From: Acidimicrobiia bacterium
GTDB taxonomy: Bacteria > Actinomycetota > Acidimicrobiia > Acidimicrobiales > Bin134
Direction: 5' to 3'
DNA length: 61,736 bases
Assembly: GCA_022821445.1 (NCBI GenBank)
Contig: JAJEDQ010000202.1
Span: 1-61,736, forward strand
In this document: piece after piece, positions 1-61,736 of the stretch
How positions within the stretch are numbered: the first letter of the stretch is position 1
Layout of the letters: the number at the start of each line of letters is the position of its first letter
Position numbers and translations under genes: made by a program
The notes under the pieces: model-generated
The model's input: the letters and a program-made list of their open reading frames with translations, nothing else
Told to the model about the DNA's origin: nothing
The model's database searches: none

Positions 1-1
1 G

Positions 2-1378
2 CTGTACTCTGTGCCCGAAAACCGATACAAGAGGGCCATTGCCTGGCTCGATCAGATGGGCGTGAACCAGATCATCGAGAAGATGGCGGTTGTCTACCAC
101 TCGTCGCCCGACCCCAATCCCGAGGCCGCGGTGGATGGTGCTTCAGATGCCCTGGCCGAGGCCTGGCACAAGGCATCCGGATTGGCCACCTATGCCCAGG
201 CGGTGGCCGACCAGATGGCACTGAGGACATCGGAGGGCGAGAGCTTCGGCATGGACACCGGGGATTGGCTCAGATTCGCCCGCACGGTGGACACCGAAAC
301 CGCCCAGGATCGAGCCGCGGAGATGGGCCTCGACGTGGCGTGGGATCCCGAGGTGGCTCGAACCACCGAGGGCTACTACCAAGTGCAGGGCGGCATTCCC
401 TATGCGGTGGCCAAGTCATTGGCGGTGGCCCCGTACTGCGACCTTTTGTGGATGGAGACCAAAACCGCCGATCTTGAAGATGCCCGCGAGTTCGCCGAAG
501 CCGTTCATGCCGTGTATCCCGGCAAGATGCTGGCCTACAACCTGTCGCCGTCGTTCAACTGGGACACCACCGGCATGACCGAAAGCGAGATGCGGGAGTT
601 CCCCGCCGAGCTGGGCCGGCTCGGATTCGTGTTCAACTTCATCACCTACGGCGGCCACCAAGTGGATGGGATGGCGGGGGAGGAGTTTGCCGCCTCCCTC
701 CAGCAAGACGGCATGCTGGCTCTCGCCCGTCTCCAGCGGAAATTCCGCCTGGTGGATTCTCCCTACAAGACGCCGCAGACCTTGGTGGGCGGCCCTCGAC
801 TGGATGCCGCGCTGATGGCCAGTTCGGGGCGCACCGCCACCACCCGGGCCATGGGCAAGGGTTCAACCCAATTCCAGCACTTGGTACAGACCGAGGTGCC
901 CACCCGCGAGTTGGAAGCCTGGCTGGAGCGGTGGGCACTGCACCACAACGTCGACGCCGAACTTAGGGTGCAGCTGCGTCCCTATACCGCGGGGTCCGAG
1001 ATTCTCGAGCTCGTGGTCCGCAGCGGCGACAACGACCTGGCCAACGTGGTGTTCGGAGTGCTGCACGACCGGCGAGGACGGGCCATCCTCTCGGTTCGCG
1101 ATCAGAACACCCACAGCCCCGCGCTGCGCCGCAAGCGGCTGATGACTCTCATGCACCTGTATTTGATTCGGCGCTACAACGCGGTGTCGGTTCAGTATCT
1201 AACACCAACCGAAGACAACTTCCGGCAGGCCGCGGGGATGCGGGGGCTGGGGTTCTACTCCTCAGTATCCGACGAGGTGGGAAAGATCACCGTGGCCGAC
1301 GTCGACGAGGCGGTGGTTGCCAATCTGGTGACCGACGACGACGCCTTGCAGGGGCTCATCACCGGCCAAGGGTCGTAG
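2..1378 (+). CDS. aceA: Isocitrate lyase, C-terminal part (5' truncated by window edge)
   Basis: Isocitrate lyase cleaves isocitrate to succinate and glyoxylate in the glyoxylate shunt. The frame is open to the window edge, so this is the C-terminal part of a longer protein. The ICL landmarks LLWMET and NLSPSFNW are near residues 145-150 and 177-184, counted from the first in-frame GTG at position 11. The catalytic KKCGH loop is expected upstream and is not in the window. Spacing and C-terminal length fit the long AceA2 type of actinobacteria (about 760 aa) rather than the 430-aa AceA1 type; that subtype call is inference. The 3' end overlaps the convergent MFS gene by 20 bases. Confidence 0.85.
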   Translation: MYSVPENRYKRAIAWLDQMGVNQIIEKMAVVYHSSPDPNPEAAVDGASDALAEAWHKASGLATYAQAVADQMALRTSEGESFGMDTGDWLRFARTVDTETAQDRAAEMGLDVAWDPEVARTTEGYYQVQGGIPYAVAKSLAVAPYCDLLWMETKTADLEDAREFAEAVHAVYPGKMLAYNLSPSFNWDTTGMTESEMREFPAELGRLGFVFNFITYGGHQVDGMAGEEFAASLQQDGMLALARLQRKFRLVDSPYKTPQTLVGGPRLDAALMASSGRTATTRAMGKGSTQFQHLVQTEVPTRELEAWLERWALHHNVDAELRVQLRPYTAGSEILELVVRSGDNDLANVVFGVLHDRRGRAILSVRDQNTHSPALRRKRLMTLMHLYLIRRYNAVSVQYLTPTEDNFRQAAGMRGLGFYSSVSDEVGKITVADVDEAVVANLVTDDDALQGLITGQGS

Positions 1379-2609
1379 GCTTCATCGCCTGCTCGCGGGC
1401 CGAGGCGGCGCGGACCATCTCCACGCGCAGCAACAAGGCAAGAAGAGCGGTGGCCATGGTCACCCCGGCCAATAGCACGAGGCCAGCTGCCGAACCGCCG
1501 ACGTCGGACAGGACCCCGAACAAGATGGGACCGGTAACCCCTCCGGCCTCTCCCGCGGTGAAGAAGAGCCCGCCCGCAGCACCCATATTGCGCTGGGCGA
1601 CGCCGGGAAGCTGCATCATCACAAGCAGCGCTATCGGCACTGCCAACCCTTTGCTGACCCCGATAACGGCCAGGCCGACGAACGTGGCCGGCTTGCCGTC
1701 AACATTGAGAAGAACCGCGGCCACCCCGAGGAAGGCGAACATCGCGGCCAAAACCGTTATCCGGCTGCCTTCGGGGATGGCTCGCGGTCCGAACAGCGCG
1801 CCGAAGATGCCCAGTGCGGTGACCGCGCCCGCCAGATAGCCGGCTACCGAACTGGAGAATCCCCGGTCTTCGATCACGGTGGGCAGCCATCCGTTGAGCG
1901 AGTGGTTGAAGAAGAACATGCCCAAGGCCAATACCAGCATGACCTGCACTGCCCGGTTACCGATGAGCTCCCATGCGCCGGAAAATCCGGGAGCAGGGTC
2001 GAAGTCCCGGTCGGCGCCAAGGGCAATCCGGTCGGCCGCGGCGGCGGCCAGGAGCCAGATGAGGATCACCGCCGCGCTGATCAGGGCGTACACCATCAGC
2101 GTCGCCCGCCAGCTCTGGTCGAATGCCGGCATCAGCACGCTGTTGGCGGTAACCAGGGGCAGCACCCCGCCGAGGGCTGGCGCGGTCATGGTGACGCCCA
2201 TGGCCAACGCTCTTTCCCGTTGGTCGAACCAGACGCTGATCAGCTTGGGCGCTCCCACGGAGACCAGCGGGCCGCCGAGACCGAAGAGGGCCACCGCGCC
2301 GAACATCGCGATGAAGCTTCCCGCGGCCGGGCGCAGCAGCGCTGAGGCCGAGATGAGCACGGTGGCAATCCCCAGCGAGCGGCGGAGCCCAAGTCGGTCG
2401 ACCAGCGCGCCGGAGGGCAGCGCGGCAACCAAGTACACCAGCGGCCATGCTCCCAGCACGATGCCCATGGCCCCTTTGCTGATCCCGAGATCCTCTCGGA
2501 TGGTTTCCACCAGCGGGGCCATAGAGAACACCGCCAAGCCGAAGGAGAAGTACACCATCCAAAGCGCGCCGAGCATCACCCAGCGGAATCGATGGCCGTG
2601 GAAGCTCAC
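1359..2609 (-). CDS. MFS family transporter
   Basis: A secondary transporter of the major facilitator superfamily; the substrate cannot be told from sequence. The protein is about 416 aa with roughly twelve hydrophobic segments, and an MFS loop-type sequence (DRLGLRRSLG) follows the second segment. I chose the GTG at 2609 (VSFHGHRFRW) because the basic residues directly before the first membrane segment look like a natural N-terminus. A GTG at 2636 would add nine residues. It is divergent from the SDR gene at 2657, and its 3' end overlaps the isocitrate lyase gene by 20 bases. No ligand-specific neighbour helps assign a function. Confidence 0.8.
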   Translation of the reverse strand: MSFHGHRFRWVMLGALWMVYFSFGLAVFSMAPLVETIREDLGISKGAMGIVLGAWPLVYLVAALPSGALVDRLGLRRSLGIATVLISASALLRPAAGSFIAMFGAVALFGLGGPLVSVGAPKLISVWFDQRERALAMGVTMTAPALGGVLPLVTANSVLMPAFDQSWRATLMVYALISAAVILIWLLAAAAADRIALGADRDFDPAPGFSGAWELIGNRAVQVMLVLALGMFFFNHSLNGWLPTVIEDRGFSSSVAGYLAGAVTALGIFGALFGPRAIPEGSRITVLAAMFAFLGVAAVLLNVDGKPATFVGLAVIGVSKGLAVPIALLVMMQLPGVAQRNMGAAGGLFFTAGEAGGVTGPILFGVLSDVGGSAAGLVLLAGVTMATALLALLLRVEMVRAASAREQAMKPTTLGR

Positions 2610-2656
2610 GCCGGGACCGTAGCAATGCCGGGCCACTCATCTGCCATGCTGACCCG

Positions 2657-3370
2657 ATGGGAACAGCAGTAGTAACCGGTGCCGGGCAGGGACTCGGACG
2701 GGCAATCTCCGAGCGCTTGACTGCCGATGGCCATCGAATCGTCGCGGTGGATCAGAATTCCGAAACCGCTGCCGCTACCGCAGATTTGCTCCAAGGCCTG
2801 TGGCGGCAGTGCGATGTATCCGACCCGGAATCGGTGGCCGCGCTGGCCGATTCCCTCGATGAGGTGGATGTGCTGGTGAACAACGCTGGCATTTGGATCT
2901 TCGCCGGCCTCGACGCCATGACTCCCGACGACGTACGCCGGGTGCTGGAGGTGAACGTCATGGGAGTCTTCTACTGCACTCAGGCTTTGGCCCCGCTGAT
3001 GGGGCCGGGGTCAGCCATCGTCAACCTCTCGTCCAACGCCGCGTATTCCAACTCGCCGGGGGTGGGCATCTACCCGCCGTCCAAGGCCGCGGTGGAGAGT
3101 TTCACCAAGCAAACGGCCCTGGAGTTGGGCGCTCGAGGCATAAGGGCCAACGCAGTCGGGCCGGGAATGATCCTGACCGAGGGCACCCAGGCCAACTACG
3201 AGGGGGAGATGGGAAGAAGGCGGGCGCGAGCAGTGCCCCTGGGTCGAAACGGCTACCCCGAAGACATCGCCGATGTGGTGGGCTTTCTGGCCTCCGACGA
3301 TGCCCGCTATGTGACGGGCCAGGTCATCTACGTCGACGGCGGACTCAGCGCCGGACGGGCCGCGCTCTAA
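2657..3370 (+). CDS. SDR family NAD(P)-dependent oxidoreductase
   Basis: A classical short-chain dehydrogenase/reductase of 237 aa. Visible motifs are the nucleotide-binding TGAGQGLG (residues 7-14), NNAG (75-78), a catalytic serine in NLSS (about 126) and the YxxxK pair Y139/K143. The C-terminal VTGQVIYVDGG is typical of FabG-like family members. The acidic residue after the second strand (VAVDQNS) suggests NAD rather than NADP; this is inference. The substrate is unknown. It is divergent from the MFS gene with about 48 bases between starts. Its stop overlaps the stop of the broken MMPL gene on the other strand (3367-3370). Confidence 0.88.
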   Translation: MGTAVVTGAGQGLGRAISERLTADGHRIVAVDQNSETAAATADLLQGLWRQCDVSDPESVAALADSLDEVDVLVNNAGIWIFAGLDAMTPDDVRRVLEVNVMGVFYCTQALAPLMGPGSAIVNLSSNAAYSNSPGVGIYPPSKAAVESFTKQTALELGARGIRANAVGPGMILTEGTQANYEGEMGRRRARAVPLGRNGYPEDIADVVGFLASDDARYVTGQVIYVDGGLSAGRAAL

Positions 3371-5368
3371 TTCTGGGCGCTGGCCAGTCCGGTCTGCTGG
3401 CCCCGCCAGCGGTGGTAGCGGGCCCAGAGCACCAGCAGCGACGGGAGCACGGTGAATGTGGTAATCAGGCCGAACAGGATGCATGGCGCCCAGCAGCCAG
3501 GCCAGGGTTGCAGCTATGGGAATGATGGCGATCAATCCGAGCACGGGGCGGGCTCGGCTGATTCCGAAGTACGCCACAAGGATCGCCAGCGTGGCGGCGA
3601 TGACTAGACCCACGCTGAGAACCTGGCTGGCGGCCAACTCCTCGGTGATCAGGGCGATGAGGGCGTCGCCCCCGGTGACGGTGACTTCTCCGCCGGCGCC
3701 TCCCCAAAGCGACTCGATTTCGTCGATCATCTCTTGGAGAGCCTCGTTGTCCTCCACCGCTACGGGTATCTGAATGATGGTGCGGTCGGGTCCCTCGGCG
3801 CGGAGGTCTGTCACCTCGGCGAAACCATCTGGGTCCGCCATTCTCAACGCCTCCCAGGCTTGACGCACCTCTTGGTCGGAGGCCGCGCCGCCATCCGTCA
3901 GGTTCTGGAAGGCGGCCGCGACGTCGGCGTCGTAGTTGTCGCCAGCTTGTCCGCTACGGCTTGTCCAATCGCTCAGCAGTGTCCCAGCAGAGGCCAGCGG
4001 CGGCCCCACGATGCCGTTCAGTCGGCGCTCTGGGGCGACCAGAGTGGAGTGAAGTCCGGTGAGGTCGCCAACTGCTCGGCGGTCGTCCAGGTCGGTCTCG
4101 ATGAGCACCGTCATGAGCGTGACGCTGCCGTTGAAGTTCTCCTCTAGGAAGTCGAAGCTCCTGAACGTGTCAGAGTCCCTGGGCAAGAAGTCCTTGACGG
4201 CAAAGGTGGTGCTGAGATTGCCGGCTGCCACCACGGCCAGCGCCGTTATGACGATGACCGCGCTCAAGACCGAAATCGGGTGACGCACAACGGCAGTAGC
4301 AACGCGGGGCAAAACGGCGGCCGCTCCGGGGATGGTGTCGGCCACGGGACGGGTTGTGGGTTTCCTTACCTTGGCGGCCAGTCGCCGATCCAACAACAGT
4401 CGGGCGGCTGGCACAAAACTGGTCATCACAATCCAGCCCGAGATGACTCCGATGCTGGCAATGATTCCGAAGTCGGCGATGGGTTCGAAACGGCGTGAGG
4501 AGGATGTTGTCGGGATCGACAATGCCGGCGCCGCCGGGGGAGAGCCAGGATATGGCGCCAAGTGTCCAGAGGATCGTCATGCCGAGACCCAACATCGTGA
4601 TGTGGACGTCTGACTGAGTCCGGTAGAAGAGGGCCAGCAGGACCACGATGATGACGAGGGCGATCACGGTGAGAAGCACGAAGTTCTCCTCCCGGGCGTC
4701 CTTGCCTTCGGCATCGCTCTTGGCCAGGGTGATGATCGTGACGTCAAGGGACGCCGCATCGAATCCCTCGGCGATCTCGCGGGCCCGCAGCTGCGCCCTC
4801 TCCTGGCCGAGCGCATCGCCGGCGTCATCGAGGATCACCAGCGAGAGCTCGGCCATGGGCGTGCCGGCGTCGTCACGGGCCACGAAACGGCTGAGCAGCT
4901 CGTTCAGCTCGGCCTGCTCGGGATCCTGCGCGATCTGGGCCAGCCCAAGGTTGACCTGGATATCGGTAATCGTGTCCAGACTGAGCCCTACATCGGCTGC
5001 GGCGAGTTCGATCAGTTGGACGTAGCCATAGAGGGGTTCGTCACCAGGAAGGCTGCAATCTCTGGATCGCTGGTGATGGCCGTTTGCAGATCATTGACGG
5101 TTCGAAGTGCGTCAGCGGTGAGAACATCGCCCTTGGCCAGTATCTGGACCCCCCTCAGGTCTGCTGCTGCGGGAAAGCTCTCCCTGATCACGTCGGTGGC
5201 TTCGGCGAGGTCGCTGTCGGTTGGCAGGAATATCCCGGTGGAGTCGATGGGTCCCTCGGGCTGGTCTCTAACCAGGAATCCAGCCAGAAGGGCCAGCGTC
5301 ACTGCCCCCATGGCCAGAAGGACGAATTGGGGGGATCTCTGGATGCTGCGGGCCTGCCAGCGGAACAT
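3367..5368 (-). pseudogene. MMPL/RND-family exporter, disrupted
   Basis: Remains of an MMPL/RND lipid or drug exporter read from 5368 down to 3367. Frame one begins MFRWQARSIQRSPQF and breaks near 5040, where the next frame continues EPLYGYVQLIELAA, consistent with a one-base frameshift. A second break near 4490 joins PDNILLTPF to EPIADFGIIAS in another frame. A third near 3485 joins AWLLGAM to ILFGLITTFTVLPS, again out of frame. Compared with intact MMPL proteins, the second and third junctions each lack roughly 60-75 residues at the equivalent place in the two halves: the membrane segment with the GxDYxxH region and the following TTxxGF region. It cannot make a working pump. Confidence 0.8.
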
Positions 5369-5406
5369 GTTCAGACCCTAGGAATGAGCCTTCCAGTCTG
5401 CCGGCA

Positions 5407-6585
5407 TCACCACGGGCTGGACTCCTCGGCGTAGACGTGGTCGGGCAAGCTATATGTGATGCCTTCGTCGTGGTACCAGGATCCGGAGATAAGCCTTGTG
5501 AAGTCGGAAATGTTGCTCTTGCGGGCGATCTTGGGGAGGAGCCGCAACGTTAAACGGTCGTACCTCGCCTGCACGCGGAACCATGGGAGCACACCGAATG
5601 TTGACTGCTTGGGGTAGTTCAACTGATCGGCCAATGGGTCTCCGATGAGAGCCCTCGACACCTTGTAGACGTATTGCGACAGTTTCCGTCCCTCGACCGG
5701 GTCGTTGATGCCGACAACGAGGGGTGCTGAGTTGACCAGCGAATTGGCCAGAACGATGGATGAGGTGCTGGGCTCTGGCTCGCACATGGTACCGATCTCG
5801 TACAGCTTCAGCGCATCCTCTTCGCCGTGGAAGATGATCGACTCGGGAATCCCCATGAGCAGACCCGAGTAGCGCCACGTCGCCATGAAGCTCTCCGCCT
5901 CTTCCTCGCTGAACTTAGCTCCGAGACTCCTCATGTGCTTGAGGAGCCGGGCGGAAAACGCCGTGATCGCATAACCCACATGGGCCGCGCTCAACGGGAC
6001 GCCCAGAGCATCCGTATCCCACTCCTGAGAGTTCTTGAGCAAATGCCTCACTTGGGCATGGACAAGGCGGATCCGAAATGAGAGTCTCCATCCGTCTCCG
6101 TATAGCCCCATGCCGCCGGGAAGGAAGATCTCCACCATGTGGCGGTTGTTCTGCTGAAGGCGCCGCACACCCTGGTCGCGCAGACGGCCGGTGATGAAGA
6201 ACGACTCGCTGATGTTGGTGGAGAAGCCTTCCACGAGAACCCCGGCCAGCATCCCGGCCACCACCATCTTCCGGTTCCTATGGAACATGTGAATGCCGGG
6301 CGTCAGTGCAGGAAGATCGAGCCAGTCCGGTGGCGCCATCACGTCGTCAATGAGCGCCTCGACCTCCGGAGGGACGACGGGACGCTCATTCCCGTCGGGG
6401 GGACTCATGTAGGCCGCAATGATCCGCCCCGATTCCGAGCGTTTCATTGAGGAGAGAGCCTCGACGGCGGCGTCGGCCAAAGGATCGCCGATCATCGTGT
6501 GGTCGACGTAGTTGCCGGCCATCTCAGGCTCGAGGGCACGGGCCCGCTCGCAGCCAGGGTTGCCGTAATCGGTGGGAACTTTCAT
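5407..6585 (-). CDS. DUF2236 / MpaB-Lcp-like oxygenase family protein
   Basis: A 392-aa protein of the oxygenase MpaB family (DUF2236), which includes latex-clearing protein and fungal MpaB. The family's haem-associated helix is seen as RIRLVHAQVRHLL in mid-protein (R-x2-H-x3-R pattern), with a downstream WRYSGLLMGIPE segment also typical of the family. There is no Tat or Sec signal at the N-terminus, so it is probably cytoplasmic or membrane-associated. The substrate is unknown; neighbours give no pathway. It lies downstream of the pilus operon promoter region in divergent orientation. The family call is fairly secure, enzymatic activity less so. Confidence 0.75.
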   Translation of the reverse strand: MKVPTDYGNPGCERARALEPEMAGNYVDHTMIGDPLADAAVEALSSMKRSESGRIIAAYMSPPDGNERPVVPPEVEALIDDVMAPPDWLDLPALTPGIHMFHRNRKMVVAGMLAGVLVEGFSTNISESFFITGRLRDQGVRRLQQNNRHMVEIFLPGGMGLYGDGWRLSFRIRLVHAQVRHLLKNSQEWDTDALGVPLSAAHVGYAITAFSARLLKHMRSLGAKFSEEEAESFMATWRYSGLLMGIPESIIFHGEEDALKLYEIGTMCEPEPSTSSIVLANSLVNSAPLVVGINDPVEGRKLSQYVYKVSRALIGDPLADQLNYPKQSTFGVLPWFRVQARYDRLTLRLLPKIARKSNISDFTRLISGSWYHDEGITYSLPDHVYAEESSPW

Positions 6586-6874
6586 CGGCGTTCTCGGGAG
6601 AGCTTACTTTGCGGAATCTGGGACAAAGGAAGTACCAACAAGCTGTCATCAGTACGCGACAGATGCCCCGGCAACTCAACATGAGACCCCGGCACGATTC
6701 CCCCTACTTTACATAACATGCATTCTCAACGTTCGGGGGGAAGTTGCGAATCGTAAAATATTGAAATTGGCTATAGACATCTGAAAAGCAGCTAGCTATA
6801 GTCGCAACACTGGCTCAGGCCAGGGTTATCGGCCTCGCAGGCCCCCCACCGAGAAGCATCGAACGGAGGGCCTT
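6586..6874. promoter_or_regulatory. Divergent intergenic region upstream of the pilus operon
   Basis: A 289-base gap between the DUF2236 gene and the pilus operon. Positions about 6703-6805 are markedly AT-richer than their surroundings. Two direct copies of GCTATAG(A/T)C lie at 6770-6778 and 6795-6803; the second contains a possible -10 hexamer TATAGT (6797-6802). A small GC-rich inverted repeat (GGCCT/AGGCC) lies near 6830-6842. A good ribosome-binding site, GGAGGG (6865-6870), precedes the ATG at 6875. No clear -35 box is seen, so the promoter call is weak and may need an activator. Confidence 0.35.
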
Positions 6875-8143
6875 ATGGTTGCCGCCTGGCAGGTTTCCCT
6901 GGTTGCCGCGCTGTTGCTGGTGGCTTGCGCCGGTACCCCCGATGAATCCGCTGACCGTCCGTTGGCGTCTGAGGAGGATCCACCCGCCTTGGGGCCCCAG
7001 ATCGCGCAGTCGGCGTCAGCAGCACCTGAGTCGATAGCCTCTCCAGCCCCGCATCCGGAACCTGTTACCGCGGTGAGGGCCGGTGACGGCGTGGGCGAGC
7101 CCTCCAGCGCCGACCATTCTGCCGTTCTTCCCCATGCCGATTGGTTTCGCGACCCGACTTGCCGCCACGAATCGCGGTGGTGGTCTGGGCTGCGATGGAC
7201 AGACACTGTTTTCGGAGATGGCGGCAATGCCGAGGATCCCCTGACGGAATCCGATGCCCTGATGCCGCCCGACGTCGGCTGGCCGGTAGATCCCTGCAAG
7301 ACCCAGGGCATCATGTTCACGGAGTTTCCGCTCACCGCTGAAGAGTTGGGATGTGTCGGGCCTTACCCGGCCTGCGTAATAGACGACAGCGGACTGCCTC
7401 GAGCCACCCGACTGGTCACCAACCAGGAACTGCTCGACTCTGGCGGGTACCACAGAAGCCTTCTCCACGATCATGCGCCGGAAGGGCTCCCCGAGAACGT
7501 TGTGCTCGGATACCTGAGCGAGTGCCTCATGGAGTGGCCCGCATTCAGCCGCCAGAAACTCCAGTATGGGGGGACGCCGGTTCAGACGTGCAGCATGGTC
7601 TGGCGCGACATGGCATACCCGATCACGTATCTGGGAGCACGCGACGACCACCGGTGCGTGTGGGACGCCTACAAGGTGTTTTACCTGCGCACTGGCCAGC
7701 GCGCCGCCCCCTATATTCGCACCGGCTGGGCAGAGAATTGCGCGAGTTGGCTCGATCCGCACCCTGTCCGGCAGGTGTCAGATGAGTGTCGACTCCCCGA
7801 CGGCTATTACCGGCGCCTGAGCGCTGACGATCGGTTTGCCGACTACGGCCTGTCGCTCGACGATCCTGAGCTGTCCCCGGAAGCCGTCCGCCAGCGGTGG
7901 TGCAGTCTCCTTGCTCGATGCGACGACCTGTGGCGGCAAGTGGCCCCCACTCGCTCTGCCCGCTTTGCCGAGGCCGGATGGGCCAGTCCCTGCGTTCAGA
8001 GGGTGTCGGGCCATGAGATCAACACCGTCCGCAGAGGTCGGTGCGAAGAATTGGACATCCTGGCCAGCCTGGTGAGGGGTGAGGGCGAGGACGGCCTGCC
8101 TACCGTGCCGTCCATTCCCTCCGGGCTCTGGCTCAGCTGCTAG
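6875..8143 (+). CDS. Secreted lipoprotein-like hypothetical protein, first gene of pilus operon
   Basis: A 422-aa protein of unknown function. The N-terminus is a hydrophobic signal ending in a lipobox-like LVAC, with the modifiable Cys at about residue 18, followed by a Pro/Ala/Ser-rich linker to about residue 85. The rest is rich in Trp and Cys (for example RWCSLLARCDDLW), suggesting a disulphide-stabilised exported domain. I recognise no family. It has the best ribosome-binding site near the operon start and is followed after 12 bases by another exported protein. Position upstream of CpaB-like and TadA genes suggests a surface or anchoring component of the pilus system; this is inference. 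Confidence 0.7.
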   Translation: MVAAWQVSLVAALLLVACAGTPDESADRPLASEEDPPALGPQIAQSASAAPESIASPAPHPEPVTAVRAGDGVGEPSSADHSAVLPHADWFRDPTCRHESRWWSGLRWTDTVFGDGGNAEDPLTESDALMPPDVGWPVDPCKTQGIMFTEFPLTAEELGCVGPYPACVIDDSGLPRATRLVTNQELLDSGGYHRSLLHDHAPEGLPENVVLGYLSECLMEWPAFSRQKLQYGGTPVQTCSMVWRDMAYPITYLGARDDHRCVWDAYKVFYLRTGQRAAPYIRTGWAENCASWLDPHPVRQVSDECRLPDGYYRRLSADDRFADYGLSLDDPELSPEAVRQRWCSLLARCDDLWRQVAPTRSARFAEAGWASPCVQRVSGHEINTVRRGRCEELDILASLVRGEGEDGLPTVPSIPSGLWLSC

Positions 8144-8155
8144 GAGATTGACGAA

Positions 8156-9655
8156 ATGGGTCTCACAATGAACCAGATGCCGAAACCAAAGCGGCAGCGG
8201 CAACGGGTTGTCCGGCAGTTGATGTTCAACCGCCGCAGGCTGGCCCTAGTGATGCTGGTGTTCGTACTAGCCACAACGGCCGACACTTGCACCGACCCGG
8301 ATACGGGCCAGCCGGTCCCACATGAGCACACACCGGCGCCGGTGCCGGATCCTACCCCTGAGCCGGAGGATCCCGATCCCCCGCCGACGTGTCCGCCGGG
8401 GCAGATTCCCTGGGGCTTGTTCAACGAGTGGGTTGGTTGCATGGACGACCCCAACACGTCTAGCCCCGAAGATCCTGAAGGCGACGAAGAAGACGCAACT
8501 GCCCCTCCACCGGACGATCGAGAAGAGTCGGATGACGGCACCGGCACCACATCGAAGCCGTCGCCAGGTACCTACACGGTCAAACCAGGGACAACCGAGG
8601 ACGGCACGGAAGTCCTGGTTGAGCGTCCCCCCTTGTGCAGCACGGTAACCGGCGATGCTCCGTGCATCGTCAGCTATCACCAAGATGAAGAGGGCAACGA
8701 GGTTTGGGTGCTGCCCGAGAGCGAAGGCGGGAACACCGAAGACAACGTGGACACCGTGTATTGCGGTGGTCTCGGCGACTCCTTGGACCACAGCAGCGCT
8801 CCGACACCGCACACTCACCCCGCCCCGTTCCCCTACGACCACGATGGCAATCCGAGCACCCCTGACATTTGCTCGCACAACAGCGAGAACTGCGCGTGGC
8901 ACGGAACTTGCCCTGGCCCGCAGCCCCCCAACGCTCCCGTAGTCAACCCGCCTCCTTCCGCTCCGCCCTCCAAAGTGTGTACGAGCTCGTGGAGCAACTC
9001 CGACCGCCAGAGACTCCTCGGATCTCTGCGGTGGGAGTCGATCGTTCCCTATGCCCAGGGATTTGTCGATCATCACCACCCGGAGGTTCCCGGTGGACGG
9101 CTGTTTCTGACCGCGGCGTCCACCCCGGAGAGTCCGGCCCGCCACTGGATCGCACTGAAGTCCGGGAGCTCGCTCGATGTGGTGGACGCTCCAAAGGACG
9201 GATGCTTGTGGACGGCAGCTGCGGTTGGGGTATCGCTGCGAGAACTACTCCCCCACCAGGCGTCTGATCTGGTCAAACTGCGGTCAGCGGGGAGCGCAGC
9301 CGCGGCCAACGAAGCCCGTGCTGCGGCAGCGCTGTGGGATGGCCTCAGCCAACAGCGCCAGCAGTGGTATGCCGCGGCGTTCCCTCGCAACGATCCGCCC
9401 ACTACATGGTGCTCTCCGAGCGATCTGCCAGTTTGGACCACACCGACGACCGGGGTCCTGACGTTGTCGGAGAATTGGAAGAGCAGCCACGGGAAGTGCC
9501 GCTGGTCTATCCCCCGTCAAGGCTTCTGGGAATGGCAGCTCCTAATCAATTACACCTCAGAACAGGGGGATCTCCATACCGAGACGGTGGCCTCCGACTT
9601 GTCCTGGTTCCGTGATCCGGCAGGGTACCTGGGCCAACAGGTGACCCTGTGGTAG
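8156..9655 (+). CDS. Exported Pro/Asp-rich hypothetical protein, second gene of pilus operon
   Basis: A 499-aa protein of unknown family. A basic N-terminus precedes one hydrophobic segment (about residues 27-43). A Pro/Glu/Asp-rich low-complexity stretch with scattered Cys (about 45-260) follows, then a Cys- and Trp-containing globular region (about 275-499). The start ATG has GGAG eight bases upstream, overlapping the previous stop; the ATG 66 bases later would leave a cleaner signal peptide. The stop overlaps the GTG start of the CpaB-like gene. It is probably exported and cell-wall spanning, given the Pro-rich spacer. A pilus adhesin or assembly role is inference from position only. Confidence 0.68.
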   Translation: MGLTMNQMPKPKRQRQRVVRQLMFNRRRLALVMLVFVLATTADTCTDPDTGQPVPHEHTPAPVPDPTPEPEDPDPPPTCPPGQIPWGLFNEWVGCMDDPNTSSPEDPEGDEEDATAPPPDDREESDDGTGTTSKPSPGTYTVKPGTTEDGTEVLVERPPLCSTVTGDAPCIVSYHQDEEGNEVWVLPESEGGNTEDNVDTVYCGGLGDSLDHSSAPTPHTHPAPFPYDHDGNPSTPDICSHNSENCAWHGTCPGPQPPNAPVVNPPPSAPPSKVCTSSWSNSDRQRLLGSLRWESIVPYAQGFVDHHHPEVPGGRLFLTAASTPESPARHWIALKSGSSLDVVDAPKDGCLWTAAAVGVSLRELLPHQASDLVKLRSAGSAAAANEARAAAALWDGLSQQRQQWYAAAFPRNDPPTTWCSPSDLPVWTTPTTGVLTLSENWKSSHGKCRWSIPRQGFWEWQLLINYTSEQGDLHTETVASDLSWFRDPAGYLGQQVTLW

Positions 9656-10269
9656 CCGGTTCCAACCGCGAGCAGTGGTCGCCGGCTTCCTGGCCGGTGA
9701 GCTTCCGGCGGCGCTTGCTCGCGGCGGCAATTGTCCTGGCTGCCACCGCGGCGGCAGTCATTGCCCTTTCACGTGACGGTGACGTCGTGGCGGAAGTACC
9801 GGTTGTCGCTGCCACACAACGATGGCCTGCGGGGTATCCTCCCGGCGATCACACCTTGGTCAACATGCCTGCCGATTTAGCGGTGCTCTTCATCCACCCC
9901 TCGGAGCTGGCCGGAACTGTGGCCGCGGTTGATGTGCCCGAGGGCACCCTGGTCTCAGCCAAGATGCTGAGCCCTCACCAAGACGGCGACGATGTCCGCA
10001 CAACCGCAATGATGCGGTTCGCGGTGAGCGACGAGCTGTGGCCCAAGCCCGGTCCGGTGGCCGGAAACCGAGCTGTGTTCTCGTCGTCTCCCGGAGGCTG
10101 TGCGGCTGCCTTGGTGACTTTGGTGGCAGTCGACGGCGATGGCGCCTCCACCAGCGTCACGGTGGAGGCTGACCCCGAATTGGCTGCTGTGCTGTCCGAT
10201 CAGCAGTGGTGGATCTGGGAGTCGCCCCCCGGAAGTTGGCCCCTGTGTCACGGTGAGGAAGTTCGCTGA
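9649..10269 (+). CDS. CpaB/RcpC-like SAF-domain protein
   Basis: A 206-aa protein with an N-terminal membrane segment (LLAAAIVLAATAAAVIALS, about residues 23-41) followed by a SAF-like beta-clip domain. Visible are VVAATQRWPAGYPPGDHTL and the VDVPEGTLVSAKML signature of CpaB/RcpC pilus-assembly proteins. CpaB members sit in the envelope and help assemble Flp/Tad pili. The C-terminal domain is short. The GTG start overlaps the previous stop, and the stop overlaps the ATG of the next gene as ATGA (10267-10271). Its place directly before tadA supports the assignment. Confidence 0.72.
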   Translation: MVAGSNREQWSPASWPVSFRRRLLAAAIVLAATAAAVIALSRDGDVVAEVPVVAATQRWPAGYPPGDHTLVNMPADLAVLFIHPSELAGTVAAVDVPEGTLVSAKMLSPHQDGDDVRTTAMMRFAVSDELWPKPGPVAGNRAVFSSSPGGCAAALVTLVAVDGDGASTSVTVEADPELAAVLSDQQWWIWESPPGSWPLCHGEEVR

Positions 10270-11897
10270 TGCTCTTGGCCATAGGCGATCGATGGCTCAG
10301 CCCCAAGGCGGTAACGCGGGTGCTCGATGAAGTGCTTGAGGGAATGGCCAGCGCGGCCCCCGGTGTCGTTCTTGCCACCTCTCCTGCCGAAGTCGACGAG
10401 GCATTGGCGGCCGGCCACCCCACGGTCTTGTCCTTGGGAGACGAGCAACCGGAACTTCGCCTCGAGTCGGCGGTTGCATCGGCCGCCGCGGTGCTGTGGA
10501 TCACTGCATCCGACAGCACCGACGTGCGCTCCCAGCTCCGGCTGGACACAGGATCGCGCCGCGTCACCCCCATCGTGTCGATTGTCGTGTCCGCCGAGCA
10601 ACCCGACCTCGGTCGAAACCGCGGCCAAGGGGTCACAAACCTGTGGGTTTCCCCTGAGCCGACCCGTCGCGATCAGCATCGCCTGCACCGGGTCGGACGC
10701 CGGTTGGCTTGGACCGCCGTCGCCCCCCGTCGACTCGATCCGCTTGACCGCGAGACCCATCTCTGGTCGGCATCGCAGGCCGCCCAGACCCGCCTCGCCG
10801 ACCTGCTTGAGGAAACCGGGGTTGAGGAGTTCCAGATTCGGGGCGGCGAGTGCACGATTGTCCACCGAGCCGACGGCCAACGTGAACGACGACCCTCGCC
10901 GTTTGCAACCAATGACGAACTGATCGAGACAGCTCGCCACTTGGCCAGTTTCTCGGGCGGACAGCCCCAACGCTTCGACGTGCTCGACAGCCGCCTGGAT
11001 ATTCGCCTCGGTGACCGATGGAGGCTCCACGCCGAAGCGTTCATGTGCCATCCCCCCACCATGGTGCTGCGCTCCAACATGGCGGGGAAGGCCACCCTAG
11101 ACGACCTCAACGTGGCTGCCCCCTTGCTTCAGAAGATCCTGGTGGGAGCGGTGTCAGGTCAGGTTCGGGCCAACGTAGTGATCGCGGCGGCCATGGGCGG
11201 GGGCAAGACCACGCTTTGCCAGGCTCTGCTGGCCACAGTCGATGGCTCGGAGAGGATTGACACCATTGAGGACACCCCCGAGCTGCGGTTGGCCCAATAT
11301 GACATCCACCCCAACAGCTTCGAACGCCTCACTCGGGATGCCAACAACGACGGCGTGGGGAAGCTCTCCATGAGCGACCACATCCGCGACGCCAAACGGG
11401 CCAACTCGTCGAAACTGGTGATCGGCGAAACCAGGGGTGAGGGAACCCTTGCGCTGTTAGATGCCATGAGCAGCGGGCTCAACGGCTGCCTTGTCACCTT
11501 GCACAGTCAGCCTGGCCCAGGGGTGCTGGCCAAACTGCTGTCCTACGCGTGCAGCGAGGGTGCCGACCCCCGATTCGCCCGACAGCAAATCGCCATCGCG
11601 GTTCACCTGCTGGTCTGGATGGGCCGCAATGAACTCGGGGGGCGGGTGATCTCCGACGTCTCCCAGATCGTCAGCTACGACGACCGCCACGACACCATCG
11701 AAACCCAATGTCTTTGGTCGCTTCGCCCCGGGCAGCAATGGGCCGTCCCGGTTGGCCGGCCCCAAGGGCAGATCGAGGGGCTGTACCAGTCAGTGGGAAT
11801 TGACCTCCGACCGGCGGACAGTTCCCACCGCGGCCCCGACAGAGCGCTGGCTGTAGCCTCTCCGCCGCCATTGGCTTCCGCAACGAGGGACAAGTGA
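10269..11897 (+). CDS. tadA: TadA/CpaF-type secretion ATPase
   Basis: The secretion ATPase that powers Tad/Flp pilus assembly at the inner face of the membrane. The protein is 542 aa. The C-terminal ATPase core has a Walker A, AAMGGGKTT (near residue 310), a GETRGEGTLALLDAM Walker B/Asp-Glu box region and the conserved NGCLVTLHS histidine motif of the PulE/VirB11 family. The Walker A begins with Ala rather than the usual Gly. The first 150-170 residues do not resemble the usual CpaF N-terminus and I cannot assign them. It is coupled to both neighbours by start-stop overlaps (10269 and 11894). Confidence 0.88.
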   Translation: MLLAIGDRWLSPKAVTRVLDEVLEGMASAAPGVVLATSPAEVDEALAAGHPTVLSLGDEQPELRLESAVASAAAVLWITASDSTDVRSQLRLDTGSRRVTPIVSIVVSAEQPDLGRNRGQGVTNLWVSPEPTRRDQHRLHRVGRRLAWTAVAPRRLDPLDRETHLWSASQAAQTRLADLLEETGVEEFQIRGGECTIVHRADGQRERRPSPFATNDELIETARHLASFSGGQPQRFDVLDSRLDIRLGDRWRLHAEAFMCHPPTMVLRSNMAGKATLDDLNVAAPLLQKILVGAVSGQVRANVVIAAAMGGGKTTLCQALLATVDGSERIDTIEDTPELRLAQYDIHPNSFERLTRDANNDGVGKLSMSDHIRDAKRANSSKLVIGETRGEGTLALLDAMSSGLNGCLVTLHSQPGPGVLAKLLSYACSEGADPRFARQQIAIAVHLLVWMGRNELGGRVISDVSQIVSYDDRHDTIETQCLWSLRPGQQWAVPVGRPQGQIEGLYQSVGIDLRPADSSHRGPDRALAVASPPPLASATRDK

Positions 11898-12709
11898 CCG
11901 CGCAAATTGCGGTCTTTCTGACCGCAGGGCTCGCCCTCATGGCCGTGATCTGGTGGCCGGCTTCGACGGGGAACCCCGCGGCGCTCCTGCTCGGCAGCAT
12001 GGTGTTGGCGCAGCGACACAGGATTCGAGTGGGACCCCTCGGCGCAACAGCCTTGGCTGTCTCCGGATTCCTTGTTGGTCAGGTGTTACTGGGGCCGATC
12101 ACCGGGCTGGCGGCGATGATCCTGACCGGTGTGGGCATTTGGGCCATCGCCGTACAAATCCGGTCGCGCCGCAGCTTGCGGGAGGCCGACGAGCTGGCTC
12201 AACTAACCAACGGGCTGGCTAACCAAGCTCTGGTGGCCCCCACCGTGGTGGAAGCTGTGCGCCAAACCGCGCCGTTGATTCCCGGCCGAGTCGGGGCCGC
12301 TGCTCGGGTAATGGGCGCCGAATGCCAGACTGGCGGCCTAGTAGAAGCGGCCAACCGCTTTGCCGCCACAATCCAGCGGCCGGTTGCCGAGATGTTGGCC
12401 ACAGTGCTGTCCGAGGCGTTTCGAGGCGGTTCGCAGTGGGTGGGCTTGGCTGGCGTCTTGGCCGATGAGGCCACTGAGGCCGCCGAGACCGCCCGGCACT
12501 TCCACCGGTACGCGGCTTCTCTCATGCCTCAGATCGCCGTCACGGTGGTAATGGCCGTCGGCATGCTGGCCATCACCGGATTTGCCGCTAAAGACGTGGG
12601 CCGGTGGCTGACCTCTCCGGTGGGGCAGCAGCTTCTGCTGCTTCTCGCGGTGCTGACCGCGGCGCTCTGCGCTCGAGTACTGGCTCCGGCCTGGAGAATG
12701 AGCCGATGA
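11894..12709 (+). CDS. tadB: TadB-like membrane protein (type II secretion system F domain)
   Basis: A 271-aa integral membrane protein of the TadB/GspF class, which forms the platform on which the TadA ATPase works. Hydrophobic segments lie at about residues 5-60, 65-90, 215-235 and 240-260. The intervening cytoplasmic region has the pattern of T2SSF domains (AATVLSEAFRGGSQWVGL-type helices). The start is a GTG overlapping the tadA stop. The stop is embedded in the next gene's start (ATGA at 12706-12709). The order TadA-TadB-TadC fits the family. Confidence 0.82.
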   Translation: MTAQIAVFLTAGLALMAVIWWPASTGNPAALLLGSMVLAQRHRIRVGPLGATALAVSGFLVGQVLLGPITGLAAMILTGVGIWAIAVQIRSRRSLREADELAQLTNGLANQALVAPTVVEAVRQTAPLIPGRVGAAARVMGAECQTGGLVEAANRFAATIQRPVAEMLATVLSEAFRGGSQWVGLAGVLADEATEAAETARHFHRYAASLMPQIAVTVVMAVGMLAITGFAAKDVGRWLTSPVGQQLLLLLAVLTAALCARVLAPAWRMSR

Positions 12710-13419
12710 TCTTCCTGGCTGGTTTGTCAGGAGTGAGCGCAGTAGCGGTACTGCTACTGGTCCGCCCCAAAACCAGTGGCCACCTCGCAGCCCAGGCCGC
12801 GGCCATGGGATGGCCGCCCAATCAGATTTCGACCGCCGGTTGGCTTCTCGCTGGTCTCGGCACGGTCGTGGGTTGTGTGGCGGGACGGGCGATGTTCGGG
12901 TGGGCCGAAGGCCTGGCCTTGGCCGTTGCCACCGGTACGTGGATGCCTTGGTTGGCACCGGCGGCCATTCGGGCACTGGCTGCCGCGGCCTACCGCAGTG
13001 AGCGAGATCAGAAGATGCTCGAATGGATGCGGAAGCTACGGCTGTTGACCTCAGCGGGCCAACCAATCAATGCGGCGGCGGTCAACGCGGCCCTGACTGT
13101 CTCAGGCCGGGCCTTCACCCTGGCCCAGGGGGCCATTGGGGCCGCCCTCGACGCCGGCCGGGATCCACTTCCCGCGGTCTCCGCGGCCATTGCCGGTTCC
13201 CCTGCCGAACCGCTGCTGGCCTCGGTTGTGGCTGCCGAGCGGGCGGGGGCGGCGTCTTCCGACTTGTTGGACAAGTCACTGTCGCGATCGGTTCGGACCC
13301 TTGAGTCCGAGCGGCGCCTGGCGATCGACCAGCTCAGCCGGGCTATTGGAACCACGGTCACCCTGGTGGCCGCCATCGCTGGTCTTGTCGTCATGGCCGC
13401 CGTGATCTTCGTCCTATGA
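12706..13419 (+). CDS. tadC: TadC-like membrane protein (type II secretion system F domain)
   Basis: A 237-aa second platform protein. I chose the ATG at 12706 because it overlaps the tadB stop as ATGA and begins directly with a hydrophobic segment (MIFLAGLSGVSAVAVLLLV). An upstream start at 12604 would add a soluble, unrelated leader. The central region (EWMRKLRLLTSAGQPINAA) matches the T2SSF fold, and the C-terminus is a final membrane segment (TLVAAIAGLVVMAAVIFVL). It works with TadB to anchor the TadA ATPase. Confidence 0.83.
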   Translation: MIFLAGLSGVSAVAVLLLVRPKTSGHLAAQAAAMGWPPNQISTAGWLLAGLGTVVGCVAGRAMFGWAEGLALAVATGTWMPWLAPAAIRALAAAAYRSERDQKMLEWMRKLRLLTSAGQPINAAAVNAALTVSGRAFTLAQGAIGAALDAGRDPLPAVSAAIAGSPAEPLLASVVAAERAGAASSDLLDKSLSRSVRTLESERRLAIDQLSRAIGTTVTLVAAIAGLVVMAAVIFVL

Positions 13420-13442
13420 AGCTCGTCTGCGGCCATACACCC

Positions 13443-13459
13443 TGAAGGAGAAACCCAAA
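13443..13459 (+). promoter_or_regulatory. Strong ribosome-binding site before the 66-aa pilin candidate
   Basis: AAGGAG lies about ten bases before the GTG at 13460. Most other genes in this operon start by stop-start overlap with no good Shine-Dalgarno, so this site suggests that the small downstream protein is made in larger amounts. That fits a major pilus subunit; the stoichiometry is inference. Confidence 0.6.
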
Positions 13460-13660
13460 GTGCAATCCGCCATCGTCCAGATGATCTTGATCGTGGTCGG
13501 CATAGCCGCCGCCGCCATCGTGTCCATCATCGTCTACGCCCAACTCAGCGACAATGCACCAGATACCGGAGACAACATCGACAAGGGTCGGATAACGACC
13601 GAGACGCTCTGCGACGCGGTAGGCGGAACTTGGACATCTGGCTCGAAGACGTGTGCGTAG
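13460..13660 (+). CDS. 66-aa candidate pilin of the Tad-like operon
   Basis: A small protein with one N-terminal hydrophobic segment (about residues 7-28), a short polar region and a C-terminal pair of cysteines in LCDAVGGTWTSGSKTC. It lacks the Gly-x4-Glu-Tyr processing site of Flp pilins, and no prepilin peptidase is present in the operon. Its size, single hydrophobic helix, strong ribosome-binding site and place between tadC and the TadE/G-like genes (where flp-like genes commonly sit) make it the best candidate for the main subunit. The C-terminal Cys pair could form a closing disulphide loop as in some pilins. The function is inference. Confidence 0.65.
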   Translation: MQSAIVQMILIVVGIAAAAIVSIIVYAQLSDNAPDTGDNIDKGRITTETLCDAVGGTWTSGSKTCA

Positions 13661-13666
13661 CCAGCC

Positions 13667-14068
13667 ATGACCACCTCCCTGGTCGTACTGCGCACATCAG
13701 TGCTGCTCATGTTCCTGCTGATGACGATCACTGGACTGTATGCACATCACGTCACCCGGCTTTCGGCCGATGCCGCCGCCCAGTCGGCCGCTGCTGCGGC
13801 TGCTCAGGCGGCGGTGGCCGCCGGGTGGCAGTGTCAGCCCACTCCCCCACCGGAGGCGCTCACCGCCGCGGCCCAAGCGACTCTGAGCCATTTGGATCAT
13901 TTGGCCGTGCAACCGGTGGCGGTGGAGGTGTTTGCCGATGCTTGCAACCTGTTCACCTCAGTCACGGCCGCTCCGCTCAACGCCCGCGTGTCATCCCTGC
14001 ATGCCACCGCCACAGCCTGCCGCTCGGCAACCCAAGCTGTGGTTCTCAAGGTGCCCGGATCGTGTTAG
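13667..14068 (+). CDS. TadE/TadG-like pseudopilin 1
   Basis: A 133-aa protein with an N-terminal membrane helix (SVLLMFLLMTITGLYAHHV) followed by an Ala-rich helix (DAAAQSAAAAAAQAAVAAG). This is the layout of TadE/TadG-like minor pilins and of Rv3655c/Rv3656c-type proteins of actinobacterial Tad loci. Four cysteines lie in the exported part. It starts six bases after the 66-aa gene's stop. I see no specific family signature beyond this architecture. Confidence 0.65.
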   Translation: MTTSLVVLRTSVLLMFLLMTITGLYAHHVTRLSADAAAQSAAAAAAQAAVAAGWQCQPTPPPEALTAAAQATLSHLDHLAVQPVAVEVFADACNLFTSVTAAPLNARVSSLHATATACRSATQAVVLKVPGSC

Positions 14069-14078
14069 TGCTGCCTAC

Positions 14079-14498
14079 ATGAGCGATGCCATCGCGTTCT
14101 TGCTGATTCTGCCTTCTCTGGCGCTCGGCGTGGTAGCGCTTGACGCGGCCGGGACCCTGGGAACGGCCCGCTACCGAACATCGACCTTCGCCGAAGCCGC
14201 CGTGGCTCATGCCGCAGGCACCCTGGAGCAATCCCCAACCAATGGAACCCAGCCCTCCGACCGGGCCCGATGGGCCGAGGTCGCCGCCACAGTGGAGGAA
14301 TCTGGTCTGGCTGCTACCGCCGGGGTCTGCAACCAAACCGACCCCGAGTTCAGTGTCAACCTGGTCTCCCAACCTCGGCCGGTGAGCAGCTCCAGCACAT
14401 CACCATCGGTCGCCGTGGTGGTGAGCTGTCCAGTCGAGTTGGGCCGGCTATTCACCGTCAACCGGGTCGTCGCCGCCAGCGTCGAGCCCGTTGGATAG
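14079..14498 (+). CDS. TadE/TadG-like pseudopilin 2
   Basis: A 139-aa protein starting at the ATG at 14079 (MSDAIAFLLILPSLALGVVA); an open frame upstream of it overlaps the previous gene and is ignored. It has one N-terminal membrane helix, then an Ala-rich amphipathic helix and a small exported domain with Cys in GVCNQ and VSCPVELG. It is a paralogue in layout, not obviously in sequence, of its two neighbours. Its place in the tad operon suggests a minor pilin; this is inference. Confidence 0.65.
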   Translation: MSDAIAFLLILPSLALGVVALDAAGTLGTARYRTSTFAEAAVAHAAGTLEQSPTNGTQPSDRARWAEVAATVEESGLAATAGVCNQTDPEFSVNLVSQPRPVSSSSTSPSVAVVVSCPVELGRLFTVNRVVAASVEPVG

Positions 14499-14502
14499 CG
14501 CT

Positions 14503-14874
14503 ATGCACACATCCATCGTGCTGTTGACCCTCGGCGTGGCCGTGGCCGTGGTAACCGGCTCACTCACCGACCATGCCGAGCTGATCACCAACGGCAACCT
14601 GGCCGCTGACCGAGCTGACCGGGCCGCGGCGGCATTCATAAACAGTTGCGGCGGTGACGGGTGCAACTCTGGCGCCGTGAATGCCACCCGCGTCGACGGC
14701 ACGGTTGTGTCCGGTTGTATCAGCCAGTCCTCGAACGGAGCCGTCCTTCGAATAGAGGCCCAAGTCCCTTGGAGTCCCACGGTGTTCACCGGCCTATCCC
14801 CTTCTTCTGCGACGACCGCAGCAGAACTCGGGGGTTTCAGCGTGGCCGCGGCCAGCGTGGTGGGGTCGTGTTAG
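14503..14874 (+). CDS. TadE/TadG-like pseudopilin 3
   Basis: A 123-aa protein with an N-terminal membrane segment (MHTSIVLLTLGVAVAVVTG) and the same Ala-rich post-helix pattern (LAADRADRAAAAFINS) as the preceding genes. Paired cysteines (CGGDGC) lie near residue 45, with further Cys later. The ATG at 14503 is preferred; a TTG at 14491 would overlap the previous stop and add four residues. It is the last gene of the pilus operon: 96 bases without a gene follow before the next start. Confidence 0.62.
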   Translation: MHTSIVLLTLGVAVAVVTGSLTDHAELITNGNLAADRADRAAAAFINSCGGDGCNSGAVNATRVDGTVVSGCISQSSNGAVLRIEAQVPWSPTVFTGLSPSSATTAAELGGFSVAAASVVGSC

Positions 14875-14970
14875 GTGTCTGCCCGAGGCACACCGGCACT
14901 CCTGCACCCGACTGTTGAAAGCGGGCCAGCAGTTCCGCGGCTGAGCTTTCATGCGGTAGCGTGACCGCCG

Positions 14971-16323
14971 GTGTCTCGGAGAATAGAGATCGAGCTGACC
15001 AGCCAGCGGCCCGATGGCTCCTGGACGTGGCGAGCGGCTGGCGCGCGCGAGCCCAAGGGTGAGCTATCCGGTGATCTGATCTCCTTTGCCGCCAGCGTGG
15101 GCGACGAGCTGACCGTCGAGGCCGAATTCCATATGGACGGCATTGAGATCATTGAGGTGTTTGAAGCCAAAGAGAAGCGCCCCATGCCGGAGACACTGGA
15201 GATCCTGGGCTCTGGTCGAGATCAGCCGCTGGTGACCACCCAGCTGGTGTCCAACCGCAAAAACCGAGGGCGCGACCGCGGCGACCGCCGAGAGGATCAA
15301 GACCGCCGGGGCCGAGGAAACAGGAAAGACCGCGACCGGCAGGAGTCCCGTCGTGAGGATGACCGTCCCAAGGCCAAACGTCTGCGCCCAGATCGCGCCC
15401 ACCGTCAGCGTTTGATCGAAAGCTTGCCTGAGGAGCAACAGCCCGTAGCCGAGAAGATGATGCGTGACGGCATCAGCTCGGTGGAACAAGCCCTGCGAGA
15501 CCAGCGCAAGAAGGCTCGCGATACCGCCCAAGCCAAGAAGAAGGCAGCTGAAGATGCAGCCAAAGCTGTCGAAGAATCCGCCGAGCCAAAGAGCCCCGAA
15601 GCCGACGCCAAACCAGAAGAAGCCGCCGAGCCAAAGAGCCCCGAAGCCGACGCCAAAACCGAAGGAGCCGCCGAGCCAGAAAAGGCGCAAAAGGAAGAGG
15701 CACCCGATTCAGACTCGTCTGACGATTTCCTGATTGTGGCCGCCAAGCTGCTTCCCGGCATGCGAGCTGCGGAATGGCGGGATCGAGTTGAAGCCGCATT
15801 GGCCGGCATCGATGAGCTTGATCTCCGCGATCTCCGATCTGTGGTGGTGGCCTCCGAGTCTGGAGCAACGGACGAAGATGCCAAAGCGCTGGCTGAAGAG
15901 CTTCGCGCCAAGCTCACCGAGCGGGTCGACCGGGAACACGCCGAATGGCTGGCCGAGGTCGCGGCCACGCTGGCCGATGGCCGGATGGTGCGGGCCCTGC
16001 GGCTCAGTTCCCGCCCGCCGAAGGCCGGGGTGCCCCTTCCTCAAGACATCGTTACCCGCCTAACCGAGGCGGCGAATGCGGCATTGACCAGCGAGACTCC
16101 TTCCAAGCGCTGGATAACCGTCATGGGCGCGGTGGCTTTTTCCCCGGTGCGCCGAACCGTGCAGCCCATGGGAATCCCAGAGAAGCCCGATGAAGAACTC
16201 CTGGCTGAGGTCAAGAAGCTGTCGGAGCGAATTCCCCACATTGCCGCTCTGTTCGGAGTGGAATCCACCCCTCCCCCGAAGCGCCCCCGCCGACGGGCAG
16301 GCGCTCCGACGGCTAGCCGATAA
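14971..16323 (+). CDS. Charged hypothetical protein with internal 15-aa repeat
   Basis: A 450-aa protein of unknown function. Residues 1-75 form a compact beta-rich domain (RIEIELTSQRPDGSWTWRA). Residues 95-150 are extremely Arg/Asp-rich and resemble RNA-binding low complexity. A helical region follows (about 150-200), then a Glu/Ala/Pro linker (200-250) with a 15-aa repeat AEPKSPEADAK. Residues 250-430 form a helical C-terminal domain. Basic tails at both ends and the RDR/RRE tract suggest nucleic-acid binding; this is inference. The start is a GTG. It stands alone, convergent with the Nudix gene, with an 11-base overlap. Confidence 0.7.
   Translation: MSRRIEIELTSQRPDGSWTWRAAGAREPKGELSGDLISFAASVGDELTVEAEFHMDGIEIIEVFEAKEKRPMPETLEILGSGRDQPLVTTQLVSNRKNRGRDRGDRREDQDRRGRGNRKDRDRQESRREDDRPKAKRLRPDRAHRQRLIESLPEEQQPVAEKMMRDGISSVEQALRDQRKKARDTAQAKKKAAEDAAKAVEESAEPKSPEADAKPEEAAEPKSPEADAKTEGAAEPEKAQKEEAPDSDSSDDFLIVAAKLLPGMRAAEWRDRVEAALAGIDELDLRDLRSVVVASESGATDEDAKALAEELRAKLTERVDREHAEWLAEVAATLADGRMVRALRLSSRPPKAGVPLPQDIVTRLTEAANAALTSETPSKRWITVMGAVAFSPVRRTVQPMGIPEKPDEELLAEVKKLSERIPHIAALFGVESTPPPKRPRRRAGAPTASR
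15578..15657. repeat. In-frame direct repeat, 35 bp, period 45
   Basis: Copies at 15578-15612 and 15623-15657 are identical over 35 bases. They encode the repeated AEPKSPEADAK segment in the linker of the charged hypothetical protein; a third, partial copy begins near 15668. The period is 15 codons, so the frame is kept. Confidence 0.85.
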
Positions 16324-16750
16324 CTTGACGATCGCTCAGGAACTCCAGCAGGCCGTCCACCAAGTCCCACTCCCCTAGGTCTTCAAGAGCCACCCACGCC
16401 GCGTCTGAGGCATCGGTATCCGCCGTTGGCACCGCGCCAGGCGCCACCGTGACCCAATAGTCCACTACCACGTAGTGGCGTCGTCGGCCGATGAGCTCAG
16501 TCCAGCCCACCGCCTGGCCCACTTCTCCATCAAGGGAGGTCTCTTCTTGCAGCTCGCGGCGAACAGCCTCAGCTAGAGTTTCCCCTTTCTTCACCCGCCC
16601 ACCGGGTACCGACCACAGCCCTTCTCCTGGAGGACTGCCCCGACGGATCAACAGAATGGCGCCGTCGCGAACCACTACAGCCCCAACACATAGCTCCGGC
16701 CCGCTCGTTTCTGCCGCGTCAGCGTCGGCACCTTCTGGAGTTCCGCTCAC
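16313..16750 (-). CDS. Nudix hydrolase
   Basis: A 145-aa Nudix hydrolase. The Nudix box GX5EX7REUXEE is complete, seen as GGRVKKGETLAEAV followed by RRELQEET, preceded by LWSVPGG. Such enzymes hydrolyse nucleoside diphosphate-linked compounds; MutT-like 8-oxo-dGTP or ADP-ribose substrates are possible but not determined. Its start overlaps the GNAT gene stop by four bases (16747-16750), making it the last gene of a DUF4193/84-aa/GNAT/Nudix operon. Confidence 0.88.
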   Translation of the reverse strand: MSGTPEGADADAAETSGPELCVGAVVVRDGAILLIRRGSPPGEGLWSVPGGRVKKGETLAEAVRRELQEETSLDGEVGQAVGWTELIGRRRHYVVVDYWVTVAPGAVPTADTDASDAAWVALEDLGEWDLVDGLLEFLSDRQVIG

Positions 16751-17253
16751 GCTTCTGGCTCTTGATCAAGTTGCGTGTACACGATTAGCGCATGGGCCGT
16801 CAGTTTGAAGGTCTCGAAGAAGTTCTTGGCCTCGCGGTGGCCTGGCAGCACGAAAGCATCAATTGCCACCAGACCCTGTTCCTGAGCCCACTTCTTCAGG
16901 GCATCGAACAGTGACTCCCCCACTCCCACCGAACGGGTATCAGGAGTCACGTATAGCTCGTCGATTCGAGCAATGGAGGATCCATCCCGGCGCACAACCC
17001 GCTGAGCCAATCCGTATCCCACTACCGCTTCTTCCCATATCCCAACGACCACGAGAGCTTCTGGATCAGCCAACAGCTCGGCGAGATGATCTTCAAGTGG
17101 CTCGGAGGCGGCCTCCGTGGCCATCCAGCGCTCCCCTCCCCGGTATTCGAGGGCCTCGAGGCGGGCCTCCCGAGCCAAGTCGGCCACAATGCCAACCTCA
17201 TCGAAACGAGCCGGTCGGGCCGCACCCTCTTTTGGCCGATCGTGCACGTTCAA
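16747..17253 (-). CDS. GNAT family N-acetyltransferase
   Basis: A 168-aa acyl-CoA-dependent acetyltransferase. The GNAT core shows a beta-strand (EALVVVGIWEEAVVGYGLA), the segment IDELYVTPDTRSVGVGESL (acetyl-CoA pyrophosphate loop region, with VGVG in place of the usual Q/RxxGxG/A) and the C-terminal NFFETFKLTAHALIVYTQ. The acceptor substrate is unknown. It is linked by four-base overlaps to the genes on both sides, so it is translated as part of the DUF4193 operon. Confidence 0.83.
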   Translation of the reverse strand: MNVHDRPKEGAARPARFDEVGIVADLAREARLEALEYRGGERWMATEAASEPLEDHLAELLADPEALVVVGIWEEAVVGYGLAQRVVRRDGSSIARIDELYVTPDTRSVGVGESLFDALKKWAQEQGLVAIDAFVLPGHREAKNFFETFKLTAHALIVYTQLDQEPEA

Positions 17254-17504
17254 CCTGGCTCTAAATCAACGGGATCGACGCTGGCCCCCGAAGGCCTTGA
17301 GGAATGGTCCAAAGCCATGCGGCCGAGCAGACGAGCCGCTTCCAAATGGCGGCGACCCCGGGCCGCCAACTCGGAAGGCGGCGAGTCAACCGACAGCAAG
17401 AGCCCCACGGGAGCGTAGAGCACCGTATCAAGCAGACGGTCCATCGACTCGCGGGAGGAGCCAGTCGACTCCCGGGAGGAATCGGTGCCGTCGGTCGGGC
17501 TCAT
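17250..17504 (-). CDS. Small hypothetical protein (84 aa)
   Basis: A small protein of unknown function. The ATG at 17504 overlaps the DUF4193 stop as ATGA, and its own stop overlaps the GNAT start, so a longer upstream start is unlikely. It has a repeated SSRES motif near the N-terminus (encoded by a 17-bp imperfect repeat at 17444-17481) and a hydrophobic amphipathic stretch (LLDTVLYAPVGLLLSV), then a charged helix. No family recognised. Confidence 0.6.
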   Translation of the reverse strand: MSPTDGTDSSRESTGSSRESMDRLLDTVLYAPVGLLLSVDSPPSELAARGRRHLEAARLLGRMALDHSSRPSGASVDPVDLEPG

Positions 17505-18007
17505 AGCCGGGCCAAAGACGGACAGGGCTCTTCCCCCGAAGGGCACCGGGGATTCTCCCGGGACCCGAACTGGCTTGAGCTGACAATCAGGAAACACCCC
17601 TCGCAGGTCCACTCATTGTCTCGCTTGGGCGCGACCTGACCCGAGGCCTCAGGCGACGGGTCGGGAGTCTCCTCATCTTCATCCTCGTCGTCACCGGCGG
17701 CCAGGCGGTCTTTCAAGATGGTGTCGAGATCAGCCTCGACGTTGTCGGGGTCGATGTCCTCCCCTTCGCCATCCTCATCATCGCCCGCGTTTGCGTTGTG
17801 AGCCGGCCCGTTGTTCCCGCTCTCTTCCTCTTCCTCAAGTTCCTCGTCGAGATCGTCGTCGAGGTCGTCGTCTTCAAGATCGCCGTCTCCGAGGACAGTT
17901 TCGAACTCATCACCGAGTTCCTCGCCGATGTCTTCGTCGAGGTCGTCGATGGCGCTTTCGTCGAACTCCTCGTCCGGCATCTCGTCGTGCTCGTCAGGGT
18001 CTGTCAT
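17501..18007 (-). CDS. DUF4193-like acidic protein with C-terminal Cys motif
   Basis: A 168-aa protein. The first 120 residues are almost entirely Asp/Glu-rich low complexity. The C-terminus NEWTCEGCFLIVSSSQFG closely resembles the DEFTCSSCFLV motif of the actinobacterial DUF4193 family, which carries a small zinc-ribbon-like Cys motif. The acidic part is much longer than in typical DUF4193 proteins (about 100 aa), so this is a lineage variant. The function is unknown. It is the first gene of the operon leading to GNAT and Nudix genes. Confidence 0.7.
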   Translation of the reverse strand: MTDPDEHDEMPDEEFDESAIDDLDEDIGEELGDEFETVLGDGDLEDDDLDDDLDEELEEEEESGNNGPAHNANAGDDEDGEGEDIDPDNVEADLDTILKDRLAAGDDEDEDEETPDPSPEASGQVAPKRDNEWTCEGCFLIVSSSQFGSRENPRCPSGEEPCPSLARL

Positions 18008-18123
18008 GCTCCCCTGCTACCTCCTCAGGCAATCTGATCAGCGCGGATCATAGACACCGGCGCGCCCACAATGTGCGCACTTACCCGTTGAATCTTCCAT
18101 TTGGCGAAAAGATCATCTCTAGC

Positions 18124-19740
18124 TCATGCCCGTTCTCGAACCTGGCGACGCTCTTCTGCTCGAAGTTCGGCATCCAGGCGGCCAAGCGGAGGTTCTTCGC
18201 TGAGGTCGACAAAACGCATCATCTCTGCCACTGCCGGGTGGTCGGCCTCATCGCGGATGAGCTGCCACATGTCCTGCCCGATCTCCCGGTACACCGAGTG
18301 GCCCTGAGGGGTGGTGCGCAGCTCGATTAGGTGCATTGCGGCTCTGGCGTTGATGCTCATGTTGAAGCGCACCTTGTAGGCAAAGCTCACTGCATAGGGG
18401 GCCTGTTCGGGGAAATCCCGGTTCAAGAGGCCGTACAACTCGGCTGAGCGGTCCATGGCCTCTTTGAAGACCGGAGCACACCCCGCGGCGTCTACCGACT
18501 CAGGAAGGGTGAAGCCGTGGCGGGGGCTGAGCTTCTGCCATTCAAGAGTGAGCATGCGATGGCGCTGGAGATCCCGAAAGGCACCGTAGTCGGCCAATAT
18601 GTCGAACCGGTAAAAGGAACGCTCCAAGGCCCGTCCGGGCTTGTGTCGGCGATTGGCCCGTTCGCCGACGTATGCCCGCACGACGGAGAGGCGGTCTTCT
18701 GCCCCCAGCGCCCGAACCTCTCGTTCTATTTGCTCTTCCGAGAAATGGGTGTAGGGATAGAGCATGGACGCCACCATCTTGATCTCGGCGTCGGGGTCGA
18801 AATCCACCAACCGCACCGTCGGGGCTTCATCGATTGGCAGGTCGGCCGGCAGCAGGTAGTCGACCACGCTCTCCATCGACTCTTGGACATCGCCCATATA
18901 GCGAGTCCACGCCACCCCTCGGTCCTCTAGATCCACCCGTTTCAAGAAGGAAGGAATGACCTTGCGCAGCTCGGTCAACATCAATTCGGCATAGGCCTGC
19001 ACTTCAGGAAGTTCGTGGGCCCGCATTCGAAGCAGCAGCAGCTCGTAGGATTGGCCAGTGCCGTAGATGCCCACGTTGGACACGGTTGCCGCGGGCAGCA
19101 TCCCCCGAACCGCATCCAGGGCCTTGGCCCGGATCGCCTGGCGATAGGCGAAGTCGGAGGAGTCCGAGCCCCTGGGGGTGTGCTCGCGGTAGAAGTCGGT
19201 CATGGCCGGCAGGAGTTGGCCGTAGGCCTCGAACATTCGGTCCATGTCGCTCACGTAGCGGCCGGATAGAGGAGACTCCCCAACCTCGGGATCGCGGTAG
19301 TAGCGATAACGGCCGCCGATCCGAGCGAGGTAGTCGATATACCGCGTGGACTGCTCCAGATATGACATGAGCCGGCCCCACTCCAGCACCTTGGTCAAGA
19401 TGTTGGAGGCCTGCTCGCAGGCCAAGTGGACGCCGCCCAGCTGGGCAACCGAATCGTCCCCATATTCAAAGAAAACCCGGTCGTATAGCTCCTCGGCTCG
19501 GCGCAGCCCCACGGTGGCGTCGATAGACACGTCACCGCTGATGTCCAGCTCGCCGACAAACTCGTCCAAGAACAGCCGACGCAGTGACTTGGCCGAACGG
19601 CTATAGCGGGCAAACAGTGCCCCCTTGACCACCTCGGGCAGGTTGACAAGGGCGAACACCGGCTGATCCAGGTTGGTGAAGTACCGGCGGAGGATGTCCG
19701 CCTCTTCATCGGTGAACTGTTCAGCGACGTACTGAGTCAT
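18124..19740 (-). CDS. Long ThyX-like protein with two ThyX-type regions
   Basis: A 538-aa protein related to flavin-dependent thymidylate synthase, which normally has 220-260 aa. Two regions resemble ThyX. One near residues 60-230 has the segment YGDDSVAQLGGVHLACEQAS and LEQSTRYIDY. The other, at about 360-520, has LQRHRMLTLEWQKLSPRHGF at the place of the ThyX signature RHRxxSxNxxSxR. The Ser/Asn positions differ from the consensus, so synthase activity is uncertain. Proteins of this length are annotated as thymidylate synthases in other actinobacteria; that is from memory. It is the last gene of the tat operon. The ATG at 19740 lies six bases after a mini-ORF stop. Confidence 0.75.
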   Translation of the reverse strand: MTQYVAEQFTDEEADILRRYFTNLDQPVFALVNLPEVVKGALFARYSRSAKSLRRLFLDEFVGELDISGDVSIDATVGLRRAEELYDRVFFEYGDDSVAQLGGVHLACEQASNILTKVLEWGRLMSYLEQSTRYIDYLARIGGRYRYYRDPEVGESPLSGRYVSDMDRMFEAYGQLLPAMTDFYREHTPRGSDSSDFAYRQAIRAKALDAVRGMLPAATVSNVGIYGTGQSYELLLLRMRAHELPEVQAYAELMLTELRKVIPSFLKRVDLEDRGVAWTRYMGDVQESMESVVDYLLPADLPIDEAPTVRLVDFDPDAEIKMVASMLYPYTHFSEEQIEREVRALGAEDRLSVVRAYVGERANRRHKPGRALERSFYRFDILADYGAFRDLQRHRMLTLEWQKLSPRHGFTLPESVDAAGCAPVFKEAMDRSAELYGLLNRDFPEQAPYAVSFAYKVRFNMSINARAAMHLIELRTTPQGHSVYREIGQDMWQLIRDEADHPAVAEMMRFVDLSEEPPLGRLDAELRAEERRQVRERA

Positions 19741-19811
19741 TGCAGGCTAGCGACGTATTGAGTTGCTGAAGGGCCATTGAAGGTTGGCGACGTATTGAGT
19801 CATTGCAGGCT
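19724..19811. repeat. 25-bp direct repeat across the thyX-like start
   Basis: Copies at 19724-19748 and 19787-19811 match in 24 of 25 bases and each contains an ATG start in the ThyX-like frame. A 14-base partial copy lies at 19750-19763. The outer spacing is 63 bases. Confidence 0.85.
19747..19803 (-). CDS. 18-aa mini-ORF at duplicated thyX-like start
   Basis: A short frame beginning MTQYVA, the same six residues that begin the downstream ThyX-like protein. Its ATG overlaps the M20 peptidase stop as ATGA, and its stop lies six bases before the thyX-like ATG. It appears to have arisen by duplication of the thyX-like start and probably acts only as a translational bridge. Whether it is translated cannot be told from sequence. 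Confidence 0.35.
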   Translation of the reverse strand: MTQYVANLQWPFSNSIRR

Positions 19812-21035
19812 TTGAGCCAACTCGTCGGCAGCCCGGTTCGTGGCGCCAGGATCCAACCACAGATCGGCCACCGTCAGGGCCATGATCTTCGCTCCGTCGA
19901 GCACCCCCTGGTCGCCGCTTTCCGATTCGGCGTAGTGGGCGAACTCCGGGGTGTGAATGGCCACATTGTCCGGGGCCACCTTGATCATGGGATGGATCGA
20001 AGGCACGGCGTAGCTCACGTTTCCCATATCGGTGCTGCCTACGACAGCGGCCGACGACTTGGGCTCGCGGGCGATCCGCCCCATCGACGCGGCGTTTCGG
20101 GCATAAAGGTCCAGCAGCACCTGGTTGTCGATCAAGTCGGCGAAGATCGGCGATTCGCGACGGCACTCAATGTCCACCCCGGCAGCCGCTGCACCTGCTT
20201 CGAGGCAGGCCACCACCCGCTCTTTCAACTCGGCCAGGCTGTCCAGCTTCGGAGAGCGGACGTACCACTCTGCGGCGACATCGTGAGGAACGATGTTCGG
20301 CTTGTCCCCAGCCCGGGTGAAGATCCCGTGAATGCGTTCATCGGGCCGTATGTGCTGGCGAAGGGCAGCCGCGTTCATGTACCCCAGCACCGCACCGTCG
20401 AGGGCATTTCTACCCAGGTGGGGTGACGCAGAGGCGTGGGATGGCTGACCGGCGTACGTCACCACTAGCTGCTCCACGGCGATGGTGTTCATGCGGACAA
20501 GCTCGTGGTTGGCGGGATGCACCATCATGGCTGCGCTGATGCCATCGAATGCGCCTCTCTCCAGCATGTACTGCTTGCCGCCGCCGCCCTCCTCCGCAGG
20601 GGTGCCGATAATGCTGATGCGACCCCCAAGCTCGTCGGCCAGGGCGGCCGCGGCCAATCCGGCACCCAGTCCCGCGGCTGCGATCACGTTGTGGCCGCAT
20701 GCATGCCCGATCTCAGGCAATGCGTCGTATTCGCAAATCACCGCAACATGAGGGCCGGCGCCGCCCGCTCTGGCGACAAACGCCGTGTCTAGGCCGTATG
20801 CCGACCGCTCCACTTCGAGCCCCTCGTCCTCCAAGACAGAGCAGAGCAGATCGTGGGCGGTGTGTTCCTCGAAACACAATTCGGGGTTCTCATGGATCTG
20901 GTGGGAGACGCTGAGTAGTCGAGATGCCCGGGCATCAACCTCTGAAGCCATCTGCTGCTTGGCCACATCGGGAGTCACGGGGCGAATGCTACTTGTCCCG
21001 TCGTGGATTGTCGCGGTAATGCAGTCCTCAGTCAT
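19800..21035 (-). CDS. M20 family metallopeptidase/amidohydrolase
   Basis: A 411-aa dinuclear-zinc hydrolase of the M20/aminoacylase-AbgB class. The metal-binding motifs GHACGHN and PAEEGGGGK are both present, with a dimerisation domain between (SHASASPHLGRNALDG). Such enzymes cleave N-acyl or p-aminobenzoyl-glutamate type amides; the actual substrate is unknown. I chose the ATG at 21035, which overlaps the upstream gene's stop by four bases; a longer open frame upstream runs inside that gene and is not credible. It is coupled downstream to the 18-aa mini-ORF. Confidence 0.85.
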   Translation of the reverse strand: MTEDCITATIHDGTSSIRPVTPDVAKQQMASEVDARASRLLSVSHQIHENPELCFEEHTAHDLLCSVLEDEGLEVERSAYGLDTAFVARAGGAGPHVAVICEYDALPEIGHACGHNVIAAAGLGAGLAAAALADELGGRISIIGTPAEEGGGGKQYMLERGAFDGISAAMMVHPANHELVRMNTIAVEQLVVTYAGQPSHASASPHLGRNALDGAVLGYMNAAALRQHIRPDERIHGIFTRAGDKPNIVPHDVAAEWYVRSPKLDSLAELKERVVACLEAGAAAAGVDIECRRESPIFADLIDNQVLLDLYARNAASMGRIAREPKSSAAVVGSTDMGNVSYAVPSIHPMIKVAPDNVAIHTPEFAHYAESESGDQGVLDGAKIMALTVADLWLDPGATNRAADELAQSLQ

Positions 21036-21643
21036 ACCACAACAATGAGTGCTGCTGGTTCCACTCGGATCGACAAGTTGGAAGCCTTTTGCACTGGCTG
21101 TCCGTCCAGCTCCACCATCAGCGGCCGCTCGAGCTCTACCTGGAAAGCGCCGGTGCGGCGGTACCGAATCTGGGGATGGGGCAGGTGGTCTCCGGTGCCC
21201 ACCCGGCGTAGGGCTCGCAGCCGGTCTCGGACCGAAAGACGGCCATGGGAGACGTCTAGCAATCCGTCTCCTGGATGGGCCTTGGGTCCAAGATTCCAGC
21301 TTCCCCACCACGCCGCGTTCATGGCCACCAGCGCCTCACCAGCCCACCCCTTTCTCCGAGCCGCGAGGTGGGCGCAGAACCAGAACAGACGCCCATCCAG
21401 CAGTACTGCTCCGAGGTCCGCTGCGAACCGCCACGCCTCCGGTGAGCGAATGGCCTCGGCATCACCCCTTCCTCCGAGGGTGCGGCACAGATCACCTCCC
21501 AACAACCCCAGCTCGGGCAGCGGACGATTGGCCCGACGGGCCGCTTCGATCACTGACCGGGCCTCGGCGTCGCTGCTCACCAGCACGCCGTCAGCGCTCA
21601 GACCTCCGGATTCGCCCCAATCCTCACCCCTCCGTATGGGCAT
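21032..21643 (-). CDS. Lipid-kinase (YegS/DagK) C-terminal-like protein
   Basis: A 203-aa protein resembling the C-terminal beta-sandwich domain of YegS/diacylglycerol kinases. Visible are a LGLLGGDLCRTLGG segment, HPGDGLLDVSHGRLS, and the LMVELDGQPVQKASNLSIRVEP ending (about 175-200) common in these kinases. The N-terminal GGDGT ATP-binding domain is absent, so kinase activity is doubtful. The frame overlaps tatC by 20 bases and the M20 start by four. Its role with the Tat genes is not evident. Confidence 0.6.
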   Translation of the reverse strand: MPIRRGEDWGESGGLSADGVLVSSDAEARSVIEAARRANRPLPELGLLGGDLCRTLGGRGDAEAIRSPEAWRFAADLGAVLLDGRLFWFCAHLAARRKGWAGEALVAMNAAWWGSWNLGPKAHPGDGLLDVSHGRLSVRDRLRALRRVGTGDHLPHPQIRYRRTGAFQVELERPLMVELDGQPVQKASNLSIRVEPAALIVVV

Positions 21644-22463
21644 TGGCTTCTACCTCTTCGGGCGCATGACGCCGTTGTCGGCGGTCCCGCAACCAGCCGA
21701 TTCCTATTGCAGCCTCATAGAACAGGTACATGGGCACCGACAGCACCATGAGTGTGAACGGGTCTCCGCTAGGAGTAATCACCGCAACCAGGGCGACAAT
21801 GCCGACAATGGCGAATCTCCTCCCTCGTATCAGCTGTCGGTAGTGGATGATTCCGGCCATCTGCAAGAACACCAGCAGGATGGGGAACTCGAAGCCGATT
21901 CCGAATGCCGCCATCATCTTGATGACGAACGACAAGTACTTGGCCGGCGAGAAGCCGGTCACCAAGTCTTCGCCGCCGATGGAGGCCAAGAAACTAAGCG
22001 CCCGGGGAATGCTCCAATACGCCAAGCCTGCTCCCAAGGCAAAGAGCAGGGCGCCTATCACGGTGAAGGCGGCCGCGTGGCGGCGCTCGCGGGGATACAG
22101 GCCGGGCTGCACGAACCTCCACACCTGCCAGAGCACCACCGGGATTGCCAACGTCAGCCCTCCGTAGCCTGCCACGGTCAAGCGCACCGAGAACGGCTCC
22201 AGCGGGTCGAGGACCAACAGCTCGCAGCCACCGAAGAGGTTCTGGCGGGTTGCTTCTTCGGCCACCGCTTCTTCGGGGACCACATCGCAATAGGGCTGGA
22301 CCAACCGGTCCAAGATCTGGGGGTAGAACACCCAGCACACCACCGCGCCGGCCACCACGGCCAAAATGCTCTTGATGAGCCGTGATCGCAACTCGATCAG
22401 GTGCCCCATCAAGGGCATGGTTCCATCGCTGGACCGGAGGCGGCCCTCCCCCTGGTCGCTCAC
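21624..22463 (-). CDS. tatC: Sec-independent protein translocase TatC
   Basis: The core membrane subunit of the twin-arginine translocase, which recognises RR signal peptides on folded proteins. The protein is 279 aa with about six membrane segments. Family landmarks are MGHLIELRSRLIKS at the N-terminus, the periplasmic loop ending LEPFSVRLTVAG, and the FQxP-like FEFPILLVFLQ region. It is coupled to the upstream tatA/B gene by a four-base overlap (22460-22463). Confidence 0.93.
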   Translation of the reverse strand: MSDQGEGRLRSSDGTMPLMGHLIELRSRLIKSILAVVAGAVVCWVFYPQILDRLVQPYCDVVPEEAVAEEATRQNLFGGCELLVLDPLEPFSVRLTVAGYGGLTLAIPVVLWQVWRFVQPGLYPRERRHAAAFTVIGALLFALGAGLAYWSIPRALSFLASIGGEDLVTGFSPAKYLSFVIKMMAAFGIGFEFPILLVFLQMAGIIHYRQLIRGRRFAIVGIVALVAVITPSGDPFTLMVLSVPMYLFYEAAIGIGWLRDRRQRRHAPEEVEANAHTEG

Positions 22464-22828
22464 TGGCTGCTTGGCGGCGGGTCGGAGGTCTGTTCAGGCT
22501 GTGTCTTCGACTCCTCGTTCCCCGGACTGCTTCCCTGTAAGCTATTTTCAACGGCGGCGGCTTCGCAGACCACCTCCCCTTCGAAGGTCCCCGGACTGCT
22601 TCCCTGTAAGCTATTTTCAACGGCAAGCTGGCCGCGTTGGCGGGCTTCAGCCTCTATGGGCTCGTCCAGGGCATTTTGCAGCTCCTGCTGAAACCCAGTG
22701 GAGATCTTTCGGACCTGACGAAGGACGTTCCCGATCTGGCGAGCTGCTCCCGGCAACTTCTCTGGTCCCAGCACAACCAGGGCCACCACTACAATCACCG
22801 CGATCTCCGCCCATCCGAGGTTGCCCAC
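22460..22828 (-). CDS. tatA: TatA/TatB twin-arginine translocase subunit
   Basis: A 122-aa Tat subunit: an N-terminal membrane helix (AEIAVIVVVALVVLGPEKLP) followed by an amphipathic helix (AARQIGNVLRQVRKIS). The GPEKLP hinge and length are closest to TatB, but the TatA/TatB split cannot be settled by eye. The C-terminal tail contains a 12-aa segment, AVENSLQGSSPG, twice, produced by a perfect 37-bp repeat. First gene of an operon with tatC. Confidence 0.85.
   Translation of the reverse strand: MGNLGWAEIAVIVVVALVVLGPEKLPGAARQIGNVLRQVRKISTGFQQELQNALDEPIEAEARQRGQLAVENSLQGSSPGTFEGEVVCEAAAVENSLQGSSPGNEESKTQPEQTSDPPPSSQ
22519..22624. repeat. Perfect 37-bp direct repeat in tatA/B
   Basis: Copies at 22519-22555 and 22588-22624 are identical over 37 bases, with a period of 69 bases (23 codons). 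Both copies are in frame. The unit is less GC-rich than its surroundings (it contains GTAAGCTATTTTCAACGG), which hints at an inserted or spreading element rather than simple slippage. Confidence 0.88.
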
Positions 22829-22861
22829 ACCGAGAGGCTACCGCTACCTATGCTCTACAGA

Positions 22862-22950
22862 GCTGCTCAATGCGTGACCATCGCTGCCCATACCCCGCGA
22901 GGCTGCTCAATGCGTGACCATCGCTGCCCATACTCCGCGAGGCTGCTCAA
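22862..22950. repeat. 40-bp tandem repeat in the tatA-GDPD divergent intergenic region
   Basis: Copies at 22862-22901 and 22902-22941 differ at a single base, and nine bases of a third copy follow (22942-22950). The repeat fills most of the 132-base gap between the divergent tatA and GDPD starts, so it overlaps the promoters of both. No regulator site was recognised in the unit. Confidence 0.88.
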
Positions 22951-22960
22951 GGTTTGACTG

Positions 22961-23707
22961 ATGGCCCCAAGGATTCCCGCTCTTCTCATACCCCCAATTG
23001 GATTCGCCCATCGGGGGGCTCGAGCCCACGAACAGGAAAACACGCTGGCCGCGTTCAACCGGGCATTGGAAATGGGGGCCACCGGCTTGGAGAGCGATGT
23101 CTGGGCAACCGCCGATGGGCAGGCCGTGCTTGACCATGACGGCGTTGTTCGGATGGGCCGCTGGCAGCGGAAACGGCCCATTCCCGACTGCCGGCGAGGC
23201 GAACTTCCCGACCGCATTCCCAGCCTGGCCGAGCTCTATAGCAAGTGCGGCGGAGATTTCGATCTGTCCCTCGATCTGAAAGACCCTGACGCTGCTCCCG
23301 CGGTGGTCGCCACTGTGGACGAGGCCGCAGCCCGCACCGGGCTTCCACTTCGTCAGCGACTATGGCTGTGCCACCCCGACGTGGACACCCTGGTCGAACT
23401 GCGAAAACTCTGGCCCGATGTGCGCCTGTGCAATTCCACCCGGCTGAGTCGTATGGACGGCGGGCCGGAACGGCGCGCCGCAGTGCTGGCCGAGGCCGCC
23501 ATCGACTCGGTGAACCTCCATCAGGCCGACTGGACCGGTGGCCTGGTAACCCTCTTCCACCGGTTTGGAATCCTCTGCTTCGGCTGGGATGCCCAACAAC
23601 CCCGAGTGCTGAGAGAGCTGCTGGACATGGGTATCGACGCGGTGTACAGCGACCACGTCGACCGCATGAGAGAGGCGTTGACAAGCTGGTACCCTGAGGG
23701 TCGATGA
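22961..23707 (+). CDS. Glycerophosphodiester phosphodiesterase family protein
   Basis: A 248-aa GDPD-fold enzyme that hydrolyses glycerophosphodiesters to glycerol-3-phosphate and an alcohol. The catalytic AHRG (residues 16-19), ENTLAAF (26-32), LESDVWATADG and DHD metal-binding motifs are all present, with a C-terminal GIDAVYSDHVDRM strand typical of the fold. No signal peptide, so probably cytoplasmic. The stop overlaps the start of the ABC ATPase gene (23704-23707), so the two are co-translated. Confidence 0.88.
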   Translation: MAPRIPALLIPPIGFAHRGARAHEQENTLAAFNRALEMGATGLESDVWATADGQAVLDHDGVVRMGRWQRKRPIPDCRRGELPDRIPSLAELYSKCGGDFDLSLDLKDPDAAPAVVATVDEAAARTGLPLRQRLWLCHPDVDTLVELRKLWPDVRLCNSTRLSRMDGGPERRAAVLAEAAIDSVNLHQADWTGGLVTLFHRFGILCFGWDAQQPRVLRELLDMGIDAVYSDHVDRMREALTSWYPEGR

Positions 23708-24555
23708 GCGACCAAGCCGCAGCTTCCAAGGCCCTGGTCTCTCAAAACGAAGATCCCATTGCCTTCACCGAGGTCAGCGCCAAATTCGGCAACGGCCACG
23801 TCGCCTTTGCTGACGTAACCTGCCAATTCGAGCATGGAACGTCCACCGCTCTGATCGGGCCAAATGGCTCGGGCAAGACCACCTTGCTCCGGATGATGTG
23901 CGGTCTTGTCCCGCCAAGCCAAGGGACTATCTGCCCAGAACCCTCCAAGAAGATATTCGCTCTAGTGGCTCAGCACCACGGACAGCGGGGGTGGTTGCCA
24001 TTGACCGTTTCAAACGTGCTGCGCATGTCCCGTTTCCGCGACCGAGGTTTGATCAAGCGTTTGGGAGCAGCAGATCGGATGCTGATCGAGAATGCGGCCG
24101 AACGCCTCGAGGTATCCGACTTGGACAATCGCCAGTTCGGAGAGCTGTCGGGAGGCCAGCGCCAGCGGGTAATGGTGGCCCAGGCCTTGGCCCACGACGC
24201 CGACGTGCTGTTGATGGACGAGCCCATTACCGGCTTGGATTTGCCCAGCCAAGAGACGATCCTTCGCATCGTTGACGAGGAGCGCAGGCGGGGTCGAATC
24301 GTGGTTATCTCCACCCATCACATGGACGAGGCCGAACTTTGCGACCAGGTGATTCTCTTGGCCAACCGGATAGTCGCGTCGGGCACGCCCGGTGAGGTTC
24401 TGACGAATAGGAATTTGCAAGAGGCCTTTGGCCTTCGCATGGCTCACGGCGATAAGGACGATTGCGTATTCCACGGCGAGCACGACGACCACACCGATGG
24501 GATAGTCCACGTCTTCAACGACCACGGCCACGGCCACGATCCCTACGACCGATGA
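23704..24555 (+). CDS. ABC transporter ATP-binding protein with His-rich tail
   Basis: A 283-aa ABC ATPase. Walker A GPNGSGKTT is at residues 52-60, signature LSGGQ at 148-152, Walker B VLLMDE at 168-173 and the H-loop in STHHMDEA near 205. The last 30 residues contain nine His and several Asp (HGEHDDH and DHGHGHD), a pattern seen on zinc, manganese or nickel handling proteins, so a metal importer ATPase like ZnuC/MntB is likely. No permease or binding protein lies next to it: the flanks are GDPD and lepB. Confidence 0.85.
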   Translation: MSDQAAASKALVSQNEDPIAFTEVSAKFGNGHVAFADVTCQFEHGTSTALIGPNGSGKTTLLRMMCGLVPPSQGTICPEPSKKIFALVAQHHGQRGWLPLTVSNVLRMSRFRDRGLIKRLGAADRMLIENAAERLEVSDLDNRQFGELSGGQRQRVMVAQALAHDADVLLMDEPITGLDLPSQETILRIVDEERRRGRIVVISTHHMDEAELCDQVILLANRIVASGTPGEVLTNRNLQEAFGLRMAHGDKDDCVFHGEHDDHTDGIVHVFNDHGHGHDPYDR

Positions 24556-24562
24556 GCAGGAA

Positions 24563-25252
24563 TTAGAGGCGACCGAAATCCGTCACCGGCCAAAGTCTCA
24601 AGAAGGCGTGGCCTACGATCAAGCTCTCGGGGATGGGACCGAAGGCCCGACTGTCGGTGGAGTTTGTCCGGTTATCGCCCATTACGAACACCTTCCCCTC
24701 CCCGATCAAACAGCCTCCGTTCACGATGCGCTCGCACCCTGAAGGCATCCTGCCGGTCGTGATGCCGGATGATTCAAGATAGGGCTCGTGGAGCCGTCGG
24801 CCATCGATATAGACATTTCCCTCGACAAACTCGATCACCTCACCAGGCAGGGCAATGACCCGCTTGATGAGGTCATCCTCCTGTCGGCCGCTGACTCCCG
24901 AGGGTCGCTCGAACACCACAAGGTCGCCGCGATTCACATCGTGGAGGTCATAGCCCAGCTTGTTCACCAACACCCGGTCGCCGTTGCCCAGAGTGGGCTC
25001 CATGGAAGTGAAACGGATGTAGTAGGCCTGGAACAGCACCGAGCGCAGCACTAGGGCCAACACCAGGGCCCCGGCCAAGACCAGAACCCACTCGGCGACG
25101 ACTCGGGCGCTGGACTTCTTCCGCTTGCCGTCTGCTCCGGTCTCCCCACCGTCCTCAGGAGTCGGCGCGGACATCGGCCGATCGGCATTCTGGTCCTGCG
25201 AAGCTGGCGCAGATACCGAGCCTGCTTGCTGATCAGGCTGATCGATGTTCAT
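24563..25252 (-). CDS. lepB: Signal peptidase I
   Basis: Leader peptidase that removes signal peptides on the outer face of the membrane. The 229-aa protein has a polar N-terminal tail, one membrane segment (about 51-73), catalytic Ser83 in FTSMEPTL, catalytic Lys130 in DDLIKRVIALPG and the GDNRTNSTDSRAFGPI box near the C-terminus. It is 14 bases downstream of pafC and probably transcribed with the Pup-proteasome genes. Confidence 0.93.
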   Translation of the reverse strand: MNIDQPDQQAGSVSAPASQDQNADRPMSAPTPEDGGETGADGKRKKSSARVVAEWVLVLAGALVLALVLRSVLFQAYYIRFTSMEPTLGNGDRVLVNKLGYDLHDVNRGDLVVFERPSGVSGRQEDDLIKRVIALPGEVIEFVEGNVYIDGRRLHEPYLESSGITTGRMPSGCERIVNGGCLIGEGKVFVMGDNRTNSTDSRAFGPIPESLIVGHAFLRLWPVTDFGRL

Positions 25253-25266
25253 GGCGTCGAATACCC

Positions 25267-26223
25267 CTATCGGTACCGGGCCAGTACCCGCTGGGCGGCG
25301 AGACGAGCCTGGTCCGGGGCCACCGGTGGGTCGGCGCGCCGCAGCTCAGCCTGAGGCCCGAGCTGGAGCAACAGCCGCTCGAGCCGGCTGACATGGCTCA
25401 CGGGCATGGTGGCATCGACCTCTCCGCTGCTTAGAACCACCTGGTCTTCGGTGGGGTACTTCTCAATGGCCCAAGAAGCCCCTGGCGATAGCCGCAGCAC
25501 AACCCGGGGGTCGGTTTCGCGGGCCTCGAAGGCTGAGGGCGCTCCGGTCTCGCCGGGCGGGTCGAACCGCGTCTCCAACAGTTCTAGCGATCTGATCCGA
25601 TCAATTCGGAACACCCGCACTCCTTCGGCCTGCTGACAGTGCCCCTGCACATACCAGTTGCCCATATCCGAGAAAACTCTGAATGGATGAATGACGCGAT
25701 CGGATTCCTGGCCTCTTCCGAAGCTGAAGTAGCGGACCCTTACTTGGCGGCAATCAGCAACCGCGGCCAGCAGAGGCTCTACCCATTCGTCGGCCAGCTC
25801 TCCCAGGCTGACCGCGAGGTCCTCGCCCATACTCACTCCAAGCCCATCGGCCAGCTTGGCCAATCCCCGGCTCAAGGGGCCTTCAGGGTCGGCACCGGAC
25901 AACAGAGCCTCCCCAGCCCCAATAAGACCCAGCGCCTGGCCAGGGGTGAGCCGGAGTGGCCGGGAGAAATAGTCGGCATTGCTGATCGCCACCCAACCGC
26001 CGTTGTCGTCTTCGTCCAAACCCATCACGTATATCAGCTCGTCTGGCGTGAACGGGTGCAGCCCAACTACGAACAGCACTTTCGCCAAGTCTTCCCGCAG
26101 CTCTGTCTCCGGGTAGTCGAAGCGCTGGGACACCTCGCTCAGCTCGGCGCCTCCTTGGGACATCACCCACGGAACCAGTTCCAGCATCCTCCGCAGACGG
26201 TCACCAGCGCTCAACCGGCTCAT
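25267..26223 (-). CDS. pafC: PafC-like WYL-domain regulator
   Basis: A 318-aa WYL-domain protein, second half of the PafBC pair that activates the mitomycin/DNA-damage regulon in mycobacteria. The ATG at 26223 overlaps the pafB stop as ATGA; a start seven residues upstream is less likely. It has an N-terminal winged-helix region (LVPWVMSQGGAELSEVSQRF) and a WYL segment (GNWYVQGHCQQAEGVRVFRI, about 190-210) that is proposed to sense single-stranded DNA. Confidence 0.85.
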   Translation of the reverse strand: MSRLSAGDRLRRMLELVPWVMSQGGAELSEVSQRFDYPETELREDLAKVLFVVGLHPFTPDELIYVMGLDEDDNGGWVAISNADYFSRPLRLTPGQALGLIGAGEALLSGADPEGPLSRGLAKLADGLGVSMGEDLAVSLGELADEWVEPLLAAVADCRQVRVRYFSFGRGQESDRVIHPFRVFSDMGNWYVQGHCQQAEGVRVFRIDRIRSLELLETRFDPPGETGAPSAFEARETDPRVVLRLSPGASWAIEKYPTEDQVVLSSGEVDATMPVSHVSRLERLLLQLGPQAELRRADPPVAPDQARLAAQRVLARYR

Positions 26224-27185
26224 CGGCTGAGTCTTTCGAGCCAAGCCACCATGTCAGCGCGCAGTTCAGGAGGTCCGAGCACTTCGGCATGTTCAAGGAA
26301 CTCCAAAACTAGGGAACGGAAGGCGTCTCGGCTTCGAACCACTACCTCGAACACAGCCGAGCCGTCGGAACCCCTCTCCGAGGGCTCTTGGCCGAGCCGC
26401 CGTGCGGCCCAAACCGCCTGATCGGGATCAACCTTCAACCCGGCGGCGACAGCCGGGCCGCTTCCGAACTTCCAGGGCTGGAATGGCGCCCAGCCTGTGG
26501 TTCCCCCCCGCTGCTGAAAGCCGCCTGGCAATCCCAAAGACATATCGCCTTCAATCCGGTCCACCCGGAAGGTGCGCTTGTCCTCCCGCACTCGATCGTG
26601 TCCGACCACGTACCAGTGGCCTTGGTCGAAGGCCAGAGTCCAAGGCTCCACTGAACGGGGCTGACCGCCATAGGTGAACTCGGCCACCCGCTGTTCGGTG
26701 ACTGCCTGGAAGAGCTCAGCCAGGGCGGGAAGAACAGGCACCGCGGCCAACTCAGCCTCGGTCCCCTCCCCCACCCGACCGCCTAGCTTCCACAGGGCCT
26801 CGGTGCCTGAGACCCCGTCGAAACGGACCGCAGTGGCGGCCCGGTGTAAAGCGGCGAGCTCGTCAGCCTCAAAATCCATCTCTGGCAGCGAGTAGTCCTG
26901 CTTGCGAATCCGGTACCCCCAGGTCTCCCGTTCTTGGCCGGGTACTGGTCCGGCGATAACCGGTATGCCGGCATCGGCCAGCTCGTTCATATCCCGGTGG
27001 AAGGCCCTCTTGGCGGCGGCACCGTTCTCGGGGTAGCCAGCCGAATCATCTCCTCGGGAAGTCCCAACCCTTTCCAGCAACTCTTCAATGGACAAAAAGC
27101 GGGGAGTCTCGATCAGCGCGGCTATGAGTCGAAGCAAGCGCTCCAGCCTTACCTGCTCTGGCTTTCGTCTCGACCCGGCAACCAT
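26220..27185 (-). CDS. pafB: PafB-like WYL-domain regulator
   Basis: A 321-aa partner of PafC, with an N-terminal winged-helix domain (LRLIAALIETPRFLSIEELL) and a WYL core (LAFDQGHWYVVGHDRVREDK). In mycobacteria PafB and PafC work as a heterodimeric activator of the SOS-independent DNA damage response; this role is from the family. The pair follows pafA by about 30 bases, the usual actinobacterial order. Confidence 0.87.
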   Translation of the reverse strand: MVAGSRRKPEQVRLERLLRLIAALIETPRFLSIEELLERVGTSRGDDSAGYPENGAAAKRAFHRDMNELADAGIPVIAGPVPGQERETWGYRIRKQDYSLPEMDFEADELAALHRAATAVRFDGVSGTEALWKLGGRVGEGTEAELAAVPVLPALAELFQAVTEQRVAEFTYGGQPRSVEPWTLAFDQGHWYVVGHDRVREDKRTFRVDRIEGDMSLGLPGGFQQRGGTTGWAPFQPWKFGSGPAVAAGLKVDPDQAVWAARRLGQEPSERGSDGSAVFEVVVRSRDAFRSLVLEFLEHAEVLGPPELRADMVAWLERLSR

Positions 27186-27216
27186 CAGCGCCCCGGCTCT
27201 GGCTTGCGCCCGGACA

Positions 27217-28575
27217 TCACAGGGATTCGATCAGCTTTTCCACCCGCTCGTCATGGGCTCGGAACGGGTCTTTGCAGAGGACGGTCCGCTGGGCTTGGTC
27301 GTTCAACTTCAGATGCACCCAGTCCACGGTGTAGTCCCGCTTGCGCTCCTTTGCCCGTCGAATGAACTCTCCCCGGAGTCGTGCCCGAGTAGTGGCGGGC
27401 GGATGCTCGACCGCATGGCCGATCTCATCGTCGACGCACATCCGCTCGGCCAAGCCCCGATTCTGCATCCGGTAGAACAAGCTGCGCGAGCGGTTCACGT
27501 CGTGGTACTGAAGATCCAGCAAGGCCACCCGGGAGTCGCTGAGACCGAGGCCGTGGCGTTCACGGTAGGCCTCGATTAGGTGGTACTTCATCACCCAATC
27601 GCTTTCCCGGGTCAAACCGAGGGGATCCTTGGCGATCTGGACCAGGCAATGCTCCCACATCTGAAGGGCCTGCTTGTCTTGGGGCTCTAGCTCCCGACTA
27701 TCGGCGTACTTGAGCGCCCGGTCGAGGTACTCAGACTGGATCTCCAGTGCGCTGACCTCGCGGCCGCTGGCCAGGCGTATCCGCCGAGTGCAGCTGGGGT
27801 CATGGCTGATTTCCCGGATAGCCCGGATCGGGTTGTCCAGGGTCATGTCCCTCAACGCCACCGATGGGTCTTCCAGCATCCGCAGCAGGATGCTGGTCGC
27901 TCCTGTTTTCAAGAATGTGGCGTATTCGCTCATATTGGAATCGCCCACGATCACATGCAGTCTTCGATACCGCTCAGCGTCAGCGTGGGGCTCATCGCGG
28001 GTGTTGATAATCGGCCGAGAACGGGTGGTTGCGCTGGAAACCCCCTCCCAAATGTGCTCGGCTCTTTGGCTCATGCAGTAGGTGGCCCCGCGAGCCGTCT
28101 GGAGCACCTTGCCCGCCCCGGCATAGATCTGGCGGCTGACCAGGAATGGAATCAGGACCTCCGCGTACTCGGAGAAGTCGTCGCGCCGACTCGTCAGGTA
28201 GTTCTCGTGGCAGCCGTAACTGTTCCCCGCCGAATCGGTGTTGTTCTTGAACAGGTAGATGTCCCCCTGGATCCCTTCTTCCCGCAGCCGCTGCTCGGCG
28301 CTCTCAATAAGCGTTTCCAGAATCCGTTCGCCGGCTTTGTCATGGGCCACCAAGTCGTAGACAGAGTCGCACTCCGGGGTGGCGTACTCGGGGTGCGAAC
28401 CCACATCGAGGTAGAGCCGGGCGCCATTGACCAGAAAGACGTTGCTGCTACGGCCCCATGACACAACCCGGCGGAACAGATAGCGGGCCACCTCATCGGG
28501 GCTGAGCCGGCGATGTCCGCGCAGCGCGCAGGTAACGCCGTATTCATTCTCTATCCCGAAGATGCGCCGCTCCAT
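27217..28575 (-). CDS. pafA: Pup ligase PafA
   Basis: Attaches the C-terminal Glu of deamidated Pup to lysines of target proteins, marking them for the proteasome. The 452-aa protein begins [14 protein letters not shown] (Mg-binding Glu near residues 9-11) and has [14 protein letters not shown] with the likely catalytic base Asp57. These match the glutamine-synthetase-like fold of PafA/Dop. It is between prcA and pafB in the standard order. Confidence 0.95.
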
Positions 28576-28612
28576 GCCTACCCGTTCTCGATTCCGAGAT
28601 GCCGTCGGTTCA

Positions 28613-29290
28613 TCAGTTCAACAACTCAGCCAGCTCGTCGCCCTCGATCCTCCGGAACGCCCTCCGACCGGTCTCCCGAACCAAGAGAGCCACCTCGAGG
28701 TCGTCGGCTTCCAGTGTGCGCTCCTGACCGCTCAGCGCTGCCGAGGAGGCCTTGACGGCATCGCCCACTTCCCATTCACCGTCGTAGGTCTGACCCAATT
28801 GCTCGGCAATGGAGTCGGCCTCTCCCCCCAACACGGTGTAGCCGGACTCATCGTTGACTGTGCCGTCGTAGAGCACGTGGAACATCTGATCGCCACCGGG
28901 ATCAGACGCCACTTCGGCCACCAGTATTTCCACCTCCATCGGCTTCATCTCATGGGTAAAGGTCTGGCCTAGAACTTGGGCGTATTGATTGGCCAGACTC
29001 CGGGCGTCCACGTCGTCGCGGCTGTAGGTGTAGCCCTTGAGGTCGGCATGGCGCACGCCGGCGATACGGAGCTGATCAAACTCGTTATAGCGGCCTACAC
29101 CGGCGAATGCGATCCGGTCGTAGATCTCGCTCACCTTGCGCAACGTGTTCGACCGATTTTCCGCACAGATCAAAATGCCGTTGCTGATGCTGAGCGCAGC
29201 CAGGGCCCGACCTCGGGCGATTCCCTTGCGGGCAAAGTCAGCCCGATCCTTCATCAGTTGCTCGGGCGCGACGTAGAACGGCATGGTCAT
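28613..29290 (-). CDS. prcA: Proteasome alpha subunit PrcA
   Basis: A 225-aa 20S proteasome alpha subunit that forms the outer rings and gate. The start [20 protein letters not shown] is the usual actinobacterial N-terminus. Strand-rich NTN fold segments follow ([38 protein letters not shown]). AGGAG lies nine bases upstream of the ATG at 29290. It follows prcB and precedes pafA. Confidence 0.95.
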
Positions 29291-29330
29291 TCGGAATCAC
29301 TCCTGTAGCGATCAAGACCGTCCAGCCCGG

Positions 29331-30128
29331 TCATGAATCACCCCCCCGGCTCTCCAAACTGGCCAGGAGATCCCGGAACCGTGCCTCCACATCGGCATCG
29401 GCCACCCGCTCGAACCCATCGGCACCGATAACCGCCACCACCGGGTATATGCCCCGCACCAGATCGGGACCGCCAGTGGCGGAGTCCTCCTCTGCGGTGC
29501 GGAACAGAGCCGACACCGCCAAATCAATCATCTCATCGGCATCAGCGCCAGGTTGGTAGCCCAATTTGATCACCGTTCCTGCATGCAGGCTTCCGGAACC
29601 CCCAACCGCGTATTCCCGCTCCTCGTAGCGGCCTCCGGTCACGTCGTACTGGAACAGCCGCCCGACTTCTCGAGTCGTGTCGTAGCCGGCAAACAGCGGG
29701 ACCACCGCAAACCCCTGCATGGCCGCGGGCAAGTTGTTCCGAACCATCATGCCCAGCTGATTGGCCTTTCCGTCCAGACTGAGACCCTTGCCCTCCACCT
29801 TCTCATAATGCTCAAGCTGCAACTGGAACAGCCGAACCATCTCCATGGCCGGCCCGGCAGCTCCGGCGATGGCCACCCCGGAATGCCGGTCGGCGGGGAA
29901 AACCTTCTCAATCGTGCGATGGCTGATGAGGTGCCCAGCGGTGGCTCGACGGTCCCCCGCCATCACCACTCCCTGCTGGCAGCGAATGGCGACAACGGTG
30001 GTGGCATGAGTTATGGCCAGATCGGCAGCCGGGGCGTCGGGATCGGGCGGCGCCAACCCGGTGGAGCGAAGCAAAGCCGCAAAGTTGGGGCCCGGGTCGC
30101 CCCCGGCTTCAAATAGGGGCAACGTCAC
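29331..30128 (-). CDS. prcB: Proteasome beta subunit PrcB
   Basis: A 265-aa catalytic 20S subunit. The propeptide is about 42 residues, with processing expected between Ala42 and the catalytic Thr43 in THATTVVAIRC; the usual residue before the Thr is Gly, here Ala. The core shows GVVMAGDRRATAGHLISHR (containing the conserved Asp and Lys-region) and IAGAAGPAMEMVRLF. Assembly with PrcA into a 28-subunit chamber and threonine protease activity are known for the family. Confidence 0.95.
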   Translation of the reverse strand: MTLPLFEAGGDPGPNFAALLRSTGLAPPDPDAPAADLAITHATTVVAIRCQQGVVMAGDRRATAGHLISHRTIEKVFPADRHSGVAIAGAAGPAMEMVRLFQLQLEHYEKVEGKGLSLDGKANQLGMMVRNNLPAAMQGFAVVPLFAGYDTTREVGRLFQYDVTGGRYEEREYAVGGSGSLHAGTVIKLGYQPGADADEMIDLAVSALFRTAEEDSATGGPDLVRGIYPVVAVIGADGFERVADADVEARFRDLLASLESRGGDS

Positions 30129-30193
30129 AATTGGCAGACTACCCCGATGAGGTCTAAACCGCGCCGGTCCAAACGATCGACTGCCACAAAGGG

Positions 30194-30388
30194 CTACTGC
30201 CCGCCCTTCTGGATATATGACTTCACGAAGTCCTCGGCATTGGTCTCCAAAACCTCGTCGATCTCATCCAGCAGGTCTTCGAGTTCGGCCTTCAACTCCT
30301 CGGCTTGTTCCGAGGCCGCCGGAGCATCTTCAACTTCAGTCTGCTCGCGTTGAGGCGCCGGTTTCTTGATCTGCTCTCTTTCCGCCAT
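30194..30388 (-). CDS. pup: Prokaryotic ubiquitin-like protein Pup
   Basis: A 64-aa intrinsically disordered tag. I chose the ATG at 30388 (MAEREQIKK), giving the expected Pup length; an upstream start adds 18 unrelated residues. The C-terminus SYIQKGGQ ends in Gln, so it must be deamidated by Dop to Glu before ligation. A central helix (AEELKAELEDLLDEIDEVLE) matches the Mpa/Arc coiled-coil docking segment. It sits between dop and prcB. Confidence 0.95.
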   Translation of the reverse strand: MAEREQIKKPAPQREQTEVEDAPAASEQAEELKAELEDLLDEIDEVLETNAEDFVKSYIQKGGQ

Positions 30389-30467
30389 CTCATTCCCCTC
30401 ATGCCCGAGTTCGTGTGGATCACGATATCGCGCCCACACCAAGGTGAGGGCAATTCGCGGTGGCGCT

Positions 30468-31991
30468 TCAGCGGGTGCCTGATTCTCTTAGCCGATTCAA
30501 CAGATCAGCAGCAGTGTCGCAGTCAGCCAAGAGTTGGCCGACATGGTCTGCGGTTCCCCGGGAGGGCTCCATCATGGGCACCCGCCTCAGCGGCTCGTCG
30601 CCCACATCGAACACGATCGAGTCCCAGTTGGCGGCCACAATGCTGGAGGCCCATCGTTTGAGGCACTGACCTCGAAAAAAGGCCCGAGTGTCCAATGGCG
30701 GCTCGGTGATGGCTGCTTGCGCGCCGTCGGCGGAGATCAACGATTCCAACCCCGCCCTAGCCGCAACCGACCGCTCAGGCCGCAAGTCGTGGTACTGGAG
30801 GTCGAGTGCGGCCAACCGAGAATCGTCAGGGCTCAGGTCGTGGCGCTGGGCCAAGCCCTGAATCAGCCGATACTTCGCCACCCAGTCAAGCTGGCCCGCC
30901 AGGGTTGCGGGATCGGCTTCCAGACCGGCCAAGACCTGCTCCCACCGGTCGATAACCATCTCGCCCACCGAGCCGCCCACTGTGTCGAGCCCATGGCTGT
31001 CGGCATATTTCCGGGCCTGGTCCAACAGGTCCCACTGGATCTCCAGCGCAGTGGCAGAAGTTCCATCGGCCAGCTCCAGGGGCTTGGCCAGGCTCAGGTC
31101 GTAGGACACCTGCCGCATAGCGAGCACCGGCATTCGAAAGCGGAACTCCCGGGGCAAGACATCGTCCTCCACCATGGCCAGGACAATGGCAGTGGTTCCC
31201 ACCTTGAGGAAGGTCGCCACCTCCGACATGTTGGCGTCACCGGCGATCACGTGAAGGCGGCGATAGAGCCGACCATCGGCGTGAGGCTCGTCCCGGGTGT
31301 TGATGATGGGGCGTTTGAGGGTGGTTTCCAGCCCCACCTCCTCCTCAAAGAAATCGGCCCGCTGGGTGATCTGGAACGGAACGTCTTCGGTAGTCAGACC
31401 AGGTGCCTCAGAGCCCACTTTGCCCGAGCCGGTGAAGATCTGGCGAGTCACCAAGTGGGCGGTGGCATGAACCACTATCTGGGAAAAAGGAGTGGAGCGC
31501 GCCATGAGGTAGTTCTCATGGCACCCATAGCTGTTGCCCTTGCCGTCGGAATTGTTCTTGTACACCACGAGCTCTTGGCCCGGGGGCAGTATCTGGGCGG
31601 CCGCTTCCATGGACCGCCTGAGAATCAGTTCGGCGGCCCTGTCGTAGCGAGTCACGTCCAAGGCATTGCTGCACTCGGGGGTGGACAACTCGGGATGAGC
31701 ATGGTCCACGTAGTAACGGGCCCCGTTGGTAAGCACGGCATTCACCAAATGGGTCTCGATCTCGGGGGCCAGCGACCCCAAAGGAGCAATACCCCGGATG
31801 TCATTACCCGGCATCTCGTCTTCGAAATCCCAGGTCACTCCGGCAGCCGGTCCACCCTCCCCCGTGCGCTCGACTTCAGACAGATAGGAGTTGATAAGCA
31901 GGGACGAAGCCGCGATCGGATTGGCGTCGTCGGTGCCGGTGTGAGCGATCCCGAACTCGGTCTCGATGCCGCAGATCTTGGGAACCGCCAT
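30468..31991 (-). CDS. dop: Pup deamidase/depupylase Dop
   Basis: Converts the C-terminal Gln of Pup to Glu and also removes Pup from substrates. The 507-aa protein starts MAVPKICGIETEFGIAH (Mg-binding Glu residues), with YYVDHAHPELSTPE carrying the putative nucleophile/base Asp and [13 protein letters not shown] of the nucleotide site. It is a paralogue of PafA with a longer N-terminal region. I preferred the second Met (31991) because it gives the family N-terminus. The Gln-ended Pup here makes Dop essential to the system. Confidence 0.94.
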   Translation of the reverse strand: MAVPKICGIETEFGIAHTGTDDANPIAASSLLINSYLSEVERTGEGGPAAGVTWDFEDEMPGNDIRGIAPLGSLAPEIETHLVNAVLTNGARYYVDHAHPELSTPECSNALDVTRYDRAAELILRRSMEAAAQILPPGQELVVYKNNSDGKGNSYGCHENYLMARSTPFSQIVVHATAHLVTRQIFTGSGKVGSEAPGLTTEDVPFQITQRADFFEEEVGLETTLKRPIINTRDEPHADGRLYRRLHVIAGDANMSEVATFLKVGTTAIVLAMVEDDVLPREFRFRMPVLAMRQVSYDLSLAKPLELADGTSATALEIQWDLLDQARKYADSHGLDTVGGSVGEMVIDRWEQVLAGLEADPATLAGQLDWVAKYRLIQGLAQRHDLSPDDSRLAALDLQYHDLRPERSVAARAGLESLISADGAQAAITEPPLDTRAFFRGQCLKRWASSIVAANWDSIVFDVGDEPLRRVPMMEPSRGTADHVGQLLADCDTAADLLNRLRESGTR

Positions 31992-32030
31992 GCAGGGCAC
32001 GCTACATGACTTAGGGGGCGGGTCTGGGGC

Positions 32031-33830
32031 TCAGAGGTATTGGCCGGGGCCGATGGCCTCTATGGAGCGCCCGCCCTGGCTCGACTCCTCGTCGGACAAG
32101 AGCGTGCGGACGAATACGATTCGCTCCCCCTTCTTGCCCGAGATCTTGGCCCAGTCGTCGGGGTTGGTGGTGTTGGGCAGATCCTCGTGCTCCCGATACT
32201 CCTGATTCACCGACTTCAGCAGGTCGGTGACGTGGATGCCCGGCGCACCGCCGGCCAACAAACGCTTGATGGCCAGCTTCTTGGCCCGCCGTACCACGTT
32301 TTCGATCATGGCTCCAGAGGCGAAGTCCTTGAAGTGCATGATCTCTTTGTCACCGTTCTGGTAGGTGACCTCCAAGAACTGGTTGCGCTCCTCTTCCAAG
32401 AACATCTCGGTCACGGTCTGCTCGATCATGGCCTGGATGGCCTTGTCGGGGTCGCCGCCGCCAAGACCTTCCACCATCTCGGCGGCGATGGGCAGCTCGG
32501 AGGTGAGATAGCGGGAGAAGATGGCGCAGGCCGCGTCGGCGTCGGGACGCTGGATCTTGATCTTCACATCTAGACGCCCCGGCCTCAGAATCGCCGGGTC
32601 AATGAGGTCTTCCCGGTTCGAAGCGCCGATCACGATCACATTCCGCAGAGTCTCCACCCCGTCGATCTCGGCCAAGAGCTGGGGCACCACGGTGGACTCC
32701 ATATCAGAGCTGATCCCGGTGCCCCGGGTTCGAAAGAGAGACTCCATCTCGTCGAAGAACACGATTACCGGCCACCCCTCGGCCGACTTCTCCCGAGCCC
32801 GTTGGAACACCAGACGGATCTGGCGCTCGGTCTCACCCACGTATTTGTTCAGCAGTTCCGGACCCTTGATATTCAAGAAATAGGAGCGTGCTTCCCGGTC
32901 CGAGCTCATGTCGGCCACTTTGCTGGCCAGGGAGTTGGCCACCGCCTTGGCGATCAGGGTCTTGCCGCAACCCGGCGGCCCGTACAACAAGATGCCCTTG
33001 GGTGCAGGCAACTGGTACTCGGCGAACAGATCCTGGTGAACGAAGGGGAGCTCAACCGCATCGGTGATCTGCTCGATCTGCTCGTCCAAGCCGCCGACCT
33101 GCTCGTAGGCGATGTCGGGAACTTCCTCTAGCACGAGGTCTTCTACTTCGGGCCGGGGCAGGCGCTCAACGAGCAGACCCGAGCGAGAGTCCATAAGCGC
33201 AGTGTCCCCGCTCTTGAGCGGCTGGTCGATCATCTCGGTGGCCAACTCCACCACGCGCTCCTCGTCGGCCCGACCGACAATGAGCGCCCGCAGACCGCCG
33301 GCCAATACCTCCTTGACGGTCACCACTTCGCCGGTGCCATCGCCCACCCGGGAAAGAACGACGTTCAGCGACTCGTTCAGAACCACCTCCTGTCCCCGGC
33401 TCAAATCCTCAGACTCGATCTCGGGATGGAGGGAGACCCGCATCTTGCGACCCCCCGAGAACACATCCACCGTCCCGTCCTCGTTGCGGCCGAGCAGAGT
33501 CCCGTACGCCGACGGCGGCTGGGTGAGTTTGTCCACCTCATCCCGCAGGGCGGAAATGTGCTCACGGGCTTCGCGAAGGGTATAGGTGAGCTTCTCGTTC
33601 TGGGAAACAGCCTTGGCCAGCTGTCCCTTGGTCTCCAAGAGCCGCTCTTCCAGGGTGCGGACCCGCTTGGGGGCGTCCTGAAGCCGCTGGCGGAGAACGG
33701 CAATCTCTTCTTCAAGCGCTGCTACCTGCTCGGCTGGAGAAGACTCCTCTGGTGCGATACCTGCTTGCTCGGCTGGAGAAGACTCCACTGGTGCAATACC
33801 TGAATCTGCCGCTGCGTCGCCGTCTGTCAT
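32031..33830 (-). CDS. arc: Proteasome-associated AAA ATPase ARC/Mpa
   Basis: The ring ATPase that binds Pup, unfolds substrates and feeds them to the 20S core. The 599-aa protein has an N-terminal tail with a 13-aa repeat (ESSPAEQ twice, residues 16-35), a coiled coil (about 36-104) for Pup docking, OB domains (about 110-230), Walker A GPPGCGKT (284-291), Walker B VIVFFDE (355-361) and a C-terminal GQYL that fits the proteasome-activating QYL motif. It is the first gene of the Pup-proteasome operon. Confidence 0.95.
33727..33802. repeat. 37-bp direct repeat in the arc 5' end
   Basis: Copies at 33727-33763 and 33766-33802 differ at two bases with a period of 39 (13 codons). They encode the duplicated GIAPxESSPAEQ segment before the coiled coil. 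Confidence 0.85.
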
Positions 33831-33968
33831 ACCAACGCGACTTTACACGCGCTTTATTCAATTTCCGCTGTATGGCCAAGGTCGACTTCCGGTCGGTTAC
33901 ACTCAAGGCTCACCCAGCGTCTACCATGCTTGCCGTCCGCTGCCTGTAATGAAAGGGCCACAGCACCG
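33831..33968. promoter_or_regulatory. Divergent arc/ferredoxin intergenic region
   Basis: 138 bases between the starts of arc (minus strand) and the ferredoxin gene (plus strand). On the minus strand TTGGCC followed 16 bases later by ATAAAG is a possible sigma-70-like promoter for the Pup-proteasome operon. On the plus strand TTACACT could serve as a -10 for the ferredoxin. Both are weak matches. Confidence 0.3.
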
Positions 33969-34208
33969 ATGCAAATGAAGGTCTGGATCGATCAAGATCT
34001 CTGCACAGGTGACGGTCTCTGCGAAGAGATCGCCCCCGATGTCTTCACGCTGCTCGATGACGGTCTTGCCTACGTGAAAGAAGGCGACAAGGTCTTCAGC
34101 GAGCCTGGCGGCGTCGAAGGGCTGGCCATCGTGCCCGAAGGGCAGGAAGAGGCCACCATCGAGTCAGCCGAGGAATGCCCTGGGGAGTGCATCTTCATCG
34201 AGGTCTGA
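33969..34208 (+). CDS. Ferredoxin
   Basis: A 79-aa small electron carrier. Cys residues lie in DLCTGDGLCEE and EECPGECIF, the pattern of 3Fe-4S or 4Fe-4S ferredoxins of actinobacteria (C-x5-C near residue 11-17, C-P-x2-C at the C-terminus). I chose the ATG at 33969 because MQMKVWIDQ is the usual ferredoxin start; a longer frame upstream has no ribosome site. AAAGGG lies about a dozen bases upstream. A ferredoxin between arc and trmI is common in actinobacteria; its partner is not known. Confidence 0.85.
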   Translation: MQMKVWIDQDLCTGDGLCEEIAPDVFTLLDDGLAYVKEGDKVFSEPGGVEGLAIVPEGQEEATIESAEECPGECIFIEV

Positions 34209-34230
34209 GCCTCTCCTCCGGCTTCCTCTC

Positions 34231-35004
34231 CTAATCAGCGAGTCGCCGGGCAGCAGTCACAAACCCGGTGTGGCCCACCATGCGATGCTCGGGCCTGACC
34301 GCGTCGCCTTTGATGTGCCAGCCACGATGAAGGACTTCCATGGTGGAAGCAAAGGCCCAAGGTCCAGAGTCACAGGCTTCTCGCAGTTGCAATGCCTGAA
34401 TGATGCTCGGGGTGTAGGCCACCAAGATCCCGCCGGGACGCAGTGAAGCAGCCGCGTGGGGCACCACCCGCCAAGGCTCTGGCAGGTCGAGCACAATCCG
34501 ATCCAAGCCCTCGGCGTCGATTCCCTGGTAGCAGTCCCTGATTTCCACCTGGAAGCGATCAACGGCCTTCGCGCCGAGAAAGCCGGTTACGTTCTCGAGC
34601 GCCTGTTGGGCGAAGTCCTCTCTTAACTCATAGCCCACGACCACCGCTCCAGCTCTCAGCAGGCTCAGCGACAGCGCCCCCGATCCCACTCCCGATTCCA
34701 ATACCCGAGCACCGGGGAAGACGTCGGCGTGCATCAAGATGGCCGCGCTGTCCTTTGGGTACACAACCTGTGCTCCACGGGGCATCTTCAGCACATAGTC
34801 GCGGAGAGTGGGGCGCCAGACGGTCAGCTCAGCATTGCGGGTCGTACGTACCTGCGTTCCCTCGGGGCCGCCGATCAACGCGTCGTGAGCCACCGACCCC
34901 GCGTGGGTGTGGAATTCACCGCCCTCGACCAGTGTGAGCAGATAGCGGCGACCCTTTCGGTCGGTGAGCAAGACCAACTCGCCGGCTTCAAGCGCCCGGC
35001 TCAC
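34231..35004 (-). CDS. trmI: tRNA (adenine-N1)-methyltransferase TrmI
   Basis: Methylates A58 of tRNA in the T loop. The 257-aa protein starts at the GTG at 35004, overlapping the upstream gene by four bases, which I preferred to longer alternatives. It has an N-terminal beta-barrel (ELVLLTDRKGRRYLLTL) and a Rossmann SAM site, LESGVGSG, at 102-109, with VLDLPEPWRVV as motif IV. Its place near the proteasome locus is usual in actinobacteria. Confidence 0.9.
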   Translation of the reverse strand: MSRALEAGELVLLTDRKGRRYLLTLVEGGEFHTHAGSVAHDALIGGPEGTQVRTTRNAELTVWRPTLRDYVLKMPRGAQVVYPKDSAAILMHADVFPGARVLESGVGSGALSLSLLRAGAVVVGYELREDFAQQALENVTGFLGAKAVDRFQVEIRDCYQGIDAEGLDRIVLDLPEPWRVVPHAAASLRPGGILVAYTPSIIQALQLREACDSGPWAFASTMEVLHRGWHIKGDAVRPEHRMVGHTGFVTAARRLAD

Positions 35005-35213
35005 CGCGATTCGTCGGAAAGATGGGAGATAATCAGGCTCTCGCCGGGCCGCAATTCCTGGGACAGCACCTTTCGCATCTGGCGGGTGCTCGCCATCCGA
35101 CGCAAGAGTCGGACCCCCCAAACCGCCCCGCCCAAGATGAGCCACGCTCGGCTCCCGCCCACCACGCCACGCCTGATGGCCTGTCGACGCAAGTACCCCA
35201 GAGGATCTGGCAT
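35001..35213 (-). CDS. Small membrane-associated hypothetical protein (70 aa)
   Basis: A 70-aa protein with basic N-terminal residues and a hydrophobic stretch (AWLILGGAVWGVRLLRR). I chose the ATG at 35213 (MPDPLGYLRRQAIRRG), five bases after the upstream gene's stop; a longer frame covers that gene and is rejected. Its stop overlaps the trmI GTG. The function is unknown; three consecutive small membrane-type genes suggest a joint role. Confidence 0.6.
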   Translation of the reverse strand: MPDPLGYLRRQAIRRGVVGGSRAWLILGGAVWGVRLLRRMASTRQMRKVLSQELRPGESLIISHLSDESR

Positions 35214-35217
35214 CCGA

Positions 35218-35439
35218 TCAGACCCGGCGGACTTCGACCACGGTCCGGCCGGCCCGCCCGCGGCGACGCCCCAACATGAATGCCAACGCAACCAGCACGG
35301 CCAACACCACAATTCCCCCGGCCAGCGCCGGGGTGCGGGCCGCCTCTGCGGTGCCGTCCAAGCTGTGCTTCAGCTCTTCGAACTTGGCCTGGATGTCGTC
35401 TCTGTTTATCGCCTCGCGGCCCAAGTCCAGAGCGCTCAC
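35218..35439 (-). CDS. Small single-pass membrane protein (73 aa)
   Basis: A 73-aa protein with a charged N-terminal half (REAINRDDIQAKFEELKHSL), one membrane segment (ALAGGIVVLAVLVALAFMLG) and a basic Arg-rich tail (RRRGRAGRTVVEVRR), so the C-terminus should be cytoplasmic. No family recognised. It overlaps its upstream neighbour by four bases and belongs to the same translational unit. Confidence 0.65.
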   Translation of the reverse strand: MSALDLGREAINRDDIQAKFEELKHSLDGTAEAARTPALAGGIVVLAVLVALAFMLGRRRGRAGRTVVEVRRV

Positions 35440-35777
35440 GAACGGTCTCCTCTCGATGCTTGGCTTCTTAGCGCGAACACGCCGGCAAGAACGACAAGAA
35501 GTCCGACCAGCACAATTGCATAGGGCAGTGCGCTCATGTTGCCGTCGAACACCCCAGAGGCCTCAGTTTGGAGCAGGCGCAATCCGGCAATGGTCAGGAA
35601 GATCAGCCCGATCCCGATGCTCAGCGCGCCGAGCACGCCGAGCTTCAGCGTCTTCCCCAAATGAGTGAGCGGCGTAACGATCTCCTGTCGGCCATAGCCG
35701 ATAAGCAGCGTCTTCAATTCTGCCAACGTTGCGTTGGGCGAATTCCCCTTTCGGGCAGTTTTTGAACGTTTGGACAC
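35436..35777 (-). CDS. Holin-like/DUF1469-type membrane protein (113 aa)
   Basis: A small protein with a basic N-terminus and two membrane segments (about 49-70 and 84-104), resembling the phage-holin-superfamily/DUF1469 proteins common in actinobacteria. I chose the GTG at 35777: AGGAGGAG sits just upstream, while the upstream TTG would place this ribosome site inside the coding frame. A real holin role is unlikely; no other phage gene is near. Confidence 0.6.
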   Translation of the reverse strand: MSKRSKTARKGNSPNATLAELKTLLIGYGRQEIVTPLTHLGKTLKLGVLGALSIGIGLIFLTIAGLRLLQTEASGVFDGNMSALPYAIVLVGLLVVLAGVFALRSQASRGDRS

Positions 35778-35819
35778 GGCCTCCTCCTGCAACCGCTCAG
35801 CCTATCCGGGTGATTCCCA

Positions 35820-36452
35820 CTACCCCATTTCGATTCTGGCTCGAATGACCTCTTCGGCCTCAGACAGAAGTTCAGCCAACAGGCCCAAGCGGAAAGTGGC
35901 ATTGTCTGCGGTTAGCAGCTTCTGTCTGTCGAGCGGCCCCATCGGAGAGAGAGCCGAGAGCTGCCAGACCGCAGTAGGGGGATCCTCAGACATCTCAAAG
36001 TCGGCGGGAGGCCCGGGCGCCCCCAATTCTGATTGCAATGCCAGAACCCGGCGCCACTGCACCACCACCGAGGGCAGCTGGCGGGGCGCGTCTTCATCGT
36101 TGAATTGGCCGGTGTCGGGCCAATCTTGAACTTCGGCCCGGGGATAGGGGTCATCCTCCAGCCAGTGGGAAACTTGAACCCGGCGTGTGCCCCCGACCAT
36201 GAGGCCCCAGCGGCCGTCAGGAAATTCTTGGGCGTCGATGATCTTGGCCACCGTTCCGGCATAGGTGCGGGTATCGCCGCCCCCGACCTCGCTGCCCCGC
36301 TCGATGAGCACCACCCCGAACTCTCGATCGCCGTCCAGGCAGTCTCTTGTCATCTGCCGGTACCTGGGCTCGAACACATGGATCGGCACCACCATGGTGG
36401 GCAACAGCACCATCCCCAGTGGGAACATGGGCATCGTGGTTGCCTCGGTCAT
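35820..36452 (-). CDS. LON N-terminal (substrate-binding) domain protein
   Basis: A 210-aa stand-alone LON-N domain, with the family signature MFPLGMVLLPTMVVPIHVFE followed by RYRQMTRDCL and FGVVLIERG. It lacks the Lon ATPase and protease domains. The function in bacteria is unclear; a role in protein quality control is suggested only by the family name. It is the gene upstream of the three small membrane genes. Confidence 0.87.
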   Translation of the reverse strand: MTEATTMPMFPLGMVLLPTMVVPIHVFEPRYRQMTRDCLDGDREFGVVLIERGSEVGGGDTRTYAGTVAKIIDAQEFPDGRWGLMVGGTRRVQVSHWLEDDPYPRAEVQDWPDTGQFNDEDAPRQLPSVVVQWRRVLALQSELGAPGPPADFEMSEDPPTAVWQLSALSPMGPLDRQKLLTADNATFRLGLLAELLSEAEEVIRARIEMG

Positions 36453-36475
36453 GTCGGCGTGATCCCGCGTCGACG

Positions 36476-37978
36476 TCAGCCGAGCCGAAGTGGTGCTAGT
36501 TGGATGTCGTCGAGGGTCGGCTTCGCCTCCAGGCTGGCCAAATGGCCGACGACACGGCTCTCTAGTTCCTCCAGAGCCTGGTTGTCCGGTGGGCCCTGCT
36601 GGTTGGCGATGAAAGCGAAGGTCAACTCTTGGCCACGGCCGATGTCGATATACCCCAGCATCACCGAAGTGCCCGATGTCCCGCCCGACAGCGCTCTGAT
36701 CCGCCCGGGATTCTCAACGCCGGTGAATCGGCTCTGAAGCGGTCCGGCCTCGGCGGCGGTGGGCAGCAACTCACGGAACAGCGGGGCGTACTCATTGCCG
36801 TCTAGGAGTGCCGTGAACACCGGGCAGGTGGCCACATTGTCCGGATCAAGTCCCGAGCCGTCATCGAACTTGAGTGGTTGGAACTGATCCGAGTTGATCC
36901 CGACCCTGGCCAGCGTGTTGTTCATTGCCTGAAGTCCGGCTTGGGTGCTGCCCACCCCCGTGGTGACCCATCCGATTTCCTTGATCAGCATCTCGATGGT
37001 CTCGATATCCCGGTTGTCGAGAATCTGCCGGTAGTAGGCAGAAAGCGGCGCTGACTCGATTGACGCCAGGATGTAGAGCTCTTCTCCCTCGGGCACTCCC
37101 TCCGAGCGAGGGGTGCGGCGTATGACCACGTCCCGCGCCTCGAGCATGTCGTCGAACAGCGCCGCGGCATACCACGGTGGATCGTCCGCGACCACATAGC
37201 CAACCGCCTCCTCATTGGCTTGAGTCGCGGTCTCTTCGGCTTCAAACTCTGGATCCGAAACCGGGAACTGCCGCCAGCCGTCGTCGAATTGCAAAGCCAG
37301 CAGGGTGCCGAGGTTCTGGGACTCAATGGTCTCCTCCGGCCAAGAACCGTAGAACAGGTCGTCATAGCGAGTGGCGTCGCCCACCACCGCACCAGTCACC
37401 AGGGCCAAGCCATCGTCCACTAAATCCTGAGCCAGTTCCTCGATGGGAGTGCGGAGTTGGTTCTGGCCCAATTCCAGGGTGGCAGCAAACTCGCGGGTCA
37501 ACAGCAAGGGGTCGCCTCCACCAACTAGGTAGACATCTCCGTTGATCACGCCGCCATCCATCGGAACCACCGACTGGACCGAGGTTGTAAAGGTGTGATC
37601 AGGTCCCAGCGTCTGGTGAGCCGTGGCCAGGGTGAGCAGCAAGGTGGCATCAGAAGGTGAAACCGGAGTGTTGGCGTAACCGTTCTCGCGGTGGTCAAAG
37701 GAGCTTCCGTTCTGAGTCACATGGAGGCATGCAGAGACGGGGGAGCTAGCCATCAACTCGTCCAAAGTGTCGAAGAAGTCAGGCTCAGTGAGCGACGGGG
37801 CCAGCATGGAGGTGAGACGGCGGGTGGAGACCAAAGGAGTACCCACACCCGGTAGAGCAGTGTCGTCAGTGGCCACCTCCCCCAGATCGTCATGAAGCTG
37901 GTCGCTGATCTGGTTCGAGCCGAATAGCGCGGCAAGGGCAATCACAAGCAGCAGAACGGGCATCACGATTCGGCGCAC
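36476..37978 (-). CDS. PBP4/DacB-like protein with degenerate catalytic motifs
   Basis: A 500-aa D-Ala-D-Ala carboxypeptidase-like (peptidase S13) protein with an N-terminal membrane anchor (VMPVLLLVIALAALFG). I chose the GTG at 37978 because TAGGA, overlapping the upstream stop, precedes it. The S13 fold is recognisable (NGDVYLVGGGDPLLL, ALSGGTSGTSVMLGYID). The active-site motifs are degenerate: SxxK reads SDAT (Ser109, Thr112 in place of Lys), SxN reads LDN and KTG reads LSG. It probably binds rather than cuts peptidoglycan. Confidence 0.78.
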   Translation of the reverse strand: MRRIVMPVLLLVIALAALFGSNQISDQLHDDLGEVATDDTALPGVGTPLVSTRRLTSMLAPSLTEPDFFDTLDELMASSPVSACLHVTQNGSSFDHRENGYANTPVSPSDATLLLTLATAHQTLGPDHTFTTSVQSVVPMDGGVINGDVYLVGGGDPLLLTREFAATLELGQNQLRTPIEELAQDLVDDGLALVTGAVVGDATRYDDLFYGSWPEETIESQNLGTLLALQFDDGWRQFPVSDPEFEAEETATQANEEAVGYVVADDPPWYAAALFDDMLEARDVVIRRTPRSEGVPEGEELYILASIESAPLSAYYRQILDNRDIETIEMLIKEIGWVTTGVGSTQAGLQAMNNTLARVGINSDQFQPLKFDDGSGLDPDNVATCPVFTALLDGNEYAPLFRELLPTAAEAGPLQSRFTGVENPGRIRALSGGTSGTSVMLGYIDIGRGQELTFAFIANQQGPPDNQALEELESRVVGHLASLEAKPTLDDIQLAPLRLG

Positions 37979-37983
37979 TGGAA

Positions 37984-39447
37984 TTATCCTAGGAGGCGCT
38001 TGCGCCAGCGGGCGTACCACCACAGGTGGTGCAAAGCTCTCACCGCCCGGTCAGCGGAAGGAAAGCAATAGCTGCCCTGGGCAGCCAGCGTGGCCGGACC
38101 GGCGTTGTCAGGCTGGGTTATCCCCAGTTCGGTTGCGGCCAAAATGGGCTTGCCCGTTCGAGCGGAGGCATCGGCTGCGGCATGGGCGAAGCGGCTGTCC
38201 TGGCGCTCATGGTACTCACAGATACGGGCCAGTTCGGCCGCCTCGAAGTACGGGCCCGACCGCAAGTGGGACGCAGTATTGGCCTGAATCCCCATGCCCA
38301 GATAGATCACCGCTTCGACTTCTGGATGATCGGCAACGAGGCCAATGACCTCAGGAATGGTGTCGCGGCTCTCGCCCCCAGCCAGGTCGATCGGATTGCT
38401 GCGACTCCAGCGGGGCGGTACCAGCCCATCGATGGCCTCCTTCAAGTCAGCGGGGAGGGGAATCAACTCAAGTTTCGACTTCGAGAGAGCGTCAGCGGCG
38501 ATAACCCCCCATCCGCCCGCGCTGGACAGCACCACAGTTCGGGGCCCCGCAGGCAGGGGCTGGGTGGCGAAGGCGGCCACCGCGTCATAGGCCTCTTCGA
38601 TGGTTTGAGCCCGTACCGCACCGCTCTGGCGCACCATCCCGTCGAAAATTCGATCGTCGGTTGCCAGCGCTCCCGTGTGACTGGCCGCGGCCTGCGCTCC
38701 CCGCGGGGTGGTTCCCCCTTTGACCAGTACGACTGGCTTTGCCGCGGCCACTCTCTTGATATCTGCGGCAAATGCTGGGCCGTCTTCCACTCCTTCGACA
38801 TAGGCAGCCATGGCCTTGGTATGGGGATCGCCCGCAAACCACCCGAGATAGTCCACCACTCCCAACATGGCGGCGTTTCCCGCACTCACCGCTCGGCTGA
38901 CGCCGACTCCGCTCTGTGCCGCGTAGTTCATGAACGCCGAGACCAGATTGCCCGACTGGCTGGCCACTGCAATCGGCCCAGGGGGCGGAATGGGGGCCAC
39001 GATCTGGGCGGCCAGCTTGGCCGGATTGGAAATCAGCCCCTGCCCATTCGGCCCCGCCACCACCATGCCCAGCGACCGGGCCAGTTGCACCAGTTCCTCT
39101 TCGGCTCTAGCCCCTTCGGAACCTGCCTCCCGAAAGCCGCCTGAGGCGATGAATGCCGCGCCAACCCCTCTGCTGGCCGCCGATCTCAAGATCTCGGAGC
39201 ACGTGTGGGGCGGAGTGCAGACGAAGACCAGGTCGGCTGCCCCCTCAGGTATATCGGCGACCGACGCCAATGCCTCGACTCCCAAAATGCTGGGTTGATC
39301 GGGGTTGGTGGCGAAGACCGGCCCGTCGAACCCTCCGGCCAACACGTTGTGAAGAGCAACGAATCCGAACTTGCCTGGATGCGTGGAGGCGCCGGCTACC
39401 ACGATGCCCTGGGGGTTGAACAGAAGATCTAACGGTGGCCGACTCAT
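37984..39447 (-). CDS. ADP-forming acyl-CoA synthetase, alpha (CoA-ligase) subunit
   Basis: A 487-aa protein with an N-terminal CoA-binding Rossmann domain (GIVVAGASTHPGKFG) and two CoA-ligase domains. The segment ASHTGALATDD carries the His expected to be phosphorylated in the NDP-forming acyl-CoA synthetase family. The enzyme makes ATP from acyl-CoA or the reverse. It overlaps the ATP-grasp gene by four bases (39444-39447). Separate alpha and beta genes are the archaeal-type arrangement; a single fused protein is more usual in bacteria. Confidence 0.85.
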   Translation of the reverse strand: MSRPPLDLLFNPQGIVVAGASTHPGKFGFVALHNVLAGGFDGPVFATNPDQPSILGVEALASVADIPEGAADLVFVCTPPHTCSEILRSAASRGVGAAFIASGGFREAGSEGARAEEELVQLARSLGMVVAGPNGQGLISNPAKLAAQIVAPIPPPGPIAVASQSGNLVSAFMNYAAQSGVGVSRAVSAGNAAMLGVVDYLGWFAGDPHTKAMAAYVEGVEDGPAFAADIKRVAAAKPVVLVKGGTTPRGAQAAASHTGALATDDRIFDGMVRQSGAVRAQTIEEAYDAVAAFATQPLPAGPRTVVLSSAGGWGVIAADALSKSKLELIPLPADLKEAIDGLVPPRWSRSNPIDLAGGESRDTIPEVIGLVADHPEVEAVIYLGMGIQANTASHLRSGPYFEAAELARICEYHERQDSRFAHAAADASARTGKPILAATELGITQPDNAGPATLAAQGSYCFPSADRAVRALHHLWWYARWRKRLLG

Positions 39448-40097
39448 GAGCCCGTCGTCACCACCAGAGCGTCCACAGCCACCGGCAGCCCGTCCCGGAT
39501 CACCAGGGGATTTACATCGATGGCCTCGACCCCTTCCCCTCCCCCGGCGTGAGCCAAGCCCAACAACGAGTCCACCAACGCACCCTGGTCCACCGCAGGT
39601 TCGCCCCGGAGCGGAGCCATGAGGGCGGGGATGTCCAAGTCTTCGATCATGTCCTTGCAGTCGGCCTCGCTCACCGGAAGAAGCCGGAACACTGCCTCCC
39701 CCACTGCTTCGGCCAGAACCCCTCCCAAACCGAGCATGAGCGCGGCATCGAACTGCTCGGTGTGTACTACGCCGGCAATGAACTCTCGATACCCGGCAAC
39801 CATCTCCGATACCAGCAGGGCCACCTCGCCGTCGTCTTCGACGGCTGCGGCCAGCAGCTCGTCGGCTGCGCTGCGCACCGCAGAGGAGTTGTCCAGACCC
39901 AGCCGCACCAACCCCCGTTCGCTCTTGTGTGCCAGCGACGAGCCGCACAGCTTTACCGCCACCGGACCGCCGATTTCGACCGCTGCGGCCACCGCCTCGT
40001 CGGCTGAGTTCGCCAGTTTGTCTCTGCTCACGGCAACGCCATGGCGAGCGAGAAGCTGCTTCGACTCGAACTCCGACAACACCCCCACCCCGAACAC
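39444..40097 (-). CDS. ADP-forming acyl-CoA synthetase, beta (ATP-grasp) subunit
   Basis: A 217-aa ATP-grasp protein, partner of the alpha subunit downstream. Family motifs are VLSEFESKQLLARHGVAV, GGPVAVKLCGSSLAHKSE with the nucleotide-binding Lys and His, and GLVRLGLDNSSAV. The substrate (acetate, propionate or longer acyl) cannot be told. The two subunits are translationally coupled, which fits a heteromeric enzyme. Confidence 0.85.
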   Translation of the reverse strand: MFGVGVLSEFESKQLLARHGVAVSRDKLANSADEAVAAAVEIGGPVAVKLCGSSLAHKSERGLVRLGLDNSSAVRSAADELLAAAVEDDGEVALLVSEMVAGYREFIAGVVHTEQFDAALMLGLGGVLAEAVGEAVFRLLPVSEADCKDMIEDLDIPALMAPLRGEPAVDQGALVDSLLGLAHAGGGEGVEAIDVNPLVIRDGLPVAVDALVVTTGS

Positions 40098-40255
40098 GCT
40101 ACTTGCCTGTCTCTCCCTTTCTCACCCTGACGCCTCAGCGTTAGGCACTAGCTTCTGGGGCGTTCAACCTTCATGTAACCCCCCTCTGTCCTCTAGGGTC
40201 ACATCCGTGGCTGTTGTTACCAGCAGCCGGTCCTAACCCATTGGGAGTTCAACTC
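40098..40255 (+). promoter_or_regulatory. Intergenic region upstream of desaturase
   Basis: 158 bases between the divergent ATP-grasp and desaturase genes. TAGGGT near 40195-40200 with TTCATG about 18 bases upstream is a weak promoter-like pair for the desaturase. GGGAG at 40243-40247 is a good ribosome site for the GTG at 40256. Nothing else is evident. Confidence 0.3.
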
Positions 40256-41008
40256 GTGCAGATAGTGATCGCGATTGCAGTAGGCCTCGCGCTTACCCAG
40301 CTGGCCAATCTCGCCACCACCGTGTATTTGCACCGGGACCTGGCCCATAAGGCTGTTCAGATGCATCCGGCCATTCGCAGCTTCTTCAAAGTGTTCCTCT
40401 GGATGGCGACCGGAATCGCAGCCCGGCAGTGGGCCGCAGTCCACCGCAAGCACCATGCGTACACCGATGCCCCTGAAGACCCCCACTCACCAGCCCGGTT
40501 GGGCTGGCTTCGCGTGCAGCTCACCAATGCCGCCCTCTATCGGCGATCGGCCCGTGACCCCCGCACCACTGAGCGCTACGCCAAGGACATCCCCATCACC
40601 CTGCCCGACCGCATCCTGCTGAGCCGGGGGATCATCGGTTTGGCCTTGGGAGTCGCCATTCTGGTGTTGTGGCTGGGCTGGGTGCCCGGTCTAGTGGCCT
40701 CAGCAGTCCATACCGTGGGCTATATCGGCTTGGGCGGCTCGGTAAACGGGGTGGCCCACACATTCGGCCGCCGCCCGTTCGACAACAGCGCCACCAACGT
40801 CACCTGGTTGGCCTGGCTCACATGCGGCGAGGGCTACCACAACAACCACCATGCCGCCCCAACATCGGCTCGCTTCGCCCGGCGGTGGCACCATTTCGAC
40901 CTGGGCTGGTGGTTCATCTGCGTGGCCAGCTGGCTCGGTTTGGCTCAAATTCGCCATGCCGACGTCGACGCGCTGGCCTCTCGCTCCACCACATCTGCTC
41001 AGGTTTGA
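40256..41008 (+). CDS. Fatty acid desaturase (acyl-CoA/delta-9 type)
   Basis: A 250-aa integral membrane di-iron desaturase that introduces a double bond into saturated acyl chains. All three His boxes are present: HRDLAH (26-31), HRKHH (63-67) and HNNHH (about 203-207). Hydrophobic segments alternate as in the stearoyl-CoA desaturase family. I chose the GTG at 40256 because GGGAG lies eight bases upstream. It stands alone, followed by the FIST gene. Confidence 0.88.
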   Translation: MQIVIAIAVGLALTQLANLATTVYLHRDLAHKAVQMHPAIRSFFKVFLWMATGIAARQWAAVHRKHHAYTDAPEDPHSPARLGWLRVQLTNAALYRRSARDPRTTERYAKDIPITLPDRILLSRGIIGLALGVAILVLWLGWVPGLVASAVHTVGYIGLGGSVNGVAHTFGRRPFDNSATNVTWLAWLTCGEGYHNNHHAAPTSARFARRWHHFDLGWWFICVASWLGLAQIRHADVDALASRSTTSAQV

Positions 41009-41075
41009 CGAAGAACCTCCCCCATTTGTGTAACGCAACGTTTTTTCCGCTGACGGAGCGCGCCGTCGGACTAGC

Positions 41076-42200
41076 GTGCAGGTAGTGAGCAGGTACGGGG
41101 CCGCTTTATCCGAGCATCCTGACTCGGCTAACGCCGCGGGAGAGGTAATCGGCGAGACACTCGAAGCGGTGGGACCCTCCCCCGACTTAGCCGTGCTGTT
41201 CACCTCGGCCTCCCATCAGGAAGCGATCAACGAGATTGCCGATGCCATCCACCAGGTCTTGGCTCCGTCTGTTCTCATCGGCACCACCGCGGTATCGGTG
41301 ATCGGCGGCCCGCTCGAAGTCGAGGAGCGCCCGGCTGTTTCCCTTTGGGCCGCAGCCCAATGCCCCGCCCGGGCGGTGCGGCTCGAAGCAGTCCGCGGCC
41401 CCGACGGCTGGGCAGTGGGCGGGATTCCCGCCGATGCAGAGGGAACACTGCTGGTACTCCCCGATCCATTCACCTTCCCCAGTGATGCCCTGCTGGATGC
41501 GGGACCGCCTATGACCGTGGTCGGAGGTCTGGCCTCTGCCGCCGGCCGGCCGGGAGGCAATCGCCTGGTTCTGGGCCATCAGGTCTACGACGACGGTGCG
41601 GTAGGCGTCATCCTCGATCCCCAGGTAAGGGTTCGCACCGTTGTCTCTCAGGGTTGTCGGCCCATTGGCCAGCCCTTCACCGTGACCAAATCTGAGGACA
41701 ACATCGTTTCGGAGATGGGAGGCCGCCCGGCGGTGGACCGCCTGCGGGAGACCCTTTTGGCACTGGACGAGGCCGACCGAGCCCTGGTATCGAGAGGACT
41801 CCATATCGGCATTGTCATCGACGAGCACAAATCAGAATTCCACCGGGGCGACTTTTTGATCCGGGGATTGATCGGTGCCGACGAGCAAACTGGCGCACTG
41901 GCGGTGGGCGACTCGGTCGAAGTCGGCACCACCGTCCAATTCCAAGTGCGGGACGCTGCCACCGCCGACGAGGATCTGCGCGAGCTGATGGCTGACGCTT
42001 CCGCTGGGTCGGCCTTGGTATTCACGTGCAACGGCAGGGGGACCCACCTGTTCGAAGGCCCCGACCACGACGCGGCCGTGGTCCACGAGGCTCTGGAGAG
42101 AGCGCCGGTGGCCGGGATGTTCTGCGCCGGTGAGCTCGGGCCGATCGGGGGTCGCAATTTCCTCCACGGATTCACCGCTTCGGTGGTGCTGTTCCCGTGA
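41076..42200 (+). CDS. FIST-domain sensor protein
   Basis: A 374-aa protein with FIST N (about 1-200) and FIST C (about 220-370) domains, normally ligand sensors linked to signalling, here without kinase, cyclase or methyl-accepting domains. Motif-like segments include LAVLFTSASHQEAINEIADA, GTTAVSVIGGPLE and VFTCNGRGTHLF. The GTG at 41076 is used; a GTG at 41085 is equally possible. It may bind a small molecule; the function is inference from the family. Confidence 0.8.
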   Translation: MQVVSRYGAALSEHPDSANAAGEVIGETLEAVGPSPDLAVLFTSASHQEAINEIADAIHQVLAPSVLIGTTAVSVIGGPLEVEERPAVSLWAAAQCPARAVRLEAVRGPDGWAVGGIPADAEGTLLVLPDPFTFPSDALLDAGPPMTVVGGLASAAGRPGGNRLVLGHQVYDDGAVGVILDPQVRVRTVVSQGCRPIGQPFTVTKSEDNIVSEMGGRPAVDRLRETLLALDEADRALVSRGLHIGIVIDEHKSEFHRGDFLIRGLIGADEQTGALAVGDSVEVGTTVQFQVRDAATADEDLRELMADASAGSALVFTCNGRGTHLFEGPDHDAAVVHEALERAPVAGMFCAGELGPIGGRNFLHGFTASVVLFP

Positions 42201-42244
42201 CCATCCGACATTTCCCATGACCATCTGAAAGGACCGGCCGATTT

Positions 42245-44227
42245 ATGCCCGCGTTCCCCGCCGCTCTCGAAAGCCAAGGCATCAGCGTGATCCGCGGCCT
42301 TGCCATGGACGCCCCTCACCGAGCCCGCTCCGGGCATCAGGGGACGGCCATGGCTATGGCACCACTGGCCCATGTGCTTTGGACCCGAATAATGAGCTAC
42401 GACGCCGACGACCCGACTTGGCCCGACCGGGACCGGTTCGTGCTCAGCGCCGGCCACGCCTCCATCCTGCTGTACTCGATGCTCCATTTGACCGGCCAAG
42501 GGCTAACCCTGGACGACCTGCGGGACTTCCGCCAGTGGGGAAGCCGCACTCCCGGACATCCTGAGGCCGGCCACACCGCAGGTGTGGAGGTCACGACCGG
42601 GCCGCTAGGCCAAGGAATCGCCAACGCGGTGGGAATGGCCTTGGCCGAGCGTTGGCTGCGTCACCGTTTCGGCGCCGATGTCTGCGATCACCGGGTGTTC
42701 GCTCTATGCAGCGACGGCGACCTCTCCGAGGGGATCAGCCATGAGGCTGCTTCGCTGGCTGGGCATCAGCGCCTCGATCGGCTGGTCTGTCTGTACGACG
42801 ACAACCGGATCACCATTGACGGGCCGACCGACCTGTCATTGTCTGACGACGCGGCCCAGCGGTTCGAGGCCTACGGCTGGCATGTGGTGGACCTGGGTGA
42901 GGCTGCCGATGATCTTGATGCCCTCGAAACGGGAATCAGCACGGCAATGGCAGTGGATGACGCTCCTTCGATGGTCATTGTCCGCAGTCATGTCGCCTTT
43001 CCCTCCCCGGGCCAAACCGACAACCACGAGGCCCACGGCTATTCGCTGTTCGACGAGGAGATAGCAGCTACCAAGGCAGTGATGGGGCTGCCGGCCGACA
43101 AGTCCTTCCATGTACCCGACGACGTGCTCGATGCCTACCGGGCGGCTGGTCGCCGGGGTGCCTCCGAGCGGTTGGCCTGGCAACAACAGGTGGAAGCACT
43201 TGGACCCCAGCGTTCGGAGTACGAGGCCTGCCTGGCTGGTCGGGGGCTTCCCGGCTGGGAGAACAAGCTCCCGTCGTGGCCCGCCGGCGAATCGGTAGCC
43301 ACCCGCAAGGCGAGCTCCGCCTGCCTCAATGCCATGGCCGATGTCGTCCCGGGTCTGATCGCGGGCGGCGCCGACCTCACTGGAAACACCGGAACCAGCC
43401 TCTCCGACACCGAACCGCTCAGCTCGACCCACCCTTCCGGACGCCAGATCTACTTCGGCATCCGAGAGCATGCCATGGGTGCGGTGCTCAACGGCGCCGC
43501 TCTGCACGGAGGCGTGGTCCCGATAGGGGGCACCTTCCTCGTGTTCAGCGACTACATGCGGCCCGCAGTTCGTCTGGCTGCGTTGTCGGGCGCCCACAGC
43601 ATCTTCGTGTGGAGCCACGATTCCGTCGGGGTCGGCGAGGACGGCCCCACCCACCAGCCGATCGAGCACGTCATGTCGCTGCGGGCCATTCCCGGCCTGC
43701 GAGTGTTCCGTCCGTCCGACGGCAACGAGGTGGCAGAAGCGTGGCGGCTGGCTGTCGATCTCGATGGCCCCAGCGCCATGATCCTGACCCGACAGAACGT
43801 GCCTGTCTTGGGGGGAACCGCAGCCGACGACGGCGTGGCCCGAGGCGCCTACACCTTGGTCGACCGGCCCAATCCCAACGTGATACTGGTGGGCTCCGGC
43901 AGCGAGGTATCGCTCTGCGTCGACGCGGCAACCGCTCTGTCGGAACGGGGCATAAGCGCTCGAGTGGTCTCTATGCCCTGCTGGGAGTTGTTCGCCGAAC
44001 AAGACCCGGCCTACCAGGAAGGCGTGCTGTTGCCGGGAGTGCCCAAGCTGTCGGTGGAAGCCGGAGTAACACTGGGCTGGGAGCGGTGGGTGGACCTCCC
44101 TGTGGGCATCGACCGCTTCGGGGCGTCGGCACCAGGGGCGGAGGTGCTGGAGAAGCTGGGGATGAACCCGGCCAACGTAGCCGCTCAGGCGGTATCGCTG
44201 ATCGAGAGCGAGGAGCAACAAAGATGA
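42245..44227 (+). CDS. tkt: Transketolase
   Basis: A thiamine-diphosphate enzyme of the pentose phosphate pathway, 660 aa. The N-terminal substrate-binding SGHQGTAMAMAPLAHVL, TPP/Mg motif CSDGDLSEGISHEA (near 156) with the paired N-x-I (DDNRITIDG), and the catalytic Glu segment YFGIREHAMGAV are all present. It overlaps the transaldolase gene by four bases (44224-44227) and so is coupled to it. Together they interconvert sugar phosphates, with fbiC the third gene in the unit. Confidence 0.95.
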   Translation: MPAFPAALESQGISVIRGLAMDAPHRARSGHQGTAMAMAPLAHVLWTRIMSYDADDPTWPDRDRFVLSAGHASILLYSMLHLTGQGLTLDDLRDFRQWGSRTPGHPEAGHTAGVEVTTGPLGQGIANAVGMALAERWLRHRFGADVCDHRVFALCSDGDLSEGISHEAASLAGHQRLDRLVCLYDDNRITIDGPTDLSLSDDAAQRFEAYGWHVVDLGEAADDLDALETGISTAMAVDDAPSMVIVRSHVAFPSPGQTDNHEAHGYSLFDEEIAATKAVMGLPADKSFHVPDDVLDAYRAAGRRGASERLAWQQQVEALGPQRSEYEACLAGRGLPGWENKLPSWPAGESVATRKASSACLNAMADVVPGLIAGGADLTGNTGTSLSDTEPLSSTHPSGRQIYFGIREHAMGAVLNGAALHGGVVPIGGTFLVFSDYMRPAVRLAALSGAHSIFVWSHDSVGVGEDGPTHQPIEHVMSLRAIPGLRVFRPSDGNEVAEAWRLAVDLDGPSAMILTRQNVPVLGGTAADDGVARGAYTLVDRPNPNVILVGSGSEVSLCVDAATALSERGISARVVSMPCWELFAEQDPAYQEGVLLPGVPKLSVEAGVTLGWERWVDLPVGIDRFGASAPGAEVLEKLGMNPANVAAQAVSLIESEEQQR

Positions 44228-45327
44228 GCAGTCTCCACGACTTGTACCGCGAGCACGGGCAGAGCCCTTGGCTCGACAATCTGCGCCGAGAGTGGATCGT
44301 CAACGGTGAGCTGGACCGCTGGGTTGAACGCGGCGTGCGAGGACTCACTTCCAATCCCAGCATCTTTCAGAAGGCCATGACCTCGGGGTCCGAATACGAC
44401 GAGCAGTTCGCCGGATTGCTGGCCGACGGATTGAGCGTTGCCGATGGCTATTGGGAGCTCGTGCTCACCGACATTGGGGGTGCCCTTGACGCGCTCGCCC
44501 CGATACACGACACCAGTGACGGCCTGGATGGCTTCGTCTCGGTGGAGGTCGATCCCAAGCTGGCCCGCGATGCCGATGGCACCCTGGCCGCGGCCCGGGC
44601 GCTCCACCAGCGCGTCAACCGCTCCAATCTCTACGTGAAGATCCCCGGGACCGCTGAAGGCCTTCCCGCCATCGAGGCCATGACCGCTGAAGGGGGCAGC
44701 ATCAACGTGACCCTCTTGTTCTCGTTGTCCCGCTACGCCGAGGTGATCGAGGCCTATCTCCGCGGCCTAGAGGCTTGCCCCGGCGACCTGTCATCGGTTT
44801 CCGGGGTGGCCTCCTTCTTCATCAGCCGCACCGACACTGAAGTGGACCGACGTCTGGAGGCCATCGGCACTCCGGAGGCGCTGGCCCTGCGGGGTCAAAC
44901 TGCGGTGGCCCAAGGCCAGGTGGCCTACAAATTGTTCACAGAGCAGTTCTCCGGGCCCCGCTGGGAGGCTCTGAAAGCCCGAGGGGCACGAGTGCAAAGG
45001 CCGCTGTGGGCTTCCACTTCCACCAAGAACCCGGCTTATCCTGACACCCTGTATGTGGATCAGCTCATCGGGCCCAACACTGTGAACACGCTGCCTGACG
45101 CCACCCTGGAAGCGTTCACCGACCACGGAACACTGGCCCGTACCGTGGATGCCGACCCCGACGCCGCCCAGTCGATTCTGGATGGAGTCGCCAACGTCGG
45201 CGTAGACCTCGATGCGGTGGCCGACCGACTGGAGGACGAGGGGGTGTCGGCCTTCGTGAAGTCATTCGACGACTTGCTGGAAAGCCTGGCCACAACCGCC
45301 GATCGATTGACGGAAGGCCATCGGTGA
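44224..45327 (+). CDS. tal: Transaldolase
   Basis: A 367-aa transaldolase of the pentose phosphate pathway. The Schiff-base Lys139 is in NLYVKIPGT, with LTSNPSIFQKA near residue 41 and the C-terminal STKNPAYPDTLYVDQLIG. The start ATG at 44224 overlaps the tkt stop; an in-frame open region upstream of it lies inside tkt and is not coding for this protein. The stop overlaps the fbiC GTG (45324-45327), so three genes form one coupled operon. Confidence 0.95.
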   Translation: MSSLHDLYREHGQSPWLDNLRREWIVNGELDRWVERGVRGLTSNPSIFQKAMTSGSEYDEQFAGLLADGLSVADGYWELVLTDIGGALDALAPIHDTSDGLDGFVSVEVDPKLARDADGTLAAARALHQRVNRSNLYVKIPGTAEGLPAIEAMTAEGGSINVTLLFSLSRYAEVIEAYLRGLEACPGDLSSVSGVASFFISRTDTEVDRRLEAIGTPEALALRGQTAVAQGQVAYKLFTEQFSGPRWEALKARGARVQRPLWASTSTKNPAYPDTLYVDQLIGPNTVNTLPDATLEAFTDHGTLARTVDADPDAAQSILDGVANVGVDLDAVADRLEDEGVSAFVKSFDDLLESLATTADRLTEGHR

Positions 45328-47684
45328 CAATTACCGCCACCGGCAGTCATAGCCTTTTGGATCTGGACCTGGCCGAGCTCATGGCCCAGGCCCGAGAGAT
45401 TCGGGGCCGAGCGCACGGTGCCCGGGTGACCTATTCCCCGAAGGTGTTCATCCCCCTCACCATGTTGTGCCGGGACAAGTGCGGCTACTGCACCTTCGCC
45501 CAGCCTCCGGCCCGGTTGGAATCGCCCTACCTCAGCGATCACGATGTGCTGGCCATCGCTGAATCGGGAGCGGCCGCCGGCTGCCACGAAGCGCTCTTCA
45601 CCTTGGGCGAGCGCCCCGAAATGCGCTACCCCGATGCCGCAAAGTGGCTGAATCAGCACGGATTTGCCTCCACCGTGGACTACCTGGCCCATGCCACCCG
45701 GATCGTGGTGGACGAAACCGGGCTGCTCCCCCACGCCAACGCCGGGGCACTCTATTCCGAGGAACTGGCCCTGCTCCGCAAGACCGCCCCATCGCAGGGG
45801 ATGATGCTCGAGACGCTGGCCGATCTGGACTGCCATCGGGGATCACCCGACAAGACCCCCGAACGGCGCCTGGCCACTTTGGAGGCCGCTGGCCGACTGG
45901 CCATCCCGTTCACCACCGGAATCCTGGTGGGGATCGGGGAAACTCGAGCCGACCGAGTTGACGCTCTAGAGGCCATCGCTGATTCTCATCGGCGCTGGGG
46001 CCACATTCAAGAGGTCATTGTCCAAAATTTCCTGCCCAAGCCGGGCACGGCCATGCACGCCGCTCCGCCCTGCGACGGCGACGAGTATCTGGAGGCCATC
46101 TCTCTCGCTCGTCTCATCTTGCCTGAGGAGATCCACCTTCAGGCCCCGCCCAACCTCTCTAAAGACTTTGGTCGGCTGCTCGATGCGGGCATCGACGATT
46201 GGGGAGGGGTCTCCCCCGTCACCGCTGACCACGTAAATCCTGAGCGCCCTTGGCCTGCCCTCGAACGATTGCGGGCGGTCACAGAGGCCAAGGGGTTCGC
46301 ATTGGCGCCTCGGCTGACTGTGTATCCCGAGTACGCACTCGACTCCGAGCGCTGGCTCGATCAGGACATGCGTTTCCCAGTGCTTGACCGCAGCGATGCC
46401 GAGGGTCTGGGACGATCCGATGACGGCGGCTGGTACTCCGGCGCCGATTCCCCACCGCCGCAGATCCTCGTGCCACCGCCCGGCCAGAGCGCAACCCCGG
46501 CTGGCGCCGATACCCCACCCTCGATGCTGCTGGCCACACCATCTGAGACTGGTGTTCTGGCTGGCCCGGCTGCCACCGGAGGTGCGGTAGGCGAAGTGCT
46601 TGCCGGGGTCCGGGCTGGCCAAGAAGTAGGGGTCGAAGAGATCGTGACCCTATTTGGTGCTCGGGGACCCGAGGTCCGATCGGTGGCTGCCCTGGCCGAC
46701 GAGCTGCGCCAAAGCGCTGTGGGAGACGAGGTCACCTGGGTGTCCAACCGCAACATCAACTACACCAACGTGTGTACGTTCAAGTGCCGGTTTTGCGGAT
46801 TCTCCAAGGGCCCGCTGTCGCTCAACCTGCGAGGCGACCCCTACCTGCTGAGCCTGGACGACATCGCCGAGCGCACGGTAGAGGCGGCCGAGGCCGGTGC
46901 CACGGAGGTCTGCTTGCAAGGCGGCATCCACCCCAACTTCGACGGCGACTACTACATCGACGTCACCCGGGCCGTGAAAGACGCGGTCCCCGACATCCAT
47001 GTCCACGGATTCACCGCCCTCGAGGTCACTGAGGGCGCCCGGCGGCTGGAGGAACCGCTGGCCGACTATCTGCGCCGGTTGATGGACGCCGGCCTCCGCT
47101 CACTGCCCGGCACGGCCGCGGAGATTCTCGACGATGAGATTCGGGCGGTGATCTGCCCCGACAAGATCGACACCGGCGAATGGATGGATGCCCACCGCAC
47201 CGCCCACGGGCTCGGCTTGCGGTCCAATGTGACCATCATGTTCGGCACGGTCGAGCAGCCCGTTCACTGGGCTCGCCACCTGGTCCGCACCCGCGAGCTC
47301 CAAAAGGAGACCGGCGGGTTCACCGAATTCGTCCCGCTGCCGTTCGTCCACATGGCCGCCCCCATCTACCTGCAAAAACGATCCCGACGGGGCCCCACCT
47401 TCCGGGAGGCATTGCTGATGCACGCGGTGGGCCGTATCGCCTACCACGGGTGGATCCACAACATCCAGGCATCATGGGTGAAGTTGGGCATGGCGGGTGC
47501 CGCCCAGATGCTCCAAGCTGGCGTGAACGACCTAGGCGGCACCCTCATCAACGAGAACATCTCGAGGGCTGCCGGCGCGTCCCACGGCCAAGAAGCAACC
47601 GAGGACGACCTCCAAGCCCTGTGCGCCCCCCTGGGCCGCACCCTGCGCCAAAGGACCACCCTCTACGGCGCGGTAGCGGTCTAG
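45324..47684 (+). CDS. fbiC: FbiC: fused CofG/CofH synthase for F420 deazaflavin
   Basis: A bifunctional radical-SAM enzyme that makes 7,8-didemethyl-8-hydroxy-5-deazariboflavin, the F420 chromophore. The 786-aa protein has two radical-SAM domains: N-terminal CofG-like with C49-x3-C53-x2-C56 (CRDKCGYC) and C-terminal CofH-like with C484-x3-C488-x2-C491 (CTFKCRFC). A Pro-rich linker (about 365-420), longer than I expect for the family, joins them and contains imperfect repeats at the DNA level. It shows that this organism makes F420. It is the last gene of the tkt-tal-fbiC unit. Confidence 0.95.
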   Translation: MTITATGSHSLLDLDLAELMAQAREIRGRAHGARVTYSPKVFIPLTMLCRDKCGYCTFAQPPARLESPYLSDHDVLAIAESGAAAGCHEALFTLGERPEMRYPDAAKWLNQHGFASTVDYLAHATRIVVDETGLLPHANAGALYSEELALLRKTAPSQGMMLETLADLDCHRGSPDKTPERRLATLEAAGRLAIPFTTGILVGIGETRADRVDALEAIADSHRRWGHIQEVIVQNFLPKPGTAMHAAPPCDGDEYLEAISLARLILPEEIHLQAPPNLSKDFGRLLDAGIDDWGGVSPVTADHVNPERPWPALERLRAVTEAKGFALAPRLTVYPEYALDSERWLDQDMRFPVLDRSDAEGLGRSDDGGWYSGADSPPPQILVPPPGQSATPAGADTPPSMLLATPSETGVLAGPAATGGAVGEVLAGVRAGQEVGVEEIVTLFGARGPEVRSVAALADELRQSAVGDEVTWVSNRNINYTNVCTFKCRFCGFSKGPLSLNLRGDPYLLSLDDIAERTVEAAEAGATEVCLQGGIHPNFDGDYYIDVTRAVKDAVPDIHVHGFTALEVTEGARRLEEPLADYLRRLMDAGLRSLPGTAAEILDDEIRAVICPDKIDTGEWMDAHRTAHGLGLRSNVTIMFGTVEQPVHWARHLVRTRELQKETGGFTEFVPLPFVHMAAPIYLQKRSRRGPTFREALLMHAVGRIAYHGWIHNIQASWVKLGMAGAAQMLQAGVNDLGGTLINENISRAAGASHGQEATEDDLQALCAPLGRTLRQRTTLYGAVAV

Positions 47685-47857
47685 CCCAAGATCTGGATCG
47701 CCTTTTCGACTGACCGTCGGGCGCGGGTCAGCCTCTTCTCCTCTTCGGGCCGCGTCGTCGCTCCCTCTTCTACCGCGTCGCGCAGCACTGACATGGCCAG
47801 GTCGTCGAGCTGCTCGGCGACCTGCTCCAGTTGAGTGCGGATCTGCTCAACGGTCAT
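47681..47857 (-). CDS. 58-aa alpha-helical hypothetical protein
   Basis: A short gene starting MTVEQIRTQLEQVAEQLDD and ending IQILG. The whole protein is predicted helical and charged, with an amphipathic heptad-like pattern. It overlaps fbiC by four bases at 3' ends and overlaps the end of glcF by 11 bases, so it is the last gene of the glc operon. Codon use looks like that of real genes in the window and the frame is closed by a proper stop. No family recognised. Confidence 0.6.
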   Translation of the reverse strand: MTVEQIRTQLEQVAEQLDDLAMSVLRDAVEEGATTRPEEEKRLTRARRSVEKAIQILG

Positions 47858-49010
47858 CGTGTATTGCCTCGTCCACTATTTCCAATGGGTGGCATACGGT
47901 CACCCCGGCATTGGCCAAATGGATGGTGCAGCCGGGGTTGGCGCTGGCCACGATATCGGCGCCGGAGCGCCTGATGGCCTCCAGCTTGCGCTTTCGAATA
48001 GACGCAGCCAGGTCAGGCTGCATGGCCGCATAGGCACCGCCCGCACCGCAGCACAGGCCATCATCATCCAGAGCCACCACGGTGGCGTAGCGAGACAACA
48101 CATCGGCCACTGGCTGATGGACCCGCTGCACATGGCGCAGATGGCAGGGGTCATGAACAGCGACGGTCACTTCCTGGTGCCGCTTCCCCACCGGAGGGAG
48201 TCGGTCAGCCTGGGCCGCCAGCCACTCGTGTACGTCCTTCACTCGCTCGCTGAAGGCGACGGCCTCCGAAGTACCCAAGTGCTTTCCGTACTCCTTGAGG
48301 GCGGCCCCACACCCAGCCGAATCCACGAGAATCGGGGCTGAGCCTTCCAGAGCGCCCATCGTTCGGATGGCCAATGCGCGTGCATGGTTCTCCAAGCCGG
48401 CATGCAGCGACAATGCTCCGCAACACCCGGCTCCGGCGCCCGGCAGGGCCACCCCGACCCCGGCAGACTCCACCACTCGCTTCACCCCGGCATGAGTCGA
48501 CCGCTGCCAGGCATCCATCACGCAGCCGGTGAAAAGCCACACATCGTCGCCTGAAGCCCGAAGCCGATCTTGCACCAGGGGAATCTTGGGCAGTCCTAGC
48601 CGTTTGGACGGCACCAGCCGCAGCCGTTGGACCACGGCCAGCACCCGAGAGACCAGATTCAACAGCCAGCGATGGCCGAGTACCCGGAATCCCCAGCGCC
48701 GCCAATCGATACGACGGCGGCTAGCCAAGGAGGCTTGTGTGGCCTCCATCATCGAGCCGAACGGCACACCCGATGGGCAGGCCGGCTCGCATCCCCGACA
48801 CTGCACGCACGAGTCCATCGACGCCAAGAACGCGTCGTCGACCGCCGCGCCGTGGTCTTGTACCTCGCGCATGGCGCTGATGCGCCCCCGAGGCGACGCC
48901 CACTCCTCCCCGGTCACCCGAAACGTCGGGCAGTGGGGCAAGCACAGCCCACACGATACGCAGGATGCCAGCTCCTCGGTGTCGACTCCCAGCGAGACCC
49001 TCGCACTCAT
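47847..49010 (-). CDS. glcF: Glycolate oxidase iron-sulfur subunit GlcF
   Basis: The electron-transfer subunit of glycolate oxidase. The 387-aa protein has two ferredoxin-type clusters: C17/C20/C23/C27 and C68/C71/C74/C78 (with C-x2-C-x2-C-x3-CP spacing). Two CCG-type domains follow (TGCVMDAWQRSTH, GAGCCGALSLHAG, HDPCHLRHVQ, GLCCGAGGAY), typical of GlcF. Encoded with glcE by a four-base overlap. Confidence 0.9.
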   Translation of the reverse strand: MSARVSLGVDTEELASCVSCGLCLPHCPTFRVTGEEWASPRGRISAMREVQDHGAAVDDAFLASMDSCVQCRGCEPACPSGVPFGSMMEATQASLASRRRIDWRRWGFRVLGHRWLLNLVSRVLAVVQRLRLVPSKRLGLPKIPLVQDRLRASGDDVWLFTGCVMDAWQRSTHAGVKRVVESAGVGVALPGAGAGCCGALSLHAGLENHARALAIRTMGALEGSAPILVDSAGCGAALKEYGKHLGTSEAVAFSERVKDVHEWLAAQADRLPPVGKRHQEVTVAVHDPCHLRHVQRVHQPVADVLSRYATVVALDDDGLCCGAGGAYAAMQPDLAASIRKRKLEAIRRSGADIVASANPGCTIHLANAGVTVCHPLEIVDEAIHDDR

Positions 49011-49918
49011 GCTGCCACCAGCGGATCACGCCCGGGATTGAGCCGACCACGGGGGTCGAACTCGGATTTCAGCCGTCGATGCAAGGCAACCACCGCGGGG
49101 GCGGGGTCGGTTGCCAGGACCGGCTCGGACACGTAGGCCACTCCAGTTCCAATCTGCACCAGGTAGCTACCTGAGAGTCCTCCATTCTCCACCGCTCCTG
49201 ACGACACCCTGTAGGCCGGAAATGGTGGCGGGCCGTTGGTCGGCTCACACCCCAGCGACCGGGCCAGCTCCGCCTCGGACTCCACGTCCGAAGCGTGGCC
49301 TTCCAAATGAACCCACGATGTCTGGCCATCCCACAGGATGGAAGACGGCCGATACAGCACCCGACGAAGTTCTACTGGGTCGCTCGGACCCACCAACCAC
49401 TGCTCCGACATCGGCCGAGGCCAGGTGCGCAGGATCACCTCACCCACCAACCCCAATGTGCCCAGCGACCCCACGAGCACCCGACAAAGGTCGAAGCCCG
49501 ACACGTTCTTCACCGTCGGCCCGCCCGCGGTGACCAGTCGGCCGTCGTCGGCCACGTAGACCGCCTCCAGTAGGGCATCCCGAAGCCGTCCTCGGCCCAA
49601 AGCGTGTACGTCGTCGCGGCCGACGGCCAGCACGCCGCCGACGGTGGCACCCGGTGTCACCGGCAGGTTGGCTCGCTGCCCGCCCTCGGCCAGTGCTGTG
49701 TCGAGCTCCGTGACCGGAGTCCCAGCCCCTACCCGAACCGTCATGTCTGCGGGATCGAAGTCGCGCACTCCAGCCGGGGCACGCACCAGACGGGTCTCCT
49801 CCGGGCACCGCCCCCCAACCTCCCAATGAGTACGCCCACCGACCACAGCCACCGGGCCGTTCGCCCCTACTTCAGCCGCGAACGACTCCAAATCTGATGC
49901 CGCCTCTCGGTCAGCCAC
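49007..49918 (-). CDS. glcE: Glycolate oxidase FAD-binding subunit GlcE
   Basis: A 303-aa FAD-linked oxidase (PCMH-fold) subunit. FAD-binding motifs are seen in VRVGAGTPVTELDTAL, NLPVTPGATVGGVLAVG and GGPTVKNVSGFDLCRVLVG. The GTG start at 49918 directly abuts the glcD stop. Together with GlcD and GlcF it oxidises glycolate to glyoxylate, which could feed the glyoxylate pathway near the window's start. Confidence 0.88.
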   Translation of the reverse strand: MADREAASDLESFAAEVGANGPVAVVGGRTHWEVGGRCPEETRLVRAPAGVRDFDPADMTVRVGAGTPVTELDTALAEGGQRANLPVTPGATVGGVLAVGRDDVHALGRGRLRDALLEAVYVADDGRLVTAGGPTVKNVSGFDLCRVLVGSLGTLGLVGEVILRTWPRPMSEQWLVGPSDPVELRRVLYRPSSILWDGQTSWVHLEGHASDVESEAELARSLGCEPTNGPPPFPAYRVSSGAVENGGLSGSYLVQIGTGVAYVSEPVLATDPAPAVVALHRRLKSEFDPRGRLNPGRDPLVAA

Positions 49919-51361
49919 TTAGCCCCACACCCCTTCGGGGACTTTGTCCAGCGCGTTCACATCGGCACAGCTCGCTCCGGTGGGCAGCACCTTGCCGGGG
50001 TTGGCCATCTCCTCGGGGTCGAACGCCCGCCGCAGCCGAGCCTGAGCGTCAAGATCGGCCTCGCTGAACATCAACGGCATGAAGTCGCGCTTTTCCATGC
50101 CGATCCCATGCTCGCCCGACAGCACCCCGCCCACCGCCAACGAAGCCTCGATGATGGCCGCCCCCGCGGCATGAACCCGGGGCATTATCCCCGGTTCCCG
50201 GCGGTCGAACAGCAACATGGGATGCAGGTTGCCGTCACCGGCGTGGAACACGTTCATCACCTGCAACTCGTGCTCTTCGACAATCTCGTACACCCGGTTC
50301 ATCACCTCGGCCAAGCGAGTTCGGGGAACCACTGTGTCGTGCAAGTAGTAGTTGGGCTTGATCCGGGCGATGGCACCGAATGCGCTCTTGCGCCCCTTCC
50401 ACAGCAAGGCTCGTTCTTGGTCGTCGGCGGCCCGGCGCACGCTTCCGCCTCTCGCGGTGGCCATTTCCATTACTCGATCGGCCTCTTCGGCCACCCCACC
50501 GGGCAGGCCGTCGACTTCGACGATGACCACCGCGGCCGCATCGGTGGGAAACCCGGCGCCCACGAATTCCTCCACTGCCCTGATGATGTTGTTGTCCATC
50601 ATTTCAATGGCCGCGGGCACAATCCCATTGGCGATCACGGCGCTCACTGTCTGCGCTGCTGCATCAACTGAGTCGAAAGCCAACAGCAGTGTCTGCACCG
50701 CGGGTGGGTCCGGGGTCAGGCGGACAGCGATGGCGGTGGTGATGCCCATCATCCCTTCCGACCCCACATACGCCCCCCGGAGATCCAATCCTGGGGTCCA
50801 GCCATTGGGATTGCCCAGCACCATGGCTTCGCCCGACATGAGCACCACCTCCACCGCGAGGACGTGGGCACTGGTAACACCATGGGCTAAGCAGTGAGGT
50901 CCGCCTGCGTTGGTGCCCACGTTGCCCCCCAAAGAGCACACCTGCTGGCTGGAGGGGTCGGGAGCAAAATGCAGGCCATGAGGCGCAAGTGCTCGGCTGA
51001 GATCCAGGTTGATCATGCCCGGCTGCACCCAGGCCACTCGCTGGTCGGCGTCCACCGACACCAGTTGGTTCATCTTGGTCGTAACCACCACCACCGGCTC
51101 TTCCAGGGGAACCGCTCCCCCGGCCAGCCCGGTCCCCGCTCCCCGGGGTACCACCGCCCGGCCATGGCGGCGTGCAGCATCCACGCAACCCTGCACTTCC
51201 TCGGTACTGATCGGAAAGCACACCGGTCCGGCCCGGCCACCCTCAAAGATCGAGGCATCCCGACCCATGATCGAGCGCTCCAACGGGGCTGCCCTCACCC
51301 GATCGGAAGGCAGCACCCGCCGAAGGTCTTGCATCAAGGGGTCGGCCTTCCGAAACTTCAT
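49919..51361 (-). CDS. glcD: Glycolate oxidase subunit GlcD
   Basis: The catalytic FAD subunit of glycolate oxidase. The 480-aa protein starts at the ATG at 51361 (MKFRKADPLMQDLRR); a longer open frame crossing the divergent ClC gene is rejected. Motifs include the FAD-binding PRGAGTGLAGGAVP, GTNAGGPHCLAHG and the C-terminal LSGEHGIGMEKRDFM with the FAD-contacting His. It is the first gene of glcD-glcE-glcF. Confidence 0.92.
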   Translation of the reverse strand: MKFRKADPLMQDLRRVLPSDRVRAAPLERSIMGRDASIFEGGRAGPVCFPISTEEVQGCVDAARRHGRAVVPRGAGTGLAGGAVPLEEPVVVVTTKMNQLVSVDADQRVAWVQPGMINLDLSRALAPHGLHFAPDPSSQQVCSLGGNVGTNAGGPHCLAHGVTSAHVLAVEVVLMSGEAMVLGNPNGWTPGLDLRGAYVGSEGMMGITTAIAVRLTPDPPAVQTLLLAFDSVDAAAQTVSAVIANGIVPAAIEMMDNNIIRAVEEFVGAGFPTDAAAVVIVEVDGLPGGVAEEADRVMEMATARGGSVRRAADDQERALLWKGRKSAFGAIARIKPNYYLHDTVVPRTRLAEVMNRVYEIVEEHELQVMNVFHAGDGNLHPMLLFDRREPGIMPRVHAAGAAIIEASLAVGGVLSGEHGIGMEKRDFMPLMFSEADLDAQARLRRAFDPEEMANPGKVLPTGASCADVNALDKVPEGVWG

Positions 51362-51395
51362 CCGCCAGTAGAATACCGGCAGTGAGTCACACAGG

Positions 51396-53108
51396 ATGCA
51401 AGCGTTCCAAGGTCTCCTAACGGGACGAATCGCACGGTCAGGGGTGGAGTTGCTCGCCTCGTTCCGGCCGCGTCGGGCATTTCCCGCCGTGATGGTGCTC
51501 TCCATCGTCACCGGGGCTCTCGTCGGGCTATTGGTGGCCGGCTTTGAGCAGCTCACCGTCGAAGTGCTGCTCAAGAGGCTCTTGGAGGGCCCGCTTTGGT
51601 GGCAGGCGGCGGCACCGGCCATAGGCTTGTTTGCCGCCGTCGCAATCTTGCGCTATCTGGGGCGAGGTACCTCCCCATCGACGTCCGACGAGTACGTGCG
51701 GGCCTTTCACGAACGCCACCCGCGGCTCCCCCTCTCCCAACTTCCCGCCAAGCTCCTCGCCGGTGTGGCCACCATCGGCCTGGGGGGCTCGATGGGGCTG
51801 GAGGGCCCCTCGGTGTACGCCGGCGCCACCGTCGGCCACAGCACTCAGGGGCTGTTTTCACGATGGTTGCGCCGAGAAGAAGCCAAGATGCTGCTCACCG
51901 CGGGAGCGGCTGCTGGCATCGCCGCCGTGTTCAAGACCCCGGCAACCGGGGTGATCTTCGCGTTGGAAGCCCCATATCGCGACGACGTGGCTCGCCGGGC
52001 CCTGTTGCCCGCCCTGCTGGCATCGGCCTCCGGATATCTGGTGTACGTGGCTATCCTGGGCACTGATCCGGTTATTGATCTGGGCAGCCACAGCGGCGAT
52101 CTCAGCATCATCCATTTGGGCGGTGGGGCGCTCCTCGGCCTCGTGGCCGGTCTCGGGGGACGGGGATTTGCCTGGCTGGTGCGCCAAGCCAAAGGGCTCG
52201 AACTGCACTACCCCGTCATTGTCCGGATCCTGGTGGGCGGGGCGGTGCTGGCTGGACTGGTGGTGGCAACCGAGGCAGTGTTCGACCAACCCCTCAGCCT
52301 GGGTCCTGGGGTGGAGGCCACCCAATGGCTGCAAGACGACAACCACACGCTGCTTCTCATCGGTAGCCTGCTTGCCTTCCGGGTGATCGCCACCCTCACC
52401 ACCGTGGGTGCCGGAGGCACCGGCGGGCTGTTCATTCCCTTGGCCGTCCAAGGGGTGATCGTGGGCAGCTTCGTGGGCCAAGCCCTGGGGACGGCCGACA
52501 TCGGGCTGTACCGCACGCTGGGGCTGGCTGCCTTCTTGGGCGCCGGGTACCGGGCGCCCATCACCGCAGTGATGTTCGTGGCGGAGAGCACCGGCGCATC
52601 AGTGTTCGTAGTTCCCGCGCTCATCGCCGCCGCAGTGTCGCAGCTGGTGGCCGGATCCAGCTCGGTGGCTTCCTATCAGCTGGACAAGCGGGAGGGCCTG
52701 GTGGAGCGCAGGCTCGCCTTGCCCCTCACATCCGCACTCACCACCGACACCCTGACTGTGCCCCCCGACGCCACGGTCAGTGAATTGGTGTACATCCATC
52801 TTCTTGGTCGACGCGAACGAGAAGTACCAGTAGTCGACGGTGGAACTTATCTCGGGATGTGCGGCTTGGAGCAGATGAGCGATCTAGAGCGCGACGTGTG
52901 GAACGAGACGCTGGTTGCCGATATCGCTCGGCGCGATCTTCCCACGGCCCGTCCGTCTTGGACATTGCGCGATGCAGTGGCCCAGATGGATGCCAACGAC
53001 ACCGACCAATTGCCGGTGACCGACGACGACGACACGTTCATCGGGGTAGTGCGGGCCGACGACATCCTGCGACTCGACGAGATCCTCGACGAGACAGAGG
53101 GAGTGTGA
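51396..53108 (+). CDS. ClC-type chloride channel/antiporter with CBS domains
   Basis: A 570-aa membrane protein. ClC motifs are GRGTSPSTSDEYV (first motif variant), GGSMGLEGPSVY with the gating-position Glu, and GGTGGLFIPLAVQG. Two CBS domains at the C-terminus (about 440-565), with ATP or nucleotide sensing likely. Members are either channels or H+/Cl- exchangers; the retained Glu favours an exchanger, as inference. It is divergent from glcD. Confidence 0.9.
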   Translation: MQAFQGLLTGRIARSGVELLASFRPRRAFPAVMVLSIVTGALVGLLVAGFEQLTVEVLLKRLLEGPLWWQAAAPAIGLFAAVAILRYLGRGTSPSTSDEYVRAFHERHPRLPLSQLPAKLLAGVATIGLGGSMGLEGPSVYAGATVGHSTQGLFSRWLRREEAKMLLTAGAAAGIAAVFKTPATGVIFALEAPYRDDVARRALLPALLASASGYLVYVAILGTDPVIDLGSHSGDLSIIHLGGGALLGLVAGLGGRGFAWLVRQAKGLELHYPVIVRILVGGAVLAGLVVATEAVFDQPLSLGPGVEATQWLQDDNHTLLLIGSLLAFRVIATLTTVGAGGTGGLFIPLAVQGVIVGSFVGQALGTADIGLYRTLGLAAFLGAGYRAPITAVMFVAESTGASVFVVPALIAAAVSQLVAGSSSVASYQLDKREGLVERRLALPLTSALTTDTLTVPPDATVSELVYIHLLGRREREVPVVDGGTYLGMCGLEQMSDLERDVWNETLVADIARRDLPTARPSWTLRDAVAQMDANDTDQLPVTDDDDTFIGVVRADDILRLDEILDETEGV

Positions 53109-53164
53109 CCAGAGTCTAGTAAAACCGGCTCGGTTGGGGATTGGCTCGTCTGGAGAAGACGGGC

Positions 53165-53383
53165 TCAGTCGGGAAATAGCTCGTCAACGGTGTCAGCGCT
53201 CGGGGTGTCCCGGTATTCGCACCAGGGTTTTGCCCCAACCCTCACGAGTCGGCATTCCTCACCGGGGATGGCTCCACACTCCACGCATGGATCCTCGTTC
53301 TCTTCGAACATAACGTCGAAGTCGTCGCTTGTGTGCTTCAGCGCACGAGCTTCTTCGTAGCGACGGTGGCGTCCCTTTTTCAT
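53165..53383 (-). CDS. 72-aa Cys-rich zinc-ribbon-like hypothetical protein
   Basis: A 72-aa protein with basic N-terminus (MKKGRHRRYEEARALKH) and Cys residues in DPCVECGAIPGEECRLV and WCEYRDTP, suggesting a small zinc-binding ribbon. The acidic tail ends ELFPD. No family recognised with confidence. It stands alone, with a possible regulatory region upstream. Confidence 0.55.
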   Translation of the reverse strand: MKKGRHRRYEEARALKHTSDDFDVMFEENEDPCVECGAIPGEECRLVRVGAKPWCEYRDTPSADTVDELFPD

Positions 53384-53532
53384 GGGCGGCTCCGCAATAT
53401 CAAGCCGGCAGCTCTTTAGCTCCGGCAGCAGGGGGAACGCACCCCCTAACGTCTCATAAAGGCCAGTCTAACCACTCGGTTGCCGTGTCTTGCACACCGC
53501 GAATTCCAAGAATGCCTGGCCGCGACACGCAA
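53384..53532. promoter_or_regulatory. Intergenic region with GGGGG/CCCCC hairpin
   Basis: 149 bases between the 72-aa gene start and the phosphoribosyltransferase stop. An inverted repeat, GGGGG-AACGCA-CCCCC, lies near 53433-53448. It lacks a following T tract, so an intrinsic terminator is not supported; it could be an operator or a GC-rich structure in the transcript. Confidence 0.3.
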
Positions 53533-54045
53533 CTAGGCATCGAGAACTTTGTGGCGGGCCTCTTCAGCACTCACCAGGGGCCGATCCGTGGACCACGGAA
53601 AGTTGATCCACTGGTCGGTTCGCTTCCACACGTAGTCGCACTTCACCAGGGAATGCGACTTCTCATAGAGCACCGCGGAGCGCACATCGCCCACCCGCTC
53701 AACGCAGAAGTCGTAGACCATCTTGAGAGTGTGACCGGTGTCGGCCACATCGTCGGCAATGAGGATCTTGGAGTTGCGGTGATCCACCAGGTCAACGGCA
53801 GGTGGCAGCATCACTGGAACGGGAAGCCGCTCATCCACCCCGGTGTAGTACTCGCAGTTCATCACATAGATGTTTTTGATCGACAGGGCATAGCCAAGCG
53901 ACCCTGCGCAGAAGAGGCCGCCTCGGGCAATGGCCAAGATCATCTCTGGCCGGTAGCCGTCGTCAGCCACCAACGCCGCCAATTCCCGCACAGCCCGACC
54001 ATAGGAATCCCAGTCGAGCCACTCCCGGTCTGCTGCTTCGCTCAT
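53533..54045 (-). CDS. Phosphoribosyltransferase (hypoxanthine/xanthine type)
   Basis: A 170-aa type I PRTase with the PRPP-binding loop ILIADDVADTGHTL. The N-terminal part has MILAIARGGLFCAGSLGYAL. It is most similar in layout to purine PRTases (Gpt/Hpt-like); the base specificity is not certain. Its start overlaps the stop of a 19-aa mini-ORF as ATGA (54042-54045), with AAAGGAAGC just upstream. Confidence 0.85.
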   Translation of the reverse strand: MSEAADREWLDWDSYGRAVRELAALVADDGYRPEMILAIARGGLFCAGSLGYALSIKNIYVMNCEYYTGVDERLPVPVMLPPAVDLVDHRNSKILIADDVADTGHTLKMVYDFCVERVGDVRSAVLYEKSHSLVKCDYVWKRTDQWINFPWSTDRPLVSAEEARHKVLDA

Positions 54046-54101
54046 GTGCTTCCTTTCAATGGATCAGCGGAAATCGGATTCATGAAGCGCTCCTCACTCA
54101 T
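54042..54101 (-). CDS. 19-aa mini-ORF between rnd and the PRTase gene
   Basis: A short frame beginning MSEERF. It starts eight bases after the RNase D stop, with AGGA five bases ahead of its ATG, and its stop is embedded in the PRTase start. Its first residues resemble both the PRTase start (MSEAAD) and the RNase D tail (EERSGQPI), because it lies in an imperfect duplication of the RNase D 3' end. Possibly a translational bridge; translation is unproven. Confidence 0.35.
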   Translation of the reverse strand: MSEERFMNPISADPLKGST

Positions 54102-54136
54102 GTGTGTCCTAAATCGGTTGCCCTGAGCGCTCCTCA
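54071..54136. repeat. Imperfect 26-bp direct repeat at the rnd 3' end
   Basis: Copies at about 54071-54096 and 54111-54136 share both ends (AAATCGG and AGCGCTCCTCA) and 20 of 26 bases, with a period of 40. The second copy is the end of the RNase D coding sequence, the first is inside the 19-aa mini-ORF. Confidence 0.55.
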
Positions 54137-55263
54137 AGCGTGAGCTTGCCTTGGCTGTCGAAGGCTACTGCCGCTGTCCCGCTCAACAATCGCTGGACCG
54201 GTGCCGCGATGATGTCGGCTCGCCACCCCTTGAGGACTCGACAATCCGGATCGCCCCTCAGCAGAGCCTCGATGTCGCTGCGAGTGGCTACGAGGGTTGG
54301 ATCGATATCGGCGTCGGCGGCGTGCTGGGCGGCCCACGACGTTATGAGGCTGACCGCCGGCTTGAGCGCCGGATCCAACTTGGGCGACTTGCTGGCCGGC
54401 TCGACCGCCAATTCAGCGTCTTTGAGCCCGTCGAGGAAGGCCAACAGCTCCTTGTCGGCGCCCTTGCGAAGGTTGCGGGGCTCGACGCCCCGTATCTCCC
54501 GCAACTGGGCGAGTGACTTGGGCATGCGTTGAGCCACAACCGCAACCCCCAGATCCGACAGCACATGGCGAACGGGCTGATTCAAACGAGCGGCATACTC
54601 TTCCCGCCATCCGGCCACTGCTTGGGCGACGCCCCTTTGTCGACCCTCCATGCGGCGGACCTCCTTGATCCGGCGCCAGGCGGCTTCGGGAGACCGGCCT
54701 ACGTCGGCCCGCTTCAACAAGAGCGCACACTCTTCCTCAGCCCATTCCAGACGGCCCCGAGCATGCAGTTCCTTCTGCAAGATGTCGCTGATCTCCACAA
54801 GGCGCTCCACATCGGCCGCGGCATAGGCCAGCATGTGGTCGGGCAGCGGCCGTTGAAACCAGTCGGACAGACGAGCTTCCTTGGCCAGCTCCACCCCCAA
54901 CAGGCGATCGTGGAGTGTGGCCAGCGAGGGCGAGCTATAGCCGATGAACCCGGCCCCGATCTGAGTGTCGAAAATTCTTTGCGGCCGCGTCCCGCACTCG
55001 TGGTAGAGAACTTCCAAGTCCTGCTCCGCGGCATGAAGCACGGCAAGCCCCTCACCGTCCAACAGCTTGGCCAGCGGGGTGACTGGAACCGCCAATGGGT
55101 CGATGATGGCGAACTGATCGTGCCAGGCGATCTGGACCAGTGCGAGTCGGGGGTAATAGGTGCGCTCCCGGTGGAATTCGGTATCCAAGGCATAGGCATC
55201 TGCGGTCGATGCATCAGCCACCACCGCGGCCAGTCTGCGCCGAGAGGTGACCAGGGCTTCCAC
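54109..55263 (-). CDS. rnd: Ribonuclease D-like exonuclease with HRDC domain
   Basis: A DEDD 3'-5' exoribonuclease of 384 aa. The exonuclease domain shows ALDTEFHRE (Exo I), LHAAEQDLEVLY (Exo II) and MLAYAAADVERLVEI (Exo III with the DEDDy Tyr region). Two HRDC-like helical domains follow (about 180-350). I chose the GTG at 55263 to avoid overlap with mobA; a longer frame extends to 55356. The role is probably RNA maturation or turnover. Confidence 0.87.
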   Translation of the reverse strand: MEALVTSRRRLAAVVADASTADAYALDTEFHRERTYYPRLALVQIAWHDQFAIIDPLAVPVTPLAKLLDGEGLAVLHAAEQDLEVLYHECGTRPQRIFDTQIGAGFIGYSSPSLATLHDRLLGVELAKEARLSDWFQRPLPDHMLAYAAADVERLVEISDILQKELHARGRLEWAEEECALLLKRADVGRSPEAAWRRIKEVRRMEGRQRGVAQAVAGWREEYAARLNQPVRHVLSDLGVAVVAQRMPKSLAQLREIRGVEPRNLRKGADKELLAFLDGLKDAELAVEPASKSPKLDPALKPAVSLITSWAAQHAADADIDPTLVATRSDIEALLRGDPDCRVLKGWRADIIAAPVQRLLSGTAAVAFDSQGKLTLEERSGQPI

Positions 55264-55291
55264 TCTGTTGAGGCTAACGGGCTGGGTGGGC

Positions 55292-55834
55292 TCAGCCGAG
55301 GTCTTCGGGTGTGTCCACGTCTGCCACCGCCGATGGTGGCGCAGGAACGTCGACAACAGTCAATTCATCGAGCAGAGAGGCAACCGCGCGCTGGCCGGAT
55401 TCGAATAGGCGCTCGGCCAGTGCTGCGGCTCTGGTATCGATGGCCAGGGGCAGATAGTGGCGCCGTTGGTCGCTGAACACGGCCGCTGAAGGGGCGGCGA
55501 CCGGAGACTCCCGAACTGCCTGCACCAGCACCGCCACATCCTCAGGACTGATAGCGGGGAGATCACAGGGCAAGACCACCGTTACCGGGTGATCGGCCAA
55601 TTCCAGTGCGGTGGCCACTGCCCCAAGAGGACCCTGGCCGGGCCACCGGTCGGAGATGTGCCGGGCGTCGGCTAAGGCCGCAGCATCCTCTAGGCGGGGA
55701 TCGTCGCCGCCGACGATGAACCGCTGCGAAGCATGGGCCAATGCCTCCAAAGCGCAATCGATCAGTCTTCTGCCCCCCACCGGGATGAACGCCTTGTCCG
55801 CGCCCATCCGTCGGCTCTGCCCTCCCGCCAGCAC
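55292..55834 (-). CDS. mobA: Molybdenum cofactor guanylyltransferase (MobA-like)
   Basis: A 180-aa nucleotidyltransferase. MobA motifs are the N-terminal LAGGQSRRMGADKAF (nucleotide-binding), ISDRWPGQGPLGAV and VVLPCDLPAIS (Mg-binding Asp). The GTG at 55834 begins right at the LAGG strand, three to five residues shorter than usual; the upstream frame (SDFTGAV) has no standard start codon. The flavin reductase gene ends 26 bases upstream. Confidence 0.82.
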   Translation of the reverse strand: MLAGGQSRRMGADKAFIPVGGRRLIDCALEALAHASQRFIVGGDDPRLEDAAALADARHISDRWPGQGPLGAVATALELADHPVTVVLPCDLPAISPEDVAVLVQAVRESPVAAPSAAVFSDQRRHYLPLAIDTRAAALAERLFESGQRAVASLLDELTVVDVPAPPSAVADVDTPEDLG

Positions 55835-55860
55835 TGCACCGGTGAAGTCGGACCCGATTT

Positions 55861-56424
55861 CTAGCCTCCGTAGTTCATGCGGGTGTCTTCCATGCGCAGA
55901 ACGGGGGTGTCTTCGTCGTGCTGAAAGCCGCAGTCGACCACTTCTCCAATGAACAGAGTGTGGGCGCCAGTCACCACTGCGTCGCGCACCTCGCAGTCAA
56001 GATAGGCGGGAGCGCAGTCCAAGATGGGCGCGCCGGTAACCCCGTCGTGGAATCCGAAGCCGTTGAGGGTCATGGCCGCCAAATCGACCTCCACCGGCTT
56101 GGTGAACTTGCGCACGATGGCCCGATCGTCTCTGGCGATCGTGCAAAGGCTGAAAACTCCACCCTCGGAAATGAGCTCGTGGGTATAGGCGGGGTGCTCC
56201 ACGCCAATGCCCACCAGCTTGGGTTCGAAGGCCAACTGCGTGGCCCAGTTGAGGGTCATGCCGTTGCGCCGCTCCCCGGCCCGCGACCCCACTACGTACA
56301 AACCATAGGGCAGGCTCCACAGCACCCTTCTGCGGAGTCGGTCGTAGGCGTCTTGAGCGTCGGGATCGCCCCCTACATGCTCGGGGTACGGGCCGATGGG
56401 TCCGGAGCCACCAGGCGCCGCCAC
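55861..56424 (-). CDS. Flavin reductase-like protein (FMN-binding split barrel)
   Basis: A 187-aa flavin reductase domain protein. It has the split-barrel pattern LWSLPYGLYVVGSRAGERRN, MTLNWATQLAFEPKLVGIGV, EGGVFSLCTI and HTLFIGEVVDCGFQ. Such proteins supply reduced FMN/FAD to monooxygenases or bind flavin themselves; no partner monooxygenase is next to it. It lies between DUF3151 and mobA. Confidence 0.86.
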   Translation of the reverse strand: MAAPGGSGPIGPYPEHVGGDPDAQDAYDRLRRRVLWSLPYGLYVVGSRAGERRNGMTLNWATQLAFEPKLVGIGVEHPAYTHELISEGGVFSLCTIARDDRAIVRKFTKPVEVDLAAMTLNGFGFHDGVTGAPILDCAPAYLDCEVRDAVVTGAHTLFIGEVVDCGFQHDEDTPVLRMEDTRMNYGG

Positions 56425-56425
56425 G

Positions 56426-56872
56426 TCAAGCCCTCCAGTCCGCTGGAGGCCACGACGGGTCGAGTTGGTGCAAGAAAAGAAGACAGCGCTCCTCCTCGTC
56501 GGTCTCCCCGATTGCCGCCGCGGTGGCCTGTAGCCCGGCCAAGGCCCGCAGGAAGCCCCGATTCACCTCGTGGGCCCAACGCACATAGCCCGATCCCCGC
56601 CAGCCATTCTGGCGCAACCGGTCCAGTCCCCGGTGATATCCCACCCGGAAGGCGGCATACGCCTCCGCCTGGTCACGGGCCAGCAGTCCCAATCGAGCCC
56701 AGCCGTCCAAAAAGCGGGGAAATCGAGCGACCACTTCGGCCACGGCATCCCTTCCGCGGGCCTCGTCCAGGCTCATCGCCTCGGCCAACGCGGCCACTGC
56801 TTCGGGCGGCTCAGGATCCAGAACGGTCTCGGGCGGCCCTGAGCGGGTCAGATTCACCGGGGCATCAGTCAT
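56426..56872 (-). CDS. DUF3151 family protein
   Basis: A 148-aa actinobacterial protein of unknown function. The family pattern AEAYAAFRVGYHRGLDRLRQ, NGWRGSGYVRWAHEVNRGFL and GETDEEERCLLFLHQLDP is clear. I chose the ATG at 56872 (MTDAPVNLTRSG). The longer frame upstream reads through the duplicated pyruvate-kinase end and is not credible. It is 91 bases after the pyruvate kinase stop. Confidence 0.85.
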   Translation of the reverse strand: MTDAPVNLTRSGPPETVLDPEPPEAVAALAEAMSLDEARGRDAVAEVVARFPRFLDGWARLGLLARDQAEAYAAFRVGYHRGLDRLRQNGWRGSGYVRWAHEVNRGFLRALAGLQATAAAIGETDEEERCLLFLHQLDPSWPPADWRA

Positions 56873-56889
56873 CGGCCGAATTCTTCTAC

Positions 56890-56997
56890 GGTCAGTGGAT
56901 GCGCACCAAGCGCAGCACGTCGGTCTCCCACGGCTCGGACCGTCCGTCGTCGTCCCAGTCCGGTCAGTGGATGCGCACCAAGCGCAACACATCGGTG
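56890..56997. repeat. 36-bp direct repeat: pyruvate kinase 3' end duplicated
   Basis: Copies at 56890-56925 and 56962-56997 match in 34 of 36 bases, with a period of 72. The copy at 56962 contains the last codons and stop of pyruvate kinase (LRLVRIH-stop); the other is a non-coding duplicate between pyk and DUF3151. Confidence 0.85.
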
Positions 56998-58382
56998 GCC
57001 TCCGCCATCCCGGCTAGAACGGCAACCACATCCCCAGGGGCAACATGCCCGGCTTCTTTGGCCATGCTCAATGCCTCGGCCACCCGGGCCTCGTAGGTGC
57101 CCGGCTCGCAGGCCAACATGGGGGTGACTCCCCAGCTCAGGGTGAGCTGCTGAACAGTGCGCTCCGAAGTGCTGAACCCCAATATGGGTGCTTGAGGGCG
57201 GAACCGGGCCATCGACCGCACGGTGAACCCCGACGCCGAGATACACACGATTGCGGCCAGGTTCAGCTCGTTGGCCGCCGTGGCGGCCGCCCCGGTCATG
57301 GCGTCGGTGACTGAGGTGGGGGCATCAGCATCGGTCATACGCAGGCGGCGGATGTTCTCCCCCCAGCGGACGTAGTCGAACTCCTCGTCGGCCCGCTCAG
57401 CGATTCGGGCCATGGTGGCCACCGTGGCCGCCGGGTGGGCTCCGATGGCGGTCTCGGCCGAGAGCATCACTGCGCTGGTGCCGTCGAACACCGCGTTGGC
57501 CACGTCCGACACCTCGGCCCTCGTCGGGGTGGATGCCTGAACCATGGAGTCCAGCATCTGGGTGGCGGTGATCACGGGCAAGCCCCCGGCGATGCAGTCT
57601 CGAATGATCCGCTTTTGAAGGTGAGGGGTCTCCTCCAACAGGCATTCAGTTCCGAGATCGCCACGGGCCACCATGATGCCTGCCGACGCCTCGATGATGT
57701 CGTCCAGGTTCTGAACGGCTGCCTGGGTCTCGATCTTGGCGATCACCAGCGGGCCGTCCGGATGGGGTTCCACTTTCACCCGGCGTATGTCGTCTCCCGA
57801 CCGCACAAACGAAACAGCCACCATGTCCACCGCTTCGCTGACAAACGCGTCGAGGCACTGCAAGTCCTCTGGCGTCGGCGTGGGCATGCTGAGCCGGTCG
57901 GATGGGATTCGAAAACCGGGCCGCCCGTGGATCACATCACCGTGAAGGATCACCCCGGTGGCCTTTTCTGCTGACACGTCGGCCACTTGCAGCCGCACTT
58001 GTCCGTCGCCCAGCGCTATTTGATCGCCAACGGCGATGTCGCTGAGGAGATCCTCATAGTCCACTTCCACCACCGCAGCGCTGCTCTGGGTATCGCCCAC
58101 CCTGATCTCCACTTCGGAGTCGGCCCGCAGCTCCACGCCTTCTTGGCCGAAACTCGCCGTGCGCACCTTGGGGCCGGGCAGGTCCACCAGCACCCCCACC
58201 CGCCGACCCGCCTCCTGAGCCACCTGGCGCACGAGGCGCATCCGACCGAGGGCCTCGTCCAGCGTTCCATGAGCCAGCCCGATCCGAGCCACGTCCATGC
58301 CCGCGTCCACCATGGCCCGCAGCATCTCGGGCGATTCCGATGCCGGGCCTATAGTGGCGATGATCTTGGTTCGGCGGGGCAC
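56964..58382 (-). CDS. pyk: Pyruvate kinase
   Basis: The last step of glycolysis, phosphoenolpyruvate plus ADP to pyruvate plus ATP. The 472-aa protein shows TKIIATIGPASESPEML, LVDLPGPKVRT, IMVARGDLGTE (metal and substrate binding), TATQMLDSMV and TSAVMLSAETAIGAHP. It has LAHGT where the consensus has FSHGT. The C-terminal regulatory domain is present. The final codons are duplicated downstream. It is transcribed with DUF3151, the flavin reductase and mobA. Confidence 0.94.
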   Translation of the reverse strand: MPRRTKIIATIGPASESPEMLRAMVDAGMDVARIGLAHGTLDEALGRMRLVRQVAQEAGRRVGVLVDLPGPKVRTASFGQEGVELRADSEVEIRVGDTQSSAAVVEVDYEDLLSDIAVGDQIALGDGQVRLQVADVSAEKATGVILHGDVIHGRPGFRIPSDRLSMPTPTPEDLQCLDAFVSEAVDMVAVSFVRSGDDIRRVKVEPHPDGPLVIAKIETQAAVQNLDDIIEASAGIMVARGDLGTECLLEETPHLQKRIIRDCIAGGLPVITATQMLDSMVQASTPTRAEVSDVANAVFDGTSAVMLSAETAIGAHPAATVATMARIAERADEEFDYVRWGENIRRLRMTDADAPTSVTDAMTGAAATAANELNLAAIVCISASGFTVRSMARFRPQAPILGFSTSERTVQQLTLSWGVTPMLACEPGTYEARVAEALSMAKEAGHVAPGDVVAVLAGMAEATDVLRLVRIH

Positions 58383-58445
58383 GAGATTTAACGCTACCGC
58401 CCGGTCGGGCTGAATTCGCGGTCTATCGGAAGCCGGTCTCTTCCA

Positions 58446-59255
58446 TTAGTTCATGCGGGCACGAGCAAGGGCAGCCAGTCGTTGAAGCTGGTCCCCATCA
58501 TCTTCCTCGGCAACTTGGGCCAACTGCTCGAACCGGCGGGCGGCCTGGTCGAATCGTCCCCGCTCCATGTTGATCATGCCGAGTTGTTTTGCCTCGCCGG
58601 CTGGAACCGATGGACACATCATCCGCAACTCCAGCACCCACTCCAGATTGGCGTAGTCCTTGTTCTGGACGTAGATCGCTCGAAGGTTCCCCAGCATTCT
58701 CTCCATGATCGACGAGTGGTCCACCGGTGCCAGATAAGCGGGATGGAAGCCCTTGTCGCCCCCGGTGATCTGGTGGAAAAGCTGCTCGCAACCCTGGGCG
58801 TCGAGCAGCGCTCCCCCGGCATACACGTCGATGAACACGTCGGTCTCGTTGCGATCCCGGATCAGGAAATGCCCCGGCAGCCCGATGCCGTCAAAGTCAG
58901 TGCCGGAGAGCTGACCAATGGCGATCGTGAGTACGGCAAGGCTGATGGGGATGCCGGTGCGCCGGTATATGACCTCATTCAGGAAAGAGTTCCGCGGGTC
59001 GTAGTAATCCGCCCGGTTGCCGTGAAATCCCAGTTCGCTGAACAGTGAATGCAGCATCCCATCTCGGCTGGAGCGGTCGCAGCGATCGACCAGTGCGTGG
59101 AGCCGGTCTAGTTCGGCTTGGAAATCCATCCCAGGGCAGCCGTGAGCGGCAATGCACAGCGCGCCCTCATGGAGCGCGAACTCCTCGTCTTGGAGCAATT
59201 GCCTGAACTTCTCCGCGGGATCCCAAGCCACGAATAGTGAATCTACTCCGACCAC
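58446..59255 (-). CDS. SirB1/YchA-like protein (transglutaminase-like fold with TPR tail)
   Basis: A 269-aa protein of the SirB1 family. Recognisable are NSFLNEVIYRRTGIPISLAV and GLPGHFLIR of the transglutaminase-like core, then FIDVYAGGALLDAQGCEQLF and a TPR-like C-terminal helix pair (NLEWVLELRMMCPS). The function is unknown in the family. I chose the GTG at 59255, preceded by GAAAGAG; the longer frame to 59375 would overlap the divergent GDPD gene. The next in-frame GTG is at 59231. Confidence 0.75.
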   Translation of the reverse strand: MVGVDSLFVAWDPAEKFRQLLQDEEFALHEGALCIAAHGCPGMDFQAELDRLHALVDRCDRSSRDGMLHSLFSELGFHGNRADYYDPRNSFLNEVIYRRTGIPISLAVLTIAIGQLSGTDFDGIGLPGHFLIRDRNETDVFIDVYAGGALLDAQGCEQLFHQITGGDKGFHPAYLAPVDHSSIMERMLGNLRAIYVQNKDYANLEWVLELRMMCPSVPAGEAKQLGMINMERGRFDQAARRFEQLAQVAEEDDGDQLQRLAALARARMN

Positions 59256-59268
59256 TACTCTTTCGCTG

Positions 59269-60024
59269 GTGACTGCTTGGCCGTTCTTGGACCATGACGG
59301 CCCGATTCCCATCGCCCACAGAGGGGGCGCCGCGGAGGGGCCGGAGAACACCATGGCCGCGTTCGCCGCCGCCATCGACCTCGGCTACCAATATGTCGAG
59401 ACCGACGTACACGCCACCCGCGACGACGTGCTGGTGGCGTTCCATGACGAGGGGTTGCAGCGCCTCAGCGCACGGCCCGAGGCCATCGCCGACCTGAATT
59501 GGCGGGATCTGAAAACGGTACGAGTCGGCGGTGGACACGCCATTCCCCGCTTCGAGGAGCTCTTGGAAGCCTGGACCGACCTACGGATCGCGGTCGACCC
59601 CAAACACGACCAGGCCACTGTGCCGCTGATCGGTGCCCTCCAACGCGCCGACGCCGTCGACCGCGTTTGCGTCGGCTCGTTTTCCGGCCGCCGACTGGCC
59701 CTCGCCCGGCGGTTGGGAGGACCCCGCTTGTGTACCGGACTGAGTCCCAAGGAGGTCGGCCAACTCCAGGCCGCATCGGCTGGTTTGCCAGTAAAGGTCA
59801 AGGCCGGCGCGTGCGCCCAGGTTCCCCCAAGTGCCAAGGCTGTTCCGGTAGTCCACCAGCGATTCGTGGACGCTGCCCACGCCCGAGGGCTTGCAGTGCA
59901 TGTGTGGACCATCGACGACCCCGACGAAATGCACCGACTCCTCGACATGGGGGTGGACGGCATCATGACCGACCGGCCCACCGTGTTGCGCGACGTTCTT
60001 GTGGCGCGCGGGAGGTGGTCTTGA
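59269..60024 (+). CDS. Glycerophosphodiester phosphodiesterase family protein (second copy)
   Basis: A 251-aa GDPD-fold enzyme, distinct from the one at 22961. Motifs are IAHRGG (about 16-21), GPENTMAAF, VETDVHATRD and VAFHDEGLQRLS, with the C-terminal GVDGIMTDRPTVL. The GTG at 59269 (VTAWPFLDHDG) is the first sensible start; longer frames overlap the divergent SirB1-like gene. The two starts are about 14 bases apart, so they share a divergent promoter. Confidence 0.85.
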   Translation: MTAWPFLDHDGPIPIAHRGGAAEGPENTMAAFAAAIDLGYQYVETDVHATRDDVLVAFHDEGLQRLSARPEAIADLNWRDLKTVRVGGGHAIPRFEELLEAWTDLRIAVDPKHDQATVPLIGALQRADAVDRVCVGSFSGRRLALARRLGGPRLCTGLSPKEVGQLQAASAGLPVKVKAGACAQVPPSAKAVPVVHQRFVDAAHARGLAVHVWTIDDPDEMHRLLDMGVDGIMTDRPTVLRDVLVARGRWS

Positions 60025-60130
60025 GGGTCTATTCCAGCCCCAAATCGGGCTCATGCCTGTGGTTAAATCCAGGTTTCTTGGGGATTTCTATTCACAGCAG
60101 TGGAAAACCCTGTGGATTTCGTTTTTCCGC

Positions 60131-60158
60131 TTGACCTGGGTTCTTTCCGCGCTATGGT
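60131..60158 (+). promoter_or_regulatory. Sigma-70-type promoter of the structured RNA
   Basis: TTGACC at 60131-60136 and TATGGT at 60153-60158 with a 16-base spacer. This is the best promoter-like pair seen in the window. A start near 60165 would put the first transcribed bases at the long-range helix of the RNA below. Confidence 0.6.
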
Positions 60159-60164
60159 ATGCCC

Positions 60165-60437
60165 ACCTACCAGAGACAAGCGGGGTGACTCGAGAGAGCA
60201 AGCGCCCGAAAGGGCGAAGGTTCGCAAGAGTCCGCAGGGTCACTGGAACGGGCCGAGGAAGTCGGTGGCACCACCGAAAGCCGAGGACCGGGAAGGCGGC
60301 CAGGTGCCGCAAGGCTCTGGGAGGTAGGAATCGGGGAACCGGGGGGCGCAAGCCCGCTGAGGCTCCGAAACCGAACGGGACGGCCCCGAGAAGTCGACCG
60401 GTTTCGACCGGGAGGCTACTCGGGGCCTCCTTCTTTT
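60165..60437 (+). ncRNA. Structured non-coding RNA candidate (about 273 nt), family unknown
   Basis: A transcript predicted between a promoter and an intrinsic terminator. Helix P1: CCTA+CCAGAG (60166-60175) pairs with CTCTGG and TAGG (60315-60320 and 60325-60328) over 10 bp with a 4-nt bulge. Inside it are an 8-bp stem (60184-60191/60237-60244) capped by a GAAA-loop hairpin (60203-60216), GGCCG/CGGCC (60251-60255/60297-60301) enclosing a 6-bp hairpin (60262-60277), and a GCAA-loop hairpin (60306-60315). A second domain is closed by TCGGGG/CCCCGA (60331-60336/60384-60389) with a GCAA-loop hairpin (60344-60355). A UUCG hairpin (60398-60411) abuts the terminator. I found no marks of RNase P RNA, tmRNA, SRP RNA or known riboswitches. 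Confidence 0.7.
60411..60437 (+). terminator. Intrinsic terminator of the structured RNA
   Basis: Stem GGAGGC (60411-60416) with GCCTCC (60425-60430), 8-base loop, followed by TTCTTTTC. It ends the RNA before the tandem repeat that carries extra copies of its 3' half. Confidence 0.75.
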
Positions 60438-60543
60438 CTGGCGAGTCCCAGAACCTGCCCACCGGGACTCGGGGCCTCCTTCTTTTCTGGCGAGTCCCAG
60501 AACCTGCCCACCGGAACTCGGGGCCTCTTGCTTTTCCCTGGCG
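60418..60543. repeat. 49-bp tandem repeat containing terminator 3' half
   Basis: Copies at 60418-60466 and 60467-60515 are almost identical (period 49); a diverged partial third copy follows at 60516-60543. Each unit contains GGCCTCCTTCTTTTC and an inverted ACTCG/CGAGT pair. The extra copies lack the 5' GGAGGC arm, so only the first forms the terminator. Confidence 0.88.
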
Positions 60544-60583
60544 CTTCGCAACTCAGGCAGTGGGCCTAAGTAGGGTGAGCGCC

Positions 60584-61267
60584 GTGAGCGGACCCGCAGT
60601 AGCACTGCTGCACGGACTGGCCGGCTCGGCCCGAAGGACATGGGGCGACAACGCCTGGCTCGACCTCCTGGCCGACGCGGGCCGAGAGGTGATCGGGGTT
60701 GATCTGATGGGCCACGGCACCGCTCCCAAGCCGCATCATCCCGAGGGTTACGCGGGTTTTGAGCAGCACGTGATCGACCACTTCCCCAATGAGCCCATCG
60801 ACGCCATCGGGTTCTCGCTGGGCGCCTACACCCTGTTGTCCATCGCCTCCAAGACCCCAGATCGGTTCCACCGGCTGGTGGTATCCGGGGTGGGCAAGAA
60901 CCTCTTCGAGCGGGATGAGGGCCACAGCCGCATGATCCTTCACGCCGTCACCGGCGAACCCGACCCCGAGAACCCCGAAGCGCTCCACTTCTCCACCTTG
61001 GCCGACGATCCCGAGGCCGACCGCGAGGCGCTCGCTGCCCTCCTGTCCAGCCGTACCGCCTTCGAAACCGAATGCCTGGGCGACGTCGCGGTGCCCACCC
61101 TTGTGGCTGTCGGCGATAAGGACTTCGCCTACCCCGCCGACCAACTGGTCGAGGCCCTCCCCGACGCCCGACTAGTGGTTCTCCGGGGCGTGGACCACTT
61201 CGCCACCCCGAAATCGTTCGACTTCATCGACGCCGCCCTCGACTTCATCGACGCCCGACCCTTCTGA
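60584..61267 (+). CDS. Alpha/beta hydrolase fold protein
   Basis: A 227-aa alpha/beta hydrolase. The oxyanion-hole segment LLHGLAGSARRTWGDNAW, nucleophile elbow GFSLG (in IDAIGFSLGAYTLLS), and the late catalytic Asp/His pair VAVGDKDFAYP and GVDHFATP are present. The substrate is unknown. I chose the GTG at 60584, with AGGG eight bases upstream; a GTG at 60575 is possible. It may be cotranscribed with nothing else; gltD runs toward it from the other strand. Confidence 0.85.
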   Translation: MSGPAVALLHGLAGSARRTWGDNAWLDLLADAGREVIGVDLMGHGTAPKPHHPEGYAGFEQHVIDHFPNEPIDAIGFSLGAYTLLSIASKTPDRFHRLVVSGVGKNLFERDEGHSRMILHAVTGEPDPENPEALHFSTLADDPEADREALAALLSSRTAFETECLGDVAVPTLVAVGDKDFAYPADQLVEALPDARLVVLRGVDHFATPKSFDFIDAALDFIDARPF

Positions 61268-61736
61268 TCAGCGGAGCTGCTGGGCGGTTGGCACCAAGGG
61301 GGCGGGCAGGAGGGTGTCGCCGGTTAGGTACTCGTCGACTGCGGCGGCGGCGGCCCGGCCTTCGGCGATGGCCCACACGATGAGGCTCTGACCGCGGCCG
61401 ATGTCGCCGGCCACGAACACGCCGGGAACGGTGCTCATCCAATTGTCGTCGCGGGCCACATTGCCCCGGTCGGTGATCCCCACCCCCAACTCGTCGAGCA
61501 AGCCGCCTGTCTCGGGGCCGACGAATCCGAGGGCCAACAGCACCAGATCGGCCTGAAACTCCCGCTCGGTTCCCTCAATCGGGTTGAACGTCATCCGCCC
61601 GCCCTCGATCGTCTGCTCCACATCAATGGTGCGCAGGGCCTCCACCTTGCCGCCCGATCCGGCGAACTCCACGGTGTTGATGGCGTAGATCTGGGTGCCG
61701 CCCTCTTCATGGGCCGACGACGACCGGTACATGAGC
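61268..61736 (-). CDS. gltD: Glutamate synthase small subunit, C-terminal part (truncated by window edge)
   Basis: The NADPH/FAD subunit of glutamate synthase (or a close GltD-like oxidoreductase). The C-terminal domain shows LVLLALGFVGPE, GVGITDRGNVARDD and GVFVAGDIGRGQSLIVWAI, the standard FAD-contact ending of the family. The frame is open at the window edge, so the N-terminal Fe-S part lies beyond. GltB is probably upstream, outside the window. Confidence 0.88.
   Translation of the reverse strand, partial: LMYRSSSAHEEGGTQIYAINTVEFAGSGGKVEALRTIDVEQTIEGGRMTFNPIEGTEREFQADLVLLALGFVGPETGGLLDELGVGITDRGNVARDDNWMSTVPGVFVAGDIGRGQSLIVWAIAEGRAAAAAVDEYLTGDTLLPAPLVPTAQQLR

Follow-up and report, generated by a model that had tools for sequence, protein, structure and literature searches.

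The locus of interest lies at 60131-60437 of the window, by which we mean the whole 61,736-nt stretch of DNA that was analysed, and is flanked by a GDPD gene (PF03009, E 6e-45) and an alpha/beta-hydrolase gene (PF00561, E 9e-17). The features found there are as follows, where the promoter consists of TTGACC (60131-60136), a 16-nt spacer and TATGGT (60153-60158), and where we infer a 5' end of the RNA about 7 nt past the -10 box.

60078-60089, plus strand: extra upstream copy of the GGGGATTTC element, read from the sequence; similar extra copies lie upstream in L067 and L098
60100-60120, plus strand: upstream element of two direct repeats, GTGGAAAAC and TGTGGATTTC, immediately 5' of the -35 box
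60131-60158, plus strand: sigma-70-like promoter TTGACC-16-TATGGT, kept in the genus alignment and in the family
60165-60437, plus strand: predicted non-coding RNA of about 273 nt, indicated by the fold z score, by occurrence in 20 of 22 genus genomes and by frame-breaking indels
60165-60325, plus strand: 5' domain, closed by the long-range helix P1 (60165-60175 with 60315-60325)
60327-60372, plus strand: second domain, an irregular hairpin with a GCAA loop (helices 8-10)
60377-60431, plus strand: 3' hairpin, the family signature (99.5% of cells paired in 17 genus RNAs; family counts; models R1 and R2)
60431-60437, plus strand: U-rich tail of the intrinsic terminator

The calculated folding energy of 60164-60437 was -146.5 kcal/mol in comparison to -113.6 +/- 5.0 kcal/mol for shuffled sequences (z -6.64), a value that none of 200 shuffles reached, and the z score of the antisense strand was -2.06. 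The original prediction had placed a 10-bp long-range helix here, and P1 was indeed present in the minimum-energy fold of the window RNA, with 8 of its 10 pairs holding in at least 16 of 17 genus RNAs, pair 11/154 in 13 of 17 and pair 12/153 in 1 of 17. The genus structure counts were based on 17 of the 20 RNAs, since L017, L019 and L020 were poorly aligned and thus omitted; folded singly, these three and L018 showed a long-range closing helix with altered bases, and in the minimum-energy fold of L009 the 5' end was paired differently. As regards the at least six further stems proposed earlier, 93.3% of cells pair under the minimum-energy fold of the window in the 17 copies, but the stem at alignment columns 24-36 with 57-70 was not kept, as 4 of its 10 pairs were broken in 8 to 10 sequences and its arm was missing from L017 and L019. 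Helix 3 was not kept in about half of the 17 genus copies, and pairs 181/210 and 190/201 of the second domain were broken in 7 of the 17. The GNRA and UUCG tetraloops that had been pointed out were present in 60131-60437 by inspection, and the proposed intrinsic terminator corresponds to the hairpin at 60377-60431 followed by the U-rich tail to 60437. The scan for terminator-like sites is weak by itself because it found 3 sites in 59900-60700, one of them the 3' hairpin, in comparison to 1.0 +/- 0.9 expected.

A DNA search returned matches in 25 of 99 relatives. Of these, 20 belong to the genus (22 genomes) and five to other families, where the match covers the 3' part only; the DNA match in G027, a genome without a model match, is probably a chance one. 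The 20 genus copies range from 214 to 271 nt, their lengths often differ by numbers not divisible by three, and stop codons lie in different frames, so the RNA does not code. A protein-coding reading was thus rejected on the frame-breaking indels of the genus copies, despite the open reading frame that, in the window, crosses the RNA into the hydrolase gene. Covariation within the genus was weak, with two pairs changed on both sides, a number reached by 23 of 500 shuffles, and one such pair in the consensus produced by RNAalifold itself. Two-sided changes are few there because the sequences are close, so that support from covariation comes from the wider family.

The most conserved part of the RNA is the terminator hairpin, and through it the family extends far past the genus, which had been missed in the original prediction. 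In the window the hairpin is composed of CCCCGAG, an A.A mismatch, the AGUC-GGCU helix, tandem GA and a CCGG stem with a UUCG loop; the mismatch, A.A in the window, is R.A in the family, and the tandem GA occurs in the genus of the window and in some others. Hairpin model R1 was built from 18 sequences and, at E<=0.01, detected the hairpin in 90 of the 298 genomes searched in the order. Model R2 was built from 59 diverse hairpins among the 72 less redundant of 157 matches, of which hairpins 32 came through similarity and model R1 and 27 through a sequence pattern. Among 248 near-complete genomes of the order, R2 found a match in 101 at E<=0.01 and in 91 at E<=1e-5, and 58 of 149 genera were represented. 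The distribution is therefore patchy, with 147 of the 248 near-complete genomes having no match, and strict filters and divergence can hide members of the family.

When the hairpin model was run on the phylum, 27 of 396 genomes matched, 16 in the order, 6 elsewhere in the class and 5 beyond it. The matches beyond the class include two plausible ones, L251 and L254, and one plain terminator, L263. The pattern scan of named genomes gave at least 118 stretches. Among the matches listed, 65 carried the names Acidimicrobiia, Acidimicrobiales or Acidimicrobiaceae, 4 were Ilumatobacteraceae, Microthrix, Sva0996 or Poriferisocius, 36 were Actinobacteria, Actinomycetes or Actinomycetota without a closer name, 4 had no taxon, 3 were Chloroflexi (L100, L119, L200) and 6 had other names. 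Four of these six (L104, L114, L180, L216) were dropped by title and inspection, and L165, titled Acidobacteria, and L173, a MAG titled Bifidobacterium breve, were kept. The hairpin is also carried by L169, a Candidatus Microthrix record. The pattern-scan and genome sets are not independent because some genomes are represented in both. Of 201 genomes surrounding one Chloroflexi carrier, 5 matched, one of which (G856) looks like a plain terminator, and four Chloroflexi-related genomes, three of them already found before, carry the 3' hairpin together with a common 5' domain of their own type. In the Chloroflexi members L100, L119, L200 and L230 we also noted a long-range 5' helix of the GUUGGAC/GUCCAAC type, which was not seen in Acidimicrobiia. 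Variant hairpins with GG for AG on the 5' side were found in family f23 and in class-mates (L252, L255, L256, L259, L261); they keep a mismatch at the R.A place, which is A.C in L261. Some weak model matches were set aside as plain terminators by their look (L091, L092, L221, L224, L231 and L263).

In the 59 diverse hairpins 95.6% of cells pair, in comparison to at most 50.8% when the partner strand was slid, and the number of cells with two-sided changes was 56 in comparison to 13.2 in shuffles. Such changes also occur at pairs outside the search pattern: 9 at pair 6-59, 7 at 7-58, 13 at 24-40, 15 at 25-39, 1 at 26-38 and 3 at 27-37. The covariation check on the helices suggested with the original prediction thus gave a weak result in the genus and a supportive one in the 3' hairpin of the wider family. 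The R.A mismatch was present in all 59 hairpins; its conservation and that of the lower stem are partly imposed, because the pattern and the regular expression fix them and the models favour their training set. The 2x2 purine mismatch above the middle helix in the window was found in 13 of the 59 single folds, so it was rejected as a usual feature of the family, and a purine-only loop was found in 22 of the 59.

The promoter TTGACC-16-TATGGT, claimed earlier from the same sequence, was borne out as the sole sigma-70-like site on either strand of 59900-60700, where 0.1 would be expected from shuffles. Across the family, a -35/-10 candidate was found 90 to 760 nt upstream of the hairpin at 121 of 152 distinct hairpin loci on the sense strand in comparison to 11 of 152 on the antisense strand. 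A promoter matrix trained on the sense candidates scored 105 of the 121 above a cut-off of 6, which was our own choice, and since the 11 antisense sequences trained likewise all pass, the score is no control by itself and the case for the promoter rests on 121 in comparison to 11 loci. Information over the 40 nt upstream was 16.0 bits for sense and 15.4 bits for antisense candidates, the latter value being inflated because it comes from only 11 sequences. The distance from the -35 box to the hairpin was 139 to 725 nt with a median of 298 nt (105 loci).

Upstream of the -35 box, the commonest letters at the 103 loci outside the genus set of the window spell TGGGGACAACCTCGGGATTTCGCG, with single positions conserved up to 83%, and the counterpart of this consensus in the window is 60100-60120, an element seen again when the promoters of the family are aligned. 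Allowing up to 3 mismatches, the window contains it at this position only, and together with TTGAC it occurs once in the genome to which the window belongs. An element common to the promoters of rRNA or RNase P genes was considered and rejected, as by eye it was not seen in front of the 16S genes (five) and RNase P genes (seven) that were inspected. The direct repeats at 60078-60120 look, by their sequence, like the site of a dedicated regulator, and they may resemble DnaA boxes.

The contrast between the two strands bears on the possibility that only a terminator or a DNA palindrome is conserved here and that the rest is a chance fold of GC-rich intergenic DNA. Such a reading would account for the weak matches of the hairpin model on both strands and for the plain terminators among the weak matches (L091 and L092, for example), but it is very improbable given the far lower fold z score of the sense strand, the excess of sense promoter candidates, the covariation outside the search pattern and the nearly always single copy per genome. 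With no Rfam match at gathering score, copies in nearly every genome of the genus, indels that break the frame, covariation in the hairpin and promoter candidates on the sense strand, the original claim that an undescribed structured RNA lies here, with a promoter and terminator of its own, was supported, and we regard a real non-coding RNA gene at 60131-60437 as very probable.

The neighbouring genes vary among loci and include, by Pfam for seven proteins, GDPD, UvrD helicase, polyphosphate kinase (ppk), Lgt, HypD and alpha/beta-hydrolase; the remaining flanking proteins were judged by eye from partial translations. These genes bear on whether the RNA could act in cis on the gene that follows it, in the window as a leader or attenuator of the alpha/beta-hydrolase. 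The end of the hairpin about 150 nt before the hydrolase start and the presence of a related hydrolase two genes on in the f56 and f57 relatives would agree with a leader. On the other hand, the next gene lies on the opposite strand at 12 of the 34 loci with a called gene (38 examined; the caller is crude and misses some genes), the next genes elsewhere belong to different families such as UvrD helicase, polyphosphate kinase and Lgt, and the fixed place before co-oriented related genes that marks a riboswitch or leader was not found at these loci. Since 5' domains measure between about 75 and more than 500 nt and the neighbours change, the RNA is not a leader; the hydrolase-leader alternative offered in the original prediction is highly unlikely, and its preference for an independent RNA agrees with the changing neighbours and with the RNA having its own promoter.

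While the hairpin is fixed, the 5' domains lack sequence that could be aligned by eye across families, and their length goes from about 75 nt in the shortest RNA folded (L082, 134 nt in total) to 536 and 551 nt in family f54. For the three f54 members (L046, L048, L050), all with a 5' domain above 500 nt, the consensus of the three full-length RNAs has a folding energy of about -490 kcal/mol. Short forms such as L019 (225 nt) and L082 are rod-like with the 3' hairpin attached, and branched 5' domains are found in the window's own type and in the f45, f54, BP and Chloroflexi types. The U content of the 5' domain was 8%, close to the 11% of the RNase P RNA that this genome encodes, which fits a stable structured RNA. 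These properties also bear on a trans-acting sRNA pairing with mRNAs, in favour of which are the RNA's own promoter and terminator and an upstream element suggestive of a dedicated regulator; the conserved part, however, is a double-stranded hairpin, no unpaired stretch was seen to be conserved across families, and highly structured 5' domains of more than 500 nt leave little free seed, so that we consider this explanation improbable. The variable length, the purine-rich loops and the terminator at the 3' end are reminiscent of a CsrB/RsmZ-type sponge of a GGA-binding protein, but GGA was not enriched (8 in L001 in comparison to 9.4 expected, with z>2 in L046 alone of 24 RNAs), and such a sponge was rejected as extremely unlikely.

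Comparison with known RNA classes agreed with the earlier failure to match the RNA to any of them. At gathering score, neither the whole window nor any of 18 related loci matched a family of Rfam 15, and with the limit relaxed to E 10 the best value in 59900-60700 was E 0.15, for the terminator hairpin, which we treated as chance. RNase P RNA (RF00010), to which the RNA is similar in being purine-rich, U-poor and made of multiple helices, had no match here and is a separate locus in all eight of eight genomes (G000:C102 in the window's own). For tmRNA, ARAGORN found 0 genes in 10 loci and Rfam had no match. The 6S RNA model (RF00013) had no match in two sets of genomes (0 of 10 and 0 of 8), but this test is weak, as the model matches 5 of 14 controls, not all of which need have 6S; three of these 18 genomes (G023, G027 and G053) are also without a convincing copy of the hairpin RNA. 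No description of this RNA was found in open-licence PubMed Central text or in Rfam 15, and as far as these searches show, the RNA family is undescribed.

The closest comparisons are with RNAs that are tied to RNA polymerase. Ms1 (MTS2823, scr3559) is described as a stand-alone actinobacterial RNA of 230-300 nt, 6S-like with extra hairpins at both ends, which binds core RNA polymerase (PMC9130861), and CoRP of Corynebacterium as an RNA of about 516 nt tied to RNA polymerase (PMC11077062). 6S has been hard to find in Actinobacteria, Ms1 and CoRP are reported from other lineages thereof, and Acidimicrobiia are not mentioned in the main text of either article (PMC9130861, PMC11077062). Compared by description, Ms1 is similar in size, and L019 and L082 here are likewise a rod plus a 3' hairpin; its neighbour, however, is a HAD-IB hydrolase, in contrast to GDPD, UvrD, ppk and Lgt here, and no HAD-IB hydrolase was noticed among the flanking proteins (seven by Pfam and the rest by eye from partial translations). 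In the phylum-wide search relevant to this comparison, 22 of the 27 matching genomes belonged to the window's own class. CoRP, also compared by description, is a long and lineage-restricted actinobacterial RNA; some 5' domains here likewise exceed 500 nt, but CoRP differs in sitting among tRNA genes. With regard to 6S, the shortest members here are rod-like and the 6S slot is empty by Rfam in the genomes tested, but the RNA has no Rfam-model match and many members are branched. 6S RNA, which binds the sigma-70 holoenzyme and templates pRNA, is a long hairpin with a central open-promoter-like bubble; here L019 and L082 fold as rods with internal loops, in contrast to the branched Chloroflexi, BP, f45 and f54 types and the window's own. 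An assignment to 6S or to Ms1 is not established.

We consider it somewhat more probable that the RNA acts through binding of a protein than through mRNA, an estimate that was slightly lowered because the tandem purine mismatch is not family-wide. Our best explanation, which we hold tentatively, is an independent structured non-coding RNA with a constant 3' hairpin that serves as terminator, bound by a protein whose likeliest identity would be RNA polymerase. The window RNA would be the genus-level member of a family whose constant part is this hairpin; it may accumulate as a stable ribonucleoprotein, a protein would recognise the hairpin, perhaps at the R.A mismatch, and the regulatory work could fall to the 5' domain, which evolves fast and takes the form of a rod in the shortest members. 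Polymerase is suggested as partner by analogy with 6S, Ms1 and CoRP, in a lineage with no detected 6S, and is by itself a possible rather than a probable identification. Against it stand the branched members, including the window's own type, and the order genomes without a match (147 of 248), which are odd for a general polymerase regulator.

An alternative that we hold to be only slightly less likely is that the RNA, in a structural or regulatory role, uses its 3' hairpin to bind a protein other than polymerase, such as an RNA chaperone or a component of the ribosome or degradosome, and that its 5' domain serves as a scaffold or decoy. It agrees with the hairpin being the only part that is constant across families and with 5' domains that differ in size and fold, but analogy alone sets it apart from the polymerase reading. 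Within the polymerase reading, a stronger form is more doubtful still, namely that the RNA is the missing polymerase-regulating 6S counterpart of Acidimicrobiia, older than the class, with a fixed 3' hairpin, a free 5' domain of about 75 to more than 500 nt and its own upstream element. The greater age is suggested by hairpin relatives in other actinobacterial classes (G337, G336) and in some Chloroflexi. A usually single-copy, promoter-driven RNA in 101 of the 248 near-complete genomes tested would represent either a missing polymerase RNA or a new ribonucleoprotein, the hairpin model provides a ready means to annotate the family, and a single fixed hairpin with a nearly free remainder is an unusual mode of RNA evolution.

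With respect to copy number, near-complete genomes of the order matched by R2 nearly always have one hairpin, and G028, G213 and G300 have two strong hairpin places each. In G300, L068 1302-1724 (minus strand) contains two tandem hairpins with a promoter candidate before each, that is, a doubled RNA gene, and in the MAG CF_bin.45 the hairpin gene occurs twice, on separate contigs (L147, L158). Family f56 has a second, decayed hairpin downstream of the RNA in L023, and in the window, directly downstream of the RNA, a 49-nt unit that includes the end of the terminator hairpin is present as 2.4 tandem repeats at 60418-60536. In family f99, which belongs to another class, a variant hairpin begins no more than about 10 nt after a promoter (L253 1501-1567, L257 and L258), an arrangement found twice in G485, and these units may possibly be hairpin-only RNAs.
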